From Sphingomonas sp. HMP9 (GTDB lineage: Bacteria > Pseudomonadota > Alphaproteobacteria > Sphingomonadales > Sphingomonadaceae), in NCBI RefSeq assembly GCF_013374115.1, contig NZ_AP022673.1, positions 393,501 through 457,500 on the forward strand: 64,000 nucleotides of DNA. The letters are read 5' to 3'. Positions 1-64,000 of the stretch are shown in pieces. Numbering within the stretch: position 1 is the first letter of the stretch; each line of letters begins with the position of its first letter. The notes under the pieces were generated by a model. The model worked only from the letters and a program-made list of their open reading frames with translations. It made no database searches and was not told the origin of the DNA. Position numbers and translations under genes: made by a program.

Positions 1-1
1 C

Positions 2-1327
2 GCGACCAACCACGCGTCGGCCGGCGCCTGGGCTGCGGCTGGCGGCATCGGCACCGTCTCGGCGGTCAACGCCGACAGCTATGACCCCGAGGGCAAGATC
101 ATCCCGCAGGTCTATGCGGCGCTCACGCGGCGCGACCGCCACGAGGAACTCGTCCAGTACGCGATCGAGGGCGCGGTCCAGCAGGTCGAGCGCGCGTACG
201 AGATCGCCGACGGTAAGGGCGCGATCAACATCAACGTGCTGTGGGAAATGGGCGGCGCGCAGCGGATCCTGCACGGCGTGCTCGAACGGACGCGTGGCAA
301 GGTCGCGGGCGTCACTTGCGGTGCCGGCATGCCGTACAAGCTGTCCGAGATCACCGCGTCCTACGGCGTCAGCTATCTGCCGATTGTTAGCTCTGGGCGC
401 GCGTTCCGCGCGCTGTGGAAGCGCGCCTATTCGAAGGCAGCCGAGTGGCTTGCCGCGGTCGTGTACGAGGATCCTTGGCTCGCAGGCGGTCATAACGGCT
501 TGTCTAACGCTGAGGACCCGTTGAAGCCGCAGGACCCGTATCCGCGCGTGAAGGAACTGCGCGACGTGATGCGCGAAGGTGGGATCAGCGATGCCGTGCC
601 GATCGTGATGGCCGGCGGCGTCTGGTATCTCCGCGACTGGAACGACTGGATCGACAATCCGGAGCTCGGCACGATCGCGTTCCAGTTCGGCACGCGGCCT
701 TTGCTGACGCGCGAGAGTCCAATCCCGCAGGATTGGAAGGACGCGCTGACGCAGATCGAGGAAGGCGACGTGCTGCTGCACAAGTTTTCGCCGACCGGCT
801 TCTATTCGTCGGCGGTGCGCAATCCCTTCCTGCGTTCACTGGAAGCACGCTCCGAGCGTCAGATCGCGTTCTCGACGCAGGAGGCGGGGGATCACATCTT
901 CCAACTCGACGTCGGCGTGAAGGGCAAGAATTTCTGGGTCACGCGCAACGACCTGCTGCGCGCACGCCAGTGGTTCGGCGAGGGCTATACCGACGCGCTG
1001 AAGACGCCCGACAACACGCTGGTGTTCGTCAGCCCGACCGAGAAGGGCATGATTCGCAAGGACCAGGCCGACTGCATGGGCTGCCTGTCGCAATGCTCGT
1101 TCTCGAGCTGGGCAGATACCGATACCAACTCGACCGGGCGTCTCGCCGATCCTCGCAGCTTCTGCATCCAGAAGACGTTGCAGGACATCGCCCATGGCGG
1201 GGACATCGACCAGAACCTGATGTTCGCGGGCCATGCAGCGTATAATTTCAAGAAGGATCCGTTCTATTCGAACGGGTTCGTACCTAGCGTCGGGCAGCTG
1301 GTGGATCGAATCCTGACGGGGGATTGA
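2..1327 (+). CDS. Nitronate monooxygenase-family flavoprotein (5' end outside window)
   Basis: The frame is open from the first bases to TGA at 1325-1327, so about 441 C-terminal residues are visible and the start lies upstream. The protein looks like a large member of the NAD(P)H-dependent flavin oxidoreductase / nitronate monooxygenase family, FMN-binding TIM barrels that oxidise alkyl nitronates or related substrates. Supporting motifs are the Gly/Ala-rich segment ATNHASAGAWAAAGGIG at the beginning, GVTCGAGMPYKL, PIVMAGGVWYLRDW (phosphate-binding strand) and IAFQFGTRPLLTRES. A Cys cluster (DCMGCLSQC) near residue 355 of the visible part could bind metal or be structural. A 255-bp gap with a palindromic repeat separates it from the next gene. 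The family is fairly clear; the substrate is unknown. Confidence 0.75.
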   Translation, partial: ATNHASAGAWAAAGGIGTVSAVNADSYDPEGKIIPQVYAALTRRDRHEELVQYAIEGAVQQVERAYEIADGKGAININVLWEMGGAQRILHGVLERTRGKVAGVTCGAGMPYKLSEITASYGVSYLPIVSSGRAFRALWKRAYSKAAEWLAAVVYEDPWLAGGHNGLSNAEDPLKPQDPYPRVKELRDVMREGGISDAVPIVMAGGVWYLRDWNDWIDNPELGTIAFQFGTRPLLTRESPIPQDWKDALTQIEEGDVLLHKFSPTGFYSSAVRNPFLRSLEARSERQIAFSTQEAGDHIFQLDVGVKGKNFWVTRNDLLRARQWFGEGYTDALKTPDNTLVFVSPTEKGMIRKDQADCMGCLSQCSFSSWADTDTNSTGRLADPRSFCIQKTLQDIAHGGDIDQNLMFAGHAAYNFKKDPFYSNGFVPSVGQLVDRILTGD

Positions 1328-1443
1328 GGCGAGCGGGCGTCGTGCAATCGGGCTAGTGCCTGAGGTGCGCCGTCCGACTGCTTCTGGCTCAACCACGGCG
1401 AACAGCCAGGCGATTATACCCAGGAGTCAAAGATAGACTGTTT

Positions 1444-1489
1444 CCCCGCGAAGGCGGGGACCCAGACTGCCTCCCGCCTTCGCGGGAGG
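1444..1489. repeat. REP-like palindrome pair
   Basis: Two GC-rich hairpins stand back to back: CCCCGC-gaag-GCGGGG (1444-1459) and CTCCCGC-cttc-GCGGGAG (1471-1488). Their 14-base cores are reverse complements of each other. The same architecture recurs at 39603-39674. It lies between two same-strand genes and could act as a transcript-end or mRNA-stability element; there is no T-tract. Confidence 0.7.
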
Positions 1490-1582
1490 ACGGCGCAGGG
1501 CGGGCTGTCGTTCGAATGCGGCAGTCCTTGCTTCGACAAGAGAAGCAGCGAACAGGTCGGCCTCCAGACATGGGATGCGCAG

Positions 1583-2209
1583 ATGACGTTACACGCATGG
1601 TGGCTGTTCGTGGTCGCGGTGTTCCTGTTGTGCGGGACCCCGGGGCCGAACATGCTGCACATCATGACGCGCAGCATCGCGTTCGGCGCGCGACGCAGCA
1701 TCGCGGCGATGGCGGGGTGCCTGACTGCGTTGGTACTTGTCCTCGCGGCATCGGCGGCAGGTGTTTCCGCGTTGCTGGTTGCGTGGCCGCGCGTATTCGA
1801 CGCGCTGCGCTATGCGGGCGTCGCATATCTGATCTTCCTCGGGATCAAGGCGTGGCGCGGGGCGGGATCGCCGATCGATGTCGGCAGCGACGCGCTTCCG
1901 GAAAGCTGGTCCGCCCGGCGCCTGTTCCGGGGCGGGTTCGCGATCGGGATCAGTAACCCGAAGCTGTTGCTGTTCGCCGCGGCGTTCCTGCCGCAGTTTG
2001 TCGACCGCGCATCGCCGCGAGCGCCGCAGTTCGCGATCCTGGTGGCCACCTTCGCGGTGGTCGAAAGCGTCTGGTACGGCGTCTATGCGGCAGGCGGGCG
2101 GACGCTCGCCAGGTCGCTGACGCGGCCGGCGCTACGCCGCGCGTTCGACCGCGTGACCGGTGCGATCTTCATCGGCTTCGGCCTCGCATTGCTGCGAGTG
2201 CGCCCGTAA
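1583..2209 (+). CDS. LysE/RhtB-family amino-acid exporter
   Basis: A 208-residue hydrophobic protein, the normal length for the LysE/RhtB family, which exports amino acids or homoserine lactones across the inner membrane. The N-terminus contains a first transmembrane helix followed by the family signature GTPGPNMLHIMTRS, and further hydrophobic segments fit five to six helices (ALVLVLAASAAGVSALLVAW, AGVAYLIFLGIKAW, LFAAAFLPQFV and the C-terminal AIFIGFGLALL). The ATG at 1583 gives a proper N-terminus starting in the first helix. The gene appears monocistronic. The substrate cannot be predicted. Confidence 0.85.
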   Translation: MTLHAWWLFVVAVFLLCGTPGPNMLHIMTRSIAFGARRSIAAMAGCLTALVLVLAASAAGVSALLVAWPRVFDALRYAGVAYLIFLGIKAWRGAGSPIDVGSDALPESWSARRLFRGGFAIGISNPKLLLFAAAFLPQFVDRASPRAPQFAILVATFAVVESVWYGVYAAGGRTLARSLTRPALRRAFDRVTGAIFIGFGLALLRVRP

Positions 2210-2386
2210 CGATCTACGGCCTGCGGCGCCTCTGGCATTGCCGTTTTGGGCGATAGCGCGCATAGCCGAAGCATCGCGGCGCTTCGTACGGGCAGGCTGC
2301 GACTGAGAGATGCTTTGCGCTCCCGCTCTAAGCCGGGAATGCCGCATGACGATCTATTCTTCCATCATGACCTCAGGAGCCACATC

Positions 2387-2632
2387 GTGACGTCGGCTAC
2401 CGATACGGTCGTACCGATCTCGCGCGCGGTCAACGTCAGCGTCGAACAGCCGCAAGTCGTCGCGATGTGCAAGAAGCATGATGCGATCATCAGCGCCATC
2501 GAGACGCTGCCATCGGGTGGAACGCGAGTCGTGTTAATGAACAGCGCGGATGCCGCGAAGATCATCAAGGCGTTCGGATCGAAGGTGCTGACCGGGACGG
2601 TCGCTCGGACGCACTGGATGCGCGCGGTCTAG
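2387..2632 (+). CDS. Small conserved hypothetical protein
   Basis: This frame encodes 81 residues from GTG at 2387, which is preceded at 7 nt by a clear AGGAG. The frame is open further upstream, but the extra N-terminus is Arg-rich and lacks a ribosome site, so the GTG start is preferred. There is no signal peptide or membrane helix. The middle (VVAMCKKHDAIISAIETLPS) looks helical and the C-terminus is basic (TVARTHWMRAV). I do not recognise the family. It stands alone between the LysE exporter and the convergent 2-hydroxyacid dehydrogenase. Confidence 0.55.
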   Translation: MTSATDTVVPISRAVNVSVEQPQVVAMCKKHDAIISAIETLPSGGTRVVLMNSADAAKIIKAFGSKVLTGTVARTHWMRAV

Positions 2633-2781
2633 GCATAACCCAATCCTCCCTCGCAAAGGGGGGGGGGGCTGGCACCGGGTAGCCGGAGGGGGAGGAAAGC
2701 GACACGTCGGTTCCGGGTCCTCTTCGCCTCAGGTGCCACCTTATCAATTCCGAAATTGTGAAGCGGCGTGTTTCTGCGGCT
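2633..2781. other. Convergent intergenic region with an 11-G tract
   Basis: A run of eleven G residues (2658-2668) lies between the 3' ends of the small hypothetical gene and the dehydrogenase. An imperfect inverted repeat (cctccctc ... gagggggagg) surrounds it. It resembles a GC-rich intergenic repeat or terminator, and the homopolymer is prone to slippage or sequencing error. Confidence 0.4.
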
Positions 2782-3780
2782 TTAGATCCAGCCGTCGAGC
2801 ACCTGATCCGGCGGGCGATGCCCGTCGGCCCACATCCGGATATTCTGGATGACGCGCTCACCCGACGCCATACGGCCTTCGAGCGTGGCAGAGCCCATGT
2901 GCGGGAGCATCACGACGTTGGGCAGCGCCAGCAGGCGAGGATCAATCGCGGGCTCATGCGCCCAGACGTCTAGCCCTGCGCCGGCCAGCCGCCCGTTCTC
3001 CAGCGCCTCGACCAGTGCCGCCTCGTCGACGATCCCGCCGCGCGCCGCGTTGATCAGGTACACGTGCGGCCGCATCAGCGCGATACGGCGCGCGTCGATC
3101 AGGTCGCGGCTGTCGGGATTGAGCGGCGTGTGGATCGTGACGATGTCGACCGCCGCGAGCATGTCGTCGAGCGACGCATGGAACGTCGCGGCCAGCTGCG
3201 CCTCCCGCACCGTAGGAAGCTGCTGTCGATTGTGGTAATGGATCGTCAGCCCGAACGCGCGTGCCCTGAGTGCGACCGCCTGGCCGATCCGCCCCATGCC
3301 GACGATCCCCAGCGCCTTGCCGCCAATCCGGTGGCCGAGCATCCCGCCCGGGCTCCACCCCTTCCATTGGCCCGATCTCACCAGCTTCTCGCCCTCGGCA
3401 AGGCGGCGCGGGACCGACAGGATCAGCGCCATCGTCATGTCCGCGGTGTCCTCGGTGAGGACGCCCGGCGTGTTGGTCACGATGATCCCGCGCGCACGCG
3501 CCGCTTTCAGGTCGATATGATTCACGCCCGCGCCGTAGTTCGCGATCAGTTTCAGGCGGTCGCCCGCGCCTGCGATCAGGGCAGCGTCGATGTCGTCGGT
3601 CACGGTCGGCACGAACACGTCGCAGTCGGCCATCGCTGTGGCGAGCTGCTCGCGGTCGAGCTTGGTGTCGGCGCGGTTGTTCTGCGTGTCGAACAGCGCC
3701 TCCATCCGATCCATCAGCGTATCGGCCAGCTCGCGGGTGACGACGACCTTGGGGTTCGGACAGGGGCGTGTGTCGGTCAT
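2782..3780 (-). CDS. D-isomer-specific 2-hydroxyacid dehydrogenase
   Basis: A 332-residue cytosolic NAD(P)H-dependent oxidoreductase of the glyoxylate/hydroxypyruvate reductase type, interconverting 2-oxoacids and D-2-hydroxyacids. Visible are the substrate-domain motif NYGAGVNHIDLKAA, the Rossmann dinucleotide fingerprint GIVGMGRIGQAVALRARAFG, the catalytic Arg segment NAARGGIVDEAAL, the Glu region (DVWAHEPAIDPRL) and the catalytic His in MLPHMGSATLEGR. An Arg two residues into the post-Rossmann strand (YHNRQQ) hints at NADPH preference. Length matches GyaR/GhrB-type enzymes. It is convergent with the small gene upstream in the map and divergent from the SH3 gene. Confidence 0.88.
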   Translation of the reverse strand: MTDTRPCPNPKVVVTRELADTLMDRMEALFDTQNNRADTKLDREQLATAMADCDVFVPTVTDDIDAALIAGAGDRLKLIANYGAGVNHIDLKAARARGIIVTNTPGVLTEDTADMTMALILSVPRRLAEGEKLVRSGQWKGWSPGGMLGHRIGGKALGIVGMGRIGQAVALRARAFGLTIHYHNRQQLPTVREAQLAATFHASLDDMLAAVDIVTIHTPLNPDSRDLIDARRIALMRPHVYLINAARGGIVDEAALVEALENGRLAGAGLDVWAHEPAIDPRLLALPNVVMLPHMGSATLEGRMASGERVIQNIRMWADGHRPPDQVLDGWI

Positions 3781-3884
3781 GCGGATGGCTTGGCGAAGCC
3801 ATTCGTGCGCGTCAACGTCGGGCCGTCAACTTCGGTTGAGGAAAGCAGTTCGTCGCGATAGGACGGCGGCTCGCCAGTTAGGAC

Positions 3885-4385
3885 ATGACCATGCGCATTC
3901 TCGCCGCAGCGCTTTCCGCCCTTGTTTTCACCGCGCTGGTGCCCGAGCCGGTGGCTGCGGCCGACGCGACGAAGCGCACGCTGCCTTATTACGCGTCGAT
4001 CTCGGCATCGCGTGCGCGGATGCGGACCGGCCCGGCGCGGACCTATCCGGCCAGCTGGCTGTACCAGCGCCAGGATTTGCCGATCAAGGTCGTGGCCATC
4101 TTCAAGGAATGGCGCAAGATCGCCGATCCCGCCGGCACCGAGGGCTGGATGCAGGCGAACCTGCTAAGCGGGACGCGGACTGCAATGGTGCAGGGGGCGG
4201 GGCCAGTGGAGTTGCGCGAGAAACCCAATGCGGGAAGCCGGTTGCTCTGGCGCGCGGCGCCGGGCGTGGTCGGGCGGCTGAGCCAGTGCGGCAATGGCTG
4301 GTGCCGGATGGATGTGAAGGGGCAGGCGGGGTTCGTGCAGATCGGTGGGTTGTGGGGCGTCGAGGCTGATGACGTTCTGCCTTGA
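3885..4385 (+). CDS. Exported SH3-domain protein
   Basis: A 166-residue protein with a Sec signal peptide (MRILAAALSALVFTALV, Ala-rich cleavage region near AAADATK). The mature part carries a bacterial SH3-like fold: SASRARMRTGPARTYPASWLYQRQDLP matches the start of SH3 domains in COG3807-type periplasmic proteins, followed by WRKIADPAGTEGWM, and a second degenerate repeat (VELREKPNAGSRLLWRAAPG ... CRMDVKGQAGFV). Such domains usually bind cell-wall peptides. Start may be ATG 3885 or 3891. Its stop overlaps the TTG start of the following acetyltransferase gene, so the two are probably co-transcribed. Confidence 0.75.
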   Translation: MTMRILAAALSALVFTALVPEPVAAADATKRTLPYYASISASRARMRTGPARTYPASWLYQRQDLPIKVVAIFKEWRKIADPAGTEGWMQANLLSGTRTAMVQGAGPVELREKPNAGSRLLWRAAPGVVGRLSQCGNGWCRMDVKGQAGFVQIGGLWGVEADDVLP

Positions 4386-4858
4386 CCGCAACTTCGAGCC
4401 GATGGCGGATCGTTCGCGACGACCTGACCAACCCCGAGGTTATCGCGCTGGTCGAACTGCATCTGCGCGCGGCGCACGAAAACTCACCGCCGGGTAGCGT
4501 CCTTGCGCTAGACCTGACAGGGCTGCGCGATCCGCAGGTGACGGTCTGGTCGGCGTGGGACGGCGATCAGGTGGTCGGGATGGCGGCGTTGAAGCAGCTC
4601 GACGATCGTCATGGCGAACTGAAATCGATGCGGACCGCGCCGAACGCTCTGCGACGCGGCGTCGCACGGATGCTACTCGATCATGTCATCGCTCAGGCCC
4701 GAGGCCGCGGGTATCGGCGGATCAGCCTCGAAACCGGAACCGCGGCGTCTTTCACCGCGGCACATGCGCTGTACGAAAATGCCGGGTTCATCGCTTGCGA
4801 ACCGTTCGGGCCGTACAGCGATCGCGTGTTCGCGGCCTATTATTCGATGGACGTGTGA
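4382..4858 (+). CDS. GNAT-family N-acetyltransferase
   Basis: A 158-residue GNAT protein that would transfer acetyl from acetyl-CoA to an amine. The acetyl-CoA-binding region is ELKSMRTAPNALRRGVARML, matching the R/Q-x-x-G-x-G/A pyrophosphate loop in slightly degenerate form (RRGVA), followed by the expected helix and the C-terminal motif SFTAAHALYENAGFIACEPF. The TTG start at 4382 overlaps the upstream TGA (TTGA), a translational-coupling arrangement. The substrate is unknown. Confidence 0.78.
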   Translation: MTATSSRWRIVRDDLTNPEVIALVELHLRAAHENSPPGSVLALDLTGLRDPQVTVWSAWDGDQVVGMAALKQLDDRHGELKSMRTAPNALRRGVARMLLDHVIAQARGRGYRRISLETGTAASFTAAHALYENAGFIACEPFGPYSDRVFAAYYSMDV

Positions 4859-4871
4859 CCCACGACGGGAC

Positions 4872-4892
4872 CGAGGGGGCGGTGCCCCCTCG
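4872..4892. terminator. Hairpin between convergent genes
   Basis: A perfect 9-bp stem (cgagggggc / gccccctcg) with a GGT triloop lies between the 3' ends of the acetyltransferase and thiolase genes. There is no T-tract, so it may be a bidirectional mRNA end rather than a classic intrinsic terminator. Confidence 0.5.
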
Positions 4893-4898
4893 ATAGCG

Positions 4899-6092
4899 TT
4901 AGCGCCACAACTCCAGCGCCATCGCGGTCGCTTCGCCGCCGCCGATGCAGAGCGAGGCAAGGCCGCGCTTCTGGCCGGTGGTCTCCAATGCCGACAGCAA
5001 CGTCGCCAGGATGCGCGCGCCGCTCGCACCGATCGGGTGGCCCAGCGCGCACGCGCCGCCGTGGATGTTCACCTTGTCGTGCGACAGGCCGAGGTCGCGC
5101 ATCGCGATCATCGCAACCACTGCAAACGCCTCGTTGACCTCGAACAGGTCGATATCGGCCGCCGACCAACCCGCCTTCTCCATGGCCTTACGCATCGCGA
5201 ATACCGGTGCGGTCGTGAACAGCGCTGGCGCATGCGCATGCGCTGCGTGCGCCACGACGCGCGCTATTGGCGTGATGCCCAGCCGCTCGGCAACGCTCGC
5301 ACGCGTCATCACCAGCGCGGCGGCGCCGTCGGAGATCGACGAAGCGTTGGCGGCGGTGATCGTTCCGTCCTTCGAAAAGGCGGGCTTCAGCGTCGGGATC
5401 TTGGCGACGTCGCCCTTGGCCGGCTGTTCGTCGAGCGTGACCGTCGTCGTGCCCTTGCGGCCCGCAATCTCGACCGACACGATCTCGCGATCGAACGCGC
5501 CCGACGTCTGCGCGCGCTGCGCACGGTGCAGCGACTCGATCGCGTAATCGTCCATCTGCTTACGCGTGAACTGGTATTCGTGCGCGGTATCCTCGGCGAA
5601 ATTGCCCATCAGCTTGCCGGGTTCGTACGCATCCTCAAGCCCGTCGAGATACATATGGTCGTACATCCGGTCATGCCCGATCCGCGCGCCGCCACGGTGG
5701 CTCTTCGACAGATACGGCGCGTTGGTCATGCTCTCCATGCCACCCGCGACCAGTAGGTCGACCGACCCCGCCGCCAGTGCATCGGCCGCGAGGATCGCCG
5801 CCTGCATTCCCGATCCGCACATCTTGTTGACCGTCGTCGCCTCGACATGGTCGCCGAGCCCGGCGTTGATCGCCGCCTGCCGCGCGGGCGCCTGGCCCAG
5901 CCCGGCGGGCAACACGCAGCCCATGTAAATCCGCTCGATGTCCGCGGCCGACACGCCCGACCGGCCGACCGCACCGCGGACTGCATCGGCGCCAAGCTGA
6001 GTCGCGGTCGCGCCCGCGAGCTCGCCCTGGAACGATCCCATCGGCGTACGCGCGTAGGACAGGATGACGACGGGATCTCGATCGACGGCCAC
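4899..6092 (-). CDS. Acetyl-CoA acetyltransferase (thiolase)
   Basis: A 397-residue thiolase II-type enzyme condensing two acetyl-CoA to acetoacetyl-CoA (or the reverse). The acylated Cys lies in NKMCGSGMQAAI (about residue 92), the His motif in HGGACALGHPIGASGARI (about residue 355) and the second catalytic Cys in LASLCIGGGEATAM near the C-terminus. The substrate-loop region YAIESLHRAQRAQ is also typical. Length is normal. There is no phaB or CoA-transferase gene beside it, so I cannot tell beta-oxidation from polyhydroxybutyrate use. The ATG at 6092 gives the expected MAVDRDPVVILSYARTPMG beginning. Confidence 0.93.
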   Translation of the reverse strand: MAVDRDPVVILSYARTPMGSFQGELAGATATQLGADAVRGAVGRSGVSAADIERIYMGCVLPAGLGQAPARQAAINAGLGDHVEATTVNKMCGSGMQAAILAADALAAGSVDLLVAGGMESMTNAPYLSKSHRGGARIGHDRMYDHMYLDGLEDAYEPGKLMGNFAEDTAHEYQFTRKQMDDYAIESLHRAQRAQTSGAFDREIVSVEIAGRKGTTTVTLDEQPAKGDVAKIPTLKPAFSKDGTITAANASSISDGAAALVMTRASVAERLGITPIARVVAHAAHAHAPALFTTAPVFAMRKAMEKAGWSAADIDLFEVNEAFAVVAMIAMRDLGLSHDKVNIHGGACALGHPIGASGARILATLLSALETTGQKRGLASLCIGGGEATAMALELWR

Positions 6093-6181
6093 TTCAGCTC
6101 TCCAGTTATTCTTCTGCCCCCGTATCTGGGGTTGATGCGCGGCAATACAAAGCAGCGCGGGATGCGCCTAGACCCATCGGC

Positions 6182-6433
6182 ATGGAAACACTCATCACAA
6201 CGCTCAAATGGTGTGCAGCAGGGTCGGGCGTGATCGCCGCCTTCATGGTGTCGCTGGACTTCGGCCGGCGCGTGACGGGGTGGGGGTTCGTGCTGTTCGT
6301 CGGCTCGTCGATCGCGTGGCTGAGCGGTGCGGCCTTGACCGGGGACTGGGCGCTGGGCACGCAGAATATCGTGTTGTTCGGGATCAACCTCCTCGGCGTG
6401 TATCGCTACTTGGTGCGCAAGACGGGTGTCTGA
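6182..6433 (+). CDS. Small integral membrane protein
   Basis: An 83-residue protein with about three hydrophobic helices (WCAAGSGVIAAFMVSLDFG, GFVLFVGSSIAWLSGAAL, NIVLFGINLLGVYRYLV) and a basic end (RKTGV). It resembles short uncharacterised inner-membrane proteins common in Alphaproteobacteria; I cannot assign a function. Its last 8 nt overlap the GTG start of the prepilin peptidase gene, suggesting co-transcription. Confidence 0.6.
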   Translation: METLITTLKWCAAGSGVIAAFMVSLDFGRRVTGWGFVLFVGSSIAWLSGAALTGDWALGTQNIVLFGINLLGVYRYLVRKTGV

Positions 6434-7181
6434 GCCCGCGTTCTGGGCGGTGCTGCTCGCGGTACTCGGTGCGATCGTCGGCAGCTTCGTCGCGGCGCTG
6501 GTGACGCGATGGCCCGATGGTCGATCGGTGGCTCAGGGGCGGTCGGCTTGCGACGCCTGCGGACGAACGCTGCGCCCGAGCGACCTCGTGCCGCTGCTCA
6601 GTGCACTGATTCTGCGAGGACGCTGTTGGTCGTGTCGCGCACCGATCAGCCCCGTCCATTGGCGGATCGAACTGGCCGGGCTGGTGATCGGCGTCGCGGC
6701 GGGGATCGTGGTGCCGGGGCCGGTCGGGCTCGCGGGTGCGGTCTTCGGATGGCTGCTCCTAGCGCTCGCCAGCCTCGATCTCGTCGCGTTCTGGCTCCCC
6801 GGTCGGTTGACCGGGCTGCTCGCCCTCGCCGGCTTGGCGAGCGCGGCGATCGGCATCGATCCGCCGCTTCCCGAGCGACTGATTGGCGGCATCGCCGGGT
6901 TCGGCACGCTGTGGCTGGTCGCGCTCGGCTATCGGCATGTGCGCGGGCGCGACGGGATGGGCGGCGGCGACCCGAAGCTGTTCGGAGCAATAGGGCTATG
7001 GCTCGGATGGCAAATGTTGCCGGCCGTTCTGCTGATCGCAAGCATGATCGGGCTCGGTGTCGTCCTCGCTGCACACCTCAAGGGACGCAGCATGGCCGCG
7101 GACACCGCGCTTCCGTTCGGCGCGTTGCTCGCGATCGCGGGTTATCCCGCGTGGTTGTTCATGATAGGCCTGACGTCATGA
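6426..7181 (+). CDS. Type IV prepilin peptidase / leader methylase (A24)
   Basis: A 251-residue polytopic membrane aspartyl protease that cleaves and N-methylates type IV pilin-like leader peptides for type II secretion or pili. The cytoplasmic loop has the two CxxC pairs of PilD/GspO (CDACGRTLRPSD and CWSCRAPISPVHW). The two catalytic Asp are in ASLDLVAFWLPGRLTG and in GGGDPKLFGAIGLWLGW (the GxGD-type site). GTG start at 6426. It overlaps the next gene by ATGA. No pilin or secretion gene is in view, so the partner system is elsewhere. Confidence 0.9.
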   Translation: MSEPAFWAVLLAVLGAIVGSFVAALVTRWPDGRSVAQGRSACDACGRTLRPSDLVPLLSALILRGRCWSCRAPISPVHWRIELAGLVIGVAAGIVVPGPVGLAGAVFGWLLLALASLDLVAFWLPGRLTGLLALAGLASAAIGIDPPLPERLIGGIAGFGTLWLVALGYRHVRGRDGMGGGDPKLFGAIGLWLGWQMLPAVLLIASMIGLGVVLAAHLKGRSMAADTALPFGALLAIAGYPAWLFMIGLTS

Positions 7182-7612
7182 TATCGCTCGCTCTTATGCT
7201 CGCGCTGCAGACCGCGACGGCTGCTCCTGCCGCCAATCCGGGTCCCGGCCCCCTTGGTGCGATCGGCACTCAGAAGCTGCCCGCGAAAGGATGTGCCGCC
7301 TATCTGTGGAGCATGGACGTCGGCCGGCAACTTGTCGCGATGGCGACCGCCGACCCTGCGCAGATCCGCGTAGCGGTCGACGGCAAGACGACCGATTACG
7401 CGGTGGCCACCCAGTCGCCTACGATCGGCTTCGGCTTTGGCGGAGTCACCCAGTATCGCGGCGGCGACGTGACCGCGACGCTAGACATGGCGATCGCCGT
7501 GCGCGCCGACATTTCGGCAGGCGCGACCGTGACGTCCGCGACGCTCCGCATCGACCGCCCCGGACGCGATACCGTCGTCATGCCGGTCGGTGGTCTAATC
7601 GGCTGTGTCTGA
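7178..7612 (+). CDS. Exported hypothetical protein coupled to prepilin peptidase
   Basis: From ATG 7178 the gene encodes 144 residues and overlaps the peptidase stop as ATGA. The frame is open upstream inside the peptidase gene, but the start at 7178 gives a short signal peptide (MISLALMLALQTATAA). The mature part has two Cys (KGCAAYLW and the C-terminal LIGCV) that could form a disulphide, and a beta-rich middle with GFGFGGVTQYRGGDVTATL. No family is recognised. Operon position suggests a periplasmic or envelope role. Confidence 0.55.
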   Translation: MISLALMLALQTATAAPAANPGPGPLGAIGTQKLPAKGCAAYLWSMDVGRQLVAMATADPAQIRVAVDGKTTDYAVATQSPTIGFGFGGVTQYRGGDVTATLDMAIAVRADISAGATVTSATLRIDRPGRDTVVMPVGGLIGCV

Positions 7613-7706
7613 GGTAAATTTGTTGGAAACCAAGCCGTCCTATGTGCGTTACGTGGGCGAAGATGGGGGTGAATCGAGTACGATCGCTGCCTGTAAAGGG
7701 GATCGT

Positions 7707-9905
7707 GTGAAAGCTTCGAACAGCCGGCATCATTGGCTCGCTCTGGCGTTGGTAGCGTCGACAACGGGATTTGCGGCGACTGGTTCCGCCCAATTGGCGA
7801 AGCCGGGCACTGCCCCGGCCAAGGGTCCCGACGCGCCCAAGCCAAGCGACCGGCCGCAATCCAGCGATCCGCGCAACGATGCGCCGATCGTACCCGATTC
7901 CGAGTTCGACAGCGCGTTGCCGCCGTTGAGCGGCAACCTGAACGCGCCTTTGGAAGCGATGGCGCCGCTGCCGGCTTCGTCGACCCAGGCACCTGCCACG
8001 CCGGCTACCGCTACGACTTCGGCAACGACGGTCACTGGCGACGTCCTGCCGCCGACCGGCCCCGCCGATCCGCAACTCGCGCAACCGCTGACCCCGCTGT
8101 CGAGCTTCGACACGACTCCGCTCCAAACTGCGGCGGACATCAAGGACAAGGACGCGCCCGAGATCCGGTACGAGACCGCGACCAAGGGGCTCGACAAGGC
8201 GGGACCCGGGCTAGAGGGCGAATACAAGGCGCTGTCCGCGCTCGCCGAGGGCAAGGGCAAGGCGGCGAACGCCACGCAGGTCGCGGCGCGCGGCCGCGAG
8301 GACGAGGCGCTCGCGGTACGCTTGCTGAAGTCGCTCGGCTATTATGACGCCACCGCGATCTCGACGATTGAGACGATCCCCGACGCCGACAAGACCAAGC
8401 CCGCGCAGCTCAAGGCGACCGTCAGCGCGCAGCCCGGGCGGCTTTATTCGCTGTCGTCGATTACCGTGCAGGCGAACGCGACGACGCCCCCCGATCTGGT
8501 CCGCCAGCAATTGCCGCTGAAAGTCGGCGATCCGATCGAGGCCGCCCGGATCCAGGGCGCGGAAGCGAATGTCAGCCTGACGCTGCCGCAACAGGGCTAT
8601 CCGTTCGTCAAGGTCGGCGAGCGCGACATCCTGCTCGACGATCAGACCCCGACCGGCGCGTATACGCTGCCCGTCGATATCGGCCCGCGCGCCTCGTTCG
8701 GCCAGCTTCGCACCGAGGGCGATCCGGTCTTTAATCTCAAGCATCTCGGCCTGTTCCCGCGGTTTAAGACGGGCGAACTCTACGACAATCGGATGACCGA
8801 CGATCTGCGCGATGCGCTGGTCGCGACGTCGCAATTCTCGACCGTATCGGTCGAGCCGGTCCGCACCGGCACGGTCAACCCCGACGGCACCGAGCAGGTC
8901 GACCTGCTGGTGCGCCAGAGCGCGGGCAAGCCCCGCTCGCTCGGTGGCAATGTCGGCTTCTCGACCGGCCAGGGCTTCCGTGCCGAGGGGACGTGGCAGC
9001 ACCGCAACCTGTTCCCCTATGAGGGCGCGCTGATCGGGTCGGTGATCGCAGGCACGCAGGAACAGGGGCTGGCGGGCACGTTCCGCCGCGCGAACGCGGG
9101 CCGCCGCGACCGGACGTTCAGCCTGACCGCGGGCGCGAACCATTCGAATTACGACGCCTATGACGCGTTCACGACCAGCGTCGGCGTTCGCTGGAGCTAC
9201 GACTCGACGCCAATCTGGCAGAAGCCGCTGACCTATTATTATGGCGGCGAACTCGTGGGCACGAACGAGAGCGTCTATGACTTCGCGCAGGGCAAGGACG
9301 TTCGCCGGACCTACGGCATCGTCGCGCTGCCGGGCCAGGTGAAGTTCGATCGGTCGGACAGCCTGCTCAATCCGACCAAGGGCTATCGCCTGACGCTAAA
9401 CCTCAGCCCCGAAACATCGGTGCAGGGGTCGGTCAAGCCGTACATCCGGACGATGATCGAGGGGACGTTCTACTACCCCGTCTCCAGCAGCATCGTCATC
9501 GCCGGGCGTGCCAAGGCAGGCTCGATCCAGGGCGTCGACCGCGACGACCTGGCACCGTCGCGGCGTTATTACGGCGGCGGCGGCGGATCCGTGCGCGGCT
9601 ATGGCTATCAGCGGCTTGGGCCGTTCGATCCTAACGGCAACCCGATCGGCGGGCGTTCGCTCAACGAATTTGCGCTCGAAGCCCGCTACCGGTTCGGCGA
9701 TTTCGGCATCGTGCCGTTCATCGATGCCGGCAACAGCTACGAGAGCAGCACGCCGAACCTGTCGTCTCTGCGCTATGGTGCGGGTATCGGCGGGCGCTTC
9801 TATACCAGCTTCGGCCCGATGCGTTTCGATATCGCGACGCCGCTGAACCCACGCGAGGGCGACGGCAAGATCGCGCTCTACATCTCGATCGGGCAGGCAT
9901 TCTAA
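7707..9905 (+). CDS. tamA: Autotransporter assembly factor TamA (Omp85 family)
   Basis: An outer-membrane Omp85 protein which, with TamB, forms the translocation and assembly module linking inner and outer membranes. GTG at 7707 follows AAAGGGG at 5 nt and yields a signal peptide (MKASNSRHHWLALALVAST). The frame is open further upstream and could be drawn from 7605, but lacks such signals there. After a Pro/Ala/Thr-rich stretch (about residues 35-110), POTRA-like domains follow (for example AGKPRSLGGNVGFSTGQGFR at the last POTRA/barrel junction), then the 16-strand barrel with GGGGSVRGYGYQRLGPFD, the substrate-binding loop signature of the family, and a terminal ALYISIGQAF ending in Phe. Mature length of about 700 is slightly long owing to the low-complexity insert. 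Its stop overlaps tamB by one base. Confidence 0.92.
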   Translation: MKASNSRHHWLALALVASTTGFAATGSAQLAKPGTAPAKGPDAPKPSDRPQSSDPRNDAPIVPDSEFDSALPPLSGNLNAPLEAMAPLPASSTQAPATPATATTSATTVTGDVLPPTGPADPQLAQPLTPLSSFDTTPLQTAADIKDKDAPEIRYETATKGLDKAGPGLEGEYKALSALAEGKGKAANATQVAARGREDEALAVRLLKSLGYYDATAISTIETIPDADKTKPAQLKATVSAQPGRLYSLSSITVQANATTPPDLVRQQLPLKVGDPIEAARIQGAEANVSLTLPQQGYPFVKVGERDILLDDQTPTGAYTLPVDIGPRASFGQLRTEGDPVFNLKHLGLFPRFKTGELYDNRMTDDLRDALVATSQFSTVSVEPVRTGTVNPDGTEQVDLLVRQSAGKPRSLGGNVGFSTGQGFRAEGTWQHRNLFPYEGALIGSVIAGTQEQGLAGTFRRANAGRRDRTFSLTAGANHSNYDAYDAFTTSVGVRWSYDSTPIWQKPLTYYYGGELVGTNESVYDFAQGKDVRRTYGIVALPGQVKFDRSDSLLNPTKGYRLTLNLSPETSVQGSVKPYIRTMIEGTFYYPVSSSIVIAGRAKAGSIQGVDRDDLAPSRRYYGGGGGSVRGYGYQRLGPFDPNGNPIGGRSLNEFALEARYRFGDFGIVPFIDAGNSYESSTPNLSSLRYGAGIGGRFYTSFGPMRFDIATPLNPREGDGKIALYISIGQAF

Positions 9906-12900
9906 TGGCCGAAAACGGCACCCCTGCGGTCGAGCAGACCGTCATCGTCGCGCGTCGCCCCTTGTGGCAGCGTTTCCTGAAATGGCTGGCGATCCTTGTC
10001 CTCGGCTTGGTCGCGCTCGTCCTGATCGTCCTGTTCGGCATCAACACCGATCCCGGCCGGCGGCTTGTCGCGGACCAGATCGGCGGCTACACAACCGCCT
10101 CGGGGCTGAACATCAAGGTCGGCCGCATCGACGGCTCGATCTACGGCGCAATGACCTTGAGTGACGTCCGCGTCTCGGACCCCAAGGGCGTGTTCCTGAC
10201 CAGCCCGAAGCTCGCCGTCGACTGGCGCCCATTCGCATTCGCCAAGAACCATGTCGACGTGCGCTCGCTGACGACTCCGCTCGTCACGCTGCAGCGCCGT
10301 CCGGTACTCAACGCAACGCCGACCGATCCCAACGCGCCGTTGCTCCCCGATCTCGACATTGACATCAACCGTCTGGTGATCGACCGCTTCCTGATCGCCA
10401 AGCCGGTGACCGGCCAGACGCATATCGTGAAGATCGACGGCACCGTGCATGTCGCGGACAAGCGCGCGCAGCTCACCACCAACGCGGCTGCGCTCACTGG
10501 CCCCGGCATCGCCGGCGGCGATCGCCTCATGCTCAAGCTCGATGCGGTCCCGGCGCAGAACAAGTTCGACGTGAACGTGAGGCTGACCGCGCCGGTCGGC
10601 GGGGTGGTCGCGACGATGGGATCGTTAAAGGCGCCGCTGACCGCGACCGTCGATGGCCGCGGCAGCTGGGCCGTGTGGCAGGGCCGCGCAGTCGCAACGC
10701 TCGGCGGCGGGCAGCTCGCGAACCTCGCACTCACCGCGAAGAACGGCCATATCGAAGTGCGCGGCTCGACGCGTCCCGGCCTGTATCTCGAAGGGCCCGT
10801 CGAACGCCTGACCGCGCCACAGCTCGACGTCGCGATCGACACGACGCTCAACGACCGCAAGGCCGACACGCGGGTGACGCTGAAGTCGGACGCGCTCGCC
10901 GTCGACGCGGGTGGTCTGATCGATCTCGCCAATAGCCGGTTCGGCAATTTCGCGGTGAACGCAAAGCTGCTGACGCCGGGCGCGATCCTTCCCAACCTCC
11001 GCGGTCGTGACGTCACGGCGCGCGTCGTCCTCGACGGTGCGTTCGCGATGCCCACGGTCGACTACAAGGTGCGCGCCGCGACGATCGCGTTCGGCGACAT
11101 GGGCGTCGAGAACCTCTATGCTGAGGGTCTCGCCCGCATCAACGCGGACCGCATCCTGGTCCCCGTCAAGGCGCGCGCGCGCCGCGTGACCGGGCTCAAC
11201 GCCGCGGTCGGCGGTCTCGCCACCAACGTCGCGATCGACGGCGACTTCGCGATCTCTGGCGTCAACATCCTGTCCGACAACCTTAAGATCCGCTCGGACA
11301 AGATCGACGCGACCGCGGTCGTCGTCGCGAACATGGCGACCGGCCGCTACACCGGCGCACTGAAGGGGCGGGTCAACAACTACCGCGTCGACGGCATCGG
11401 CATCGTCAACCTGACGACCGACGCCAAGCTGGTGCCGGGGCCCAATGGCGGCTTCGGGATCACCGGCCGCGTCGTCGCGCAGACCTCGCAGATCTTCAAC
11501 GAAGGCGCTCGCAGCTTCCTCGGCGGCAACGCGATCGTCCGCTCGGATATCGGCTACAGTCCTGAAGGCATCGTCACCTTCCGCAACCTGCGGATGAACG
11601 CGCCCCAATTCCGAGTCACGCGCGGCGAAGGCCGGTTCGATCCGGCGACCGGAGCGGTGCTGGTCAATGCCGATGCCTATTCGACCGTCTACGGCCCGCT
11701 GTCCGCACGCGTGACCGGCAGCGCGACCGCCCCTGTCGTCGTGCTGCGCGCCCCGCGGCCGGGCGTCGGCGTCGGGCTCGTCAACCTCAACGCGCGCATT
11801 GTCGGCCGTGGCGGCGCCTATGCCGTCACCGCGAGCGGCGGCACCAATTACGGCCCGTTTACCGCCGACGTGCTCGTCACGCCGGGCACGCAGCTCGCGG
11901 TCGACATGCGCCGCGTGGTGTTCGCCGGGATCGTCGGCAGCGGGCGTATCGTTCAGACCGCCACAGGTCCGTTCGCCGGCGCGCTCCAGTTCGCGGGCCA
12001 GGGTCTGTCGGGCAACGTTCGTCTCGCCAACCAGCGCGGCTATCAGCGCGCCGACGTCGCCGCGCGCGCCAATGGCGCCCGGATCCCCGGGATGGTCTAT
12101 TTCACGATTGGCCGCGCGATCATTAACGCGACCGCGGTCCTGACTCCGACGCCTCAGATCGTCGCCGACGCGCAGATCGCGGACATGCGCTATGGCGCGA
12201 TCGTCCTGTCCGCAGGCCGCGCGAAGGTGAACTATGTCGGCGGCAACGGCACCGCGCAGGCGCTGCTGACCGGCTCGAACGGCGTCCCCTTCCGCCTCGC
12301 GGTCAACGCCAAGCTCAGCCCGAACAACTACCTCGTCGCGGCGCAGGGCCAGGCCAACGGCATCGACTTCCGCACCGTCAACCCGGCGCACATCCAGGCA
12401 GTGAAGGGCGAATATCGCCTGTCGCCGACCCGGATCGACTTCGGTGGCGCAGGCGGCGGCTCGGCACGTCTCGCGGGCACCTATGGCCGCGGCACGACCG
12501 CACAGGTCCGGCTCGATCGCCTCGATCTGTCGACTCTGTCCGCGCTCGTTCCCAATCTGGGGATCGGCGGCAAGGCCACCGGCAGCCTCGATTTCACGCA
12601 GGTCAATTCGACCGCGCTGCCCAACGCCGATGCGCGCATGACCGTCACCAACTTCACCCGCTCGGGTCTCGCCGCGGTCTCCGATCCCGTCGACATCGTG
12701 TTCGCCGGGACGCTCGGCGGCGAAGGCGGCACCGGCCGTGCGCTGGTGCGTCGCGGCACCTCGGTGATCGGCCGAATGGTCGCGAACCTGCGCCCGCTCC
12801 CCGCGGGCACCGGCTCGTGGAGCACGCGCCTGATGGCCGCGCCGCTGTCGGGCGGGATCCGCTATAACGGCCCGTCCGCGGTGCTGTTCAGCTTTGCCGC

Positions 12901-14137
12901 GATCCCGAACCAGCAATTGTCGGGGCCGATCGCAGTCGCCGCCGACTTCTCCGGCCGCCTCCAGGCACCGCAACTGAACGGCGTCGTCCGTGCCGACAAC
13001 CTGACCTACGACAACGAGACCTATGGGACCCGCCTGTCGCAGATGCGGATCGCCGGCCGCTTCTCGAACACCGACCTGCAACTGACGCAGCTCAGCGCGA
13101 AGGCCGGCGACGGCACCGTGCAGGCGCAGGGCTCGATCGGGTTCGCGGCCGACAGCGGCTTTCCGATCGATCTGCGCGCGACGCTGAACAACGCGCAGCT
13201 CGCCAAGAGCGATGCGATCAGCGCCACCACGACGGGCACGATCCACCTGACCAACGGGCGTGACGGCGGGCTCATCCAAGGCGATCTCCAGATCCCCGAG
13301 GCGCGCTACCAGATCATCCGCCAGGGTCAGGCCGAAGTGCCCGAACTGACCGGCGTCCGCCGCAAGAGCGACATCCGCACCCCGGTCTCGACTGACCGGT
13401 CGCAGGTGCCCGCAGTCGGCAAGTTCAAGCTCGACCTGCGCGTGCGTGCGCCGAACCAGCTGTTCGTGTCGGGCATGGGGCTCGAATCCGAATGGGAAAT
13501 GGACATGCGGATCGGCGGCACGTCCGCCGCGCCGGTCATCACCGGCGGAATGGATATCGTCCGCGGTACCTATTCCTTCTCGGGCAAGCGGTTCGAGGTC
13601 ACGAAGGGGCAGATCCGATTCCGCGGCGGTGCGCTGACCGACCCGGACATCAACATCCAGGCAAGCACTACGACCAGCGACATCACCGTGACGATCAACG
13701 TCACGGGCACCGGTCAGCGTCCGCAGATCGCGTTCACCTCGACGCCAACGCTGCCGCAGGACGAGGTGCTCAGCCGCCTGTTGTTCGGGTCGAGCCCGGC
13801 AAACCTGTCGGCGACCGAGGCGATCCAGCTGGCGTCTGCGCTGAACTCGCTGCGCGGGTCTGGTGGCGGGGGTCTTAACCCGCTCGGCAAGCTGCGTTCG
13901 GCGACTGGGTTCGATCGCCTCCGCGTCCTTGGCGCCGATGAGGCGACCGGCCGCGGCACCAGCCTCGCGGCGGGCAAGTACATCACGAAGAACATCTATG
14001 TAGAGATCGTGACCGACGCGAAGGGCTATACGTCGACTCAGCTCGAGATCGCGTTGACCAAGGCGCTCAGCCTCTTGTCGGCGGCGGGATCGAGCGGCGG
14101 GCAGAGCGCCAGCGTCAAATATACCAAGGACTATTGA
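9905..14137 (+). CDS. tamB: Translocation and assembly module protein TamB
   Basis: A 1410-residue AsmA-like bridge protein that spans the periplasm and moves lipids or assists outer-membrane protein insertion with TamA. There is one N-terminal inner-membrane anchor (FLKWLAILVLGLVALVLIVL, about residues 21-41), a very long repetitive beta region rich in alternating hydrophobics, and the C-terminal DUF490 domain (GGMDIVRGTYSFSGKRFEV ... GGALTDPDINIQ ... LPQDEVLSRLLFG). It ends SVKYTKDY, typical for the family. The ATG overlaps the last base of the tamA stop. Length is within the 1200-1450 range seen in Alphaproteobacteria. Confidence 0.93.
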   Translation: MAENGTPAVEQTVIVARRPLWQRFLKWLAILVLGLVALVLIVLFGINTDPGRRLVADQIGGYTTASGLNIKVGRIDGSIYGAMTLSDVRVSDPKGVFLTSPKLAVDWRPFAFAKNHVDVRSLTTPLVTLQRRPVLNATPTDPNAPLLPDLDIDINRLVIDRFLIAKPVTGQTHIVKIDGTVHVADKRAQLTTNAAALTGPGIAGGDRLMLKLDAVPAQNKFDVNVRLTAPVGGVVATMGSLKAPLTATVDGRGSWAVWQGRAVATLGGGQLANLALTAKNGHIEVRGSTRPGLYLEGPVERLTAPQLDVAIDTTLNDRKADTRVTLKSDALAVDAGGLIDLANSRFGNFAVNAKLLTPGAILPNLRGRDVTARVVLDGAFAMPTVDYKVRAATIAFGDMGVENLYAEGLARINADRILVPVKARARRVTGLNAAVGGLATNVAIDGDFAISGVNILSDNLKIRSDKIDATAVVVANMATGRYTGALKGRVNNYRVDGIGIVNLTTDAKLVPGPNGGFGITGRVVAQTSQIFNEGARSFLGGNAIVRSDIGYSPEGIVTFRNLRMNAPQFRVTRGEGRFDPATGAVLVNADAYSTVYGPLSARVTGSATAPVVVLRAPRPGVGVGLVNLNARIVGRGGAYAVTASGGTNYGPFTADVLVTPGTQLAVDMRRVVFAGIVGSGRIVQTATGPFAGALQFAGQGLSGNVRLANQRGYQRADVAARANGARIPGMVYFTIGRAIINATAVLTPTPQIVADAQIADMRYGAIVLSAGRAKVNYVGGNGTAQALLTGSNGVPFRLAVNAKLSPNNYLVAAQGQANGIDFRTVNPAHIQAVKGEYRLSPTRIDFGGAGGGSARLAGTYGRGTTAQVRLDRLDLSTLSALVPNLGIGGKATGSLDFTQVNSTALPNADARMTVTNFTRSGLAAVSDPVDIVFAGTLGGEGGTGRALVRRGTSVIGRMVANLRPLPAGTGSWSTRLMAAPLSGGIRYNGPSAVLFSFAAIPNQQLSGPIAVAADFSGRLQAPQLNGVVRADNLTYDNETYGTRLSQMRIAGRFSNTDLQLTQLSAKAGDGTVQAQGSIGFAADSGFPIDLRATLNNAQLAKSDAISATTTGTIHLTNGRDGGLIQGDLQIPEARYQIIRQGQAEVPELTGVRRKSDIRTPVSTDRSQVPAVGKFKLDLRVRAPNQLFVSGMGLESEWEMDMRIGGTSAAPVITGGMDIVRGTYSFSGKRFEVTKGQIRFRGGALTDPDINIQASTTTSDITVTINVTGTGQRPQIAFTSTPTLPQDEVLSRLLFGSSPANLSATEAIQLASALNSLRGSGGGGLNPLGKLRSATGFDRLRVLGADEATGRGTSLAAGKYITKNIYVEIVTDAKGYTSTQLEIALTKALSLLSAAGSSGGQSASVKYTKDY

Positions 14138-14206
14138 GTAAAGAACACAACAGGATAGGTTCGGTTATGAAACCTAGGGCGTAACGCCGGGGCGAGAGGA
14201 TGCAGC

Positions 14207-15694
14207 ATGACCGAGCATGTCGACGTGATCGTTGTGGGCGCCGGGATTTCCGGGATCGGGACCGGCTATCACCTCCAGACCCGCTGCCCCGGCCGCAGCT
14301 ACATGATCCTCGAGGGGCGCGCGGCGATGGGCGGGACGTGGGACCTGTTCCGCTACCCTGGCATCCGCTCCGACTCGGACATGCACACGCTGGGGTTCGC
14401 CTTCCACCCCTGGACCGCGGCCAAGTCGATCGCCGACGGTCCTTCGATCCGCGCCTATGTCGAGGAAACGGCGAGGGAATACGGGATCAACCGCAAGATC
14501 CGCTACGGCCATCACGTCAAGTCGGCGGCATGGTCCACCGAGGATGCGCGGTGGACGGTTGAGGCGACGGGACCCGATGGCGCGCCGGTGACGCTCACTT
14601 GCAACTTCCTGTCGATGTGCGCGGGCTATTACAATTACGCCAAAGCCTATTCGCCCGAGTTCGCGGGGGCGGCGAGCTTCGCCGGGCAGATCGTCCACCC
14701 GCAATTCTGGCCCGAGGATCTCGATTACAGCGGCAAGCGAGTCGTCGTGATCGGCAGCGGCGCAACCGCGGTGACCTTGGTGCCGACGATGGCGCAGACT
14801 GCCGAGCACGTGACCATGCTCCAGCGTTCGCCCACCTATATCGTCGCGCGTCCCGGCGAGGATGGTGTCGCGAACTGGCTACGCGGGAAGCTTCCGGCCA
14901 AGGCGGCCTACGGCATCACGCGGTGGAAGAACGTGCTGATGGGGATGTTTTTCTTCCGCCTTGCGCGGAAAAGCCCCGCCAAGGTGAAGGAGCGGATGAT
15001 CGGCATGGTCCGCGATCATCTCGGCCCAGACTACGACGTCGCGACGCATTTCACGCCGCGCTACAATCCGTGGGACCAGCGCGTCTGCCTCGTGCCCGAC
15101 GGCGACCTGTTCACTGCGATCAACGCCGGCAAGGCCTCGATCGTCACCGATACGATCGCGCGGATCACGCCCGAGGGCATCCACCTCGAGTCAGGCAACG
15201 ACCTGCCCGCCGACGTCATCGTCACCGCCACCGGGCTCGAACTGCAGTTGATGAGCGGCGTCGCGTTCAGCCTCGACGGGCAACCGATCGAACTCGCCGG
15301 CCGGCTCCAGTATAAGGGGATGATGTTCGATGGGATCCCGAACCTGTCCTCGACCTTCGGCTATACCAACGCGTCGTGGACGCTGAAGGCGGACCTGACC
15401 GCGGTCTATGTCTGCCGCCTGCTCAATACGATGACGAAGCGTGGGCTTCGCCAGGCGACGCCGCACAACGACGATCCGACGATGAAGAGCGAGGCGTTCC
15501 TCGATTTCTCGTCGGGCTATGTCCAGCGCGCCGCCGCCGCGCTGCCCACGCAGGGCGAACGCAAGCCGTGGAAGCTCAACCAGAATTACGCGCTCGACCT
15601 GATGGCGTTGAAGTTCGGCTCGGTCGACGACGCGATGCACTTTTCGAACCATGCGCCGATTCGTGCCAGACCGGCGCCAATGACAGTCGCGTGA
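14207..15694 (+). CDS. Flavin-containing monooxygenase, Baeyer-Villiger type
   Basis: A 495-residue FAD- and NADPH-dependent monooxygenase inserting oxygen next to ketones or oxidising soft nucleophiles. Visible are the FAD Rossmann motif VIVVGAGISGIGTGYHL (residues 5-21), the conserved FRYPGIRSDSDMHTLGFAF, the Baeyer-Villiger fingerprint FxGxxxHxxxWP (FAGQIVHPQFWPEDL, about 160), the NADPH Rossmann motif VVVIGSGATAVTLVPTMA and VTATGLELQL. The family is clear; substrate is unknown. A separate promoter is likely in the 69-bp gap after tamB. Confidence 0.9.
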   Translation: MTEHVDVIVVGAGISGIGTGYHLQTRCPGRSYMILEGRAAMGGTWDLFRYPGIRSDSDMHTLGFAFHPWTAAKSIADGPSIRAYVEETAREYGINRKIRYGHHVKSAAWSTEDARWTVEATGPDGAPVTLTCNFLSMCAGYYNYAKAYSPEFAGAASFAGQIVHPQFWPEDLDYSGKRVVVIGSGATAVTLVPTMAQTAEHVTMLQRSPTYIVARPGEDGVANWLRGKLPAKAAYGITRWKNVLMGMFFFRLARKSPAKVKERMIGMVRDHLGPDYDVATHFTPRYNPWDQRVCLVPDGDLFTAINAGKASIVTDTIARITPEGIHLESGNDLPADVIVTATGLELQLMSGVAFSLDGQPIELAGRLQYKGMMFDGIPNLSSTFGYTNASWTLKADLTAVYVCRLLNTMTKRGLRQATPHNDDPTMKSEAFLDFSSGYVQRAAAALPTQGERKPWKLNQNYALDLMALKFGSVDDAMHFSNHAPIRARPAPMTVA

Positions 15695-16001
15695 GAGCGC
15701 TGCTGATACCGGCAGGGTAGGGCGCGAAGTGGGGCGACAGTTGAGCCAACCTCGTCGCGAAAGGACGGCCGAGCCAAGCGCTCGTATTATGCCGCTAGTG
15801 ATCCAGCCAAAGCTAAACAAGCCATGTTCGCAGACGGTTGGCGACGATTGCCGGCAGCGGTTGCCGATACGGAGACAGGTCGCCGTCGCGTTGGGGGGGC
15901 GCTCGTAACAGTCTATGCTCGCCCCAACGTTAAGTGTCGGCCCGAACACCGAGACACGCCCTTATTCGACGTGCCACCGGCATCCGGACCGACTTAGTCA
16001 T
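15695..16001. other. Intergenic region, no convincing gene
   Basis: About 300 bp between the monooxygenase and the small minus-strand ORF. It contains a hairpin-capable pair (CGTTGGGG at 15889 and CCCCAACG at 15922) but no T-tract. I see no supported coding frame. Confidence 0.4.
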
Positions 16002-16055
16002 TCACCAGGGGCGAATGCCTTCGCCGTAGACGAGCGAGATAATGAACTTCAGCAT
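16002..16055 (-). CDS. Possible 17-codon small ORF
   Basis: On the minus strand a 17-residue frame, MLKFIISLVYGEGIRPW, ends at TGA (16002-16004). Its ATG is preceded at 6 nt by AAGGGAG, one of the best ribosome-binding sites in the window. It lies divergently from the EAL gene with a CtrA-like site about 50 bp upstream. The N-terminal half is hydrophobic with one Lys and the C-terminal half is charged. No homology can be judged at this length; it could be a leader peptide, a small membrane-associated peptide or chance. Confidence 0.35.
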   Translation of the reverse strand: MLKFIISLVYGEGIRPW

Positions 16056-16072
16056 GTTTTGCTCCCTTATTG

Positions 16073-16096
16073 ACACCCATCGGGTGCCTTTTTTGT
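16073..16096 (+). terminator. Short hairpin plus T6
   Basis: CACCC-atc-GGGTG is followed by CC and TTTTTT, an intrinsic-terminator shape on the + strand. It lies directly before the CtrA-like site, so it may shield the EAL promoter from read-through. The stem is only five pairs. Confidence 0.35.
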
Positions 16097-16103
16097 ATAG
16101 ATG

Positions 16104-16118
16104 TTAACGCTGCGTTAA
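16104..16118 (+). promoter_or_regulatory. CtrA-type binding site TTAA-N7-TTAA
   Basis: TTAA cgctgcg TTAA is an exact match to the full-site consensus of the alphaproteobacterial cell-cycle regulator CtrA. TTAA is rare in this GC-rich sequence. A half-site-like TTAACCAT follows at 16139-16146 and another TTAA at 16194-16197. The site lies 96 bp before the preferred start of the EAL gene and about 50 bp from the divergent small ORF. Match seen; binding is inferred. Confidence 0.6.
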
Positions 16119-16138
16119 ACAATAAAATTTGTAAGATG

Positions 16139-16146
16139 TTAACCAT
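16139..16146 (+). promoter_or_regulatory. CtrA half-site-like TTAACCAT
   Basis: This 8-mer matches the half-site form of the CtrA motif and lies 20 bp downstream of the full site in the same AT-rich control region. Confidence 0.45.
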
Positions 16147-16213
16147 TTCTGGGATGGCGTCATGTGCTTGCGGCTTAAGGGTATATTTAGGCGTTAACGC
16201 TATTCGGGATCGC

Positions 16214-17563
16214 ATGAGGGACACTCCGTATGCGCAGATCGAGAGTAGCAAGCCGGTTGCGGGGACGCGGCTAGATATCGATTCTGCGGTAGAGCGCACA
16301 CGGGAGGTCATCTTCCAGGCTTCGCACGCGTCGTGGCGGTTCGTGGTGCTGGCCGAAATCGCGAACTTCGCGCTATTGCGACGTCATCTCGGCCGGCTCA
16401 GGGCGGACACGCTGATCGTCGACGTGTCGGCCAGGATCGCGGATGCACTACCCGATGCTAGGGTAATGGTCGCCGGTAGAGAGACCGTGGAAATCGCCTT
16501 TGAGAGCAACGCGCGTCTCGCACTCGACGTCGCCATAGCGGCGGTGGAGGCTGGGTTCGAAGAACCGTTCGATATCGATGGCGAGTCTTACGTCGTGCAT
16601 ATCCAGTTGGGCGCGGCGGCTGCCGCGGCGCACCGCGACGAAGTGCTGCTGATCGAAGAGGCCGAGCATGCCTTGCGTGAAGCGCGGGCGGAACGAATAG
16701 CGATCGCTCGCGACGTGACTGACAATCCAGCAGCGATGGATCGTGCCGAGTTGTCGCTGGACCTGACCCGGGCGATCGAGAAAGAAGAACTGTTCCTTCA
16801 ATACCAGCCAAAGGTTCACCTGCGCCGGCGGGAGGTCACGAGCGTCGAGGCGCTGGTCCGCTGGAACCACCCGACGCGCGGCCTCGTGCTACCCAACGAC
16901 TTCATTCCCCTTGCTGAGGAATCGCGCGATATCGTCGCGCTGACGCTGTGGACGATCCGCCGTGCGATTACCGACCAAAAGACGCTGGCAGCTAGCGGTC
17001 ACGATCTGCGGATCTTCATCAATATCGCGGGGGCATTGCTCGCCGACAAGCGCTTCGTTCGGTGCGCCTGCGCGCTGGTGCAGTCGAGCGGTGCGCAACT
17101 CGGGTTCGAGATTACCGAGACATCCGTCATCCGTGATCCGGAAAGTGCGATCGCCAATCTCAAGATCTTTGCCGATATCGGGATAGTCATCGCGATCGAC
17201 GATTATGGTGCCGGCCTGTCCTCGCTGGCGTATCTCAAACAGCTGCCCGCGCGCGAGTTGAAGATCGACAAGCTGTTCGTCACGCAACTCACCAGCTCGA
17301 ACCGGGATCCGTTGATCGTCCGCTCGACGATCGATCTTGCGCACGCGCTGGAAATGGAAGTCGTCGCCGAGGGGGTGGAGAGCCAGGCGGCGATGGCATT
17401 GCTGTCCGTCATGGGTTGCGACATGGTCCAAGGGTTTCTCATCAGCCGGCCGATCAATCTCGATGCGCTGATCCATTTCCTCGACGACGGAAAATACCAG
17501 GCGATCGCGGCGGATATCGGTGCGCCGTTCAACCGGCTGGCGACCGTCTGGAAGCGCGGCTGA
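16214..17563 (+). CDS. EAL-domain c-di-GMP phosphodiesterase with degenerate GGDEF
   Basis: From ATG 16214 (GGGA 4 nt before it) the protein has 449 residues; the frame is open back to 16070 but the earlier part lies in the AT-rich control region. The N-terminal half resembles a GGDEF fold with the signature lost (VMVAGRETVEIAFES where the GGDEF loop would be). The C-terminal EAL domain keeps the hallmarks: VEALVRWNHP (EAL), FINIAG, FEITETSV, IAIDDYGAGLSSL (DDYG), LKIDKLFV and VVAEGVESQ, then MVQGFLISRPI. It should hydrolyse c-di-GMP in the cytosol. No membrane segment. It ends 2 bp before the sensor-kinase gene, so they form an operon. Confidence 0.85.
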   Translation: MRDTPYAQIESSKPVAGTRLDIDSAVERTREVIFQASHASWRFVVLAEIANFALLRRHLGRLRADTLIVDVSARIADALPDARVMVAGRETVEIAFESNARLALDVAIAAVEAGFEEPFDIDGESYVVHIQLGAAAAAAHRDEVLLIEEAEHALREARAERIAIARDVTDNPAAMDRAELSLDLTRAIEKEELFLQYQPKVHLRRREVTSVEALVRWNHPTRGLVLPNDFIPLAEESRDIVALTLWTIRRAITDQKTLAASGHDLRIFINIAGALLADKRFVRCACALVQSSGAQLGFEITETSVIRDPESAIANLKIFADIGIVIAIDDYGAGLSSLAYLKQLPARELKIDKLFVTQLTSSNRDPLIVRSTIDLAHALEMEVVAEGVESQAAMALLSVMGCDMVQGFLISRPINLDALIHFLDDGKYQAIAADIGAPFNRLATVWKRG

Positions 17564-17565
17564 CA

Positions 17566-20046
17566 ATGCTGACATACCGCTGGATCATGGCGGGGACCGC
17601 CATGGCACTGTCGATCATCGGTCCAGCTTCGACCGGGTACGCGCAGTCGACCACGGTTTCGTCGACCGACGCCGCCGTCGATCGCTACGAGGTGACCGTC
17701 GCGGATGCCAATGCGGCGATGCTGATCGATCCGGCGAAGGCGTTGCCGAAGGCGATCGTCGCGGAACGCTACGGTGCACAGATTGCGAGCGAGAAGGCGC
17801 GAGGCGTCGCGATCGCCACCGCGCAATGGTTACAGGGTGAGGCTCATCTCCGCATCAACGACCCGGACAAGGCGGATCCGCTCATCCGACGGGCGCTGGC
17901 ATCGGTGAAGCGGTTTCAGCCGAGATCGAAGCTTCACGCCGACCTGCTGATATCGATGGGCTGGCTGGACAGCTATCAAGGCCATGTCGGCAATGCGCTG
18001 ATCGACTATCAACTCGCGTTCACCATCTACCGAAAGCTCGGCGATGCCAGGGGGCAGTCGCGGGCGCTCGTCTTCATCGCGTTGCTTTATACGCAGGCCA
18101 AGGATCCCCAGACGGCGGATCGCTATTATCAGCAAGCGCTCGATGTCTACCGTGGCGACGTCAACATCGCGGTGTCGATCTACAATAACCGGGCCCTGGT
18201 CTTTGCCGAGGATCGTCAGTTCAAGAAGGCGGCCGAGCAGTTCAAGCAGGCGGTCGATCTGGCGAAACAGCTCAACAGCCGGAACCTGCTCGAGCTGATC
18301 TACATGAACATCGCCCGGGTTCAGCTGGAGCTAGGCAATCTTACGCTAGCGGACCGGGCGATCGCGAACGGCCGGGCGACTGCCGATCCCAGCGATCCGA
18401 GCCTTGCTGGGCGCCTGACCGCGACGGCCGCGCAGGCGGCGTTGCAGCATGGCGACTTGCCGCGCGCCAATCGGCTGATTCAGAGCGCGTTGATCGGGAT
18501 AGACCCAAAGGCGACGGGCACGTCGTATCGCGATTTCCACGAAACCGCGTACAAAATCTTCAAGGTAACAGGCGATGCCAAAGCCGCGCTCGTGCATCTC
18601 GAAGCGCTGAAGCGGTTGGACGATGCCGGCACCACGCTTGCGACGGATACTAAGACGGCACTGATGGCGGCGCGATTTAATTTCGCCAACCAGGAACTCA
18701 GGATCAGCCAGCTGACGGCGAGCGAACTGCAGCGCAGCATCGCGTTCGAACGCACGCGGGCGCAGACTCAGCGCAACGTATTTCTCGGAATGGCCGCGGC
18801 CGTCGCGGTGGTGATCGCATTGTTGGCGATCGGGCTGATTACGATCCGTCGCAGCCGGGATCAGGTTCGGGCGGCGAACGACGATCTGGCCACCACTAAC
18901 AGCGCACTGGGCAAGGCGCTGGCCGCCAAGACCGAGTTCCTCGCGACGACCAGTCATGAGATCCGAACGCCGTTGAACGGTATTCTCGGCATGACGCAGG
19001 TGATGCTGGCCGATCCGACCCTCGCGGCGGAGATGCGCGAGCGGCTTGGCGTGGTGCATGGCGCGGGCATCACGATGCGTGCGCTGGTCAACGATATTCT
19101 CGACATCGCCAAGATGGAGACGGGCAATCTCACGATCGAGGCCGCGCCGTTCGACGTCTGTGCTACGGTGACGGACGCGGCGCGGATGTGGGAGGAACAG
19201 GCGCGGGCGAAGGGCCTGTTGTTCACCGTCGATGTCAGCGGTTGCCCGGCCATGATCTTGGGTGACGCCGCACGGGTTCGACAGATCGTGTTCAACCTCC
19301 TGTCCAATGCCCTCAAGTTCACCAGGAAGGGCCACGTCGCGCTGAGCATCGACGTCGGTGGGGACGACCGGTTGCGCGTCGCCGTTACCGATTCCGGTAT
19401 CGGTATTCCCTCCGACAAGATCGAGGAGATCTTCGAATCCTTCCGTCAGGCTGATGCCGGGACGACGCGACAATTCGGCGGGACCGGGCTGGGACTTTCC
19501 ATCTGCCGCAATCTGGCGCGTGCGATGGGCGGGGACGTGTTCGTCGCCAGTATCGTGGGTCAGGGGGCGACATTCACGCTCGTCCTGCCCTTGGTGCGCG
19601 CCGAACCGAACGCGATCGAGGCCGTCGACCCTGACCCGCGGCGAGGCACGCTGATCGTCGATCGCAATCCGATCACGCGGAGTATGTTCAAGGCCTTGCT
19701 GGCACCACATGGCGGGCCAATCGCCTTGGCTGCGTCGGTCGACGACGCCGTCGTGCGGCTTGGTGGCAATGACGTTGCACGCGTGCTGATCGACGATGCG
19801 ACGGTGCGCGGCGATGACGCGCTGAGCGGACTGACCAGGATTGCCGAGGCGGCGCGCATTTCCGCTGCTGAGACCACGTTGCTTTGGCCGGTTGCCGCGG
19901 ATGTGGAGCGCGAGGAACTGTTGCGGACGGGGATCACGCGGGTTGTTGCCAAGCCGGTCAGCGGTGGTGGGTTGGTCGCGATGATGTTCGACGGATCGGT
20001 ATCGACGAACGGCGTGAATCCGGACCTTGTATCGCATGCTGCATGA
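17566..20046 (+). CDS. TPR sensor histidine kinase with degenerate receiver
   Basis: The ATG at 17566, 2 bp after the EAL gene, gives 826 residues. Order: signal sequence (MLTYRWIMAGTAMALSIIGP), a periplasmic helical region with several TPR-like repeats (about 80-330, e.g. ADRYYQQALDVYRG and AAEQFKQAVDLAKQL), one transmembrane helix (VFLGMAAAVAVVIALLAIGLI, about 405-425), HisKA with the phospho-His in EFLATTSHEIRTPLNG, HATPase (NLLSNALKFTRKG, GTGLGLSICRNLARAMG), then a C-terminal receiver-like domain. In that domain the acidic pair is changed (LIVDRN), although VLIDD and the Lys of VAKPV remain, so it may not accept phosphate normally. The separate receiver gene 64 bp downstream is the likely partner. 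Confidence 0.88.
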   Translation: MLTYRWIMAGTAMALSIIGPASTGYAQSTTVSSTDAAVDRYEVTVADANAAMLIDPAKALPKAIVAERYGAQIASEKARGVAIATAQWLQGEAHLRINDPDKADPLIRRALASVKRFQPRSKLHADLLISMGWLDSYQGHVGNALIDYQLAFTIYRKLGDARGQSRALVFIALLYTQAKDPQTADRYYQQALDVYRGDVNIAVSIYNNRALVFAEDRQFKKAAEQFKQAVDLAKQLNSRNLLELIYMNIARVQLELGNLTLADRAIANGRATADPSDPSLAGRLTATAAQAALQHGDLPRANRLIQSALIGIDPKATGTSYRDFHETAYKIFKVTGDAKAALVHLEALKRLDDAGTTLATDTKTALMAARFNFANQELRISQLTASELQRSIAFERTRAQTQRNVFLGMAAAVAVVIALLAIGLITIRRSRDQVRAANDDLATTNSALGKALAAKTEFLATTSHEIRTPLNGILGMTQVMLADPTLAAEMRERLGVVHGAGITMRALVNDILDIAKMETGNLTIEAAPFDVCATVTDAARMWEEQARAKGLLFTVDVSGCPAMILGDAARVRQIVFNLLSNALKFTRKGHVALSIDVGGDDRLRVAVTDSGIGIPSDKIEEIFESFRQADAGTTRQFGGTGLGLSICRNLARAMGGDVFVASIVGQGATFTLVLPLVRAEPNAIEAVDPDPRRGTLIVDRNPITRSMFKALLAPHGGPIALAASVDDAVVRLGGNDVARVLIDDATVRGDDALSGLTRIAEAARISAAETTLLWPVAADVEREELLRTGITRVVAKPVSGGGLVAMMFDGSVSTNGVNPDLVSHAA

Positions 20047-20110
20047 GGCGTAGAGGCCGCCATATGGCTACGATATATCCTCCTCTAATCTATGTTAAGT
20101 GGGGGTTTCG

Positions 20111-20503
20111 ATGAACGTTTTGTTCATCGAGGACGACCGGATGAACCGCCGTGTCGTCAAGGATATGCTCGATGTCGCAGGTGTGGCGATGGTCGAAGCG
20201 GAGAGTGCGGAACGCGGGCTCGAGATCATCGACGAACAGGAGTTTGCGATCATACTCGTCGATCTGCGGATGCCCGGCATGGACGGGATCACTGCAATCG
20301 AACACATCCGCGCGCGGGGCGACGCGAAGGCGAAGGTCCCGATCATCGTCGTCACCGCGGATATAGCGCCGGACCTGCGCGAACGCTGTCTGGCGGCGGG
20401 CGCGGACGACGTGATTTTCAAGCCGGTCGCGATGGACTCACTCTTCGAATCGATGGGCGCGATCCTCGCCCGCGGTATCGCGGGCGAGGGCATGATCGGC
20501 TAA
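20111..20503 (+). CDS. Single-domain response regulator
   Basis: A 130-residue stand-alone receiver. ATG 20111 follows GGGGG at 5 nt and is preferred over an in-frame GTG 12 bp upstream. All receiver residues are present: acidic cluster in LFIEDDRMNRRVV, phospho-acceptor Asp in LVDLRMPGMDG, Thr in IIVVTAD and Lys in VIFKPVAMDS. With no output domain it would act by protein contact or as a phosphorelay shuttle. It follows the TPR kinase, whose own receiver is degenerate, so it is the likely phosphate acceptor. Confidence 0.88.
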   Translation: MNVLFIEDDRMNRRVVKDMLDVAGVAMVEAESAERGLEIIDEQEFAIILVDLRMPGMDGITAIEHIRARGDAKAKVPIIVVTADIAPDLRERCLAAGADDVIFKPVAMDSLFESMGAILARGIAGEGMIG

Positions 20504-20513
20504 CAGGACGCCG

Positions 20514-21365
20514 TTAGCGCCGTAGGGCGTCGCCGAGCGATGCGGTCGCGCTACCGCGCCGTGCTGGTTTTGGTTGCGAAGGATCGGGTGACCAGCCGGT
20601 CAGGAAGACGATCTGGAACGTCTCGTGCGTGCGGCCGCGGTCGTCGGCCGCGCTGGCGAACGCAGCTATGGTCCGACCCAGCGCGCCCGACACGAGGGGC
20701 TGGCGCTGCGCGAGGATGTTGCCAGCCGCCATTCCGCGCAGATCGCCGAACAGCCGACCGAGATCGCGGTACCCGACGTCCAGCGTCTCGACATCGGCCA
20801 CGGGCAGAGCGAACCCGGCACGCATGAGCAGGTCGCCGGCGGAGCGAACGTCGATCTGCGGATGAAGCCGGGCCGCGGGGCGCTCGCTTTCCGCGGCCCT
20901 CAGCGCGCTACGAAGGGCCGGCAAGCTCCCCGCGCCCACGAACGCGCCAAGAAACAGGCCGTCGGGACGAAGCACGCGGCGGACAAGCGCCAATGCGCCG
21001 GGCAGGTCGTTGACCTGATCGAGCACGCCGGCGCTCACCACAAGGTCGAACGAGGCATCGGCGAAGGGGAGGCGGTCCTCGTCTGCCTGTACACCGTTCG
21101 CGCGCGCGGCAAACGCGAACCCTGCATCGCATCGCGCCACGCGGGCGCCCGGCGGAGGGGTGAAAGCGCCGTCGAAACAGCCGAGATCGAGGATGTCGGT
21201 AAAGTCTCGCGTAACGGCATCGAGCCGCTCAGCAATTCCGTCGAGCATAGTCGCGCGGAGGAAATCATGCTCGGCATAGTCCGGTGCAGCACGGTTCCGG
21301 CGGACACGGCGCGCGGCACGGTCGAAGATCTCGGGGGCGGAGTTTTCTGAAACGGTATCGGACAC
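20514..21365 (-). CDS. Class I SAM methyltransferase, BioC/NDUFAF5-like
   Basis: From GTG 21365 the protein has 283 residues beginning MSDTVSENSAPEIFDRAARR, the usual N-terminus of alphaproteobacterial relatives of the complex I assembly factor NDUFAF5 and of BioC. The frame is open to 21434, which would abut the divergent comF start. Motif I is DILDLGCFDGAF, motif II region RLPFADASFDLVVSAGVLDQ, motif III LRRVLRPDGLFLGAF. Pairing with comF and grxC in divergent orientation is common in this group. Biochemical role here is inferred only. Confidence 0.78.
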   Translation of the reverse strand: MSDTVSENSAPEIFDRAARRVRRNRAAPDYAEHDFLRATMLDGIAERLDAVTRDFTDILDLGCFDGAFTPPPGARVARCDAGFAFAARANGVQADEDRLPFADASFDLVVSAGVLDQVNDLPGALALVRRVLRPDGLFLGAFVGAGSLPALRSALRAAESERPAARLHPQIDVRSAGDLLMRAGFALPVADVETLDVGYRDLGRLFGDLRGMAAGNILAQRQPLVSGALGRTIAAFASAADDRGRTHETFQIVFLTGWSPDPSQPKPARRGSATASLGDALRR

Positions 21366-21432
21366 GTCTCCGCTTGTGCCGTGGTCGCGCGCCTCCGACA
21401 AGGGCTGGCGCGAATGTGAGGGGAGGGGCTGC

Positions 21433-22158
21433 ATGAGGATACTCGCCCCGTTTCGCTACGTCGCCGGGTTGGCCTTGCCGCCCCGATGCGCTGGTTGCGG
21501 CACACCGGTAGGCGAGGATCACCGGTTCTGCGCGACCTGCTGGACCGGGTTGCGCTTTCTCGCATCGCCTTGGTGCGCCGGCTGCAACCGACCCTTCGCC
21601 TTCGATCGCGGCGACGCGGCTTTGTGCGCGCCCTGCATTGCCGAACCGCCGCGGCACGCCGGGGTGCGTGCTGCCGTCGCCTACGGCCCGATCGCGCGCG
21701 ATCTGGCGCTACGGCTGAAGTATGGCGGTCGGATCGCGCTCGCCGAGACGATGGCGCGACAGATGCGGCGGTTGCTGCCGGGCGAAATCGATCTGCTCGT
21801 ACCGGTTCCGCTCCACCGCTGGCGGATCTGGACGCGCGGTTTCAACCAGGCGGCATTGATTGCCGACGCGCTCGCCGGGCTTTCCGGTGTACCACATGAT
21901 CGGGACGCGCTGGTTCGTCCACGCCGGACCATCGTGCTCCGAGGGCTCGGCGCTCGCCAACGTGCCAAGGCGGTCGCGGGTTCGTTCGCGGTATCGGCAG
22001 CCGAGCGGGTCGATGGGAAGACGATCGCGCTGGTCGACGACGTCTATACCAGCGGGGCGACCGCCGACGCGTGCACGCGCGCGCTGCTAAAGGCAGGCGC
22101 ACAGTCGGTCACGATCCTGTGCTGGGCGCGCGTCCTTTCGTCCACCGCCGACGATTGA
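21433..22158 (+). CDS. comF: ComF-family phosphoribosyltransferase-like protein
   Basis: ATG 21433 follows GAGGGGAGGGG at about 5 nt and gives 241 residues. The N-terminus holds a zinc-finger-like Cys set (CAGCGTPVGEDHRFCATC and CAGCNRP...CAPC) typical of ComF. The C-terminal type I phosphoribosyltransferase fold has the PRPP loop IALVDDVYTSGATADACT. ComF proteins are tied to DNA uptake in naturally competent bacteria, but are also widespread without competence. No other competence gene is in view. It leads the comF-grxC-nitrilase-DUF1178 run. Confidence 0.88.
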   Translation: MRILAPFRYVAGLALPPRCAGCGTPVGEDHRFCATCWTGLRFLASPWCAGCNRPFAFDRGDAALCAPCIAEPPRHAGVRAAVAYGPIARDLALRLKYGGRIALAETMARQMRRLLPGEIDLLVPVPLHRWRIWTRGFNQAALIADALAGLSGVPHDRDALVRPRRTIVLRGLGARQRAKAVAGSFAVSAAERVDGKTIALVDDVYTSGATADACTRALLKAGAQSVTILCWARVLSSTADD

Positions 22159-22189
22159 CAAGTCTGGACCGAGACCACATTTCCGCCTC

Positions 22190-22444
22190 ATGGCTAAAGT
22201 CGAAATCTACACCAAAGCGTTCTGTCCGTATTGCACGCGCGCGCTCAAGCTCCTCGCATCCAAGGGGGTCGAGCCCGAGCAGTTCGATGTCACCATGGGG
22301 GGTCCGAAAAAGGCCGAGATGGTCGAGCGGTCGGGCGGTCGCATGACGATGCCGCAAGTCTTTATCGACGGTAAGCATATCGGCGGATCGGACGATCTGG
22401 CGGCGCTCGACGCAAAGGGCGGCCTCGACGCACTGCTCGCCTGA
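22190..22444 (+). CDS. grxC: Glutaredoxin 3
   Basis: An 84-residue dithiol glutaredoxin with the active site AFCPYCTRALKLL (residues 9-21), the cis-Pro segment RMTMPQVFIDG and the GSH-binding GGSDDLAALD. It reduces disulphides using glutathione. Its stop overlaps the ATG of the nitrilase-family gene by one base. Confidence 0.93.
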   Translation: MAKVEIYTKAFCPYCTRALKLLASKGVEPEQFDVTMGGPKKAEMVERSGGRMTMPQVFIDGKHIGGSDDLAALDAKGGLDALLA

Positions 22445-23271
22445 TGGCGAAGATCGGCGTCCTCCAGATGACGAGCGGGATCGATCCCGCCGTCAACGCC
22501 GCGACGCTGGTCGAAGCAATCGGAGACGCTGGAGCAGCGGGTGCGGTCATGCTGTTCACACCCGAAATGTCGGGTCTGATCGACCGTGATCGGTCCCGTG
22601 CGGCACATTCGATCGTCGTCCCGGATGACGATCGCGTGCTGGGGGCCGTGCGGGCCGCTGCAGCAGCAAACGGCATTTGGGTACATCTCGGCTCGCTCGC
22701 GATACGCCGCCCGGACGGCAAGTTTGCCAATCGTGGGTTCGTTATCGACCCGACCGGCGCCATCCGAGCCGCGTACGACAAGCTTCATCTGTTCGACGTC
22801 GATCTCCCGTCCGGTGAGAGTTGGCGGGAGTCCTCAGCCTATGTCGCAGGCGATACGGCGACTGTTATCGATACGCCCGCGGGTAAGCTCGGCACGTCGA
22901 TCTGCTACGATCTTCGGTTCGCTGACCTCTATCGCGCGCTGAGCGATGCTGGCGCGACGATCCTGTCGGTTCCGGCCGCCTTTACGCGACCGACGGGCAG
23001 AGCGCATTGGCACGTTCTGTTGCGCGCCCGCGCGATCGAGGCGAGCGCGTTCGTCGTCGCAGCCGCGCAGACCGGCGTCCACGAAGACGGACGGGAGACG
23101 TACGGACAATCGCTGGTCGTCGACCCGTGGGGCGACGTGTTGCTCGAAATGGGTGAGGCCGCAGGGCTTGCGTTCGTGGAGATCGATCCTGCCCGGATCG
23201 AGGACGTCCGCTCGCGGGTGCCGGTCATCGCGCACCGTCGAACAATCCCACCCGTCTCGATCGTCGGGTGA
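22444..23271 (+). CDS. Carbon-nitrogen hydrolase (nitrilase superfamily)
   Basis: A 275-residue cytosolic amidase with the Glu-Lys-Cys triad: Glu in LFTPEMSGL (about residue 40), Lys in AAYDKLHLFDVDL (about 115) and Cys in GTSICYDLRFADLY (about 150). It is closest in pattern to Nit1/Nit2-type omega-amidases and deaminated-glutathione amidases, which fits its neighbour grxC. Overlaps grxC by one base and the next gene by GTGA. Confidence 0.87.
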   Translation: MAKIGVLQMTSGIDPAVNAATLVEAIGDAGAAGAVMLFTPEMSGLIDRDRSRAAHSIVVPDDDRVLGAVRAAAAANGIWVHLGSLAIRRPDGKFANRGFVIDPTGAIRAAYDKLHLFDVDLPSGESWRESSAYVAGDTATVIDTPAGKLGTSICYDLRFADLYRALSDAGATILSVPAAFTRPTGRAHWHVLLRARAIEASAFVVAAAQTGVHEDGRETYGQSLVVDPWGDVLLEMGEAAGLAFVEIDPARIEDVRSRVPVIAHRRTIPPVSIVG

Positions 23272-23699
23272 TCGTCTTCGATCTCAAGTGCGGTGGCGGC
23301 CATGTGTTCGAGGCGTGGTTCGGATCGAGCGACGTGTATGAAAAACAGCGCGTGGCCGGGTATGTCCGCTGTCCGGTCTGCGACGATGATAGGATCGCCA
23401 AGGCAGTCATGGCGCCCGCCATCTCGGCCAAGAGCAACAGCAAGCCGCCGCCTGCGTCCCCGGACGCCGTCAAGGCTGCGATGAAGATGCTCGCCACCCG
23501 CCAGGCCAAGGCCCTGGAGTCCTCGGAGTGGGTCGGCACCGCGTTCGCCGATCGCGCCCGAGCGATGCACCTCGGCGAAGAAAAACACGCGACCATTCAC
23601 GGCCAGGCAAGTCTATCGGAGGCCAAGGCTCTTATCGAGGAAGGCGTGCCTGTCGCCCCGCTGCCCCTGCCGATCGTTCCGCCGGAAAAGGCGAACTGA
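23268..23699 (+). CDS. DUF1178 family protein
   Basis: A 143-residue protein of the alphaproteobacterial DUF1178 family, starting MIVFDLKCGGGHVFEAWFGS. A Cys near the start (LKCGGGH) and the CPVCDDD pair suggest a small zinc-ribbon. The linker is Lys/Ser/Pro-rich, and the C-terminus (SEWVGTAFADRARAMHLGEE) is conserved in the family. The GTG start overlaps the upstream TGA. It closes the comF-grxC run; function is unknown. Confidence 0.82.
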   Translation: MIVFDLKCGGGHVFEAWFGSSDVYEKQRVAGYVRCPVCDDDRIAKAVMAPAISAKSNSKPPPASPDAVKAAMKMLATRQAKALESSEWVGTAFADRARAMHLGEEKHATIHGQASLSEAKALIEEGVPVAPLPLPIVPPEKAN

Positions 23700-23826
23700 C
23701 CGCGGCCAACCGAGCCTTGGCGAAAGAGGTGGCTGCGGCGTAAACCATCATAACGTCCCTGAAAATACTATATATTTTTGCATCGGTATTTGGTCGGCGC
23801 CCCCTGCGGTGACCCCAGTTGGAGGG
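23700..23826. other. AT-rich junction at left edge of accessory island
   Basis: The local AT-rich stretch (aatactatatatttttgca around 23764-23782) contrasts with both sides. A 7-bp hairpin (GTGACCC / GGGTCAC, 23809-23830) sits at the 3' end of the AlpA-type gene. I did not find a copy of the tRNA-Ser 3' end here. Confidence 0.35.
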
Positions 23827-24090
23827 TCACTGCGTACGGGAGGCCCCGGCGCGCCGGGCGTTCACCCAATCGCAGACTTCACCTTCCCACCAACCGACGC
23901 ACCGTTTCGTCAGCGTGGTGCTGGTTGGAAAATCACCCGCATCGATCAACCGGTAAATCGTCGCGCGGCTGAGACCGACGGTGGCAATCACATCGTTGAT
24001 GCGGAGGAATCGATCGCTGTCGCTTGGCCGGCCGTCTTGCTTCGCTGCCGCTAGGTTGCGACGCGACAACTCGATCGCGATCGTGTTCAC
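23827..24090 (-). CDS. AlpA-family helix-turn-helix regulator
   Basis: An 87-residue DNA-binding protein from GTG 24090, preceded by GAGGAT at about 6 nt. The core RFLRINDVIATVGLSRATIY plus RLIDAGDFPTSTTLTKRCVG and WWEGEVCDWVNARR matches the AlpA/prophage excisionase-regulator pattern (MerR-like winged helix). Such proteins control excision or cargo of integrated elements. It is the strongest mobile-element marker on the left of the island. Confidence 0.8.
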   Translation of the reverse strand: MNTIAIELSRRNLAAAKQDGRPSDSDRFLRINDVIATVGLSRATIYRLIDAGDFPTSTTLTKRCVGWWEGEVCDWVNARRAGASRTQ

Positions 24091-24384
24091 GCTGTTATCC
24101 TCATGTTGGCAAGGCGGTTAGGGTGGCGCGGCATAAGCCCACGGCTTTTGCGGGCCGGGCGGCCGCGATCACTGCACGCAGCTTGGCAGCATGCCGCGTT
24201 CCACATGATCGAGGCCGATACGACGTACACGGTCGGCGCCGGGGCGGCCGTAAAGGCAGCCGAGCTTATTATCTCGAACTTCGACCCACGATAACGGCCG
24301 AGGCGGCGGAAGCGGCGCCCCGGTCAATTTCGCCCAATTGCGGACATTGACGCGCAGGCGTCTTTCCGAGCAAGACCGATCGGC
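24091..24384. other. Intergenic region with short unsupported frames
   Basis: Several short frames exist on both strands but none has a ribosome site and recognisable content. Near 24325 lies cgcccaattgcggacattga, which resembles a degenerate copy of a sequence near 25380 (caccccaaaccgggcattca); both may be remnants of a dispersed intergenic repeat. Confidence 0.3.
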
Positions 24385-24783
24385 ATGATGTTTAGGACGA
24401 TCCTGATCTGCCTTACAGCCACTGCCTTCGGGACAGGATGCCAAAGGTTCGCGCCTGCTCAGAAAAGTGAAAGTAGCAATCTTCGATTAGCGTCTGAAAA
24501 TGGCTTGAAAAGTTTCTTCGTCTGTATGGAACCATACGTTAAGGCTGCTAAAACACATCCAATCCTCCCCCAAGCTGAAATTAATAACTTCGGCTGGAAG
24601 TGTGCGTCGGAACTGAAGAAAGCTGCCGAACTTCGCGATGACTTCTGGTGGAGCGAACCTATGGAACATGATTATGATCCAGTTCTATTACTTCCGAACC
24701 GGGCTAGCCGCATTCGGTGGCATGAGTGCGATTTAGCTGGAACGTTCTACTGCAAACTTCGCTACTGTCAGCTTACTGACTAA
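24385..24783 (+). CDS. Putative lipoprotein in accessory island
   Basis: A 132-residue protein with a lipoprotein signal peptide, MFRTILICLTATAFGTGCQ, the Cys being the presumed lipidated residue. The mature part has five further Cys (FVCMEPY, KCASEL, HECDL, YCKLRYC), so disulphides are likely. Base composition is noticeably lower in GC than flanking core genes, a sign of transfer. I do not recognise the family. A similar-sized exported gene follows on the same strand. Confidence 0.6.
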   Translation: MMFRTILICLTATAFGTGCQRFAPAQKSESSNLRLASENGLKSFFVCMEPYVKAAKTHPILPQAEINNFGWKCASELKKAAELRDDFWWSEPMEHDYDPVLLLPNRASRIRWHECDLAGTFYCKLRYCQLTD

Positions 24784-24842
24784 CGCGACCGTCCGGTTTC
24801 CACCACGTTGCAATAATCGCGATAGTGTGAAAGGTTCGCTTG

Positions 24843-25316
24843 GTGAAACTCCTTATCTCTTCTGCAACCTTGCTGGTGTGCGCTAATTGCACCCCATCTG
24901 TACACGCCGATCCGTCTGCGATTGTTGACGCCCAAGCCCGCTCTATGGCCGGGGCGGTAGTCGGCTGGGAGCTGCCGCAACGGCTTACCCCAAGTGTTAT
25001 GCAAGCCGCGCGTGATAGAGCTTATGCTTTCTGCATGGAGATTAGACCGGGGGACATAGGTTGTTTGAAGGAGGAAGACCAATCGCTGATTGAATTTTCT
25101 CACGCAGTTACGATTTGGCAGTTATGGCAGCGGGATTACAGCTCCACAGATAGCTATGCCACCGCATACCGGCGAAACCCCGGTGGATTTCGCACAGCAC
25201 GAAGATATTGCTATTCCGTCTACGCTGACAACGGCTCACGCGACGCTCGGATGCTTGGTCCTTGTATGCTTAACGCAGTGGGAGGCGATTTTTTCGGCAT
25301 TATACCGATTACATAA
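24843..25316 (+). CDS. Exported hypothetical protein in accessory island
   Basis: GTG at 24843 follows AAAGG at about 8 nt and gives 157 residues. The N-terminus MKLLISSATLLVCANCTPS is a signal peptide, possibly with a lipobox at one of its two Cys. The mature part has four Cys (FCMEI, GCLKEED, YCYSVY, PCMLN). Composition is AT-richer than the genome, like the gene before it. Family not recognised; the two may be functionally paired. Confidence 0.55.
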   Translation: MKLLISSATLLVCANCTPSVHADPSAIVDAQARSMAGAVVGWELPQRLTPSVMQAARDRAYAFCMEIRPGDIGCLKEEDQSLIEFSHAVTIWQLWQRDYSSTDSYATAYRRNPGGFRTARRYCYSVYADNGSRDARMLGPCMLNAVGGDFFGIIPIT

Positions 25317-25430
25317 GCCGGAGTTACAGTACCTGCGCATTTTCCGCGGCCTAACGTCGAAAAGCCGCCTGTCCGCTTTCCACCCCAAACCGGGCATTCA
25401 CCGCCCCACTATTCCGAGGTCACGACTAGT
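25317..25430. repeat. Possible remnant of dispersed intergenic repeat
   Basis: The block containing gtccgctttccaccccaaac and cgggcattcacc resembles a degenerate version of the segment near 24325. From memory, similar GC-rich blocks occur between genes in sphingomonads; this is not verifiable here. Confidence 0.25.
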
Positions 25431-25673
25431 TCAGCCCGCAGCTGCCATCCATTTGGTTTCGGCATCCTCCAGCGCTTCCCAGTCGTCGCCACTGGCACGG
25501 TTCGCCTGGAGCCACTTCCGTGCCGCGTCGACGTCGCTGGATCTGGAGAACGCGCGGTCGATCGCCGCGGCGTTGGCGAGTTGCCCGACGAAGCCCCCGG
25601 CATCGCGCTGGGTCAGCAGCCAGGCGCCAAAGGGCACGGCCGGTGCGTCATCGTGTTCGTGGTCATTGATCAT
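25431..25673 (-). CDS. YozE SAM-like family protein
   Basis: ATG 25673 follows GGAGGAT at 5 nt and gives 80 residues; an in-frame upstream start exists but is weaker. The pattern PFGAWLLTQRDAGGFVGQLA, then RAFSRSSDVDAARKWLQANR and a Trp-containing end (ETKWMAAAG) matches the small helical YozE/SAM-like fold. No enzymatic role is known. It is one of a run of small minus-strand genes typical of sphingomonad islands. Confidence 0.65.
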   Translation of the reverse strand: MINDHEHDDAPAVPFGAWLLTQRDAGGFVGQLANAAAIDRAFSRSSDVDAARKWLQANRASGDDWEALEDAETKWMAAAG

Positions 25674-25726
25674 CGGTATCCTCCATTGATCGCGTAGCAT
25701 GTTCCGACCTGGTGCATGTCGTCGGT

Positions 25727-26020
25727 CTAACCTCGTAGCCTTCGCTCAAACCGCTTCCAGTGCCGTTCGTCCCGACCGTATAGCGGGAAGGATGGCGGCA
25801 GCGGCGTAGGCAAGATCCTGTTCGGCCGGCCGCCGCATTTCGAACAGTTTAGGTATCTCGGCAGGTTCTCGATCGCGCTGTTCACCCGCTTGAGGAAACA
25901 CCAGCGGGCTAGAACGTCTCGATGTACGACGCCCTTGCGTCCGCAATGATCACAAACAGCGCCGACATTGGCTTCATACTTGGCAAAGTCGCCCAGCGTC
26001 CTGAAACGTGCGTTGCCCAT
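25727..26020 (-). CDS. Small zinc-ribbon-like protein
   Basis: A 97-residue protein with two CxxC pairs, VCDHCGRKG and NCSKCGGRP, separated by about 38 residues including RWCFLKRVN, suggesting a zinc-binding fold. The N-terminus MGNARFRTLGDFAKYEANVG is helical and basic. The C-terminus is Pro-rich then basic (KRFERRLRG). I cannot name the family. It follows the TGATG-coupled pair just upstream on the same strand. Confidence 0.55.
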   Translation of the reverse strand: MGNARFRTLGDFAKYEANVGAVCDHCGRKGVVHRDVLARWCFLKRVNSAIENLPRYLNCSKCGGRPNRILPTPLPPSFPLYGRDERHWKRFERRLRG

Positions 26021-26023
26021 AGA

Positions 26024-26215
26024 TCACCAAGGCAAGGGGATCTGTGTAGCTTCGGCGTTCATTGGCCGAAATAGACCGCTATAAACATGCTGCGCGACTT
26101 CGAGTTGGGCAGCCGCACGCAGGCTTTCCCCCGGCGCGGCAAGTCCGATTAGCGCCCAGGCAGGGGCATCCTCAATCAGCGACGCGATCCGCTCCGCTGT
26201 GATCATGCCGCCCAT
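26024..26215 (-). CDS. Small helical protein (DUF6771-like pattern)
   Basis: ATG 26215 overlaps the stop of the preceding gene as TGATG, giving 63 residues (MGGMITAERIASLIEDAPAW...). The pattern AERIASLIEDAPAWALIGLA followed by ESLRAAAQLEVAQHVYSGL resembles short island proteins of the DUF6771 type; this is from memory and unverified. The frame is open further upstream, antisense-like and poor, so the coupled start is preferred. Confidence 0.5.
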   Translation of the reverse strand: MGGMITAERIASLIEDAPAWALIGLAAPGESLRAAAQLEVAQHVYSGLFRPMNAEATQIPLPW

Positions 26216-26436
26216 CAGAGGTGGTCGGTTGAGTAGGTTGCGTAAGGTGACAGGCCACGACGGGCGAACTCCGCCTCGATCGGCGCGAGCAGCGTCTCTG
26301 GCCCATCCTCCATCGCTTGGAAATAGATCGTCTGCATCTCGCATGGGCGGATGTCGGGCAGGATCTCAGCGATCAGATTGTGCGTCTGGCTGAAGGGCTG
26401 TGAACCGTCGCGCATCGACTCGGGTGCGTGTCTCAT
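26215..26436 (-). CDS. Small hypothetical protein
   Basis: ATG 26436 gives 73 residues starting MRHAPESMRDGSQPFSQ. An upstream in-frame TTG would add 13 residues. No signal peptide, no recognised motif. It is translationally coupled (TGATG) to the next small gene, supporting expression as a pair. Confidence 0.4.
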   Translation of the reverse strand: MRHAPESMRDGSQPFSQTHNLIAEILPDIRPCEMQTIYFQAMEDGPETLLAPIEAEFARRGLSPYATYSTDHL

Positions 26437-26824
26437 GCTGCAGCTATACCGGAACAGATAGGGAACGCCAAGCAAGCGACTGTACCGTTCTGCACCGCAA
26501 AATTACGCGAAAAAAAATCACAAACCAACGAGGCAGGTCCCGCCGCTCCCTGACGCTGTGATCCCAAGAAACACGCTTTTCCCCCCCGCCTCGCCCGCGG
26601 TCTTTCGTGTCACAAACGGTGCGGTCTCGCCCCTAGTGCAAACCGGCCTATATCCTAGTCCAACGGGCGCGGAACGGGGCTGACCGGGCGGTGCAGAATG
26701 GTGCAGATCCCCGCATTTGTCAGTGGAGAGGCGACAATAAGCTAATGCCGCGGCGTGCGTCCGTGTTCATTGAACAGCGGGGGAGCAGCGCCGCAGCGCG
26801 TCTTCGGATCCGATCGTTGTAGTG
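26437..26824. other. 388-bp control/intergenic region with inverted repeats
   Basis: No supported gene. An 11-bp perfect inverted repeat, ttctgcaccgc (26488-26498) and gcggtgcagaa (26688-26698), frames much of the region, and a further tggtgcagatc follows at 26700. These could be operators for the island's regulator. An A8 tract (26508-26518 area) and C-tracts are also present. Confidence 0.4.
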
Positions 26825-28696
26825 TCAGCCGATTACGTCAATACCGCCGATGATCTGTGGAGCCAGTAGTGCAGCGTGCTCAGCAGACTGAGAGAACGAG
26901 AACAAAAGCTGAGCCTGCGTTAGGCCCCCATCCAGCTGGTTGACCCAAAAGGCACGCCCATCCGCATCGGCGGGGCGGTCTAATGTAGTTTGATACATAT
27001 AATCAACGAGCGCGGCATTGGACTTGCCGCTTATCGCAGCCTGGAACTCTCCTGAACGAGCGAATTCCGCAGCGACTTGGGTAAGCGTTTGATTGCCGCT
27101 GTTTAGCTCGTTGGTCCAGAACGCGAGCCCCGATACTTCGGGCAGACGCGCTACCGCGCTATCGTAGAGCAGGGCGACGCCTTGGGCATTATCGTCGCTC
27201 TGGATATAGCCGGGCTCGACCGCGGCGTTGGTGCGTTCTCTGTGCTCCTCCGACTCGGAAGTGCCCACCAGGAAAGCCCCGCGCGACAAGCCCTGATCCA
27301 GCTGACTAACCCAATAGGCATGACCAGCGCCGTCAGCTTCGCGCCCTAGAGCGGTCCGGTAAACGTAATCGACAAAGGCACCGTTGTCCAAGCCGCCAGT
27401 CGCTTGCCGAAACTCCGGACTATCGGCGAAGGAGTTCGCAAGCTGAGTTAAACCGAGACCGTTCTCCAGCTGATCTACCCAGAAATCGAGCCCGATTGTA
27501 TCGGGCGCGCGATCAAGAACCGTGTCAAACATCCGGTAAACCTGAGCACCGAAGCTATCGTACGATTTCACGTACGTGGCGTCTATGAACCTGACTTCTT
27601 CGACGTCAAAGAACCAGTCGCTACCATCAGCCGAATCGATAATAGCCAGTGAGTAGCTGGGATCGATTTCGGCCTGCCGCGAGGCAGCGTTCAAGAAAGC
27701 CACATCCCAACCGTCACGCCCGTCGATTGTGTCATCATCGGCGCCGCCGCTCAGCCAGTCGTTGCCTCGGCCTCCGTCTAAGTAATCGCGACCGGCACCG
27801 CCGTACATGATGTCGTTACCGCTCATGCCATCGATCTGATCATTGCCCGCACCGCCGCTGATCACGTCAGCACCCATGGATCCACGAAGGTCGTCGTCGG
27901 CGTCCGAACCGTTGATGGTACGACCCACAATGGCTCCGTCAGGAGCGTAGCCGTCAAAGTTGTAGGCGGTCAGCTGACCCACGCTGAGGCCTTCGAGGAC
28001 CAGGAACGATCGAAAACCGAAGCTGGCCCCAGCCGCGCCATCCTCATCAATCTCCAACCGCACGGCGCCGCCATCGGCGATGAGGCGCATGAACCCGCCG
28101 GTAAAAGGATTACTGTTCGGGTCCCAGCCCACCAACTGCTCTTCGAAGAAGCCGTCGGCCAAGAACATGTCACCCCCGTCGCCAGACCCAAAGTCCGTGA
28201 CGGTGACGGCAGTGGCAATGTTGCTGTCGTAGTCGAGAACGATTTGGTCGGATCCCAACCCCAGCGTGGCCCGCGCGCTGTTTCCCACGATCTGGTAGAG
28301 GACTAGTATGTCGTCGCCTTCACCAAGATCGATAAGGGTAGTTCCTGGGTTGAAGCTGTAGAGGAGAACTCCGTCGTTGCCCGCTCCCCCGTAAGCGGTG
28401 ATCGTTTCTGCAACGCCAGCGGTTTCGCGAATGATGTAAATTTCGTCGCGGCCTGCTCCGCCCCGCAGCAAATCGTTGCCCCCCTCCTGCGTACTAAGTA
28501 AATCGTCGCCATCGCCGCCGTCGACCAGGTCATCGCCTAAGCCATCAATCAACTGATCGTCGCCATCCCCCCCTTCGATCGTGTCGTTACCCGCACCGCC
28601 ATCAATGCTGTCATTGCCTCCTAGGCCGCGGATAACGTCTGCGTCGGACGTTCCGATCAGAACGTCACTATCGTTTGTTCCAAATATATCGGCCAC
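26825..28696 (-). CDS. RTX-type calcium-binding protein with DUF4214 repeats
   Basis: GTG 28696, 7 nt after AAGGGG, gives 623 residues starting MADIFGTNDSDVLIG; the frame is open to 28876 but with no signals. Two blocks of Gly/Asp-rich nonapeptide repeats (about residues 10-80 and 262-328, e.g. GGAGNDTIEGGDGDD) would form calcium beta-rolls. After that come four roughly 55-residue DUF4214-like helical units (about 384-605), each with an FWVDQL-like core (FWVDQL, YWVSQL, FWTNEL, FWVNQL). No Sec signal peptide, so type I secretion by a C-terminal signal is expected, but no type I exporter is nearby. Probably a surface or extracellular protein. Confidence 0.85.
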   Translation of the reverse strand: MADIFGTNDSDVLIGTSDADVIRGLGGNDSIDGGAGNDTIEGGDGDDQLIDGLGDDLVDGGDGDDLLSTQEGGNDLLRGGAGRDEIYIIRETAGVAETITAYGGAGNDGVLLYSFNPGTTLIDLGEGDDILVLYQIVGNSARATLGLGSDQIVLDYDSNIATAVTVTDFGSGDGGDMFLADGFFEEQLVGWDPNSNPFTGGFMRLIADGGAVRLEIDEDGAAGASFGFRSFLVLEGLSVGQLTAYNFDGYAPDGAIVGRTINGSDADDDLRGSMGADVISGGAGNDQIDGMSGNDIMYGGAGRDYLDGGRGNDWLSGGADDDTIDGRDGWDVAFLNAASRQAEIDPSYSLAIIDSADGSDWFFDVEEVRFIDATYVKSYDSFGAQVYRMFDTVLDRAPDTIGLDFWVDQLENGLGLTQLANSFADSPEFRQATGGLDNGAFVDYVYRTALGREADGAGHAYWVSQLDQGLSRGAFLVGTSESEEHRERTNAAVEPGYIQSDDNAQGVALLYDSAVARLPEVSGLAFWTNELNSGNQTLTQVAAEFARSGEFQAAISGKSNAALVDYMYQTTLDRPADADGRAFWVNQLDGGLTQAQLLFSFSQSAEHAALLAPQIIGGIDVIG

Positions 28697-29194
28697 CACG
28701 ATTCCCCTTGCTCGAATATAGAACTCGTAACGTTCAACGCGGGGTAAGTTTCCAGCCCACAGTTCGTAGTCTTGAGGGACGTGGTGGCCCCGCCAAGTGA
28801 CGCAGAGCATAGTTACGCAAAGGGGTTGCGCGACCGCTGGCGTCGCGGCGTCGCTCGCGTGCGTCCAGCGGAACATTCACATTCCCCACCTAACCCACGG
28901 GCCTTTCGTGCCCCAAGAGTTATGGTGCCGCCGCTGGCAGCATCCTGCCCGACGCGATCGGGCGAGCCGACACCTATAAAGCGGTTTGGTGCAGATCGCG
29001 CCCTGGCAGCTGGGGCGTCGGCTATTGGGGAAGCGGCACCGAAATTGCGTATCCTCCTCAGGATGCACGGGACGGCGCAAGCCGGCACGCTCACCAGCGG
29101 CCGCTGGATGTTGAACCCGTTGGGTTCGGAGCCTCGGTGGCTTGGTGGAGCTTCAAACTGCGCACGTCATAGGCGTTCCTTTTATATTTAGATC
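28697..29194. other. 498-bp region without a supported gene
   Basis: A plus-strand frame of 139 codons exists but has Arg/Pro/Ala-rich antisense character and no ribosome site. A copy of tggtgcagatc is present near 28987, as at 26700. A promoter for the RTX gene should lie in the first 100 bp. Confidence 0.35.
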
Positions 29195-29536
29195 TTACAG
29201 GGCCTCTGTGTGACCGCTCGGCGGATTTGCACTATCAACAAAAGCGCGGACGAACTCGCTCGGCTTGCGGAGCATGCGGCGAACGCATTCAGGCACCGTT
29301 GTTGGCTGTAGCAGGATGAAGGCGTTCGAAATCTGCTCGCTCTGTTGTTCGTCGGGCAGAGCGTCCTCGATCGGCACGCACCGTCGGATCCAGTCGAAGA
29401 AACCGCACGCCTTCAGTCGATCGAGCGCCTCACCGACGGCGCTACGCGACCGGGGTATCTTGTCCGCGATCCACTGATAGGTTGGATCAAGCCGGCCGTC
29501 CTTACGGCCTTGTAGGCGAAGCAGGCAGCGCAACAC
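29195..29536 (-). pseudogene. 5'-truncated helix-turn-helix protein fragment beside tRNA-Ser
   Basis: From GTG 29536 there are 113 codons. The frame continues upstream with protein-like content (GKRNGALGAIELEVLRCLLR) until TAA at 29618-29620, only a few bases from the 3' end of tRNA-Ser. The region YQWIADKIPRSRSAVGEALDRLKACGFFDW is a clear winged-helix motif of the kind in replication or regulatory proteins of mobile elements. The missing N-terminus at a tRNA 3' end suggests an integration or excision junction cut the gene. It could alternatively be an intact short regulator. Confidence 0.5.
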
Positions 29537-29625
29537 TTCGAGTTCGATCGCGCCCAGGGCACCGTTGCGCTTCCCCCGGTAGCTTGGTCTCGTGGTCGAA
29601 CGCCTCGGCCGCGCGCATTAAGGGG

Positions 29626-29715
29626 TGGCGGAAGAGGTGGGATTCGAACCCACGGATGGGTTACCCCATCGCTGGTTTTCAAGACCAGTTCCTTAAACCA
29701 CTCGGACACTCTTCC
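29626..29715 (-). tRNA. tRNA-Ser(TGA)
   Basis: The minus strand folds as a class II tRNA: acceptor GGAAGAG / CTCTTCC, D-arm with GAGTGGTTTAAGG, anticodon stem-loop CTGGTCTTGAAAACCAG with anticodon TGA, long variable arm (GATGGGGTAACCCATC), T-loop GTTCGAATC and an encoded GCCA end. The 3' end faces the accessory island, the usual geometry for tRNA-targeting integrative elements. Confidence 0.95.
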
Positions 29716-29844
29716 GTACCGGCGCTCGGATGAGCCGGACGACGGCGTCTAAGCGGAGAGCGTCTGGATCGCAACCGTTGCGATAGCCCTCGACGCGGTC
29801 GCAACCGATTGCGCGGTGGGCGGGCGGTCCGCTAGGTTGCCTGC

Positions 29845-30108
29845 ATGGACATAGACGCGATTTCGCACCACTTCTTCGGCACGACCGAGATCGATACGCT
29901 CGACCCTGAGGCGTTGGAGGCGGGACGCGATCGCGTTTCGCTCGCGTTCGGCACCGAGCGCGAGCCCGGCCGACGGTTCGCGTTGTGGGCGGTGTTGCGT
30001 GCGACCGGCGAAGCGCCCGATCCCGTTCGAGCGTTCAAGGATCCGCGGGAACAGCGCGCGGCGCAGATGTATGCGTCCGCGATCAGCATGGCGGGCGCGG
30101 ACGACTAG
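29845..30108 (+). CDS. Small conserved hypothetical protein
   Basis: An 87-residue acidic protein, MDIDAISHHFFGTTEIDTLD..., with no signal peptide or membrane helix. Codon use matches core genes. The Asp/Glu-rich N-terminus and helical C-terminus (REQRAAQMYASAISMAG) are all that can be said. Its last 26 bp overlap the 3' end of the convergent small gene. Confidence 0.5.
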   Translation: MDIDAISHHFFGTTEIDTLDPEALEAGRDRVSLAFGTEREPGRRFALWAVLRATGEAPDPVRAFKDPREQRAAQMYASAISMAGADD

Positions 30109-30271
30109 CCGTCCAGGCCGCGCGACGTTCCAGTAGCGCTTTGTCGATTCGCTGGATGAGGTCTGCGATTGGGGGCATGTCATAGTCCACATTCACATCC
30201 AGATCGCGATGCCGCGGCGACGCGCACATTCGCTTGCCGACCAGTGCGAAGATATCCTGTTTCTGTGCCAT
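30083..30271 (-). CDS. Small hypothetical protein
   Basis: ATG 30271 is preceded by GGAGAGGA at 8 nt and encodes 62 residues (MAQKQDIFALVGKRMCASPR...). An in-frame upstream Met lacks a ribosome site. No recognised domain. Upstream lie two TTAACC half-sites (30314 and 30347), possible weak CtrA-type signals. Confidence 0.45.
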   Translation of the reverse strand: MAQKQDIFALVGKRMCASPRHRDLDVNVDYDMPPIADLIQRIDKALLERRAAWTASRPRPPC

Positions 30272-30453
30272 CGATCCGATCCTCTCCGATCGCACCATTA
30301 TGCCGGGCAAGCGTTAACCAAAGGTTCGGGACGAATTCGGATCCTGTTAACCGTGCCCTGCATCAAAGCACGCAACGCTCGCGCCGGTCCGGCGTTAGGG
30401 ACAAGGCGGCCGTATCGCATGGTTCGCAGCGAACGGGGATTGATCCACTGGCC
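30272..30453. promoter_or_regulatory. Divergent control region with two TTAACC motifs
   Basis: This 182-bp stretch separates the minus-strand small gene from the acyl-CoA-dehydrogenase-like gene. TTAACCA (30314-30320) and TTAACCG (30347-30353) stand 33 bp apart. That is not the N7 spacing of a full CtrA site, so regulation is only a possibility. Confidence 0.25.
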
Positions 30454-31557
30454 ATGATTTCACCGGCACGAGCATCCGCTCATCCCAAGGGCTGGACGAC
30501 GCTGGAAGCCGTTCGCGCATTGGCCGCGGACTGGGACCGTGCCAACGGCGAAGAAGCGTTTCCCGCCACGCGCGTGGCCGCGCTGCACGACGCCGGAGCG
30601 CTTGCCGCGTTCACCGATGTCTCGACTCCCGAACGGACAGATGCGCTGGTCGACGTGTTGCGCGCGATCGGCGGTGCCGATCTCAGCCTGGGTCGTGTGT
30701 TCGAGGGGCATGTCAACGCGGCGCAACTGATTGCGGCCTATGGTAACGATGCGCAGCGGCGGACGCTCGCCGACGACCTCGAAGCAGGCCGGGTATGCGG
30801 CGTATGGAACACCGAGCCGACGCCTGGCCTGTCGATCCGGCAGGATGGTGCAGATCGCTGGTCGTTGCATGGTCGCAAGAGCTTCGCGACCGGGGCGGGG
30901 CATCTCGACAGCATCCTGGTCACCGCGCGCGATGCGACCGGCGGCAAGCAACTCGTCCTCGTTCGGATCGCGGGCGAGACCGCACGCACCGACAACAGCG
31001 GATGGCAGGTTCGCGGCATGCGCGGCACGTGCAGCGGCATGTTCGATTTCTCCGATATGCCGATCGGTCCCGCGGGGATGATCGGGGCGCCGGACGGGTA
31101 TGAGACCGAACCGAGGTTCAGCGCGGGCGCATGGCGGTTCACGGCTGTCCAGCTGGGCGCGATCGAGGCGCTGGTGCGGCATCTCCGCGATCATCTCGTC
31201 CAGACCGGCAAGGGCAGCGATCCGATCCAGCGCGCGCGGTTCGCCGATTGCCTGACCGAGACGCGTAGTGCCGGGCTATGGGTCCGCCGTGCCGCGCACC
31301 TTGCCGAGACGCAGGCGGCGGAGGCGATCCCGTTCGTGCTGATGACCCGCGGTGTGGTCGAGGAGGCTGGCTTGAGGACAATGGAGGCCGCTGCGCGCGC
31401 GGTTGGCACGGCATCGTTCTTTGCAGCCAGCCGGATCGACCGGATCACGCGCGATCTCGGCTTGTATCTGCGTCAGCCGGTCCCCGACCAAGCCCGCGAC
31501 CGCGCGGCGGCGGCGTGGCTGGAGGATGACTGCTGGGGCGACGATCGGTGGTGGTAG
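30454..31557 (+). CDS. Acyl-CoA dehydrogenase-like flavoprotein
   Basis: ATG 30454 gives 367 residues; the longer frame to 30169 crosses a non-coding region. The middle fits the acyl-CoA dehydrogenase fold: CGVWNTEPTPGLSIRQDG for the flavin region, then SLHGRKSFATGAGHLDSILV (beta domain, like LNGxKxFxSGA) and a helical C-terminal bundle (LMTRGVVEEAGLRTMEAAAR). The usual catalytic Glu cannot be placed with confidence, so it may oxidise something other than a CoA ester. It overlaps the PIG-L gene by 10 nt and starts a gene cluster with glycan- or lipid-modifying content. Confidence 0.75.
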   Translation: MISPARASAHPKGWTTLEAVRALAADWDRANGEEAFPATRVAALHDAGALAAFTDVSTPERTDALVDVLRAIGGADLSLGRVFEGHVNAAQLIAAYGNDAQRRTLADDLEAGRVCGVWNTEPTPGLSIRQDGADRWSLHGRKSFATGAGHLDSILVTARDATGGKQLVLVRIAGETARTDNSGWQVRGMRGTCSGMFDFSDMPIGPAGMIGAPDGYETEPRFSAGAWRFTAVQLGAIEALVRHLRDHLVQTGKGSDPIQRARFADCLTETRSAGLWVRRAAHLAETQAAEAIPFVLMTRGVVEEAGLRTMEAAARAVGTASFFAASRIDRITRDLGLYLRQPVPDQARDRAAAAWLEDDCWGDDRWW

Positions 31558-32300
31558 CACCGGGCGGCAAGGCCTGGAGCATTCTCACACGACGCGCCCG
31601 ACCGATGTCGGCCAAGACCGCGGCAGGGCAGGGACCTTGGCTGGTGCTCGCACCGCATCCCGATGACGAGACGCTTGGCTGCGGCGCGTTCATCGCTTCG
31701 GTTACCGCCGCGGGCGGTCGGGTTCATACCGCCTTCCTTACCGATGGTTCGGGGTCGCACCCTGATGCGCCAGGCTGGACCGGGACGCGGATCGCCAACT
31801 TGCGACATGGCGAAGCGCAGGCGGCATTGAAGGCTTTGGGTGGCAAGCCGGACGCGCTCTATCTCGACTGGACTGATGCATCGCCGGCTTCAGAAGGCGA
31901 TCCGGCCTTCGCGCGCAGCGTCGATCGGCTCGCGGCGTGGTGCAGGGTTCGCGGTATTCGCCAGATTGCCGTGACATGGTCTGGGGAGCCGCATTGCGAT
32001 CACGAGGCTGCGGCCATGCTCGCCAAAGCCGTAGCCCGGCGCGCGCATTGCCGCCTCTGGCAGTATCTCGTGTGGGGCTGGACCGTTGCCGACCTTGCCG
32101 AACGCCTGGGGACCGCCCGTGTGCTTGCGGTCGCCACCGGATCCGGTCGCGCCAGACAGCGTCGCGCAATGGCATGTCATCGGAGCCAGCGTGGTGGCCG
32201 GATCGTGGGCGCGCGCGAGAATTTTTGCCTGCCGGACGCGATGCTGCGGCTGATGGACCGGCCGAATACCCTGTTGCTGGAGACCGTGGATGCGCCGTGA
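31548..32300 (+). CDS. PIG-L/LmbE-family deacetylase
   Basis: A 250-residue zinc-dependent deacetylase-like protein. The metal motif is WLVLAPHPDDETLGCGAFIA (PHPDDE, about residue 37) and the third ligand region WSGEPHCDHEAAAML. Family members remove acetyl groups from GlcNAc-type substrates. GTG start at 31548 overlaps the upstream gene by 10 nt and its 3' end overlaps the methyltransferase gene by 11 nt, so translation is coupled. Confidence 0.85.
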   Translation: MVVAPGGKAWSILTRRARPMSAKTAAGQGPWLVLAPHPDDETLGCGAFIASVTAAGGRVHTAFLTDGSGSHPDAPGWTGTRIANLRHGEAQAALKALGGKPDALYLDWTDASPASEGDPAFARSVDRLAAWCRVRGIRQIAVTWSGEPHCDHEAAAMLAKAVARRAHCRLWQYLVWGWTVADLAERLGTARVLAVATGSGRARQRRAMACHRSQRGGRIVGARENFCLPDAMLRLMDRPNTLLLETVDAP

Positions 32301-32880
32301 ACAGTCGATCGAACCCGCATATTTCGAGGCGCTCTACAAGGACAAGGGCGATCCGTGGGAGTTCGAGACCAGCCCGTACGAGGCGGCCAAGTATGACGAG
32401 ACGCTTGCTGCCCTGCCCAGGGACCGGTTCGAGACCGTACTCGAAGTGGGCTGCGCGAATGGTGTCCTGACCGCTCGGCTTGGACCGCGTTGCGCAGACT
32501 TGCTGGCGCTCGACGTGTCGGAGACCGCCGTGGCAGCGGCGCGGGCGCGATGCGCGGACCAGAAGAATATCCGCATCGAACGACGCCGGCTGCCAGACGA
32601 AGCGCCTGCCGGCATCTTCGACCTCATCCTGCTGTCGGAGGTGGTCTATTACTGGGACAGTGCCGACATCGTCCGGCTCGGCGACTATGTCCGCTCGGCG
32701 GCGGCGTCAGGCGGGTATGTGATGCTGGTCCACTGGATCGGCGAGACCGACTATCCCAAGAGCGGGGATGACGCCGTTGCCGAACTGCACGCTGCGCTCG
32801 GTGAGTGCGTCACGGTCGTTCGCAGCGATCGGCACGAGGCGTATCGGCTCGACCTCTGGCGGCTGGAAGACGCGGGTTAG
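32290..32880 (+). CDS. SAM-dependent methyltransferase, NodS-like
   Basis: A 196-residue methyltransferase. The N-terminus IEPAYFEALYKDKGDPWEFE followed by YEAAKYDETLAAL is the pattern of NodS-type N-methyltransferases, which act on amino sugars made free by a deacetylase. The SAM motif is VLEVGCANGVLTARLG, then LALDVSETAVAAARARC and FDLILLSEVVYYW. The last 174 bp also encode, on the other strand, the C-terminus of the glycosyltransferase. Its PIG-L neighbour fits a deacetylate-then-methylate order (inference). Confidence 0.85.
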   Translation: MRREQSIEPAYFEALYKDKGDPWEFETSPYEAAKYDETLAALPRDRFETVLEVGCANGVLTARLGPRCADLLALDVSETAVAAARARCADQKNIRIERRRLPDEAPAGIFDLILLSEVVYYWDSADIVRLGDYVRSAAASGGYVMLVHWIGETDYPKSGDDAVAELHAALGECVTVVRSDRHEAYRLDLWRLEDAG

Positions 32881-33807
32881 TCGGATCAGCGTCTGCGCCT
32901 CGCGGATCGCGGCGGGCAAGGTTGCAAAGCTGAGCTGATCGCTGGGGTTCGCGGTCGCAGGATTGAGTGCCGCCGGAACCGCATAGGTTTCGTGGAGCGG
33001 CGCATCGACCGGCTGGTCAATCCAGCGTGCAACCGCATCCGCCATGCCGCCCGGCGCGCGCCCTGATATCCGGCAGGACGTAAAGACACGGACGTCGAGA
33101 GGATGCCGCACCTGTCCGCCATGTGCCCGAATCCGATCGAACAGCGCACGGTCCTCGGCGACGGGCGGGGTAGGGGCGCCTCCGATCCGGCGGTACATGG
33201 CGTGGGTCACGGCAATACTCGCGCCGCCCTCGTAAAAATGGCGCGGCCAGGGATCATGGGTCTCGGCGTCAGCGCACGCGCGCAGATAATCCAGCGCGGT
33301 GTAATAGCGCCCGAGCTGATCGAGTCGCCGCCGTGCCGCCGCGCCAAGGCTTGCCCGGTCGGACCGAAGCGTCAGCGCACGACCGGCCACGGCGTCGCTT
33401 CCTGAATCGATATGCGCGACGATACGAACGATCCAGTCCGCGGAGACGTTCGTGTCCGCGTCGGTCGACAGCAGAAGATCGGTATGATGCGTCAGCAGCG
33501 CGGCACCAGCGTCGAGCGCAAGGCGGCGTGCCCAACCCGCATGCCGCGCACCGGGCAAAAGCGAAACGGCCGACCATGCGAGAGTCGCATGCATCGGCCG
33601 CCAGTGGGTCAGGATATCGATCGTGCCGTCGGTACAGTCGTTCGCCATCGCGACGATGACGACGCGGCCGCCGTAGCGCCCTGCAGCGCGGTCCAGCGCT
33701 TCGAGGCAGCCGCGCAGATACTCGTCTTCGTTCTTGACCGGAATGGCAATCGCCACCGCACGCTCAGCGTACGGTAGCGACGATCCAGGTCTGACCGAAG
33801 CGATCAA
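32707..33807 (-). CDS. Family 2 glycosyltransferase
   Basis: A 366-residue GT-A protein. The nucleotide-sugar region is [22 protein letters not shown], and the DxD-type metal motif is [16 protein letters not shown] (about residue 115). [19 protein letters not shown] and [16 protein letters not shown] follow. There is no long membrane helix. TTG start at 33807 overlaps the katE stop (TTGA). The last 58 codons (from about TRVFQPPEV) run antisense through the methyltransferase gene, which is unusual; the family fold is probably complete before that. Confidence 0.78.
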
Positions 33808-35951
33808 GCCGCCTCGGGGTTTTCGAACGCGGGTGCGTCAAGATCGACGTTCAGTTCGCGATCCCAGATGCGCAGCTTGCCGAGCGTGGTGAGGAACGCA
33901 TCGACGTCGCCCTTGCCGCCCAGCGCGATCACGCCGTCGTCCATGTCCTCGTCCTCGATGCCGGCCTTTTCGAGGAACGGCTTCGCGTCGGCGTTGAAGC
34001 CGATGAACTTAGCATGCCCGAAAGCATCGCTGACGAAGTCCTTGGCCGTCTTGTCCTTGCCAAGCTTCTTCGCACCATCCGCCGACACGACGATTGCGAC
34101 GGCATCGTAGAGTACCGATGGCGCGCCATCGATCTTCTGCTTGCCCTCGGCAACCGTGCCGTCGTCGAGCGTTGCACCCGCCACCTTGGGCGCGATGATC
34201 TCGTACGTGGCCTTCGCCGCGACGATCCCGTCGACAAGGGCCTGTACGATGGCAGCCGGTGCTCCGTCGGTGACGAGGATACCGAGCTTGCGACCCTCGA
34301 AGCTGCCCTTGGCGTTCTTCAGGATGCTAAGCGCATCCGAAGCCGGCAGGTCGGTCCGCGGTTCGACTGCGGCCTTCGCCTTTGGTGGCATCGACTTCAG
34401 ACCGAGACCGGTCGCGACGGTCTTCGCCAGCGTGTCGTCGATGTTGAGCAGATGGCCGACCATCAGTTCGCGGATATCGAGACGCTCGACCTTCGACAGC
34501 TCGAACGTCAATGCATCGCCGATGTGCTTCTGCTCGATCGGAGTCTGGCTGATGAAGAACTGGCGCGCCTGGCTATAATGATCGGCGAACGTCGCCGAGC
34601 GCACCTGAGCCTTGCGTCCCGTCTCCTGCGACGGGAAGTGCTTGTAACCCTTGGTCGGGCTCTCGCGCGGCGTGTCGGCCCAGCTGTTCGGCTCATAGTT
34701 CGCACGGCCCTTGCGGCTGTGCATCGCCATGTGGCCGTCCTGCTGGTAATTGTTCACCGGGATCTTCGGCGCATTGATCGGGATATGCGTGAAGTTGGGG
34801 CTGCCAAGCCGCTTCAACTGCGTATCGAGATACGAGAAGTTGCGCCCCTGCAGCAGCGGATCGTTGGTGAACCCGATCCCCGGCACGATGTTCTGCATGC
34901 AGAACGCGACCTGCTCGGTCTCGGCAAAGAAATTGTCGACAAGACGGTCGAGCTTGAAGCTGCCGATGATGCGGACCGGGATCTGCTCCTCGGGAATGAC
35001 CTTGGTCGCATCGAGCACGTCGAACTCGAAGCTGTCGGCGAAGTCGTCGTCGAACAGCTGAACGCCCATCTCCCACTCGGGGAAATTGCCCTGCTCGATC
35101 GAGTTCCACAGGTCACGACGATGGAAGTCGGGATCCGCGCCGTTGATCTTGACCGCCTCGTTCCACGCGACCGACTGTAGGCCCAGCTTCGGCTTGAAGT
35201 GGAACTTGACGTACGTGCCCTTGCCCTCGGCATTGACGAGCCGGAACGTGTGGACGCCGAAGCCCTCGACGAAGCGGAAGCCGCGCGGGATGGTGCGGTC
35301 GGACATGATCCACATGACCATGTGCATCGATTCCGGCGTCAGGCTGATGAAGTCCCAGAAATTGTCATGCGCGGTCTGCGCCTGCGGGAAGCCGCGATCG
35401 GGCTCTTCCTTCGCAGCGTGGATCAGGTCGGGGAACTTGATCGCGTCCTGGATGAAGAACACCGGGATGTTGTTGCCAACGACGTCCCAATTGCCTTCCT
35501 TGGTGTAAAATTTGACCGCGAACCCGCGGACGTCGCGTGCGAGATCGGGTGAACCCTTGTTGCCGCCAACCGTCGAAAAGCGGAGGAACATCGGCGTCTG
35601 CTCGCCGACTTCGGTCAGGATGCCGGCGCTGGTGAATTCTTCGAGGCTTTCGGTCAGCGTGAACGTGCCGTGTGCGCCGTAGCCGCGTGCGTGGACGACG
35701 CGCTCGGGGATACGCTCGTGATCAAAATGGAAGATCTTCTCGCGGAAGTGGAAGTCCTCAAGCAGGGTCGGACCCCGATCGCCGACCTTCAGCGAATTCT
35801 GGTCGTCGAACACAGGGATGCCCTGCTGCGTGGTTAGCACGTCGCCGGTGCCGCTGGCGATCTGGTGGAGTTCGCCGCCTTCGCCGATCTGCGTTTCGAA
35901 TGTCGCGCCTTGCGGCGGCGTGCCGGTATCCTTGGCGATGGTCTTGGTCAT
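33804..35951 (-). CDS. katE: Large-subunit catalase HPII
   Basis: A 715-residue clade II catalase dismutating hydrogen peroxide, with the C-terminal flavodoxin/GATase-like domain of HPII (from about residue 560, [15 protein letters not shown]). The active-site His is in [18 protein letters not shown] (about 85), the Asn region in [17 protein letters not shown], and the proximal heme Tyr in [14 protein letters not shown] (about 370). ATG 35951. It is divergent from the SDR gene. The glycosyltransferase gene follows by a 4-bp overlap, so peroxide or stationary-phase control could extend to it. Confidence 0.96.
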
Positions 35952-36120
35952 GGGCCGTCCTCGTAGCTACTCAGGACCCTCAGCGCGTGTGAGGCGTAAG
36001 AGTTGCACCGAAAACGCAGAGTTAATGCAGATCAGCGAGATTGCCCCGGGAGGGCGTGGCCAGGGAGAAATGCCGGAGGGCGCGCGTTAAGCGGCGATAC
36101 TTCCCAGCGAAAGATCAGCC

Positions 36121-36912
36121 ATGCATATCGACCTGACCGGCCAGGCCGCGATCGTTACCGGCGCGAGTTCCGGGCTAGGCCGCGCGTCCGCCATCGCCTT
36201 TGCCAAGGCGGGCGCGAAGGTCGCGGTCAATTACAACAGCAGCGCGGACAAGGCGCGCGAGGTGGTCGAGGCGATCGAGCAGGCGGGCGGGGAGGCGTTC
36301 GCGTGCGAAGCGGATACGTCGGACGAAGCGGCTGTGTTGCAGCTGTTCGACCAGACGGCGGAGCGCTTCGGCGGCGTCGACATCGTCTTCGCCAACGCCG
36401 GTATGCAGAAGGACGCGGCCTATGCCGACCTGACGCTGGAGGACTGGAAGCGCGTCATCGACGTCAACCTGACCGGGCAGTTTCTCGTGTCTCGCGAGGC
36501 CGTGCGGCGGTTCCGCAAGCAGGGCGATCGCGGCTTGAGCCGGTCGATCGGCAAGATCCTGTTCATGAGCTCGGTACACGAGGTCATTCCCTGGGCAGGG
36601 CACGCCAACTACGCCGCGTCCAAGGGCGGCAGCGGAATGCTGATGCGGACGCTCGCGCAGGAGGTCGCCGGCGACCGCATCCGCGTGAACGGCCTCGCCC
36701 CCGGTGCGATCGCGACCGAGATCAACGCGGACGCGACCGCCGATCAGGACAAGCTGCTCGAACTCATCCCCTACGGTCGGATCGGCGACCCGGAGGACGT
36801 GGCGCGCGCCGCGCTGTTCCTGGTGTCGGACGCGGCGGACTATATCGTCGGATCGACCCTGACGATCGATGGCGGCATGAGCCTGTATCCCGGCTTCCGC
36901 GACAATGGCTGA
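36121..36912 (+). CDS. Short-chain dehydrogenase/reductase (glucose 1-dehydrogenase type)
   Basis: A 263-residue classical SDR: cofactor motif AIVTGASSGLGRASAIAFAK (TGxxxGxG), NAG segment FANAGMQKDAAYA, catalytic Ser in FMSSVHEV and YxxxK in NYAASKGGSG. VAVNYNSSAD after beta-2 suggests NADP use. The C-terminus GSTLTIDGGMSLYPGFRDNG is typical of glucose 1-dehydrogenase-like enzymes. It overlaps the GH15 gene by 8 nt, so a role near glucose metabolism is plausible. Confidence 0.88.
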   Translation: MHIDLTGQAAIVTGASSGLGRASAIAFAKAGAKVAVNYNSSADKAREVVEAIEQAGGEAFACEADTSDEAAVLQLFDQTAERFGGVDIVFANAGMQKDAAYADLTLEDWKRVIDVNLTGQFLVSREAVRRFRKQGDRGLSRSIGKILFMSSVHEVIPWAGHANYAASKGGSGMLMRTLAQEVAGDRIRVNGLAPGAIATEINADATADQDKLLELIPYGRIGDPEDVARAALFLVSDAADYIVGSTLTIDGGMSLYPGFRDNG

Positions 36913-38752
36913 GCGAGGCGATCTCCATAGCATATCGATCGCCGATCACGGCGCGATCGGTAACCTGGAGACGATCGCGCTCGTCGATACGGCGGGCACG
37001 ATCGACTATCTCTGCTGGCCGTGCCTCGACAGCGCCTCGGTGTTCGCGCGGCTGCTCGACGGCGATGCGAGCGGGAGCGGGGGCGGGCATTTCTCGGTCG
37101 GTCCCGACCTTCCCGATGCGAACATCGTCCAGATGTACCTGCCCGAGACCAACATCCTGCTTACCCGGTGGATGGCGAATGCAGCGAGCGTCGATCTCGT
37201 CGACCTGATGCCGGTCGGCGACGATAAGAACGACGCGCCATCGCGGTTGGTCCGGCGGGTAACTTGCACGCGCGGATCGGCGACGGTTCGCGTTCGCTGT
37301 GCGCCGCTGTTCGACTATGGCGCGATGGGACGCAGCGCCTCCGTAACCACGACCGATGACGACGTGTCGCGCGGCCGGTTCGATCATGAAAGCGGCCTTG
37401 CGCTGGCGGTGCACGGCGGGGCGACGCTCGTGGCGGACGGCTGCGACCTGACCGCGGAGATCCGCCTGAACGAAGGCGACACCGTCTCGCTGATCCTCAG
37501 CAATCCCGACGACGTCTCGCTCGACACAGAGGCGCTCGATGCGATCGTCGAGAAGGACATCGCCTATTGGCGCGCGTGGAGCCGCAAGTCGCGCTACCGA
37601 GGCCGCTGGCGCGAGACGGTGGAGCGGTCGGCGATGGCGCTGAAACTGCTCACGTCGCGCAAGCACGGCTCGATCGCGGCGGCAGCGACCTTCGGCCTGC
37701 CCGAAGCCCCCGGCGGCGTGCGCAACTGGGATTACCGCGCGACGTGGATTCGCGATTCCTCGTTCACCGTTTATGCGTTGCTGAGGCTCGGCTATCAGGG
37801 CGAGGCAGTCGGCTTCCTCCACTGGGCGATGGACCGCGCGCAGGCGTGTTCGAAGGGCAATCTCGGCGTGATGTATGCCCTCGACGGCGGTGAGATCGCC
37901 GACGAACGCAAACTGGACCTTGCCGGGTTCGAGGGCGCGACCCCGATCGTCGTCGGCAACGAGGCAAAGGACCAGACGCAGCACGATATCTACGGCGCGC
38001 TGCTCGACGCGACCTATCTCGGCAGCAAGTATGGCGAGCCGATCGCGCATGACTCATGGGTTGCGATCGGGCGGATCGTCGATCAGGTCTGCGAGACGTG
38101 GTCGACGCCGGACTCGGGCATCTGGGAGGTCCGTGGGCCGAAAAAGCATTATCTCCATTCCCGCCTGATGAGCTGGGTTGCGATCGATCGCGCCGTGCGG
38201 CTCGCGCAGAAGCGCTCGCTGCCAGCGCCGCTGGTCCGCTGGTCGGAGACACGGACGGCGATCCACGACGATATCTGGGCGAACTTCTGGAACGACGATC
38301 TCGGTCGCTTCGTCCGCGCGATGGGCGATGCGCCCGAAGATCTGGCGGTCGACGGCGCGTTGCTGATGATGCCGCTGGTCCGCTTCATCGGCGCGACCGA
38401 CCCCAAGTGGCTCGCGACGCTGGAAGCGATCGGCGAGGATCTGTCCGACGACGGGCAGGTCTATCGCTACCGGATCGACGACGGCCTGCCGGGGCAGGAG
38501 GGGACGTTCGTCGCCTGTTCGTTCTGGTACGTCGAATGCCTCGCGCGGGCGGGGCGGCTCGACGAGGCGCGGCTCAACTTCGAGAAGCTGCTCGCGCATG
38601 GCAACCATCTCGGCCTGTTCGCCGAAGAGATCGCGCAGGACGGCAGCTTCCTCGGCAATTTCCCGCAAGGCTTCAGCCATCTCGCGCTGATCAGCGCGGC
38701 TTTCTACCTCGACCGTGCGCTCGACAGCGACGGTCCGAAGGAATGGGCATGA
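36905..38752 (+). CDS. Glycoside hydrolase family 15 enzyme (glucoamylase/trehalase type)
   Basis: A 615-residue cytosolic GH15 protein hydrolysing alpha-glucosidic bonds to release glucose. The N-terminal beta domain starts ISIADHGAIGNLETIALVDT with IDYLCWPCLDSASVFARLLD. The (alpha/alpha)6 barrel has GGVRNWDYRATWIRDSSFTV, DSGIWEVRGPKKHYLHSRLM (region of the general acid Glu) and TFVACSFWYVECLARAGR. There is no signal peptide. Members in Sphingomonas and mycobacteria include trehalases, so whether it degrades starch oligomers or trehalose is open. Flanked by two SDR genes and followed by the glycogen-to-trehalose genes. Confidence 0.88.
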   Translation: MAERGDLHSISIADHGAIGNLETIALVDTAGTIDYLCWPCLDSASVFARLLDGDASGSGGGHFSVGPDLPDANIVQMYLPETNILLTRWMANAASVDLVDLMPVGDDKNDAPSRLVRRVTCTRGSATVRVRCAPLFDYGAMGRSASVTTTDDDVSRGRFDHESGLALAVHGGATLVADGCDLTAEIRLNEGDTVSLILSNPDDVSLDTEALDAIVEKDIAYWRAWSRKSRYRGRWRETVERSAMALKLLTSRKHGSIAAAATFGLPEAPGGVRNWDYRATWIRDSSFTVYALLRLGYQGEAVGFLHWAMDRAQACSKGNLGVMYALDGGEIADERKLDLAGFEGATPIVVGNEAKDQTQHDIYGALLDATYLGSKYGEPIAHDSWVAIGRIVDQVCETWSTPDSGIWEVRGPKKHYLHSRLMSWVAIDRAVRLAQKRSLPAPLVRWSETRTAIHDDIWANFWNDDLGRFVRAMGDAPEDLAVDGALLMMPLVRFIGATDPKWLATLEAIGEDLSDDGQVYRYRIDDGLPGQEGTFVACSFWYVECLARAGRLDEARLNFEKLLAHGNHLGLFAEEIAQDGSFLGNFPQGFSHLALISAAFYLDRALDSDGPKEWA

Positions 38753-38780
38753 CCTTCATCATTACCAAAGGGACGACAGC

Positions 38781-39584
38781 ATGAACCTCGATATCGCAGG
38801 CAAGATCGCGCTCATCACCGGTGCGGACAGCGGCATGGGCAAGGAAACCGCCCGGATGCTGTTGCAGGAAGGCGTCCGCGTCGCGATCAGCGACCAGCCC
38901 GGTGGCGACCTCGACGCCAGCGTCGCGGATCTGAAGGCGCATGGCGAGGTGATCGCGGTCGAAGCTGACCTTACCAAGCCCGACGACGTAAAGACCTTGT
39001 TCGCGAAGGTGCGCGAGCAGCTTGGCGAACCGGACATCCTGGTCAACTGCGCGGGCGTCACCGGTGCGACCGGCGACTTCCTCGATGTCGACGATGCCGG
39101 CTGGCAGTCGACGATCGACATCAACCTGATGGGTGCCGTTCGTGTCTGCCGCGAGGCGATCCCGGCGATGCGCGCCGCCAAATGGGGGCGCATCGTGCTG
39201 ATGAGCTCGGAGGATGCGGTGCAGCCTTATGTCGACGAACTCGCCTATTGCGCGTCGAAGGCCGGGATCTCCAGCCTGTCGAAAGGGCTGTCGAAGGCGT
39301 ACGGCTGCGACAACGTGCTGGTGAACACCGTCTCGCCGGCTTTCATCGCGACGCCGATGACCGACAAGATGATGCACAAGCGTGCCGACGAGAAGGGTGT
39401 GAGCTTCGACGAGGCGATCGAGACGTTCCTCGAGGAGGAGCGCCCGGGCATGACGCTGAAGCGCCGTGGTACGGCCGAGGAGGTCGCGTCGGCGATCGTG
39501 TTCCTATGCTCGGAGCGGTCGAGCTTCATCAACGGGGCTGATATTCGGGTGGACTCCGGCTCGGTGATGACCGTCGCGGGCTGA
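38781..39584 (+). CDS. Short-chain dehydrogenase/reductase
   Basis: ATG 38781 follows AAAGGGACG and gives 267 residues. Cofactor motif ALITGADSGMGKETARMLLQ, ILVNCAGVTGATGDFL (the Asn region), catalytic Ser in VLMSSEDAV, Tyr/Lys in ELAYCASKAGISSL. AISDQPGG after beta-2, with an Asp, suggests NAD preference. It has a longer substrate loop (MMHKRADEKGVSFDEAIETF). Third gene of the SDR-GH15-SDR run, 28 bp after GH15. Confidence 0.86.
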   Translation: MNLDIAGKIALITGADSGMGKETARMLLQEGVRVAISDQPGGDLDASVADLKAHGEVIAVEADLTKPDDVKTLFAKVREQLGEPDILVNCAGVTGATGDFLDVDDAGWQSTIDINLMGAVRVCREAIPAMRAAKWGRIVLMSSEDAVQPYVDELAYCASKAGISSLSKGLSKAYGCDNVLVNTVSPAFIATPMTDKMMHKRADEKGVSFDEAIETFLEEERPGMTLKRRGTAEEVASAIVFLCSERSSFINGADIRVDSGSVMTVAG

Positions 39585-39602
39585 TCGCCGCTAGGACCTG
39601 TT

Positions 39603-39674
39603 CCCCCGCGCAGGCGGGGGCCCAGGGTCTCAAGCGATACCACCCGTAACCCCGGACCCCCGCCTCCACGGGGG
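39603..39674. repeat. REP-like palindrome pair
   Basis: Two GC hairpins, CCCCCGC-gcag-GCGGGGG (39603-39620) and CCCCCG-cctcca-CGGGGG (39657-39674), flank a 36-bp spacer and are followed or preceded by TTC/GAA so the whole unit is symmetric. It has the layout of the unit at 1444-1489 and lies between convergent genes. Confidence 0.7.
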
Positions 39675-39702
39675 AACGCGACCGTGGCGGGTGGGGGCGG
39701 CG

Positions 39703-40806
39703 TTACGCCTCGAACAGGTCCTTGTACTGCCGGGGCTGCGACCGGAGATACTGGTTCGGTGCCTTCACCTTGCCGCCCAGATGCGCCGCGGCATGCCAGG
39801 GCCAGCGCGGATCATACAGGATGGTCCGGGCGAGCGCGACCATGTCTGCATCGCCCGTCCCGACGATCGCCTCGGCTTGCTCATACTCGGTGATCAGCCC
39901 GACCGCGACGACCGGGATCGACACGGATTGCTTCACCGCGCGCGCGAGCGGTACCTGGTAGCTTGGCCCGACCGGGATCTGTTGCGCTGGCGTCGTGCCG
40001 CCACTCGAGACATGGATCGCACTGCAGCCGCGCGCCTCGAGCGCCTTGGCAAACGCTACCGTCTGCTCGGAATCCCAACCGCCCTCGGCCCAGTCGGTAC
40101 CCGAAACGCGCATCGTCACCGCGCGCTCGGCCGGGAATACTGCGCGAACCGCATCGAACACCTCGAGCGGGAAGCGCATCCGGTTTTCGAGGCTGCCGCC
40201 ATAGGCGTCCTCGCGCCGGTTCGACAGCGGCGACAGGAATTCGTGCAGCAGATAGCCATGCGCGGCATGCAGCTGGACCGCATCGATCCCGAGCCGCGCC
40301 GCACGTACCGTCGCGGCTACGAACGCATCGCGCACCCGCGCCAGCCCCTCGGCGTCGAGCGAGACGGACGCATTCTCCTCGGGCAGGAACGGCACCGTCG
40401 AGGGGCCTTCGGTCTGCCATCCGTTCGGCGCGCCCGGCGCGATCTGAAGCCCGCCCTTCCACGGTACTTCGCACGACGCCTTGCGGCCGGCATGCGACAG
40501 CTGGATCGCGATCGGCATGTCCGACCAGCGCCGGATGCTCTCGATCACGCCTGCCATCGCCGCCTCGGTCGCGTCGTCGTACAGCCCGACATCGCCATGG
40601 GTGATCCGCCCCTCGGGCAGCACTGCGCTTGCCTCGATCGTCAGCAGCGCCGCGCCCGACAGCGCGAGCTGACCCAGATGGATCTGGTGCCAGTCGTTCA
40701 TGCACCCGTTGACCGCCGAATACTGACACATCGGCGCGATCACGATCCGGTTGGCGAGCGTCAGATTGCCGATCTGGAGCGGCGCGAACAATTTGGGGCC
40801 GCTCAT
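39703..40806 (-). CDS. NADH:flavin oxidoreductase, old yellow enzyme (YqjM type)
   Basis: ATG 40806 gives 367 residues beginning MSGPKLFAPLQIGNLTLANR. It is an FMN-dependent ene-reductase reducing activated C=C bonds with NAD(P)H. Thermophilic-like/YqjM subgroup marks are the redox-tuning Cys in IAPMCQYSA, the His pair in QLHAAHGYLLHEFLSP and WHQIHLGQLALSG. The extended frame to 40896 includes non-coding sequence and is rejected. Divergent from glgX across 185 bp. Confidence 0.9.
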   Translation of the reverse strand: MSGPKLFAPLQIGNLTLANRIVIAPMCQYSAVNGCMNDWHQIHLGQLALSGAALLTIEASAVLPEGRITHGDVGLYDDATEAAMAGVIESIRRWSDMPIAIQLSHAGRKASCEVPWKGGLQIAPGAPNGWQTEGPSTVPFLPEENASVSLDAEGLARVRDAFVAATVRAARLGIDAVQLHAAHGYLLHEFLSPLSNRREDAYGGSLENRMRFPLEVFDAVRAVFPAERAVTMRVSGTDWAEGGWDSEQTVAFAKALEARGCSAIHVSSGGTTPAQQIPVGPSYQVPLARAVKQSVSIPVVAVGLITEYEQAEAIVGTGDADMVALARTILYDPRWPWHAAAHLGGKVKAPNQYLRSQPRQYKDLFEA

Positions 40807-40889
40807 GCAGCGATCGATCGGAGAGTGGAAGCCATGCGCATATCCCTTGATACTGGGCGGAGGGGCGGCGAAAACTCGCTGCTGGCTGC

Positions 40890-40915
40890 GGAACATAGGA
40901 ACCGGCGGATGGGTT
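40890..40915 (+). promoter_or_regulatory. Possible EcfG-type general-stress promoter
   Basis: GGAAC (40890-40894), a 17-nt spacer, then GGTT (40912-40915). The consensus of the alphaproteobacterial general-stress sigma factor is GGAAC-N16/17-CGTT, so one base differs. Placement 75 bp before the glgX start suits a promoter. Trehalose genes are often under this sigma factor; here it is only a candidate. Confidence 0.3.
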
Positions 40916-40991
40916 TCACGCCAAGGAATGCTGCACCGCGATAAAGCCGCGTCCGCAGCGAGACGATTACGACACGAAAAGGGTCCTCGAC

Positions 40992-43094
40992 TTGCATCTA
41001 CTGCCCGACACGCTCGACGCCGGATCCGCCTATCCGCTCGGAGCGACCTTCGACGGCCTCGGCGTCAATTTCGCGGTCTATTCCGCCAACGCCGAGAAGA
41101 TCGAATTGTGCGTCTATGACGAGACCGGCCGCCGCGAGCTGAAACGCTATCCGCTCCCCGAATGGACCGACGAGGTCTGGCACGGCTACCTCCCCGACGC
41201 GCAGCCCGGGCTGGTCTATGGCTATCGCGCGCATGGACGGTACGCGCCGGAAGAAGGCCACCGCTTCAACCCGAACAAGTTGCTGCTCGACCCCTATGCC
41301 AAGCAGATGATCGGCGAGCTTCGCTGGACCGACGCGATGTACGGCTATCAGGTGAAGTCGCCGCGCGCAGATCTGAGTTTCGACAAGCGCGACAGCGCGC
41401 TGACGATGCCCAAGGGCGTCGTGACCGACAGCCATTTCGACTGGTCGCGCGACGTGCGCCCCAACACGCCGTGGTCGGAGACGGTGATCTACGAGGCACA
41501 TACCAAGGGCCTGACCAAGCTGTTCGACGAGGTCCAACCTTCCGAACGCGGCACCTTCGCGGCGCTCGGCAATCCCAAGGTTATCGATTACCTCAAGCGC
41601 CTCGGCGTCACCGCGCTCGAGCTGCTGCCGATCCACACCTACATCCAGGATCGTTTTCTGCAGGAGAAGGGGCTGCGCAATTACTGGGGCTACAATACCC
41701 TCAACTTCTTCACGCCCGAGCGCTCGTTCTTCGCGACCGACAGCCACAACGAACTGCGCCGTTCGATCCGCCGGCTGCATGCCGCCGGGATCGAAGTGAT
41801 CCTCGACGTCGTCTACAACCACACTTGCGAGGGCTCGGAACAGGGGCCGACGCTGTCGTGGCGCGGGCTCGACAATGCGAGCTACTACCGGCTGGTCAAG
41901 GACGATCCGCGCTTCTCGATCAACGACACCGGCACCGGCAACACGCTGAACCTGACCAAGGCGCGCGTGCTCCAGATGGTGGCGGATTCGCTGCGTTACT
42001 GGGCGACCAGCTTCGGCATCGACGGCTTCCGCTTCGATCTCGGGCTGACGCTGGGGCGGACGGATACGGGGTTCGATCCCGGTGCGGGCTTCTTCGACGT
42101 GCTGCGGCAGGATCCGGTGCTCGGCCGGCTGAAGCTGATCACCGAGCCTTGGGACATCGGCCCCGGCGGCTATCAGCTTGGCAACTTCCCCCCCGGGTTT
42201 GCCGAATGGAACGACAAATACCGCGACACGGTGCGCAAGTTCTGGCGCGGCGATCATGCGCAGCGCGCCGATCTTGCCGCGCGGCTCACGGGTTCGGCCG
42301 ACCTGTTCGACCGCCGTGCGCGGCGTCCGTGGGCCAGCGTCAACCTGCTCGGCGCGCATGACGGCTACACGCTCGCCGACACCGTCGCGTATGAGGAGCG
42401 CCATAACGAGGCGAACGGCGAGGACAATAACGACGGCCATTCGAACAATTGCTCGCGCAACTGGGGCGTCGAAGGCCCGACCGACGACCCCGCGATCCTG
42501 GAGACGCGGTCGCGCGTGATGCGCTCGATGCTGACCACGTTGTTCGCCTCGCTCGGCACGCCGATGCTGGTCGCAGGCGACGAGTTCGGCCGCACGCAGA
42601 ACGGCAACAACAACGCCTATTGCCAGGACAATGAGATCAGCTGGCTCGATTGGGAGAAGGCGAAGTCCCCCGAGGGCGACGCGCTGATCGACTTCACCGC
42701 GCGCCTGATCGCGCTGCGTCGCGACTATCCGATGCTCCGCGCCGGCAACTTCCTCTACGGCGACGACACGCCCGCCGAGGGCCTCAAGGACATCGAATGG
42801 TGGGACGAGCGCGGCCAGCAACTCACCTCGGAGGATTGGGAGAACACCAACGGCCGCGCGCTAGTCATGCGTCGCGCGTGCGAACTGGACTCCGGCGAAG
42901 TCCAGGTCATCTCGCTGCTGCTTAACGCGTCGGAAGGCCCGCTGACCTTTCACATGCCGCCGCCGGCAGAGGTCGAGCGCACCGTGCTGATCGACAGCAG
43001 CAAACCCGAGCAGCCTGCCATACCGATCAATGACAGCTACGAGCTTCCCCCCCAGGGTGCGGCGTTGCTGTCCTGGATGATTGCAGCGGCATGA
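40992..43094 (+). CDS. glgX: Glycogen debranching enzyme
   Basis: A 700-residue GH13 isoamylase-type enzyme cleaving alpha-1,6 branches. TTG start at 40992, 8 nt after AAAGGG; N-terminal CBM48 (YPLGATFDGLGVNFAVYSAN). The catalytic nucleophile is in GIDGFRFDLGLTLGR (about 350), the acid Glu in LITEPWDIGPGGYQLG and the transition-state Asp in NLLGAHDGYTLADTV. The motif DNEISWLDW is typical of GlgX. It overlaps treZ by 4 nt. It would supply linear glucans to treY-treZ. Confidence 0.94.
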   Translation: MHLLPDTLDAGSAYPLGATFDGLGVNFAVYSANAEKIELCVYDETGRRELKRYPLPEWTDEVWHGYLPDAQPGLVYGYRAHGRYAPEEGHRFNPNKLLLDPYAKQMIGELRWTDAMYGYQVKSPRADLSFDKRDSALTMPKGVVTDSHFDWSRDVRPNTPWSETVIYEAHTKGLTKLFDEVQPSERGTFAALGNPKVIDYLKRLGVTALELLPIHTYIQDRFLQEKGLRNYWGYNTLNFFTPERSFFATDSHNELRRSIRRLHAAGIEVILDVVYNHTCEGSEQGPTLSWRGLDNASYYRLVKDDPRFSINDTGTGNTLNLTKARVLQMVADSLRYWATSFGIDGFRFDLGLTLGRTDTGFDPGAGFFDVLRQDPVLGRLKLITEPWDIGPGGYQLGNFPPGFAEWNDKYRDTVRKFWRGDHAQRADLAARLTGSADLFDRRARRPWASVNLLGAHDGYTLADTVAYEERHNEANGEDNNDGHSNNCSRNWGVEGPTDDPAILETRSRVMRSMLTTLFASLGTPMLVAGDEFGRTQNGNNNAYCQDNEISWLDWEKAKSPEGDALIDFTARLIALRRDYPMLRAGNFLYGDDTPAEGLKDIEWWDERGQQLTSEDWENTNGRALVMRRACELDSGEVQVISLLLNASEGPLTFHMPPPAEVERTVLIDSSKPEQPAIPINDSYELPPQGAALLSWMIAAA

Positions 43095-44797
43095 CGACCT
43101 GGGGACCCGCGCTCGCCGGGGACGGTACGACTTTCCGGCTCTGGGCACCAGACCGCGACCGCGTGACGCTTGAGATCGCCGGTTGCGACGCGGTCCCCAT
43201 GACCCGCGACCCGGAAGGCTGGTTCGAGGCGACCGCCTCGGTGGGCGCTGGCGCCCGCTACCGGTTCCGGCTGGCGGACGATCTGACGGTACCCGACCCG
43301 GCTGCGCGGGCGCAGGATGGCGGCGTCCACGGCTGGAGCGTCGTGGTCGATCACGATGCCTATGCGTGGCGCACGCCGGAATGGCGCGGCCGCCCGTGGG
43401 AGGAGATGGTGATCCAGGAGGTCCATGTCGGCACGCTCGGCGGTTTTGCCGGCGTCGCGGACAACCTCCCCGCGATCGCCGCGCTAGGCATCACAGCGAT
43501 CGAACTCATGCCCGTCAACGCGTTTGGCGGCACGCGCAACTGGGGCTATGACGGCGTGCTCCCCTACGCCCCCGCCGAGAGCTACGGCACGCCTGACGCG
43601 CTGAAGGCGCTGGTCGATCGCGCGCACGAGCTCGGCCTCGCGGTGTTCCTCGACGTGGTCTACAATCACTTCGGCCCCGACGGGAATTACCTCGGCGCCT
43701 ATGCGCAGGGGTTTTTCAACGCAGACGTCGATACCCCCTGGGGCGGCGCGGTGGCGGTCGATCAGGCGCCGGTCCACCGCTTCTTCGTCGAGAACGCGCT
43801 GATGTGGCTGAACGAATACCGCTTCGATGGCCTGCGCTTCGACGCAGTTCATGCGATCGGCAACGACGATTTCCTCGACGCGATGGCCATCGAACTCCGT
43901 GCGAAAACGGAAGGCCGCCATGTCCACCTCGTCCTCGAAAACGAAGGCAACGATGCCGACCGGCTCCACCCGGCCGCGTTCGACGCGCAGTGGAACGACG
44001 ACTTCCACAACGTCCTACACGTCCTGCTGACCGGCGAGACCAGCGCCTATTACGCTGATTTTTCAGACCGTCCGGCCGAGCGTCTCGCACGCTGTCTCAG
44101 CGAAGGGTTCATCTACCAGGGGGAGGGCTCGCCCAACCACGACGGCAAGCCGCGCGGCAAGCCTAGCGCACATCTAGCGCCGACCGCCTTCGTCGCGTTC
44201 CTTCAGAACCACGACCAGATCGGCAACCGGGCGATGGGGGAGCGCCTGACCCTTTTGGCCGACCGGCAGAAGCTTCGCGCGGCGACCGCACTGCTGCTGC
44301 TTGGCCCGCAGATCCCGTTGCTGTTCATGGGCGATGAACAGGGTAGCGAAACCCCGTTCCTGTTCTTCACCGACTTTCACGACGAACTGGCCGACGCAGT
44401 GCGTGAAGGTCGGCGCAAGGAATTCGCCAAGTTCGCGGCCTTCGCCGACCCCGAAGCGCGCAAGGCGATCCCCGATCCGAACGCGCATGCGACCTTCCAC
44501 CAGTCACGCGCGCAACCCGGCCCCGACGCTGCCGCGTGGCAGGACCTGTACCGCACGCTGCTGAAGATCCGCCACGACGCGATTATCCCCCGCCTGCGTG
44601 GCACGACCTCGCTCGGCGCCGAAGCAATCGGCGAGGGGGCGGTGGTCGCGAGGTGGCAAATGGGTGATGGCGCGATCCTCACGATCGCGCTCAACCTCGG
44701 CGAGCCGATCGCCTTCCCAGAAATCGACGCCGTACCGATCTTCGCCGAGGGCGAACCGGGCCATACCGGCAGCGTCGCGGTCTGGCTGAAGTCATGA
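43091..44797 (+). CDS. treZ: Malto-oligosyltrehalose trehalohydrolase
   Basis: A 568-residue GH13 enzyme releasing trehalose from malto-oligosyltrehalose. N-terminal beta domain (GTTFRLWAPDRDRVTLEIAG), then the barrel: HVGTLGGFAGVADNLPAIA, ELMPVNAFGGTRNWGYDG, nucleophile in YRFDGLRFDAVHAIGND, acid in VHLVLENEGND and FVAFLQNHDQIGNRAMGE. ATG overlaps the glgX stop (ATGA), and it overlaps malQ by 4 nt. Works on the product of treY at the end of the operon. Confidence 0.94.
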   Translation: MTTWGPALAGDGTTFRLWAPDRDRVTLEIAGCDAVPMTRDPEGWFEATASVGAGARYRFRLADDLTVPDPAARAQDGGVHGWSVVVDHDAYAWRTPEWRGRPWEEMVIQEVHVGTLGGFAGVADNLPAIAALGITAIELMPVNAFGGTRNWGYDGVLPYAPAESYGTPDALKALVDRAHELGLAVFLDVVYNHFGPDGNYLGAYAQGFFNADVDTPWGGAVAVDQAPVHRFFVENALMWLNEYRFDGLRFDAVHAIGNDDFLDAMAIELRAKTEGRHVHLVLENEGNDADRLHPAAFDAQWNDDFHNVLHVLLTGETSAYYADFSDRPAERLARCLSEGFIYQGEGSPNHDGKPRGKPSAHLAPTAFVAFLQNHDQIGNRAMGERLTLLADRQKLRAATALLLLGPQIPLLFMGDEQGSETPFLFFTDFHDELADAVREGRRKEFAKFAAFADPEARKAIPDPNAHATFHQSRAQPGPDAAAWQDLYRTLLKIRHDAIIPRLRGTTSLGAEAIGEGAVVARWQMGDGAILTIALNLGEPIAFPEIDAVPIFAEGEPGHTGSVAVWLKS

Positions 44798-46767
44798 GCG
44801 CGCTACGAACGCTGGCCATCGCCGCCGGCCTGCAACCCGAATGGCAGGACGCCGCTGGTCGCCGCCAGACCGTTAGCGATGAGGCATTGCAGGGCATCCT
44901 CGATCGCCTCGGTCATCCGTCGGCCGACGAAAAGCAGATTGCCGAAAGCCTCGCTGCGATCGATGCGCGGAATAGGCGCGGACCCCGTTTCGTGTCGGTC
45001 GATGTCGGCGACCCGATCACGCTCTCCTCGAAGCTGACGGGCAGGGCGGATCTCGTCCTCGAAGACGGTACGCGAACGTCGGTCTTGATCGACGAGGGCG
45101 TGCTGAAACCGATCGTGAAGACGGGCTATCATCGTCTCGAAATCGATGGCGAGGTGATCGTGCTGCTCGTTGCGCCGCACCGGTGCTTCACGATCGACGA
45201 CGCCCTACGGGGGCGCAGATTGTGGGCACCCGCCGTCCAGATCCCGAGCCTGCGGGACGAGACGAGCAAGGCATTTGGCGATTTCGGCACGCTCGCCGAG
45301 ACCGCCCGAGCGTTCGCCGAGCGCGGCGCCGACGCGATCGCGATCAGCCCCACCCACGCGTTGTTCCCGGCCGATGCCAGCCGGTACAGTCCCTATGCGC
45401 CATCGAGCCGCCAATTCCTCAACGGGTTGTACGGCGATGCGTCCGCATTCGCTGGGACGACGGACGACGTTGCTCCGGACCTGATTGACTGGCAAGGTGC
45501 GATACCGTCGAAGCTCGCACGACTTCGCAGAACCTTCGACCAGGATATTCATATGCTTGGCAAAATTCTCGACGCGTTCAGGTGCGATGGCGGAGATGCG
45601 CTCGAACGTCACGCCGAGTTCGACGCCCTTCACGCACATTTCTTCGCGACCACCGGCGCGCGAGGCTGGCAGCAATGGCCAACCGACTATCACGATCCTG
45701 CAAGCCCAGCCGTCCGCCGGTTCGTCACCGAGCACGCCGACGACGTTACGTTCTACATGTTCCTCCAATGGCTCGCCCGGCGCGATCTCGACGCCGCGCA
45801 AACGGCGGCCACGGACGCCGGCATGGCGATCGGCCTGATCGCCGATCTTGCCGTCGGCATGGACCCGGGCGGTAGCCACGGCTGGAGCCGCCGCGGCGAT
45901 CTGCTGACTGGCCTCTCGATCGGCGCACCGCCCGATCCGTTGGGTCCTGACGGCCAGAGCTGGGGCATCACCGGCTTCGATCCTCAAGCGCTGCGCGATA
46001 CCGGCTTCGCGCCCTTCATCGCGACGATCCGCGCCGCGCTCGCGCATGCCGGCGGCATTCGTATCGACCACGCCTTCGGTCTTCGTCGGCTCTGGGTCGT
46101 CCCCGAAAGCGCCTCCGCCGCGGAGGGCGCGTATCTCGACATGCCGTTCGACGACCTGATGCGGATCATCGCGATGGAATCGCAGCGCGCCAAGGCTATC
46201 GTCATCGGCGAAGATCTCGGCACCGTTCCCGACGGGTTCCGCGAGGCGATGGACGCGCGAGCGATGCTGGGGATGCGCGTGCTCTGGTTCGAGCGCAACG
46301 CCGACGGCTTCGTGCCCCCCGCGACTTGGTCGTCCGACGCCGTCGCGATGACCGGAACACACGATCTCGCGACCATCGCGGGCTGGTGGAGCGGTCGCGA
46401 CATCGACTGGACCTGGGACCTAGGCCGCAAGTCCGACGCGGTCGACGAAGCGGCAGACCGCGCCGCGCGCGCCGAAGATCGCGCCGCGCTCTGGTCCGCG
46501 TTCGGCACCGGTACCGAGCAACCCGCGCCCGACGATACCGGACCCGTCCTCGACGCCGCGATCGCGCATGTCGCCGGCGCACCCTGTAGGCTCGCGATCA
46601 TCCCGATCGAGGATATCGCCGGACTTATCGAGCAACCCAACTTGCCCGGCACGATCGACGAGCACCCCAATTGGCGCCGCCGCATGCCGGACACGACCGA
46701 GGCGCTGCTGACCCGCACCCACGTCGCCGCCCGCATCGACACGCTCAACGCCCAGAGACCCGCATGA
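44794..46767 (+). CDS. malQ: 4-alpha-glucanotransferase
   Basis: A 657-residue GH77 amylomaltase that lengthens short maltodextrins by transferring glucan chains and releases glucose. Motifs: GADAIAISPTHALFPADASR YSPYAPSS region, nucleophile in GGIRIDHAFGLRRLWVVP, acid Glu in VIGEDLGTVPDGFREAM, and TGTHDLATIAGWW. An N-terminal beta extension of about 120 residues is the usual bacterial long form. Within the operon it would recycle short oligosaccharides left by TreY/TreZ. Confidence 0.93.
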   Translation: MSALRTLAIAAGLQPEWQDAAGRRQTVSDEALQGILDRLGHPSADEKQIAESLAAIDARNRRGPRFVSVDVGDPITLSSKLTGRADLVLEDGTRTSVLIDEGVLKPIVKTGYHRLEIDGEVIVLLVAPHRCFTIDDALRGRRLWAPAVQIPSLRDETSKAFGDFGTLAETARAFAERGADAIAISPTHALFPADASRYSPYAPSSRQFLNGLYGDASAFAGTTDDVAPDLIDWQGAIPSKLARLRRTFDQDIHMLGKILDAFRCDGGDALERHAEFDALHAHFFATTGARGWQQWPTDYHDPASPAVRRFVTEHADDVTFYMFLQWLARRDLDAAQTAATDAGMAIGLIADLAVGMDPGGSHGWSRRGDLLTGLSIGAPPDPLGPDGQSWGITGFDPQALRDTGFAPFIATIRAALAHAGGIRIDHAFGLRRLWVVPESASAAEGAYLDMPFDDLMRIIAMESQRAKAIVIGEDLGTVPDGFREAMDARAMLGMRVLWFERNADGFVPPATWSSDAVAMTGTHDLATIAGWWSGRDIDWTWDLGRKSDAVDEAADRAARAEDRAALWSAFGTGTEQPAPDDTGPVLDAAIAHVAGAPCRLAIIPIEDIAGLIEQPNLPGTIDEHPNWRRRMPDTTEALLTRTHVAARIDTLNAQRPA

Positions 46768-49202
46768 CCTCCTCTACGCCGCGCGCAACCTACCGCTTCC
46801 AGTTCCACAAGGACTTCACCTTCGCCGATGCGGAGGCGCGGGTGCCGTATCTCGACGACCTCGGCATCAGCCATCTCTACGCCTCGCCGATCACCACCGC
46901 GCGCAGTGGCTCCACGCACGGCTACGACGTCGTCGACCCGACCCGGATCAATCCCGAACTCGGCGGGGAAGAGGCCTTCCGCAGCCTCGTCGCAGCGCTT
47001 CGCACCCGCGACATGGGCGTCATCATCGACATCGTCCCCAATCACATGGGCGTTGCCGGTGGTGAGAACGCGTGGTGGAATGATGTCCTAGCACACGGTA
47101 AAACCAGCGAATTCGCGCGGTATTTCGATGTCGATTGGCGCGAGAAGCTGGTCCTTCCGATCCTTGGCGATCCGCTTGCCGAAACGCTCGCGCGTGGCGC
47201 GATCACAGTCGAGCAGGTCGACGGTCGCTATATCCTCGAAGCGTACGGGGAACATCGCCTGCCGATCCGCGACGAGGACCAGGCGACCGCCGCGACCGAC
47301 GATGTCGCCGCGCTGATCGATCGCCAGCATTACCGCCTTGCCTCGTGGCGTGTCGCCAACGACGAACTCAACTGGCGACGGTTCTTCACGATCAATGATC
47401 TTGCCGGTCTTCGCGCTGAAGACCCGATCGTGTTCGACGCCACGCACGCGCTGTATTTCCGCCTCTACGCCGAAGGCCTGATCGATGGCGTCCGCGTCGA
47501 TCATGTCGACGGGCTGACCGACCCCGCCGGCTATTGCCGCCACCTCCGTGCTCGCTTCGACGCGATCGAACGCCCCGCCGACGCCCCCACCGGCCCGGCC
47601 TATATCGTCATCGAGAAGATCCTTGCCGATGACGAACCGCTCAGCACCGACTGGAGCGTCGACGGTACCAGCGGGTACGACTTCATGGCGCAGGTTACCG
47701 CCTTGCTCCATGCGCCCGGCGGCGCCGAACCGCTAGCCGGACTGTGGGCCGACATCAGTGGCCGCTCTGCCGATTTCGCGCCCGAGGAATTGCGCGCCCG
47801 CCAGGAACTGCTCGCATGGCAGTTCGACGCGCAGCACCGCCGCTGCGTCGAGGCGTTCGTTGCGCTCGCCCGCTCGGCGCCTGAGTGCGACGGGCTGACG
47901 ACGGGCATGCTCCACCGCGCCATCAAGCGTCTGCTGTGGGTGTTCCCGGTGTACCGGACGTATGGAACGGGCGGAGCGGCTCCAGGCGGAGATGCCAGGA
48001 TCCGCGAGACGGTCCGCCAGCGCGTTGCCGAGTTCGTCCCCCCCGGCGAGGGCCCGGTCGTCGACCGGATACTGTCATGGCTGGCAGGCGAGGGGCCTGG
48101 CGACACCGCACTGGCCGCCGATGCCGTCCGGCAATTCCAGCAACTTTCCGCGCCGATCGCGGCAAAGGCGGTCGAGGATACCGCATTTTATCGCTACGGC
48201 CGTTTGCTGTCGCGCAACGACGTCGGCTTCGACGCAGCGCGGATGTCGCTTGATATCGACGCGTTTCATGCCGCGATGATCGAGCGTGCGCGCGACTGGC
48301 CGTCCGCGATGCTTGCCACCGCGACGCACGATCACAAGCGCGGCGAGGACGTTCGCGCGCGGCTTGCGGTGCTGAGCGAGGTCCCGGACCTTTGGCGAGC
48401 CCGCGTCGAGCATTGGCTCGAACTGGCTACGCCATATGCCAAGGGCGTCGATCCCGCAGACGCCTATATGTTGCTCCAGACGCTGTTCGGTGCATGGCCG
48501 GCGAACCTGTGCGGGTCAAATGCCGAGGGACTCTCGGAGTATGCCGAGCGGATCGTCGCATGGCAGGAGAAGGCGTTGCGCGAAGCCAAGCTCCAGTCGT
48601 CCTGGGAGGCGCCGGACGAGCGCTACGAAACCCTATGCCACGACCTCGCCCGTGCTTTGCTCGATCCCGAGCGGTCGACGGCGTTCCTCGACGACATGAC
48701 GGCGTTCGTCGACCGGATCGCGCCAGCGGCGGACGCGAACAGCCTGGCGCAGGTGGCGTTGCGCTATACCGTTCCGGGCGTTCCCGACCTGTATCAAGGT
48801 ACCGAAACGACCGATTTGAGCCTGGTGGATCCGGACAACCGCCGGCCGGTCGACTATTCGGTGCGTCAGGCGATGCTCGCATCCGCGTCCGATCCGAAGG
48901 CGACGCTGATTGCTCGCCTGCTCGCCCTGCGGCGGCAGCATCCGACGCTGTTCACGGTCGGCGCGTACGAACCGATCGCAATCACGGGCGCGCGCGCGGC
49001 GCACGTGATTACGTTCGACCGCACGCATCACGGTGTGGCTGTGCGGTGCGTCGTTGCCTTGCGGAGTGCGGGACGCTGCCTCGACGCGACCGATACCGAC
49101 GGTTGGTGGGCCGATACCGCTCTGTCGTCCGGCGAAAGGATCGCCGATCTGCTTGGCGAATCCGCCGCCTCGGTGGTCGTGCTGGATGGTGCAGCGCGCT
49201 GA
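46764..49202 (+). CDS. treY: Malto-oligosyltrehalose synthase
   Basis: ATG 46764 overlaps the malQ stop (ATGA) and gives 812 residues; the upstream frame is inside malQ. TreY converts the reducing-end alpha-1,4 bond of maltodextrins to alpha-1,1. The start TYRFQFHKDFTFADAEARVP is diagnostic. Others: ASPITTARSGSTHGYDVVDP, nucleophile in GVRVDHVDGLTDPAGY, acid in YIVIEKILADDEPL, LATATHDHKRGEDVRARLAV and PGVPDLYQGTETTDLSLVDP. Last gene of glgX-treZ-malQ-treY, followed by a strong hairpin. Confidence 0.95.
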   Translation: MTSSTPRATYRFQFHKDFTFADAEARVPYLDDLGISHLYASPITTARSGSTHGYDVVDPTRINPELGGEEAFRSLVAALRTRDMGVIIDIVPNHMGVAGGENAWWNDVLAHGKTSEFARYFDVDWREKLVLPILGDPLAETLARGAITVEQVDGRYILEAYGEHRLPIRDEDQATAATDDVAALIDRQHYRLASWRVANDELNWRRFFTINDLAGLRAEDPIVFDATHALYFRLYAEGLIDGVRVDHVDGLTDPAGYCRHLRARFDAIERPADAPTGPAYIVIEKILADDEPLSTDWSVDGTSGYDFMAQVTALLHAPGGAEPLAGLWADISGRSADFAPEELRARQELLAWQFDAQHRRCVEAFVALARSAPECDGLTTGMLHRAIKRLLWVFPVYRTYGTGGAAPGGDARIRETVRQRVAEFVPPGEGPVVDRILSWLAGEGPGDTALAADAVRQFQQLSAPIAAKAVEDTAFYRYGRLLSRNDVGFDAARMSLDIDAFHAAMIERARDWPSAMLATATHDHKRGEDVRARLAVLSEVPDLWRARVEHWLELATPYAKGVDPADAYMLLQTLFGAWPANLCGSNAEGLSEYAERIVAWQEKALREAKLQSSWEAPDERYETLCHDLARALLDPERSTAFLDDMTAFVDRIAPAADANSLAQVALRYTVPGVPDLYQGTETTDLSLVDPDNRRPVDYSVRQAMLASASDPKATLIARLLALRRQHPTLFTVGAYEPIAITGARAAHVITFDRTHHGVAVRCVVALRSAGRCLDATDTDGWWADTALSSGERIADLLGESAASVVVLDGAAR

Positions 49203-49307
49203 CCAAGTCGTTGCCGAACCGTGACGCGCTTACCGATGTCGCAAGAGGCGATACGGTCACAATGGTGATCGAGGCGAGCGACGTCCTGATCGGCAAATGA
49301 TCAGGCC

Positions 49308-49341
49308 CCGGCCGTTCCCGTTTCGACGCGGGAACGGCCGG
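49308..49341. terminator. Strong hairpin between convergent treY and receptor genes
   Basis: A perfect 13-bp stem (ccggccgttcccg / cgggaacggccgg) with an 8-nt loop ends 6 bp before the receptor stop. No T-tract follows on either side, but it is well placed to end both convergent transcripts. Confidence 0.6.
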
Positions 49342-49347
49342 TGCCGG

Positions 49348-51534
49348 TTACAGACCGAAGCGCAATGTCGCGCGGAAATCGCGTCCGGCGAGCGGCGCGA
49401 AGTCCTTCAGGAAGCTGGTCGCGCGCCGTGCGTTCACGTCGAACAAGTTGTTCGCGCTCAGCAACAGCGTCGTCTTCGAATCCTTGCCGAACGGGCTGAG
49501 GCCGATCGAGGCGTTGACCATCGTATAGGCGTTGGTCGTCGTCTCGAATGCGGCGATCCGGTTCTGGTCGAACACGTGCTCGACCTCGACGCGGCCGTTG
49601 ATCCGGTCGCCTTGTGCCTCGATCCCCCCAAGCACGCGCATCGGCGGGATGCGCGGGACGGGGCCCTGATCGACGATGTTGGCGTGGACGTAATCGCCGA
49701 GTACGTCGGCGTTGACCGCATAGCCCCCGATCTGCGCGACCTTCACCGACGCATCCGCCTCGAACCCGTAATAGCGCGCATCGGCCTGCTGATACTGGAA
49801 GCAGGGCAGGTCGACGGTGCGACCCGACGGATCGGCCGCCGCCTGGCAGACCGACCGTGCGACCTGGTTCTCCGAGATGTAGTTCGAGAACCAGTTGTAA
49901 TAGGCCGACGCGTCGAAGCTGAAGCCATCGCCGTGCGCGTGCAGCGTGCCTTCCAGTCCCCAGGACTTTTCGAGCTTGAAGTCGGGGTTGCCGAGTTCGT
50001 ACGCCTGCGTGCCGGCATGCGCGCCGTTCGCGAACAGTTCTTCGGACGAGGGCGCACGCTCGGTGCGCGAGCCGTTCAGGCCGATACGGACGCTGTCGGT
50101 CAGCGCATAGGATGCACCGAGCGACCCCGAGACCGAATGATAGCTCTGGCTGCCGCGGAAGAAGCGGAGATCGTCCTCGGGCGTGCGCGCGGCGAGGTCG
50201 GTAATCTCGTAGCGGACGCCACCCTCGGCGTGGAACTTGCCCGATTCATACTGCTGAAGCGTGAAGAGGCCGGTCTGGTTGGTCTCGTTCTTCGGCAGGA
50301 AGGCTTCGTCGCCGACCACGTTGAAGATGCGGTTGTAGAACTGGACGCCCGACGCACCCTGCCACCCGCCGCGGTTCGCCTGGACGACTTCGAGGCGTCC
50401 TTCGAGGCCCTTGTTGTAGAAGGCGGTGCCGACGGAATTATCTTCCTCCAGCTCGAAGTGGCGATAGCTCGCCTGGCCGACGCGGACGCGGATCTTGCTG
50501 AACACGTCGCCGCCGGTGTCGATCTCGCCGCGCAGGTCGACTCGGTTCTGGACGACGTCGAGGCGCGGTGCTTCCTGCTCCTGGCCGGGTTGCGTGGCGT
50601 AGCGGATCGGCACGCCGTACAGGCTGTCATAGTGGCTGTACGAGATGCCCAGATTGCCGGTGTCGGTGATGATCGATGCACCGGCGCCCGCGGTCCAGGT
50701 CTCGGCCTGCGTGTTGGGCAGCTTGCCCTTCAAACGGGCGGAGGCGGCATAGTCGATCGGGTCGGCCTCGTTCGGATCGACCGGCTCGGCGGCGGTAGCG
50801 AGTGCCTGTGCGCGGGCGTCGCGCGACAGGATGTACCCGCCGGTGCGCAGGTCGCCGGACTTCAGGTACGAGCCATCGGCGTGCAGCACGAGGTGCTGGC
50901 CGACCGCAACGTCGCCGGCCATGCCGCCGGACCGCTCGTCGGCGGCCGAACCATAGTTGGCGATGCCGTTCACGCGGTAGCCGTTCTCGGGCACCGACCG
51001 CGGAATGCGCGTATCGATGACGTTGACCACGCCGCCGACCGCCGACGTGCCGTACAGGAGCGCGCTGGGCCCGCGCAGGATCTCGATGCGCTCGGCGAGC
51101 AGCGGGTCGATGATGACCGCGTGGTCGACCGAGGTGTTCGACACGTCGATCGAGCCGATCCCGTCGGTCAGCACGCGGATGCGGTCGCCCTGGAAGCCGC
51201 GCAGGATCGGCCGCGAGGCGCTGGGGCCGAACGAGCTGGCCGACACGCCGGGCTGGCGGGCGAGCGTCTCGCCGATCGACGGGCGCAGCTGGCGGGTGAG
51301 TTCCTGGCCGGTGAGGACTGTGGTGCCCTGCAACACGTCGCGCTCGCTGGTCTGGATCGGCGCGGTGACGATGATGTCGCGCTGGTTGGTGGCGCCGACC
51401 GATGCCGGGGCGCCGACCGATGCGGAGGCTGGGGCAGGCGCTGACGTCGCGGGATCCGCCGTCCCGGTCTGCGCGTGAGCCTGAGAGGAAAGGAGCGCAG
51501 CCAGGGCTGTGGCGCCGAACAGCATCGTCTTCAT
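49348..51534 (-). CDS. TonB-dependent outer-membrane receptor, ZnuD-like
   Basis: A 728-residue receptor with a signal peptide (MKTMLFGATALAALLSSQAHAQ), plug domain (DIIVTAPIQTSERD, LARQPGVSASSFGPSASRPI, ILRGFQGDRIRVLTDGIGS, RIEILRGPSALLYGTSAVGG) and a 22-strand barrel ending FRATLRFGL. The plug and the phrase VNVIDTRIPRSVPENGYRV resemble ZnuD, the zinc receptor. A disulphide-capable pair VCQAAADPSG...LPCFQYQQ is also present. The palindrome upstream suggests metal-responsive control. Zinc as substrate is an inference. Confidence 0.82.
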   Translation of the reverse strand: MKTMLFGATALAALLSSQAHAQTGTADPATSAPAPASASVGAPASVGATNQRDIIVTAPIQTSERDVLQGTTVLTGQELTRQLRPSIGETLARQPGVSASSFGPSASRPILRGFQGDRIRVLTDGIGSIDVSNTSVDHAVIIDPLLAERIEILRGPSALLYGTSAVGGVVNVIDTRIPRSVPENGYRVNGIANYGSAADERSGGMAGDVAVGQHLVLHADGSYLKSGDLRTGGYILSRDARAQALATAAEPVDPNEADPIDYAASARLKGKLPNTQAETWTAGAGASIITDTGNLGISYSHYDSLYGVPIRYATQPGQEQEAPRLDVVQNRVDLRGEIDTGGDVFSKIRVRVGQASYRHFELEEDNSVGTAFYNKGLEGRLEVVQANRGGWQGASGVQFYNRIFNVVGDEAFLPKNETNQTGLFTLQQYESGKFHAEGGVRYEITDLAARTPEDDLRFFRGSQSYHSVSGSLGASYALTDSVRIGLNGSRTERAPSSEELFANGAHAGTQAYELGNPDFKLEKSWGLEGTLHAHGDGFSFDASAYYNWFSNYISENQVARSVCQAAADPSGRTVDLPCFQYQQADARYYGFEADASVKVAQIGGYAVNADVLGDYVHANIVDQGPVPRIPPMRVLGGIEAQGDRINGRVEVEHVFDQNRIAAFETTTNAYTMVNASIGLSPFGKDSKTTLLLSANNLFDVNARRATSFLKDFAPLAGRDFRATLRFGL

Positions 51535-51580
51535 GAAATTCCCTTGTGTCGTCCCTGTATGACGATGCGGGTAGATTTAA

Positions 51581-51595
51581 TGATACATCATATCA
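51581..51595 (-). promoter_or_regulatory. Candidate Zur/Fur-type operator
   Basis: TGATA-N5-TATCA is a perfect palindrome, 46 bp before the receptor ATG, in an AT-rich patch unlike its surroundings. This is the usual position and form for metal-regulator operators (Zur or Fur). The exact consensus in this organism is unknown to me. Confidence 0.4.
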
Positions 51596-51744
51596 AGTGA
51601 CAATGATGCCATGTTAGGCGATACGCGGCGCGCTGTTGCCGCGATGCAACATGGCCTGGTTTAGCCGCGGGGAACACGACGCCCGCCGTCCACCGGACGA
51701 GCGGCAGGATCCAGAGTAACGGACGCCGTCCATCTTGGCTTTGG

Positions 51745-51764
51745 ATCCTGACGTTCGTCAGGAT
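51745..51764. repeat. Short palindromic repeat
   Basis: ATCCTGACG-tt-CGTCAGGAT, a 9-bp stem with a 2-nt loop, in the 200-bp gap between the receptor promoter and the end of the hybrid kinase. The form is like dispersed sphingomonad intergenic palindromes, and it could also end the kinase transcript. Confidence 0.5.
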
Positions 51765-51800
51765 GACGAAGTAGGTGGAGGGTTCGACTACGAGTTCCAA

Positions 51801-54734
51801 TCACCCGGCGACGATCAAATCCCGGATGCGCGTGGCCAGGGCCTCCATCGCGAAAGGTTTGGTCATGACATGCATGCCCGGATCGAGATGGCCGTTGCCG
51901 ACGACCGCGTTCTCCGCATAGCCGGTGATGAAGAGGATCTTCAGGTCGGGGCGGGCAACGCGTGCCGCGTCGGCCATTTGCCGGCCGTTCATCCCGCCGG
52001 GCAGGCCGACGTCGGTGACCAGCAGGTCGACGCGGATGTCGGATTGCAACAGCTTCAACCCCGATGCACCGTCCGCGGCTTCGATCGCGGCATAGCCGAG
52101 CTCCTCGAGCACCTCCACCACCAGCATCCGGACGGTCGGTTCGTCGTCGACCACCAGCACGGTTTCCCCCGCATTCGCCCGCGGTGCGTCGGTGTGCTCG
52201 GGCAGCGTTTCGGTATCCTCGGCATCGCCGAAATGCCGGGGCAGATAGATGCACACGTTGGTGCCCTCGCCGACCTCGGAGTAGATCCGGACGTGTCCAC
52301 CGGATTGCCGCGCAAAGCCATAGATCATCGACAGGCCCAGCCCGGTGCCGAGACCCAGCGGCTTGGTCGTGAAAAAGGGATCGAATGCCTTGGCGATCAC
52401 GTCCGGAGTCATCCCCGTGCCGGTATCGGATACGCTCAACGACACATATTGCCCCGCATCGAGTTCACGCTCGCGCGCCGTCCTCGCGTCGATCCAGCGA
52501 TTGGCGGTCTCGATCGTCAGCCGCCCGCCGCCCGGCATCGCATCCCGCGCATTGATGCACAGGTTGAGCAACGCGTTCTCCAACTGGTGCGGATCGACCA
52601 AAGTCGTCCACAACCCGACCGAGGCGACGACCTCGACCTCGACCCCGGGGCCGACCGTGCGACGGACCAGATCCTCGAGACCCGCGACCAACCGGTTGAC
52701 GTCGGTCGGCTTGGGATCGAGTGTCTGTCGCCTGGAAAAGGCCAGCAGCCGGTGGGTCAGCGCCGCGGCGCGCTTGGCGGCGCCTTGCGCGGCCAGGGAA
52801 TAGCGCTCGACATCGTTCAGCCGGCCTTGCGCGATCCGTATGCCGAGCAGTTCCAAGCTCCCGGTAATACCGGTCAACAAGTTGTTGAAATCGTGCGCGA
52901 TCCCTCCGGTCAGCTGGCCGACCGCCTCCATCTTCTGGCTTTGCGGCAACGCCTCCTCGACTTGCATCAATTCGCGCGTGCGGGTTGCGACCTGGTCTTC
53001 CAGCGTCTCGTTCCATTGCGCCAGTTGCGCAGTCTGCCGGCGGCTGTCGTCGATGTCGGTATTGTTGCCGACCCAGCGCAAGATCTCGCCGTCATTGCCG
53101 CGCACCGGTTCGGCACGCACCAGGAACCAGCGATAGTCGCCGTTCGCGCCACGCACACGAAACTCGGCGGCATAGGAATCGCCGGTCGCCAGCGAGTGAC
53201 GCCATCGCTCCCCGGCCAGCGCCACGTCGTCGGGATGCATCAAGGTGACCCACACCTCGGTACCGTCGAGCTCGCCGGGTTTGAACCCATTATATGCGTA
53301 GACCTGCCGGTTGAACCAATAGAGATACCCGTCGGGCCGCGCCGCCCAGATCTGATTGGGGACGGCTTCGGCAAAGACCCGAAATTGTTCGTCACTGGCG
53401 CGTCGGGCGTCTTCTGCCCGCAGCCGCTCGCTGGCCGCCCGGACCCGCTCGGCAACTTCGCGGATCAGCACGAGGTCATCGTCGCTCCACAGGCGCGGCG
53501 TCGCGTCGTTGGTGTAGATCAACGCGACCAAATCGTCCTGCTCGACCAGCGGCATGTTGACGAACGAAGCCGCGCTGATCCCCTTGAGCATGTCGGCCGT
53601 CTCGCGGGTCCGCGGATCATGATCGACATCGGCGATGGTCACGGTCCGGCCGGCTTTCAGGTCTTCGATATACGAACCATAGTCCCGAAACTGGAGCGTT
53701 CCGGCCAGCGTCGTGATGCCCGGCGCATTCCAGTCGCGCTCGACGGCGATCGTCTCGCGCACCTTGTCGATAACGCCGTAGCCGACCCGGCTCACCTGGA
53801 GCGCCTTGCCCAGGATCTCGGAGGCAGCATAGGCAATCGCGTCGGGATCGGTCAGGTCGCGGATCGCGTCGCCAAGATTCAACAAAGCGTTTTGTCGGAG
53901 CTCCGCCTGCTTGCGCTGGGTGATATCGAAGCTGACACCGGGAAACCGCGATGGCGTGCCATCGGCGGCGAACCGGCAGCGGCCCTGCGCGGCGACCCAG
54001 CGGACCGCGCCGTCAGGCTGCACGAGACGGTACTCGGCCGTGAAATCGCCATCGCCCTCGAGCGCATCGGCGATCGCCGCGCGGGTGCCGGGAAGATCGT
54101 CGGGATGAATGCCACCAAAGAACCGTTCGAGCGGTGCCCCCTTGCGACCGAGTTCCTCAGGGACGCCGTATAGTCGCGAGAACCGCTCGTCCGCCTTCAC
54201 GCGATCGTTCGGGATGTCCCAGTCCCATGTACCGATGCCGTTGCCGGCCGCGAGCGCCTGGTTGAGCCGTTCCTCGCTTTCCTGCGTGGCGATGGCCGCA
54301 CGACGGTACGCCGATACGTCGGTGAACAGCACCGCGACGAGGCGCGGTGTCCCCGAACCGACGGGAAAGGCATGAACGTCGAACCACCGGTCCATCGCGT
54401 CGGAACCGTGATCGAACCGCGCCGGCTCGCCAGTCAGCGCGACCTTGGCATAGGCGTCGAACCAGAAGCGCTCCAGATCGGGAACGAGTTCGCCGGCCGT
54501 CCGACCGACCGCGTCGACCAGGCCAGTCTGACTTTCGAACTGCGGATTGACCTCGACGAACCGGTAATCGACCGCGCGATCGCCATCGAACACCATTTCG
54601 ATGATGCAGAACCCCGCGTCGATCGCTTCGAACAGCGCGTCGTATCGCTCCTGCGCTGGATTGACGGTACCAGCTTCAATCGTCGGTCGGTGCATCGGAT
54701 CTCGAAGGTCGGAGGGCGCGACCTTATGCAACAT
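51801..54734 (-). CDS. PAS/GAF hybrid sensor histidine kinase with receiver
   Basis: From ATG 54734 the protein has 977 residues. Order: PAS (about 20-140), PAS/PAC (155-275, HPDDLPGTRAAIADAL, GVSFDITQRKQAE), GAF (290-440, AASEILGKALQVSRVGYGVI), PAS/PAC (455-580, NRQVYAYNGFKPGE), coiled linker, HisKA with phospho-His in LTGGIAHDFNNLLTGITG, HATPase (NLCINARDAMPGGG, GTGLGLSMIYGFARQSG) and a C-terminal receiver with Asp in LLVTDVGLPGGMNG and Lys in MTKPFAME. No membrane helix, so cytosolic. The frame also opens at ATG 54755 and 54749, but those lie inside the IS end; 54734 abuts it. The signal is unknown; GAF and PAS suggest light or redox. Confidence 0.86.
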   Translation of the reverse strand: MLHKVAPSDLRDPMHRPTIEAGTVNPAQERYDALFEAIDAGFCIIEMVFDGDRAVDYRFVEVNPQFESQTGLVDAVGRTAGELVPDLERFWFDAYAKVALTGEPARFDHGSDAMDRWFDVHAFPVGSGTPRLVAVLFTDVSAYRRAAIATQESEERLNQALAAGNGIGTWDWDIPNDRVKADERFSRLYGVPEELGRKGAPLERFFGGIHPDDLPGTRAAIADALEGDGDFTAEYRLVQPDGAVRWVAAQGRCRFAADGTPSRFPGVSFDITQRKQAELRQNALLNLGDAIRDLTDPDAIAYAASEILGKALQVSRVGYGVIDKVRETIAVERDWNAPGITTLAGTLQFRDYGSYIEDLKAGRTVTIADVDHDPRTRETADMLKGISAASFVNMPLVEQDDLVALIYTNDATPRLWSDDDLVLIREVAERVRAASERLRAEDARRASDEQFRVFAEAVPNQIWAARPDGYLYWFNRQVYAYNGFKPGELDGTEVWVTLMHPDDVALAGERWRHSLATGDSYAAEFRVRGANGDYRWFLVRAEPVRGNDGEILRWVGNNTDIDDSRRQTAQLAQWNETLEDQVATRTRELMQVEEALPQSQKMEAVGQLTGGIAHDFNNLLTGITGSLELLGIRIAQGRLNDVERYSLAAQGAAKRAAALTHRLLAFSRRQTLDPKPTDVNRLVAGLEDLVRRTVGPGVEVEVVASVGLWTTLVDPHQLENALLNLCINARDAMPGGGRLTIETANRWIDARTARERELDAGQYVSLSVSDTGTGMTPDVIAKAFDPFFTTKPLGLGTGLGLSMIYGFARQSGGHVRIYSEVGEGTNVCIYLPRHFGDAEDTETLPEHTDAPRANAGETVLVVDDEPTVRMLVVEVLEELGYAAIEAADGASGLKLLQSDIRVDLLVTDVGLPGGMNGRQMADAARVARPDLKILFITGYAENAVVGNGHLDPGMHVMTKPFAMEALATRIRDLIVAG

Positions 54735-54747
54735 ATGTAACCGCCCC

Positions 54748-54991
54748 ATACGCAAGAGGGTTTTTGAAACTCGTTGTGGCGCGTGTCGGGTGCTGACATA
54801 TGTCCGGCCTCATGATGCGGCCTTACAACTGCCGCGGGCCCGTATGGTGTTCGCAGGTCGGGTCCAGATCAAAGCCGCGTGCTCGAAGGCACTCTGTTGC
54901 AAACTGGTTTTCCCGATCCCCGTCTCACGACCGTTGCGCCAAACTGCTCCTTGCCCTCGTACGCTCCGACGCCTCGCGACTGACGGTCGGC
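54748..54991 (-). ncRNA. Candidate IS110-family guide (bridge/seek) RNA region
   Basis: This 244-bp non-coding 3' segment between the transposase stop and the inverted repeat is where IS1111-group elements encode the structured RNA that guides target choice. Hairpin-capable stretches are visible, e.g. ggcctcatgatgcggcc near 54804-54820 and gactgacggtcggc near 54978. The exact RNA ends cannot be read. Confidence 0.4.
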
Positions 54992-56023
54992 TTATGCCGC
55001 CGCAGCCGGAGCCCGGTAACTTTCACCCTTGATCATCAACGCCCAGGCGACGCGCGCCATCTTGTTGGCCAGCGCGACACGGACGAGCATCGACGGCTTG
55101 CGCGACAGCATTCCTGCCAGCCAGGTGCCCGGTCGAGCTGCCTGATGGACACTCCGTTTGATGATGACGCTGTTGGCCCCGATGATCAGGAGGCGGCGCA
55201 GGGATCGCTCGCCCATCTTCGTCGTTGCCCCAAGGCGTTGCTTGCCGCCCGTTGAGTGTTGTCGCGGCACGAGGCCGAGCCAGGCCGCGAAATCGCGGCC
55301 GCGACGGAACGTCTCCGGTGGTGGGGCCAGCACCGCGATGGCTGTGGCGATCAGGGGACCGATGCCGGGGATCGTCATCAACCTTTGCGCGACTTCATTC
55401 TCTTTAGCGCGATGGGTGATTTCGGCGTTCAGCTTCTCGATCTGCGCGTCGAGGCCGACGAGCGCGTCGACAAGCACCCGGAATGTCGCAACAGCCTGAG
55501 CAGGCAGGCCGCTGTCCGGATCATCCACAATGGCAATCAGGCGGGAGATATTTGCAGCGCCTTTGGGCACCACCTTGCCGAACTCTGTCAAATGGCCGCG
55601 CAAGGCGTTAATCGCCTGGGTGCGCTGCCGGATCATCAACTCCCTGACCCGGAACACCGAGGCAGCTCCCTGTACCTCTTCGCTCTTCACCGGCACGAAG
55701 CGCATCGATGGGCGTTGCGCCGCCTCGCAGATCGCCTCGGCGTCCGCCGCATCATTTTTCTGCCGCTTCACAAAAGGCTTCACATACGCCGGCGGGATCA
55801 GGCGAACCTCATGGCCCAGAAGGGCAATCTTCCGCCCCCAGAAATGCGAGCCTCCGCAAGCCTCCATCGCGACCGTGCACGGCGGAAGCGTACTGAAGAA
55901 CGGCAGCAACTGATCCCGGCTCAGCTTCTTGCGCAGGATCGCATGACCCGCTCCATCAGCCCCGTGGACTTGGAACACTCTCTTCGCCAGATCGAGTCCG
56001 ATCGTAACAATCTCCGACATCAC
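54992..56023 (-). CDS. IS110-family DEDD transposase
   Basis: A 343-residue recombinase. The N-terminal RuvC-like DEDD domain shows Asp in IVTIGLDLAKRVFQVHG (about residue 11), Glu in TVAMEACGGSHFWG, and the Asp pair in KNDAADAEAICEAA (about 95). The C-terminal Tnp20 domain has IPGIGPLIATAIAV and FAAWLGLVPRQHSTGGKQRL with a Ser in the catalytic region (LGATTKMGERSLRRLL). Length is normal and the frame intact, so the element may be active. It is on the same strand as its flanking genes. Confidence 0.92.
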   Translation of the reverse strand: MMSEIVTIGLDLAKRVFQVHGADGAGHAILRKKLSRDQLLPFFSTLPPCTVAMEACGGSHFWGRKIALLGHEVRLIPPAYVKPFVKRQKNDAADAEAICEAAQRPSMRFVPVKSEEVQGAASVFRVRELMIRQRTQAINALRGHLTEFGKVVPKGAANISRLIAIVDDPDSGLPAQAVATFRVLVDALVGLDAQIEKLNAEITHRAKENEVAQRLMTIPGIGPLIATAIAVLAPPPETFRRGRDFAAWLGLVPRQHSTGGKQRLGATTKMGERSLRRLLIIGANSVIIKRSVHQAARPGTWLAGMLSRKPSMLVRVALANKMARVAWALMIKGESYRAPAAAA

Positions 56024-56135
56024 CGCACTCCTCCATCAGTTGAAGACCCCCGTTTCCACTTTAATGCCGTCGGGGGGCGGTTACATCATCAAGGCCGGCG
56101 AAAAAAACGCTTAAAAGATAGATCCGATCCCGCGG

Positions 56136-56936
56136 TCAGATCCGGCGTGCGCCGATCCGCTCGAGCGCGACCGGCAGCACGCGGGCAAGGCGATCGGCCC
56201 ATGCGGCGCAATTCTCGGCAGACGCCAACAGGTCCTGTCGTATCTCGATCTCGGCGTACGCGCGGGCTGGGTAGGCATGCCGCGGAACGGTGTAGTCGAT
56301 CAGGTCCATCCGATAGGGTTCGTTGTCGCCGACGATAAGGTCGCCTTCGGTCCGCAACACCGCGAGCAGCGCCTGCGCGAATCTCGTATCGCCACCGTCG
56401 TGGAGAATGCCGATCTGCCATGGCCGCGCCTGATCCCGCAGCGGCCCGCGCATCATCGGGGTAAAACTGTGCAACGCGATCACCGCCGTCGGCAGGTCGC
56501 GTGCGTCACGGCGCGCCAGTTCTGCGTCGATCGCGGCGTGATACGGCTCGTGGATCTCGGCGAAGCGTGCCGCGCGATCCGCCTCGCTGAGCGCAGCATT
56601 CCCGGGCACGACTGTGTCGTCGCTGACCGCAGCGATGACGTCCGCTTGGTCGGGGCTTCGGTTGCAGTCGATCACCAGCCGTGAATAGGTCTGGCGCACG
56701 AACACCGCGTCGACGCGCTCCGCCAGCAACGCCCCGAGCTCGCCGATGCCGATGTCCCAGCCGATATGGCGGGACAGATCCGCGTCGCTCAGGCCCAGCG
56801 TCCCGAGCAGGGCCGGTACCGCTTTCCCCGCATGGTCGCCGATCAGCAGGAACGATGACGCGCCTGCCGGGTTGATCACCGTGACCGGAGAGGTATCCTC
56901 GGTCGTAAGCAGCGTTTGGCTGGCAGTGCTGTTCAT
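56136..56936 (-). CDS. N-formylglutamate amidohydrolase family protein
   Basis: A 266-residue protein of the FGase family (zinc-dependent amidohydrolases related to HutG). Family motifs: FLLIGDHAGKAVPALLGTLG, DIGIGELGALLAERVDAVFV, YSRLVIDCNRSP, IHEPYHAAIDAELARR and AVIALHSFTPMMRGPLRDQA. No other histidine-utilisation gene is near, so the exact substrate is uncertain. The start is just 16 bp from the divergent transglutaminase start, which is tight. Before IS insertion its stop would have been about 50 bp from the kinase start, so an operon with the kinase is likely. Confidence 0.8.
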   Translation of the reverse strand: MNSTASQTLLTTEDTSPVTVINPAGASSFLLIGDHAGKAVPALLGTLGLSDADLSRHIGWDIGIGELGALLAERVDAVFVRQTYSRLVIDCNRSPDQADVIAAVSDDTVVPGNAALSEADRAARFAEIHEPYHAAIDAELARRDARDLPTAVIALHSFTPMMRGPLRDQARPWQIGILHDGGDTRFAQALLAVLRTEGDLIVGDNEPYRMDLIDYTVPRHAYPARAYAEIEIRQDLLASAENCAAWADRLARVLPVALERIGARRI

Positions 56937-56952
56937 GCGACACGGATCCTCA

Positions 56953-57873
56953 ATGCCATCTCTAACGCTCTCTCACGTCACGAAATACTCTTACCGCCAG
57001 CCAGTGGCGTTTGGCGAGCACCGGATCATGGTCCGGCCGCGAGAAAGCTATGACCAGCACCTTATCGACGCCAAGCTGACGATCACGCCGGCGCCGTCCG
57101 ACGTGCGTTGGCTGCAGGACGTGTTCGGCAATTCGGTCGCGATCGCCACGTTCGACAAGCGTGCGAAAGACCTTGTCATCGACAGCCAGATCCGGCTGAA
57201 CCACAGTCCGGCCGAATTGCAGAACGTCGATATCGAACGCTATGCGCGCTTCTATCCGTTCACGTATTCGTCCGAGGAAATGCCCGACCTGTTGCGGTCG
57301 ATCGAGCGCCAGCATCATGATCCGCTGCGCGAGATCGATGCCTGGGCGCGGCGTTTCGTCGGCACCGGGGGGCAGACCGACACGCTCGCGATGCTTTCGG
57401 AGATGACCGCGGCGATCAAGCGCGAGTTCACCTATGTCCCGCGCCCGGAAAAGGGCACGCAGTCGCCGATCGAGACGCTGGCGAGGCGCAAGGGGACGTG
57501 CCGCGATTATGCGATGCTGATGATCGAAGCGGTTCGCGCGCTCGGCTTCGCAGCGCGGTTCATCTCGGGCTATGTCTATAACCCCAGCAGCCGTGAGCAG
57601 CGTACCGGCGGTGGCAACACGCATGCGTGGGTCCGCGTTTATCTTCCGGGCTCCGGCTGGGTCGAGTTCGACCCCACCAACGGCATCGTGGGCAACCGCG
57701 GCCTGATCCGCGTCGCCGTCGCGCGCGACATCTACCAGGCGGTTCCGATCTCCGGCACCTGGAGCGGGTTTCCGGGGAGCTTCCTCGACATGAGCGTGTC
57801 CGTGAACATCGCTGTCGATGATGCCGCCACAGGCGATGCCAACAGTTTTCAACACACGGCGATAACGGCCTGA
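56953..57873 (+). CDS. Transglutaminase-like protease-fold protein
   Basis: ATG 56953 gives 306 residues starting MPSLTLSHVTKYSYRQPVAF, the usual beginning of this family (N-terminal beta domain, then transglutaminase core). The triad is intact: Cys in RRKGTCRDYAMLM (about 185), His in GGNTHAWVRVYLPG, Asp in VEFDPTNGIVGN. No signal peptide. Such proteins are thought to be peptidases or to act on peptide cross-links. It precedes a second paralogue-like gene by 14 bp. Confidence 0.85.
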   Translation: MPSLTLSHVTKYSYRQPVAFGEHRIMVRPRESYDQHLIDAKLTITPAPSDVRWLQDVFGNSVAIATFDKRAKDLVIDSQIRLNHSPAELQNVDIERYARFYPFTYSSEEMPDLLRSIERQHHDPLREIDAWARRFVGTGGQTDTLAMLSEMTAAIKREFTYVPRPEKGTQSPIETLARRKGTCRDYAMLMIEAVRALGFAARFISGYVYNPSSREQRTGGGNTHAWVRVYLPGSGWVEFDPTNGIVGNRGLIRVAVARDIYQAVPISGTWSGFPGSFLDMSVSVNIAVDDAATGDANSFQHTAITA

Positions 57874-57887
57874 ACCGGGGGACTTTT

Positions 57888-58730
57888 ATGCTGATCAGGG
57901 CAGGCTACGACATTCGATTCGAAACCGACGTAGCGACTCCGATGATGGCGATGCTGAGCCTGCATCCGTCGCGGAACAAGGATCTCGTTACGCCGCACCG
58001 GATCGTCGACGATCCGGACATGCCGGCCTATGATTATCTCGATGCGTTCGGCAACGTCTGCACGCGGATCACGGTGCCCAAGGGTGGCCTGACGCTGTCG
58101 TGCGACTTCACCGTCCAGGACAGTGGCGCGCCCGACCCGGTAACGCCCGGCGCGATCCAGCACGCGGTCGAGGATCTTCCCGACGATATCCTGATCTACC
58201 TGCTCGGCAGCCGGTATTGCGAAACGGACCGCCTGTCCGAGACGGCGTGGTCGTTGTTCGGACATGTTTCGGCGGGTTGGCAGCGGGTGCAGGCGATCGT
58301 CGACTTCACGCACGATCACGTCGAGTTCGGCTATCACTTCGCGCGTCCGACGAAGACCGCATGGGACGTGTATCAGGAGCGGCAGGGCGTATGCCGCGAT
58401 TTCGCGCATCTTGCGATCACGCTGTGTCGCTGCATGAACATCCCGGCCCGCTATTGCACCGGCTATCTCGGCGATATCGGCATCCCCCCCGTCGATGCGC
58501 CGATGGACTTTTCCGCATGGTTCGACGTGTATCTCGGCGGCACGTGGCACACGTTCGACGCGCGCCATAATCGCCCGCGGATCGGCCGTATCCTGATGGC
58601 GCGGGGCAGGGACGCGACCGACACCGCGCTCACCACCACCTTCGGTCCGGCACGCCTGGTCGGTTTCGACGTCCACACGGACGAAGTCGGCCTCGAGCCG
58701 CGCAGCGATGCCGTGGTGCCAGCGGGGTAA
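57888..58730 (+). CDS. Transglutaminase-like protein with altered His position
   Basis: A 280-residue relative of the upstream gene. N-terminal beta region (IRFETDVATPMMAMLSLHPS), then core with Cys in RQGVCRDFAHLAITLCR (about 178). The HAW motif of the classic triad is replaced by SAW (APMDFSAWFDVYLGG), while THFDAR-type Asp remains (WHTFDARHN). C-terminal RIGRILMARGRDATD is the subfamily mark. Related proteins may share this change, so activity is uncertain. Co-transcribed with the first transglutaminase gene. Confidence 0.8.
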   Translation: MLIRAGYDIRFETDVATPMMAMLSLHPSRNKDLVTPHRIVDDPDMPAYDYLDAFGNVCTRITVPKGGLTLSCDFTVQDSGAPDPVTPGAIQHAVEDLPDDILIYLLGSRYCETDRLSETAWSLFGHVSAGWQRVQAIVDFTHDHVEFGYHFARPTKTAWDVYQERQGVCRDFAHLAITLCRCMNIPARYCTGYLGDIGIPPVDAPMDFSAWFDVYLGGTWHTFDARHNRPRIGRILMARGRDATDTALTTTFGPARLVGFDVHTDEVGLEPRSDAVVPAG

Positions 58731-58810
58731 TCCTGCCGTAGCGTCAACTTAGGTCTTGTCGCGGACGATGCGATGGGCCTAACGCCACCGATCCTTCAAC
58801 TTATGCTGCG

Positions 58811-59185
58811 ATGCACAACATGACCTCGATCCCAGATCAGTCCACTTCGGCCCAGTCCACTTCGGCCCAGTCCTCTCCGGCGAACGCGAACGCCCTGCTG
58901 CTACAGGCGATCGCGTTGCGCAAATGCATCACGGCGACCTACAACCGGATGGTCTGCACGCTGGCACCGCACATCCTGTATACCAAGCACGACGACGTGT
59001 TCGTCGACGCGGTAACGCTGGAGCGCGATGGCCAGCCGCCCAAGGAAATCAAGCTTGGGACGTTCAAGCTCGCCGGCCTCAAGGACATCGAGGTCGCCGA
59101 CCGCTCGTTCATCGCAGACGCCATCTTCAACCCCGGCGATATCAAGTACGACCGAGTCACGCTGTTCGTCGTCGATCGCAGCTGA
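58811..59185 (+). CDS. Hypothetical protein with WYL-like pattern
   Basis: A 124-residue protein. The N-terminus has a Ser/Thr/Gln-rich segment (STSAQSTSAQSS) coded by a 15-bp tandem repeat. The body, RKCITATYNRMVCTLAPHIL followed by VDAVTLERDG and KLGTFKLAGLKDIEV, has the strand pattern of WYL-domain-like folds that bind ligands or nucleic acid, but this is only a resemblance. Codon use fits core genes. Confidence 0.55.
   Translation: MHNMTSIPDQSTSAQSTSAQSSPANANALLLQAIALRKCITATYNRMVCTLAPHILYTKHDDVFVDAVTLERDGQPPKEIKLGTFKLAGLKDIEVADRSFIADAIFNPGDIKYDRVTLFVVDRS
58838..58882 (+). repeat. 15-bp tandem repeat, three copies
   Basis: cagtccacttcggcc occurs twice exactly (58838-58852, 58853-58867) and a third time with mismatches (58868-58882). 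Repeat length is a multiple of three, so copy change would alter length but not frame of the WYL-like gene. Confidence 0.8.
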
Positions 59186-59214
59186 TCGGCGTAACTATCT
59201 CTGACAGCTGAATT

Positions 59215-59952
59215 TCAGGCGCTGGCCGGTGGTAGCCAGTCGGTTGCGATCTCGCCGTATCGGTCGGTAAAGCCCGTCGACTCGATCAATCCGGCTTCAT
59301 CGACGATCCTGATCCGCCGCCCGTTCCGTTCGATGACGCCCGCACGTTCGAGGCCGCGGATCGTGCGGTTGACGTGGACCTTGGTCAGGCCAAGCGCGTC
59401 GCCCAGGTCGCTCTGGGTGAGTGGAAGGTCGAAGGAGTCGACGATCCCGCCCGCCGTTACCCGAAGCCGCGCGAGGATATCGAGCAACAGCGTCGACAGG
59501 CGTTCGGTCGCACCCATCCGCCCGATCGAGGTCAGCCGATCGCTCATCGCGACGTTCTCGGCGGCAGCGATCGCGTAGAGCAACCCGGCGACGCGAGGCT
59601 GCCCCTGGAACAACAGGCCCAAATCCTTCTTAGGAAGGTCGGTGACGAGGCAGTCCGAGATCGCGGTGAGCGTCGTCGACGCCTGTGCCCAGGCGATGCT
59701 CGACGTGCCGATCAGGTCGCCGGCATAGTGGAACCGCAGGATCTGGCGTCCGCCCGAGATCAGGCGGGTCGACGAATGCATCCAGCCCTGCCGGACGATA
59801 TAGAGCGAGTTGCTGTCTCCGCCTTCCGCCATCAACACGTCGCCCGCCTTCAGACGGCGCTCGCCTTGCTCAACGCGAGCGATCGCCGTGCGCTCGGCAT
59901 CGGTGAGATCGAGGCTGCGTCCGAGGCGAGCGGTCAGGCCACTGAATTGCAT
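59215..59952 (-). CDS. Crp/Fnr-family transcription regulator
   Basis: ATG 59952 follows AAAGGGAC and gives 245 residues; the longer frame to 60012 lacks a ribosome site. The N-terminal cyclic-nucleotide-binding-like domain includes ERRLKAGDVLMAEGGDSNSL and GRQILRFHYAGDLIG. The helix-turn-helix is LPLTQSDLGDALGLTKVHVN RTIRGLERAG. No Fe-S Cys cluster, so it is not a classic oxygen sensor. It lies 92 bp after the esterase gene on the same strand. Confidence 0.87.
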   Translation of the reverse strand: MQFSGLTARLGRSLDLTDAERTAIARVEQGERRLKAGDVLMAEGGDSNSLYIVRQGWMHSSTRLISGGRQILRFHYAGDLIGTSSIAWAQASTTLTAISDCLVTDLPKKDLGLLFQGQPRVAGLLYAIAAAENVAMSDRLTSIGRMGATERLSTLLLDILARLRVTAGGIVDSFDLPLTQSDLGDALGLTKVHVNRTIRGLERAGVIERNGRRIRIVDEAGLIESTGFTDRYGEIATDWLPPASA

Positions 59953-60044
59953 GAGAGTCCCTTTTTCTGCGTCATGCCCGCCGCGTATTCCCGCTGCGTA
60001 GCCGTCGTGCATTGTGTTTGGCCCGCTGCGTCAACGTGCCGAAG

Positions 60045-60782
60045 TCATTTGCGCCCTCCTAACGCCGTTTCAACCAGCGGCGCAACGCGGGCGGCGATCC
60101 GGTCGACACCCGTCCGGTTGGGATGAACATGGTCCGCCTGCATCAATCCGGCGTCGCCGATGACGCCATCGAGGATGAAGGGGTAGAGCGTTGCATGATA
60201 GGATCTGGCTAAGTCGGTCCATATGCTATTGAACCGACGCGAATACTCCGGACCAAGATTGGGCGGCGCCATCATGCCGGTCAGCATGACGGGGATACTG
60301 CGCCGCTTGGCCTCGGCCATCATGGCCGTCATGTTGGCGCGCGTTTCGTCCGGCGATATCTGGCGCAGGACATCATTGCCGCCGAGCCCCAGCAGGATCA
60401 GGTCGGGTTTGCGCTTCATGCTGTCGAGCGCGAACGCGAACCGCTGCCGTCCCGCCGCACTGGTATCGCCCGAGACACCGGCGTTGACGATCGTCGCGTT
60501 GATCCCGTCCTTGCGCAACCGGTTTTGCAACGCATCGGGCAGGCTCTGCCCGCGATCGAGCCCATAGCCGGCATATAGGCTGTCACCGAATGCGAGGATC
60601 AGGCGCTCTGGACCTCGAGGCGCGGGGGTCGTTGCAACCTGGGCGGTCGTCGGCGAGACGATATTCGTCGCGGGGTTCGTCGCGGGCGGCGGGGCAGGGA
60701 TCTCGGGGGTCCGATCGCAGCCGGCCAGCAACCCCGCTTGGAGAAGCGCCAGTCCGCCCCCATAAAGAGGCCAGCGTCGCAT
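60045..60782 (-). CDS. SGNH-family esterase, TesA-like lipoprotein
   Basis: ATG 60782 follows GGAG at 6 nt and gives 245 residues; the open frame to 61232 is antisense to the ABC gene. Lipoprotein signal MRRWPLYGGGLALLQAGLLAGC with LAGC lipobox, then a Pro/Thr linker. SGNH blocks: Ser in LAFGDSLYAGYGL, Gly in VNAGVSGDTSAAG, Asn in LGLGGNDVLRQI, Asp/His in DHVHPNRTGVD. It is a periplasmic or outer-membrane arylesterase/lysophospholipase. Divergent from the ABC genes at 25 bp, as in tesA-ybbAP. Confidence 0.88.
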   Translation of the reverse strand: MRRWPLYGGGLALLQAGLLAGCDRTPEIPAPPPATNPATNIVSPTTAQVATTPAPRGPERLILAFGDSLYAGYGLDRGQSLPDALQNRLRKDGINATIVNAGVSGDTSAAGRQRFAFALDSMKRKPDLILLGLGGNDVLRQISPDETRANMTAMMAEAKRRSIPVMLTGMMAPPNLGPEYSRRFNSIWTDLARSYHATLYPFILDGVIGDAGLMQADHVHPNRTGVDRIAARVAPLVETALGGRK

Positions 60783-60807
60783 CTGTTTCTCCAAGATATT
60801 GGTCTCC

Positions 60808-61506
60808 ATGTCCGAACCTGCTTCCGCCGATATGGTGATCTCGGCGCGTGATGTCACGCTGACACTCGGCGCATCGACTGCCGCGACGACGATCCTGAAG
60901 GGGATCGATCTCGACATCGCGCAGGGCACCAGCGTTGCGCTGCTGGGGCCGTCGGGGTCGGGCAAGTCGTCGCTGATGGCGGTGCTTTCAGGACTGGAGC
61001 GCGCGAGCAGCGGGCAGGTCCAGGTCGCGGGCCTCGACTTCGGCAAGCTTGACGAGGATGCCCTGGCGCGTGCGCGGCGGGGACGCATCGGAATCGTCCT
61101 GCAGGCCTTCCATCTTCTACCGACGATGACCGCGCTCGAGAACGTCGCCGTGCCGATGGAACTGGCCGGGATGCCCGACGCGTTCGAGCGGCCGGAAGTC
61201 GAACTCGCCGCAGTCGGCCTGTCGCACCGCATCGGCCATTATCCCACGCAGCTTTCCGGCGGCGAGCAACAGCGCGTGGCGATCGCCCGTGCGCTCGGCC
61301 CGCGTCCCGCGCTCGTCTTCGGTGACGAACCGACCGGCAACCTGGATGCCGCCACCGGCGCTTCGGTCATGGACCTGTTGTTCGACCGCCGTGCCGCGAC
61401 TGGTGCCACGTTGATCATCATCACGCACGACCCCGTACTTGCGGCGCGCTGCGACCGGATCGTCGAGCTCGCCGACGGCCGTATCGCCGCGGATCGCTTG
61501 CGGTGA
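60808..61506 (+). CDS. ABC transporter ATP-binding protein, YbbA/LolD-like
   Basis: ATG 60808 gives 232 residues. Walker A LGPSGSGKSSL (about 52), Q-loop VLQAFHLL, signature QLSGGEQQRVAIARALGPRP, Walker B ALVFGDEPTGNLD and H-loop IIITHDP. It belongs to the MacB/LolD/YbbA group that powers FtsX-type permeases in moving lipids or lipoproteins rather than solutes. It overlaps the permease gene (GTGA). Confidence 0.9.
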   Translation: MSEPASADMVISARDVTLTLGASTAATTILKGIDLDIAQGTSVALLGPSGSGKSSLMAVLSGLERASSGQVQVAGLDFGKLDEDALARARRGRIGIVLQAFHLLPTMTALENVAVPMELAGMPDAFERPEVELAAVGLSHRIGHYPTQLSGGEQQRVAIARALGPRPALVFGDEPTGNLDAATGASVMDLLFDRRAATGATLIIITHDPVLAARCDRIVELADGRIAADRLR

Positions 61507-64000
61507 GCGAATGGCGGCTGGCGTGGCGGCTTGCCCGTCGCGAACTCGATCTTCGGTTTCGTGGGTTGCGGCTGTTGCTGGCGTGCCTGTTTCTCGGCGT
61601 CGGTGCGCTGGCGGCGATCGGCAGCCTGACGCAGTCGATCGACGGCGAGCTTGCGGCGCGGGGCAGCGCGATCCTGGGCGGCGACGTCGAGTTCGGCACG
61701 TCGCAGCGTGCCGCCACCGCTGACGAGCGCGCCGCGATGGCGCGGCTCGGGACGGTGTCCGAGACCGTCCGGATGCAGGCGACCGCGATCCGCGGCACCA
61801 CCAGCGTACCGGTCCAGCTCAAGGGCGTCGACGCGGTCTATCCGCTTTACGGTACGCTCGCCGTGCAAGGTGGATCGGTTGCGACGGTCGACGATCCCAA
61901 CGCGATCTGGATCGTTCCGGCCTTGGCGCAGAGGCTCGGCGGCGGCCGCGGTGCCAGCATACGGCTCGGGATCGCCGACTTCACCGTCGCCGGCGTGATC
62001 GCAAACGAACCGGACCGTCTCGGTGAAGGCTTCACGCTGGGCCCGGTCGCGATCGTCTCGATGGCGGGCATCGCGCGGACCGGTCTGGTCCAGCCCGGCA
62101 GCCTGTACGAGAGCAAATACCGCGTGCGCCTGTCTCCCGGCGCGTCGCCCCCAACCGCCGTCGAACGGTTCAAGGCCGCATTCCCGACCGGCGGCTGGGA
62201 GACCAAGACACGTGACCGTGCCGCGCCGGGTGCCGAACGCTTCGTCGATCGCATGGGGCAGTTCCTGCTTCTGGTCGGGCTGTCCGCGCTCGTCATCGCC
62301 GGGATCGGCGTCGGCAACGGCGTGTCCTCCTATCTCGCCGCCCGCCGCAGTAGCATCGCGGCGTTGAAGGTGCTCGGCGCGACGTCTGGCCTGATCGCCA
62401 GGATCTACCTATTGGAAGTCGCGGTCGTCGCGGCGATGGGGATCGTCGCGGGGCTTGTCGCAGGCGCTGCGACCGTACCGCTGATCGTCTGGCTCGCGGG
62501 GGACGTCCTGCCGGTCGCGCCGCGCTTCGCGCTGCAGTTCGCGCCGCTCGCGCTCGCGGCCGCGTACGGCATGCTGATCGCACTCGCCTTTACCGCGCCA
62601 CCGCTGATCGAGGCGGGCAGCATTCCCGCGGCGGGGTTGTTGCGCGGTGTGTTCGGCAATCGGTCCGTGCCGTTGCGTCGCACCTTGCCCTGGGTGCTGG
62701 GTGCAGGCGCCGCGATCGTCGCGCTCGCTTTGTCGACCGCGGACCAGCCGGGCCTGAGCGCAGGCTTCCTTGCGGCTGTCGCTGGCGTATTGCTGGTATT
62801 GGCCGCATTCGGCTGGGCAGTACGTCGGATCGCCGCAGCGCTTCCCCGCTCGCGCAAGCCGTTGTTGCGGCTCGCGATTGCCGGACTCCACCGCCCGGGC
62901 GCGCGGACCGGTACCCTGGTCGTCGCTCTTGGTCTCGGCTTGACGCTGTTCGTCCTGCTCGCCGGCATCCGCACCAGTATCGATGCGAACATCGCGCTCA
63001 CCGTACCAAAGCGCGCGCCGGCGCTGTTCGCGCTTGACGTACCGCCCGACCGCGAGGCGGAGTTCCGGCGGACGATCGAAGGCGTGGCATTCCACCCGGT
63101 CATTCGTACCGTCCCCGCGATGCGTGGCACGATCACCGGCTACGGTACGACGCGTGTCGCCGATCTCAAGACGCTACCCGACGGCGCATGGGCGCTGCGC
63201 GGCGAGCGCGGGCTTACCTATGCCGCGACCTTGCCCGAGGGTAGCGAACTCACCGCGGGTCGCTGGTGGCCGCGCGACTATACCGGACCGCCGCTGGTCT
63301 CGATCGACGAGCGATTGGCCAAGGTGCTCGCGCTCAAGATCGGCGATCCGCTAACCTACACCTTGCTTGGCGTGGAGCGGACCGCGCGGATCGCGTCATT
63401 CCGCCGGATCAGCTGGGACACGCTCGGCTTCAACTTCGTGATGGTGTTCTCGCCCAACGCCATTGAGGACGCGCCGCATAATCTCGCCGCGACGATCGAG
63501 CTGGCACCGGGGCAGGACGCGCGCGTGATGCGGGCGTTGCTGCCGCGCTTCCCCTCGGTGTCGGTCATCGAGGTTCGCGGTGTGCTCGGCCAGATCCGCG
63601 ATATCGTCGCGCAGATGGCGACCGCGATCACCGCCGCGGCATCGGTGGCGATCCTGGCCGGGATCGCGGTGCTCATCGGCGCGATCGCCGCAGCGCGAGA
63701 GGCGCGCACATATGACGGCGTGATCCTGCGCACGCTCGGTGCCACGCGGCGGCAGGTGCTCGCCGTGCAGGCGCTCGAATATGCGTTCCTCAGCATCGTG
63801 CTGTCGGCGCTCGCCTTGCTACTGGGGCTGGGTGGAGCCTGGTATGTCGTCACGCAGCTGTTCAGTTTCGAATGGCGGCCGGATTACACGACGGTGGTCG
63901 TGACCCTGGCGGGTGGAGCCGGGTTGACCATGGCGATCGGGCTGATCGGCGCGTGGCCCATTCTCGGCGCACGGCCGTCAGAGGCTTTGCGACAACTCTG
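61503..64000 (+). CDS. FtsX-type ABC permease, YbbP-like (3' end outside window)
   Basis: GTG at 61503 overlaps the ATPase stop as GTGA. The frame stays open to the window end, giving about 832 residues (MSEWRLAWRLARRELDLRFR...), near full length since the end reads ARPSEALRQL, the usual FtsX C-terminal phrase. It has a first transmembrane helix, a large periplasmic domain, helices around 62275-62480 and 62690-62820, a second periplasmic domain and three final helices (63600-63960). It is the membrane part of the tesA-ybbA-ybbP set, likely extracting a lipid-like substrate; the substrate is unknown. Confidence 0.87.
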   Translation, partial: MSEWRLAWRLARRELDLRFRGLRLLLACLFLGVGALAAIGSLTQSIDGELAARGSAILGGDVEFGTSQRAATADERAAMARLGTVSETVRMQATAIRGTTSVPVQLKGVDAVYPLYGTLAVQGGSVATVDDPNAIWIVPALAQRLGGGRGASIRLGIADFTVAGVIANEPDRLGEGFTLGPVAIVSMAGIARTGLVQPGSLYESKYRVRLSPGASPPTAVERFKAAFPTGGWETKTRDRAAPGAERFVDRMGQFLLLVGLSALVIAGIGVGNGVSSYLAARRSSIAALKVLGATSGLIARIYLLEVAVVAAMGIVAGLVAGAATVPLIVWLAGDVLPVAPRFALQFAPLALAAAYGMLIALAFTAPPLIEAGSIPAAGLLRGVFGNRSVPLRRTLPWVLGAGAAIVALALSTADQPGLSAGFLAAVAGVLLVLAAFGWAVRRIAAALPRSRKPLLRLAIAGLHRPGARTGTLVVALGLGLTLFVLLAGIRTSIDANIALTVPKRAPALFALDVPPDREAEFRRTIEGVAFHPVIRTVPAMRGTITGYGTTRVADLKTLPDGAWALRGERGLTYAATLPEGSELTAGRWWPRDYTGPPLVSIDERLAKVLALKIGDPLTYTLLGVERTARIASFRRISWDTLGFNFVMVFSPNAIEDAPHNLAATIELAPGQDARVMRALLPRFPSVSVIEVRGVLGQIRDIVAQMATAITAAASVAILAGIAVLIGAIAAAREARTYDGVILRTLGATRRQVLAVQALEYAFLSIVLSALALLLGLGGAWYVVTQLFSFEWRPDYTTVVVTLAGGAGLTMAIGLIGAWPILGARPSEALRQL

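Follow-up and report, generated by a model that had tools for sequence, protein, structure and literature searches.

An IS1111-group insertion sequence and its ends

The window, by which we mean the whole analysed stretch of 64,000 nucleotides of Sphingomonas sp. HMP9, carries an IS1111-group insertion sequence on its minus strand (54734-56091; 1358 bp including one 2-bp core copy on the right side). The gene of this element (54992-56023, minus strand) encodes a DEDD transposase of 343 aa in a fully open frame. Its translation matches PF01548 and PF02371, scores 331 bits against a cut-off of 140 with the NCBIfam model 'IS110 family RNA-guided transposase' (NF033542), and presents the GL-P----(S/T)G motif, as given in the available text of PMC11187229, in the form GLVPRQHSTG. 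An earlier note had described an intact DEDD transposase at this locus, which these results confirm.

The gene is bracketed, as that note had claimed, by a perfect 13-bp inverted repeat, the left copy of which (54735-54747, plus strand) lies at the 3' end in the RNA sense and the right copy (56074-56086, minus strand) at the 5' end. The non-coding spaces between repeats and gene are exactly as asymmetric as it had stated, 244 bp on the 3' side (54748-54991) versus 50 bp on the 5' side (56024-56073), and the proposed membership of the IS1111 group is supported. The repeat alone is weak evidence, because 18 inverted exact 13-mer pairs lie 0.5-2.5 kb apart in the window, some of them overlapping shifts of one longer pair. 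Proof of an element comes from the search of the same genome, which yielded six more copies, identical to that of the window over all 1352 bp (54735-56086). Short matches of 74-77% at three other loci of the genome (L008, L009, L010) are probably other IS110-family genes or remnants.

Since about 10 bp beyond the repeat on each side are common to all seven copies, the copies alone do not settle the ends, which were read from uninterrupted sites. The pre-insertion sequence of the window site is ..CCTTATGCAA-CA-AGGCCGGCG.., and its uninterrupted orthologue in a genome of the same genus (L151) reads ..CCTTACGCAACAAGGCCGGCG.., also given as ..GCGACCTTACGCAACAAGGCCGGCG... The joint is crossed without interruption in 7 of the 29 related loci searched (L151, L155, L160, L163, L165, L166 and L167). 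A second comparison is provided by ISPko1-type elements of Paracoccus with bare ends GGCTCTGTTGCACAAATC (L064, L067) and by Haematobacter locus L068, where both inner ends run on from an IS1111-type element as ..TTACACATGTTGCACAAATC. These empty sites place the element at 54734-56091, so that it exceeds the left repeat by 1 bp and the right one by 3 bp and a single core of 2 bp, this core being CA (TG in the RNA sense). The target duplication is limited to this core, whose left (54732-54733) and right (56090-56091) copies are the sole duplicated stretch in comparison with the empty site.

The earlier note was thus right in calling the element complete, but its ends were off by 1 and 5 bp, the repeat being subterminal. 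The target junction can be reconstructed, as it had held, although the version proposed, cgccggccttgatg joined to atgttgcataagg, carries six extra bases of element or core copy. A first target pattern taken from the raw flanks, with these six bases, found two matches in the genome with two mismatches each and was corrected by means of the empty sites. A clearly different boundary in other copies, which the earlier note had named as a refutation, was not observed: all seven copies include the 13-bp repeat in their common boundary, extended by short asymmetric stretches such as those described for IS1111 elements in the available text of PMC11187229. The features of the group that we examined are present: the 343-aa DEDD transposase, the 13-bp subterminal repeats, their extensions (1 and 3 bp, not counting the core), non-coding DNA that is longer behind the gene (258 bp) than before it (about 50 bp) and a specific target.

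Copies within IS5-family ends

All copies but that of the window occur as pairs, at three loci (L011, L012, L013), each pair in opposite orientation around about 1.04 kb that includes a gene for an IS5-family transposase (NF033579, 364 bits). Both terminal repeats of this IS5-family host contain an IS1111-type copy, which makes six copies in the six ends of three host copies, and the host occurs in the genome only as these three doubly occupied copies. With the IS1111-type copies removed, its ends read GGCTTTG-TTGCATAACG and GGCTTTG-TTGCAAAACT. A search of the genome for GGCYTTGTTGCAWA with at most one mismatch found no vacant site; sites with two mismatches number 24 (29 for the backward control). 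No tRNA was found in the array loci L011-L013.

The three arrays are identical over 3764 bp except for one gap in the wider alignment. The L012 array is flanked by a perfect 9-bp target duplication, AACTGTCAG; its left flank has an orthologue in none of five related genomes, so that its empty site was not seen. At L013 the duplication matches at 8 of 9 positions, and a single copy of it is found at the empty site in genome G040 (L195). The L011 array (L011:3018-6781), unlike the other two, shows no target duplication, and its right flank has no match beside the left flank in any of five related genomes.

The copy of the window occupies a native chromosomal site, GGCCTTG-TTGCATAAGG (also given as GGCCTTGTTGCATAAGG), which resembles the IS5-family terminal repeat. 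Of the ORFs around it, judged by eye, we take one to be amidohydrolase-like and one to be PAS-type histidine kinase-like; the latter has its first ATG (54695) about 38 bp downstream of the element. The insertion parts the downstream minus-strand ORF (51801-54755) from its native upstream region and supplies an in-frame TTG within the element (54740-54755) as a new start.

A predicted guide RNA and its target

The earlier note had proposed a candidate guide RNA for the 3' non-coding segment. Our data support this proposal through both a covarying fold and a match between guide and flank. Minimum-energy folds of the 3' non-coding region (54734-54991, minus strand, 258 nt) and of a 198-nt stretch present an internal loop closed by CCAG/CUGG with a GUGC/GCAC hairpin inside, a loop which was not seen in the folds of three shorter pieces (three of the five pieces tried). 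The predicted target-binding loop (54864-54907, minus strand) has the form CCAG-[9 nt]-GA-GUGC..GCAC-GC-[7 nt]-AU-CUGG, and the minus strand from 54907 to 54864 reads CCAG-UUUGCAACA-GA-GUGC-CUUCGA-GCAC-GC-GGCUUUG-AU-CUGG.

The suggested comparison of guide loops with the flanks finds both target halves in this one internal loop, at 54903-54895 and 54876-54870. The 5' guide UUUGCAACA (54895-54903, minus strand) has the complement TGTTGCAAA, which is the core with the inner target half (TG TTGCAAA), and the 3' guide GGCUUUG (54870-54876, minus strand) is in the same sense as the outer target half with the core (GGCTT TG). One end of the IS5-family host matches the two guides at 9/9 and 7/7 positions and the other at 8/9 and 7/7. 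The window site matches at 8/9 and at 7/7 with one G-U, i.e. with one mismatch and one wobble. The two guides, for opposite strands, follow each other as they do in IS1111 elements according to the part of PMC11187229 available to us.

Rfam searches of the four own-genome loci gave no hit at or above a family's gathering score; the one weak hit on 54500-56300 (E up to 5), to a human lncRNA family, was below it as well and was discarded. In an alignment of 41 relatives, RNAalifold predicted 20 pairs, nine of them with two-sided change; the outer CCAG/CUGG helix, with 80.4% of its cells paired, was not among them. For 16 named pairs, 93.2% of cells were paired versus 86.4 in shuffled controls, and 10 of the 16 showed two-sided changes versus 4.6; none of 500 shuffles was as high in either measure, with the structure partly taken from the same alignment, so that sliding controls favour it. 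The number of further pair types was not unusual, being reached by 52 of 500 shuffles. These results indicate that the predicted RNA fold covaries and is a secondary structure conserved among the relatives, so that the second refuting condition of the earlier note, a 3' segment lacking conserved structure, does not hold either.

Two further stretches of the non-coding region may bind the donor. The stretch ACAUAUG (54797-54803, minus strand) is identical to the 3' end of the element (ACATA) with the core TG, and it follows the element end in relatives, appearing as ACATATG, ACACATG, ACAGATG or ATACATG. In a permutation test the own value was 12.15 versus 11.39 (sd 0.08), which concerns this 3' donor guide, its 5' partner having been read by eye from the 41-relative alignment. 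ACAUAUG is therefore a likely donor-binding guide, while ACACCAU (54844-54850, minus strand), which pairs at 6/7 positions with the 5' end ATGATGT, is a tentative second one.

We then compared guides and flanks across relatives, starting from 120 loci in which tblastn gave 140 hits, 107 of them to full-length transposases in 101 loci. Ends were resolved for 51 of the 107 (48 unique, 41 with unique non-coding regions), and the 56 whose ends the finder did not resolve were dropped. The finder demands a TG core, which is imposed on the relatives equally in true and permuted pairs; the core itself rests on the empty sites. Across the 41 elements, guides scored 14.78 of 18 against their own flanks versus 12.70 (sd 0.152) against permuted ones, the highest of 20000 permutations reaching 13.35, and control targets gave 12.5 when reversed and 12.76 when reverse-complemented. 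The 29 distant elements alone (<69% identity) behaved similarly (14.53 versus 12.51). Only 12 of the 41 scored their own flank best or tied; the set kept an L061 copy with an interrupted outer end, which scores badly on that side. With structure-defined guides, 14 close elements scored 14.86 of 16 versus 14.09 (sd 0.15), and none of 50000 permutations was as high. This test left out L061 (the same kind of element as L062), L086 (68-69% identical, with a different sequence in the stem) and L201-L206.

Single substitutions illustrate the same pattern. The 3' guide GGCUUUG stands beside GGCTTTG flanks, GGCCUUG (L070) beside GGCCTTG, GGCUCUG (L073) beside CGCTCTG, and GGCGUUG (L200, L201) beside GGCGTTG; at L058 the guide UGCGCAACA stands beside the flank TGCGCAACA. 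One relative carries the 5' guide UGUGCAACA, which would prefer the target GGCTCTGTTGCACA. Some guides are imperfect: the 5' guide of L087 is mismatched at two positions and its 3' guide at one, as is the 3' guide of L059. As read from these alignments, changes of the predicted guide accompany changes of the target across relatives, and the guide predicts the sites. This covarying match is established by sequence comparison, as are the ends, the core and the copies.

Proposed homing on transposon ends, its rivals and its precedents

Based on these results, we consider it very probable that the locus holds a complete, probably active RNA-guided element of the IS1111 group that homes on the terminal inverted repeats of IS5-family elements, and that the arrays arose by guided insertion. 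An RNA (seekRNA or bridge RNA) would be made from the 3' non-coding region and used by the DEDD transposase, and in its single internal loop the 9-nt guide would pair with one target strand and the 7-nt guide with the other. The target, GGCTT-TG-TTGCAAA in form, would have its TG core read by both guides; in full it can be written as GGCTTTGTTGCAAAAC, and GGCTTTGTTGCAAA-like sites would be preferred. Insertion would take place at TG and leave the core on both sides, probably by way of an excised circle with the predicted junction GGGGCGGTTACATA-TG-ATGATGTAACCGCCCC. We infer the production of the RNA, its binding by the transposase and the passage through the circle. With a target that is the terminal inverted repeat of an IS5-family element, such an element could home into either end, and an IS1111-IS5-IS1111 array would result when both ends of one host are struck. 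The window copy would represent insertion into a native chromosomal look-alike of the repeat. Most copies would then sit inside IS5-family ends, and form sandwich arrays, because the guide matches those ends.

The relatives present the same preference. Among 13 close relatives with resolved ends (transposase 68-82% identical), an intact or decayed IS5-family transposase sequence lies on the inner side in 12 (11 found by tblastn, L059 through its annotation); it starts at most 70 bp from the junction in 10 of the 13, and none was found on the inner side of L073. Both IS5-family ends are occupied in L061, L062, L089 and L200, and a single end in L060, L072, L141 and L207. In L207, a decayed copy of Novosphingobium, the guide GGCGCAACA fits the occupied end TTGCGCAAATG better than the free end TTGCATAGATC. 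In L072, the guide would fit the free end GCTTTGTTGCACAAAG and the occupied end equally well, which indicates that occupancy is not fully explained by the guide. The distant L124 (58%) and L130 (53%) lie in the same terminal-repeat motif one base over, GGCTYTGT-TG-CACAAATC, with their own different guides, and may represent a second, independent route to the same target, a possible case of convergence.

The alternative that survives best, which we nevertheless regard as unlikely, is that the arrays are composite transposons which move as one 3764-bp unit through the IS5-family transposase, so that the guide match would concern the origin of the first array only. The near identity of the three arrays and the duplications at L012 and L013, the latter with one copy in the empty site of G040, are in keeping with such movement, and six occupied ends out of six would need fewer events. 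The same duplications are expected, however, if the IS5-family element moved first and was struck later. In every host the terminal repeats are interrupted at 7 bp from the tip, hosts with one occupied end exist in relatives (L060, L072, L141, L207), L011 has no duplication, and the window copy is an insertion without any array, all of which speak against such movement.

It is far less probable that the element is dead and that its copies spread by duplication of larger segments or gene conversion: three of the four places do share the 3764 bp, and L011 lacks a duplication and has a right flank unmatched beside the left in the five related genomes, yet the copy of the window is solitary, its site being empty in related genomes, and the transposase frame is open in full. 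The idea that the common flanks of about 10 bp per side belong to the element, its insertion not being sequence-guided, has next to no probability left, since the same bases occur without an element in L151 and at both ends of L064 and L067, which already refutes it, and the flanks vary between relatives with the guides following.

Settlement in transposon ends has a precedent: Partridge and Hall are said to have described in 2003 the IS1111 elements IS4321 and IS5075, which insert in the terminal inverted repeats of Tn21-family transposons. Both kinds settle in transposon ends, but the hosts here are IS5-family insertion sequences, which form a second host class for such elements. The guided insertion proposed here would follow the published seekRNA/bridge-RNA mechanism (PMC11187229 and PMC11208160, as far as their available text goes), and its novelty lies in the target class and in the explanation of the arrays. 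The IS1111-group seekRNA elements ISEc11, ISPa11 and ISKpn4 (Siddiquee et al. 2024, PMC11187229, available text) resemble the present element in their 11-13 bp subterminal repeats, a 330-350 aa transposase with GL-P----S(t)G, a longer downstream non-coding region, and a 5' guide for one strand that precedes a 3' guide for the opposite one, the two overlapping on the target. They differ in their target, and the RNA here is predicted from sequence. IS621, as described in the accessible part of PMC11208160 (solved structures 8wt6 and others), likewise has a two-loop bridge RNA, a 2-nt core and a DEDD recombinase with PF02371, but belongs to the IS110 group, with the guide upstream of the gene and the core CT, in contrast to the downstream position and TG here. 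ISPmar4 of Paracoccus, a 1343-bp IS1111-group element, has a similar repeat, ATGGc/tCCGCCCC (PMC3832669, accessible part).

A close parallel is ISPye46 of Paracoccus yeei, whose 1361-bp IS110-family copies point outwards on either side of IS5-family or IS256-family transposase genes, with TG repeats flanking (PMC11578231, accessible part). In that part, the question whether the arrays are functional elements or products of preferential transposition is left open, and BLASTn showed none elsewhere. We found no other paper in the open-licence literature on IS5-family ends as a target of IS1111 elements. The same IS110-IS5-IS110 layout occurs here in an unrelated genome as well as in Haematobacter and other Paracoccus records. 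Its coincidence with a predictive guide favours preferential, RNA-guided insertion over transposon arrays, which offers an answer from sequence to the question posed in 2024. The locus is also a natural case in which an RNA-guided transposon can be read cleanly, its guide predicting the sites, and the 41 guide-flank pairs are a resource for programming rules.

More tentatively, and with slightly less than even confidence, we suggest that a lineage of RNA-guided IS1111 elements in Alphaproteobacteria may be parasites of other insertion sequences. Their guides would track the changing IS5-family terminal repeats base by base and occupy all findable ends, probably crippling the movement of the host, with the arrays as a by-product.

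On a plasmid of Paracoccus aerodenitrificans, a second IS1111-type element, 54% identical, lies at the outer junction of the first (L061:3854-5290); its flanks, GGCTCTGA-TG-ATGTGACCGCCCC, are the seam between the IS5-family end and the IS1111-type element, and its predicted guide fits this seam. On a P. yeei plasmid (L200:2034-4764 and L200:1-1000), the IS1111-type copies beside the IS5-family element are each interrupted, or seemingly so, by another IS110-family element, which separates target loop and donor loop within their non-coding region.
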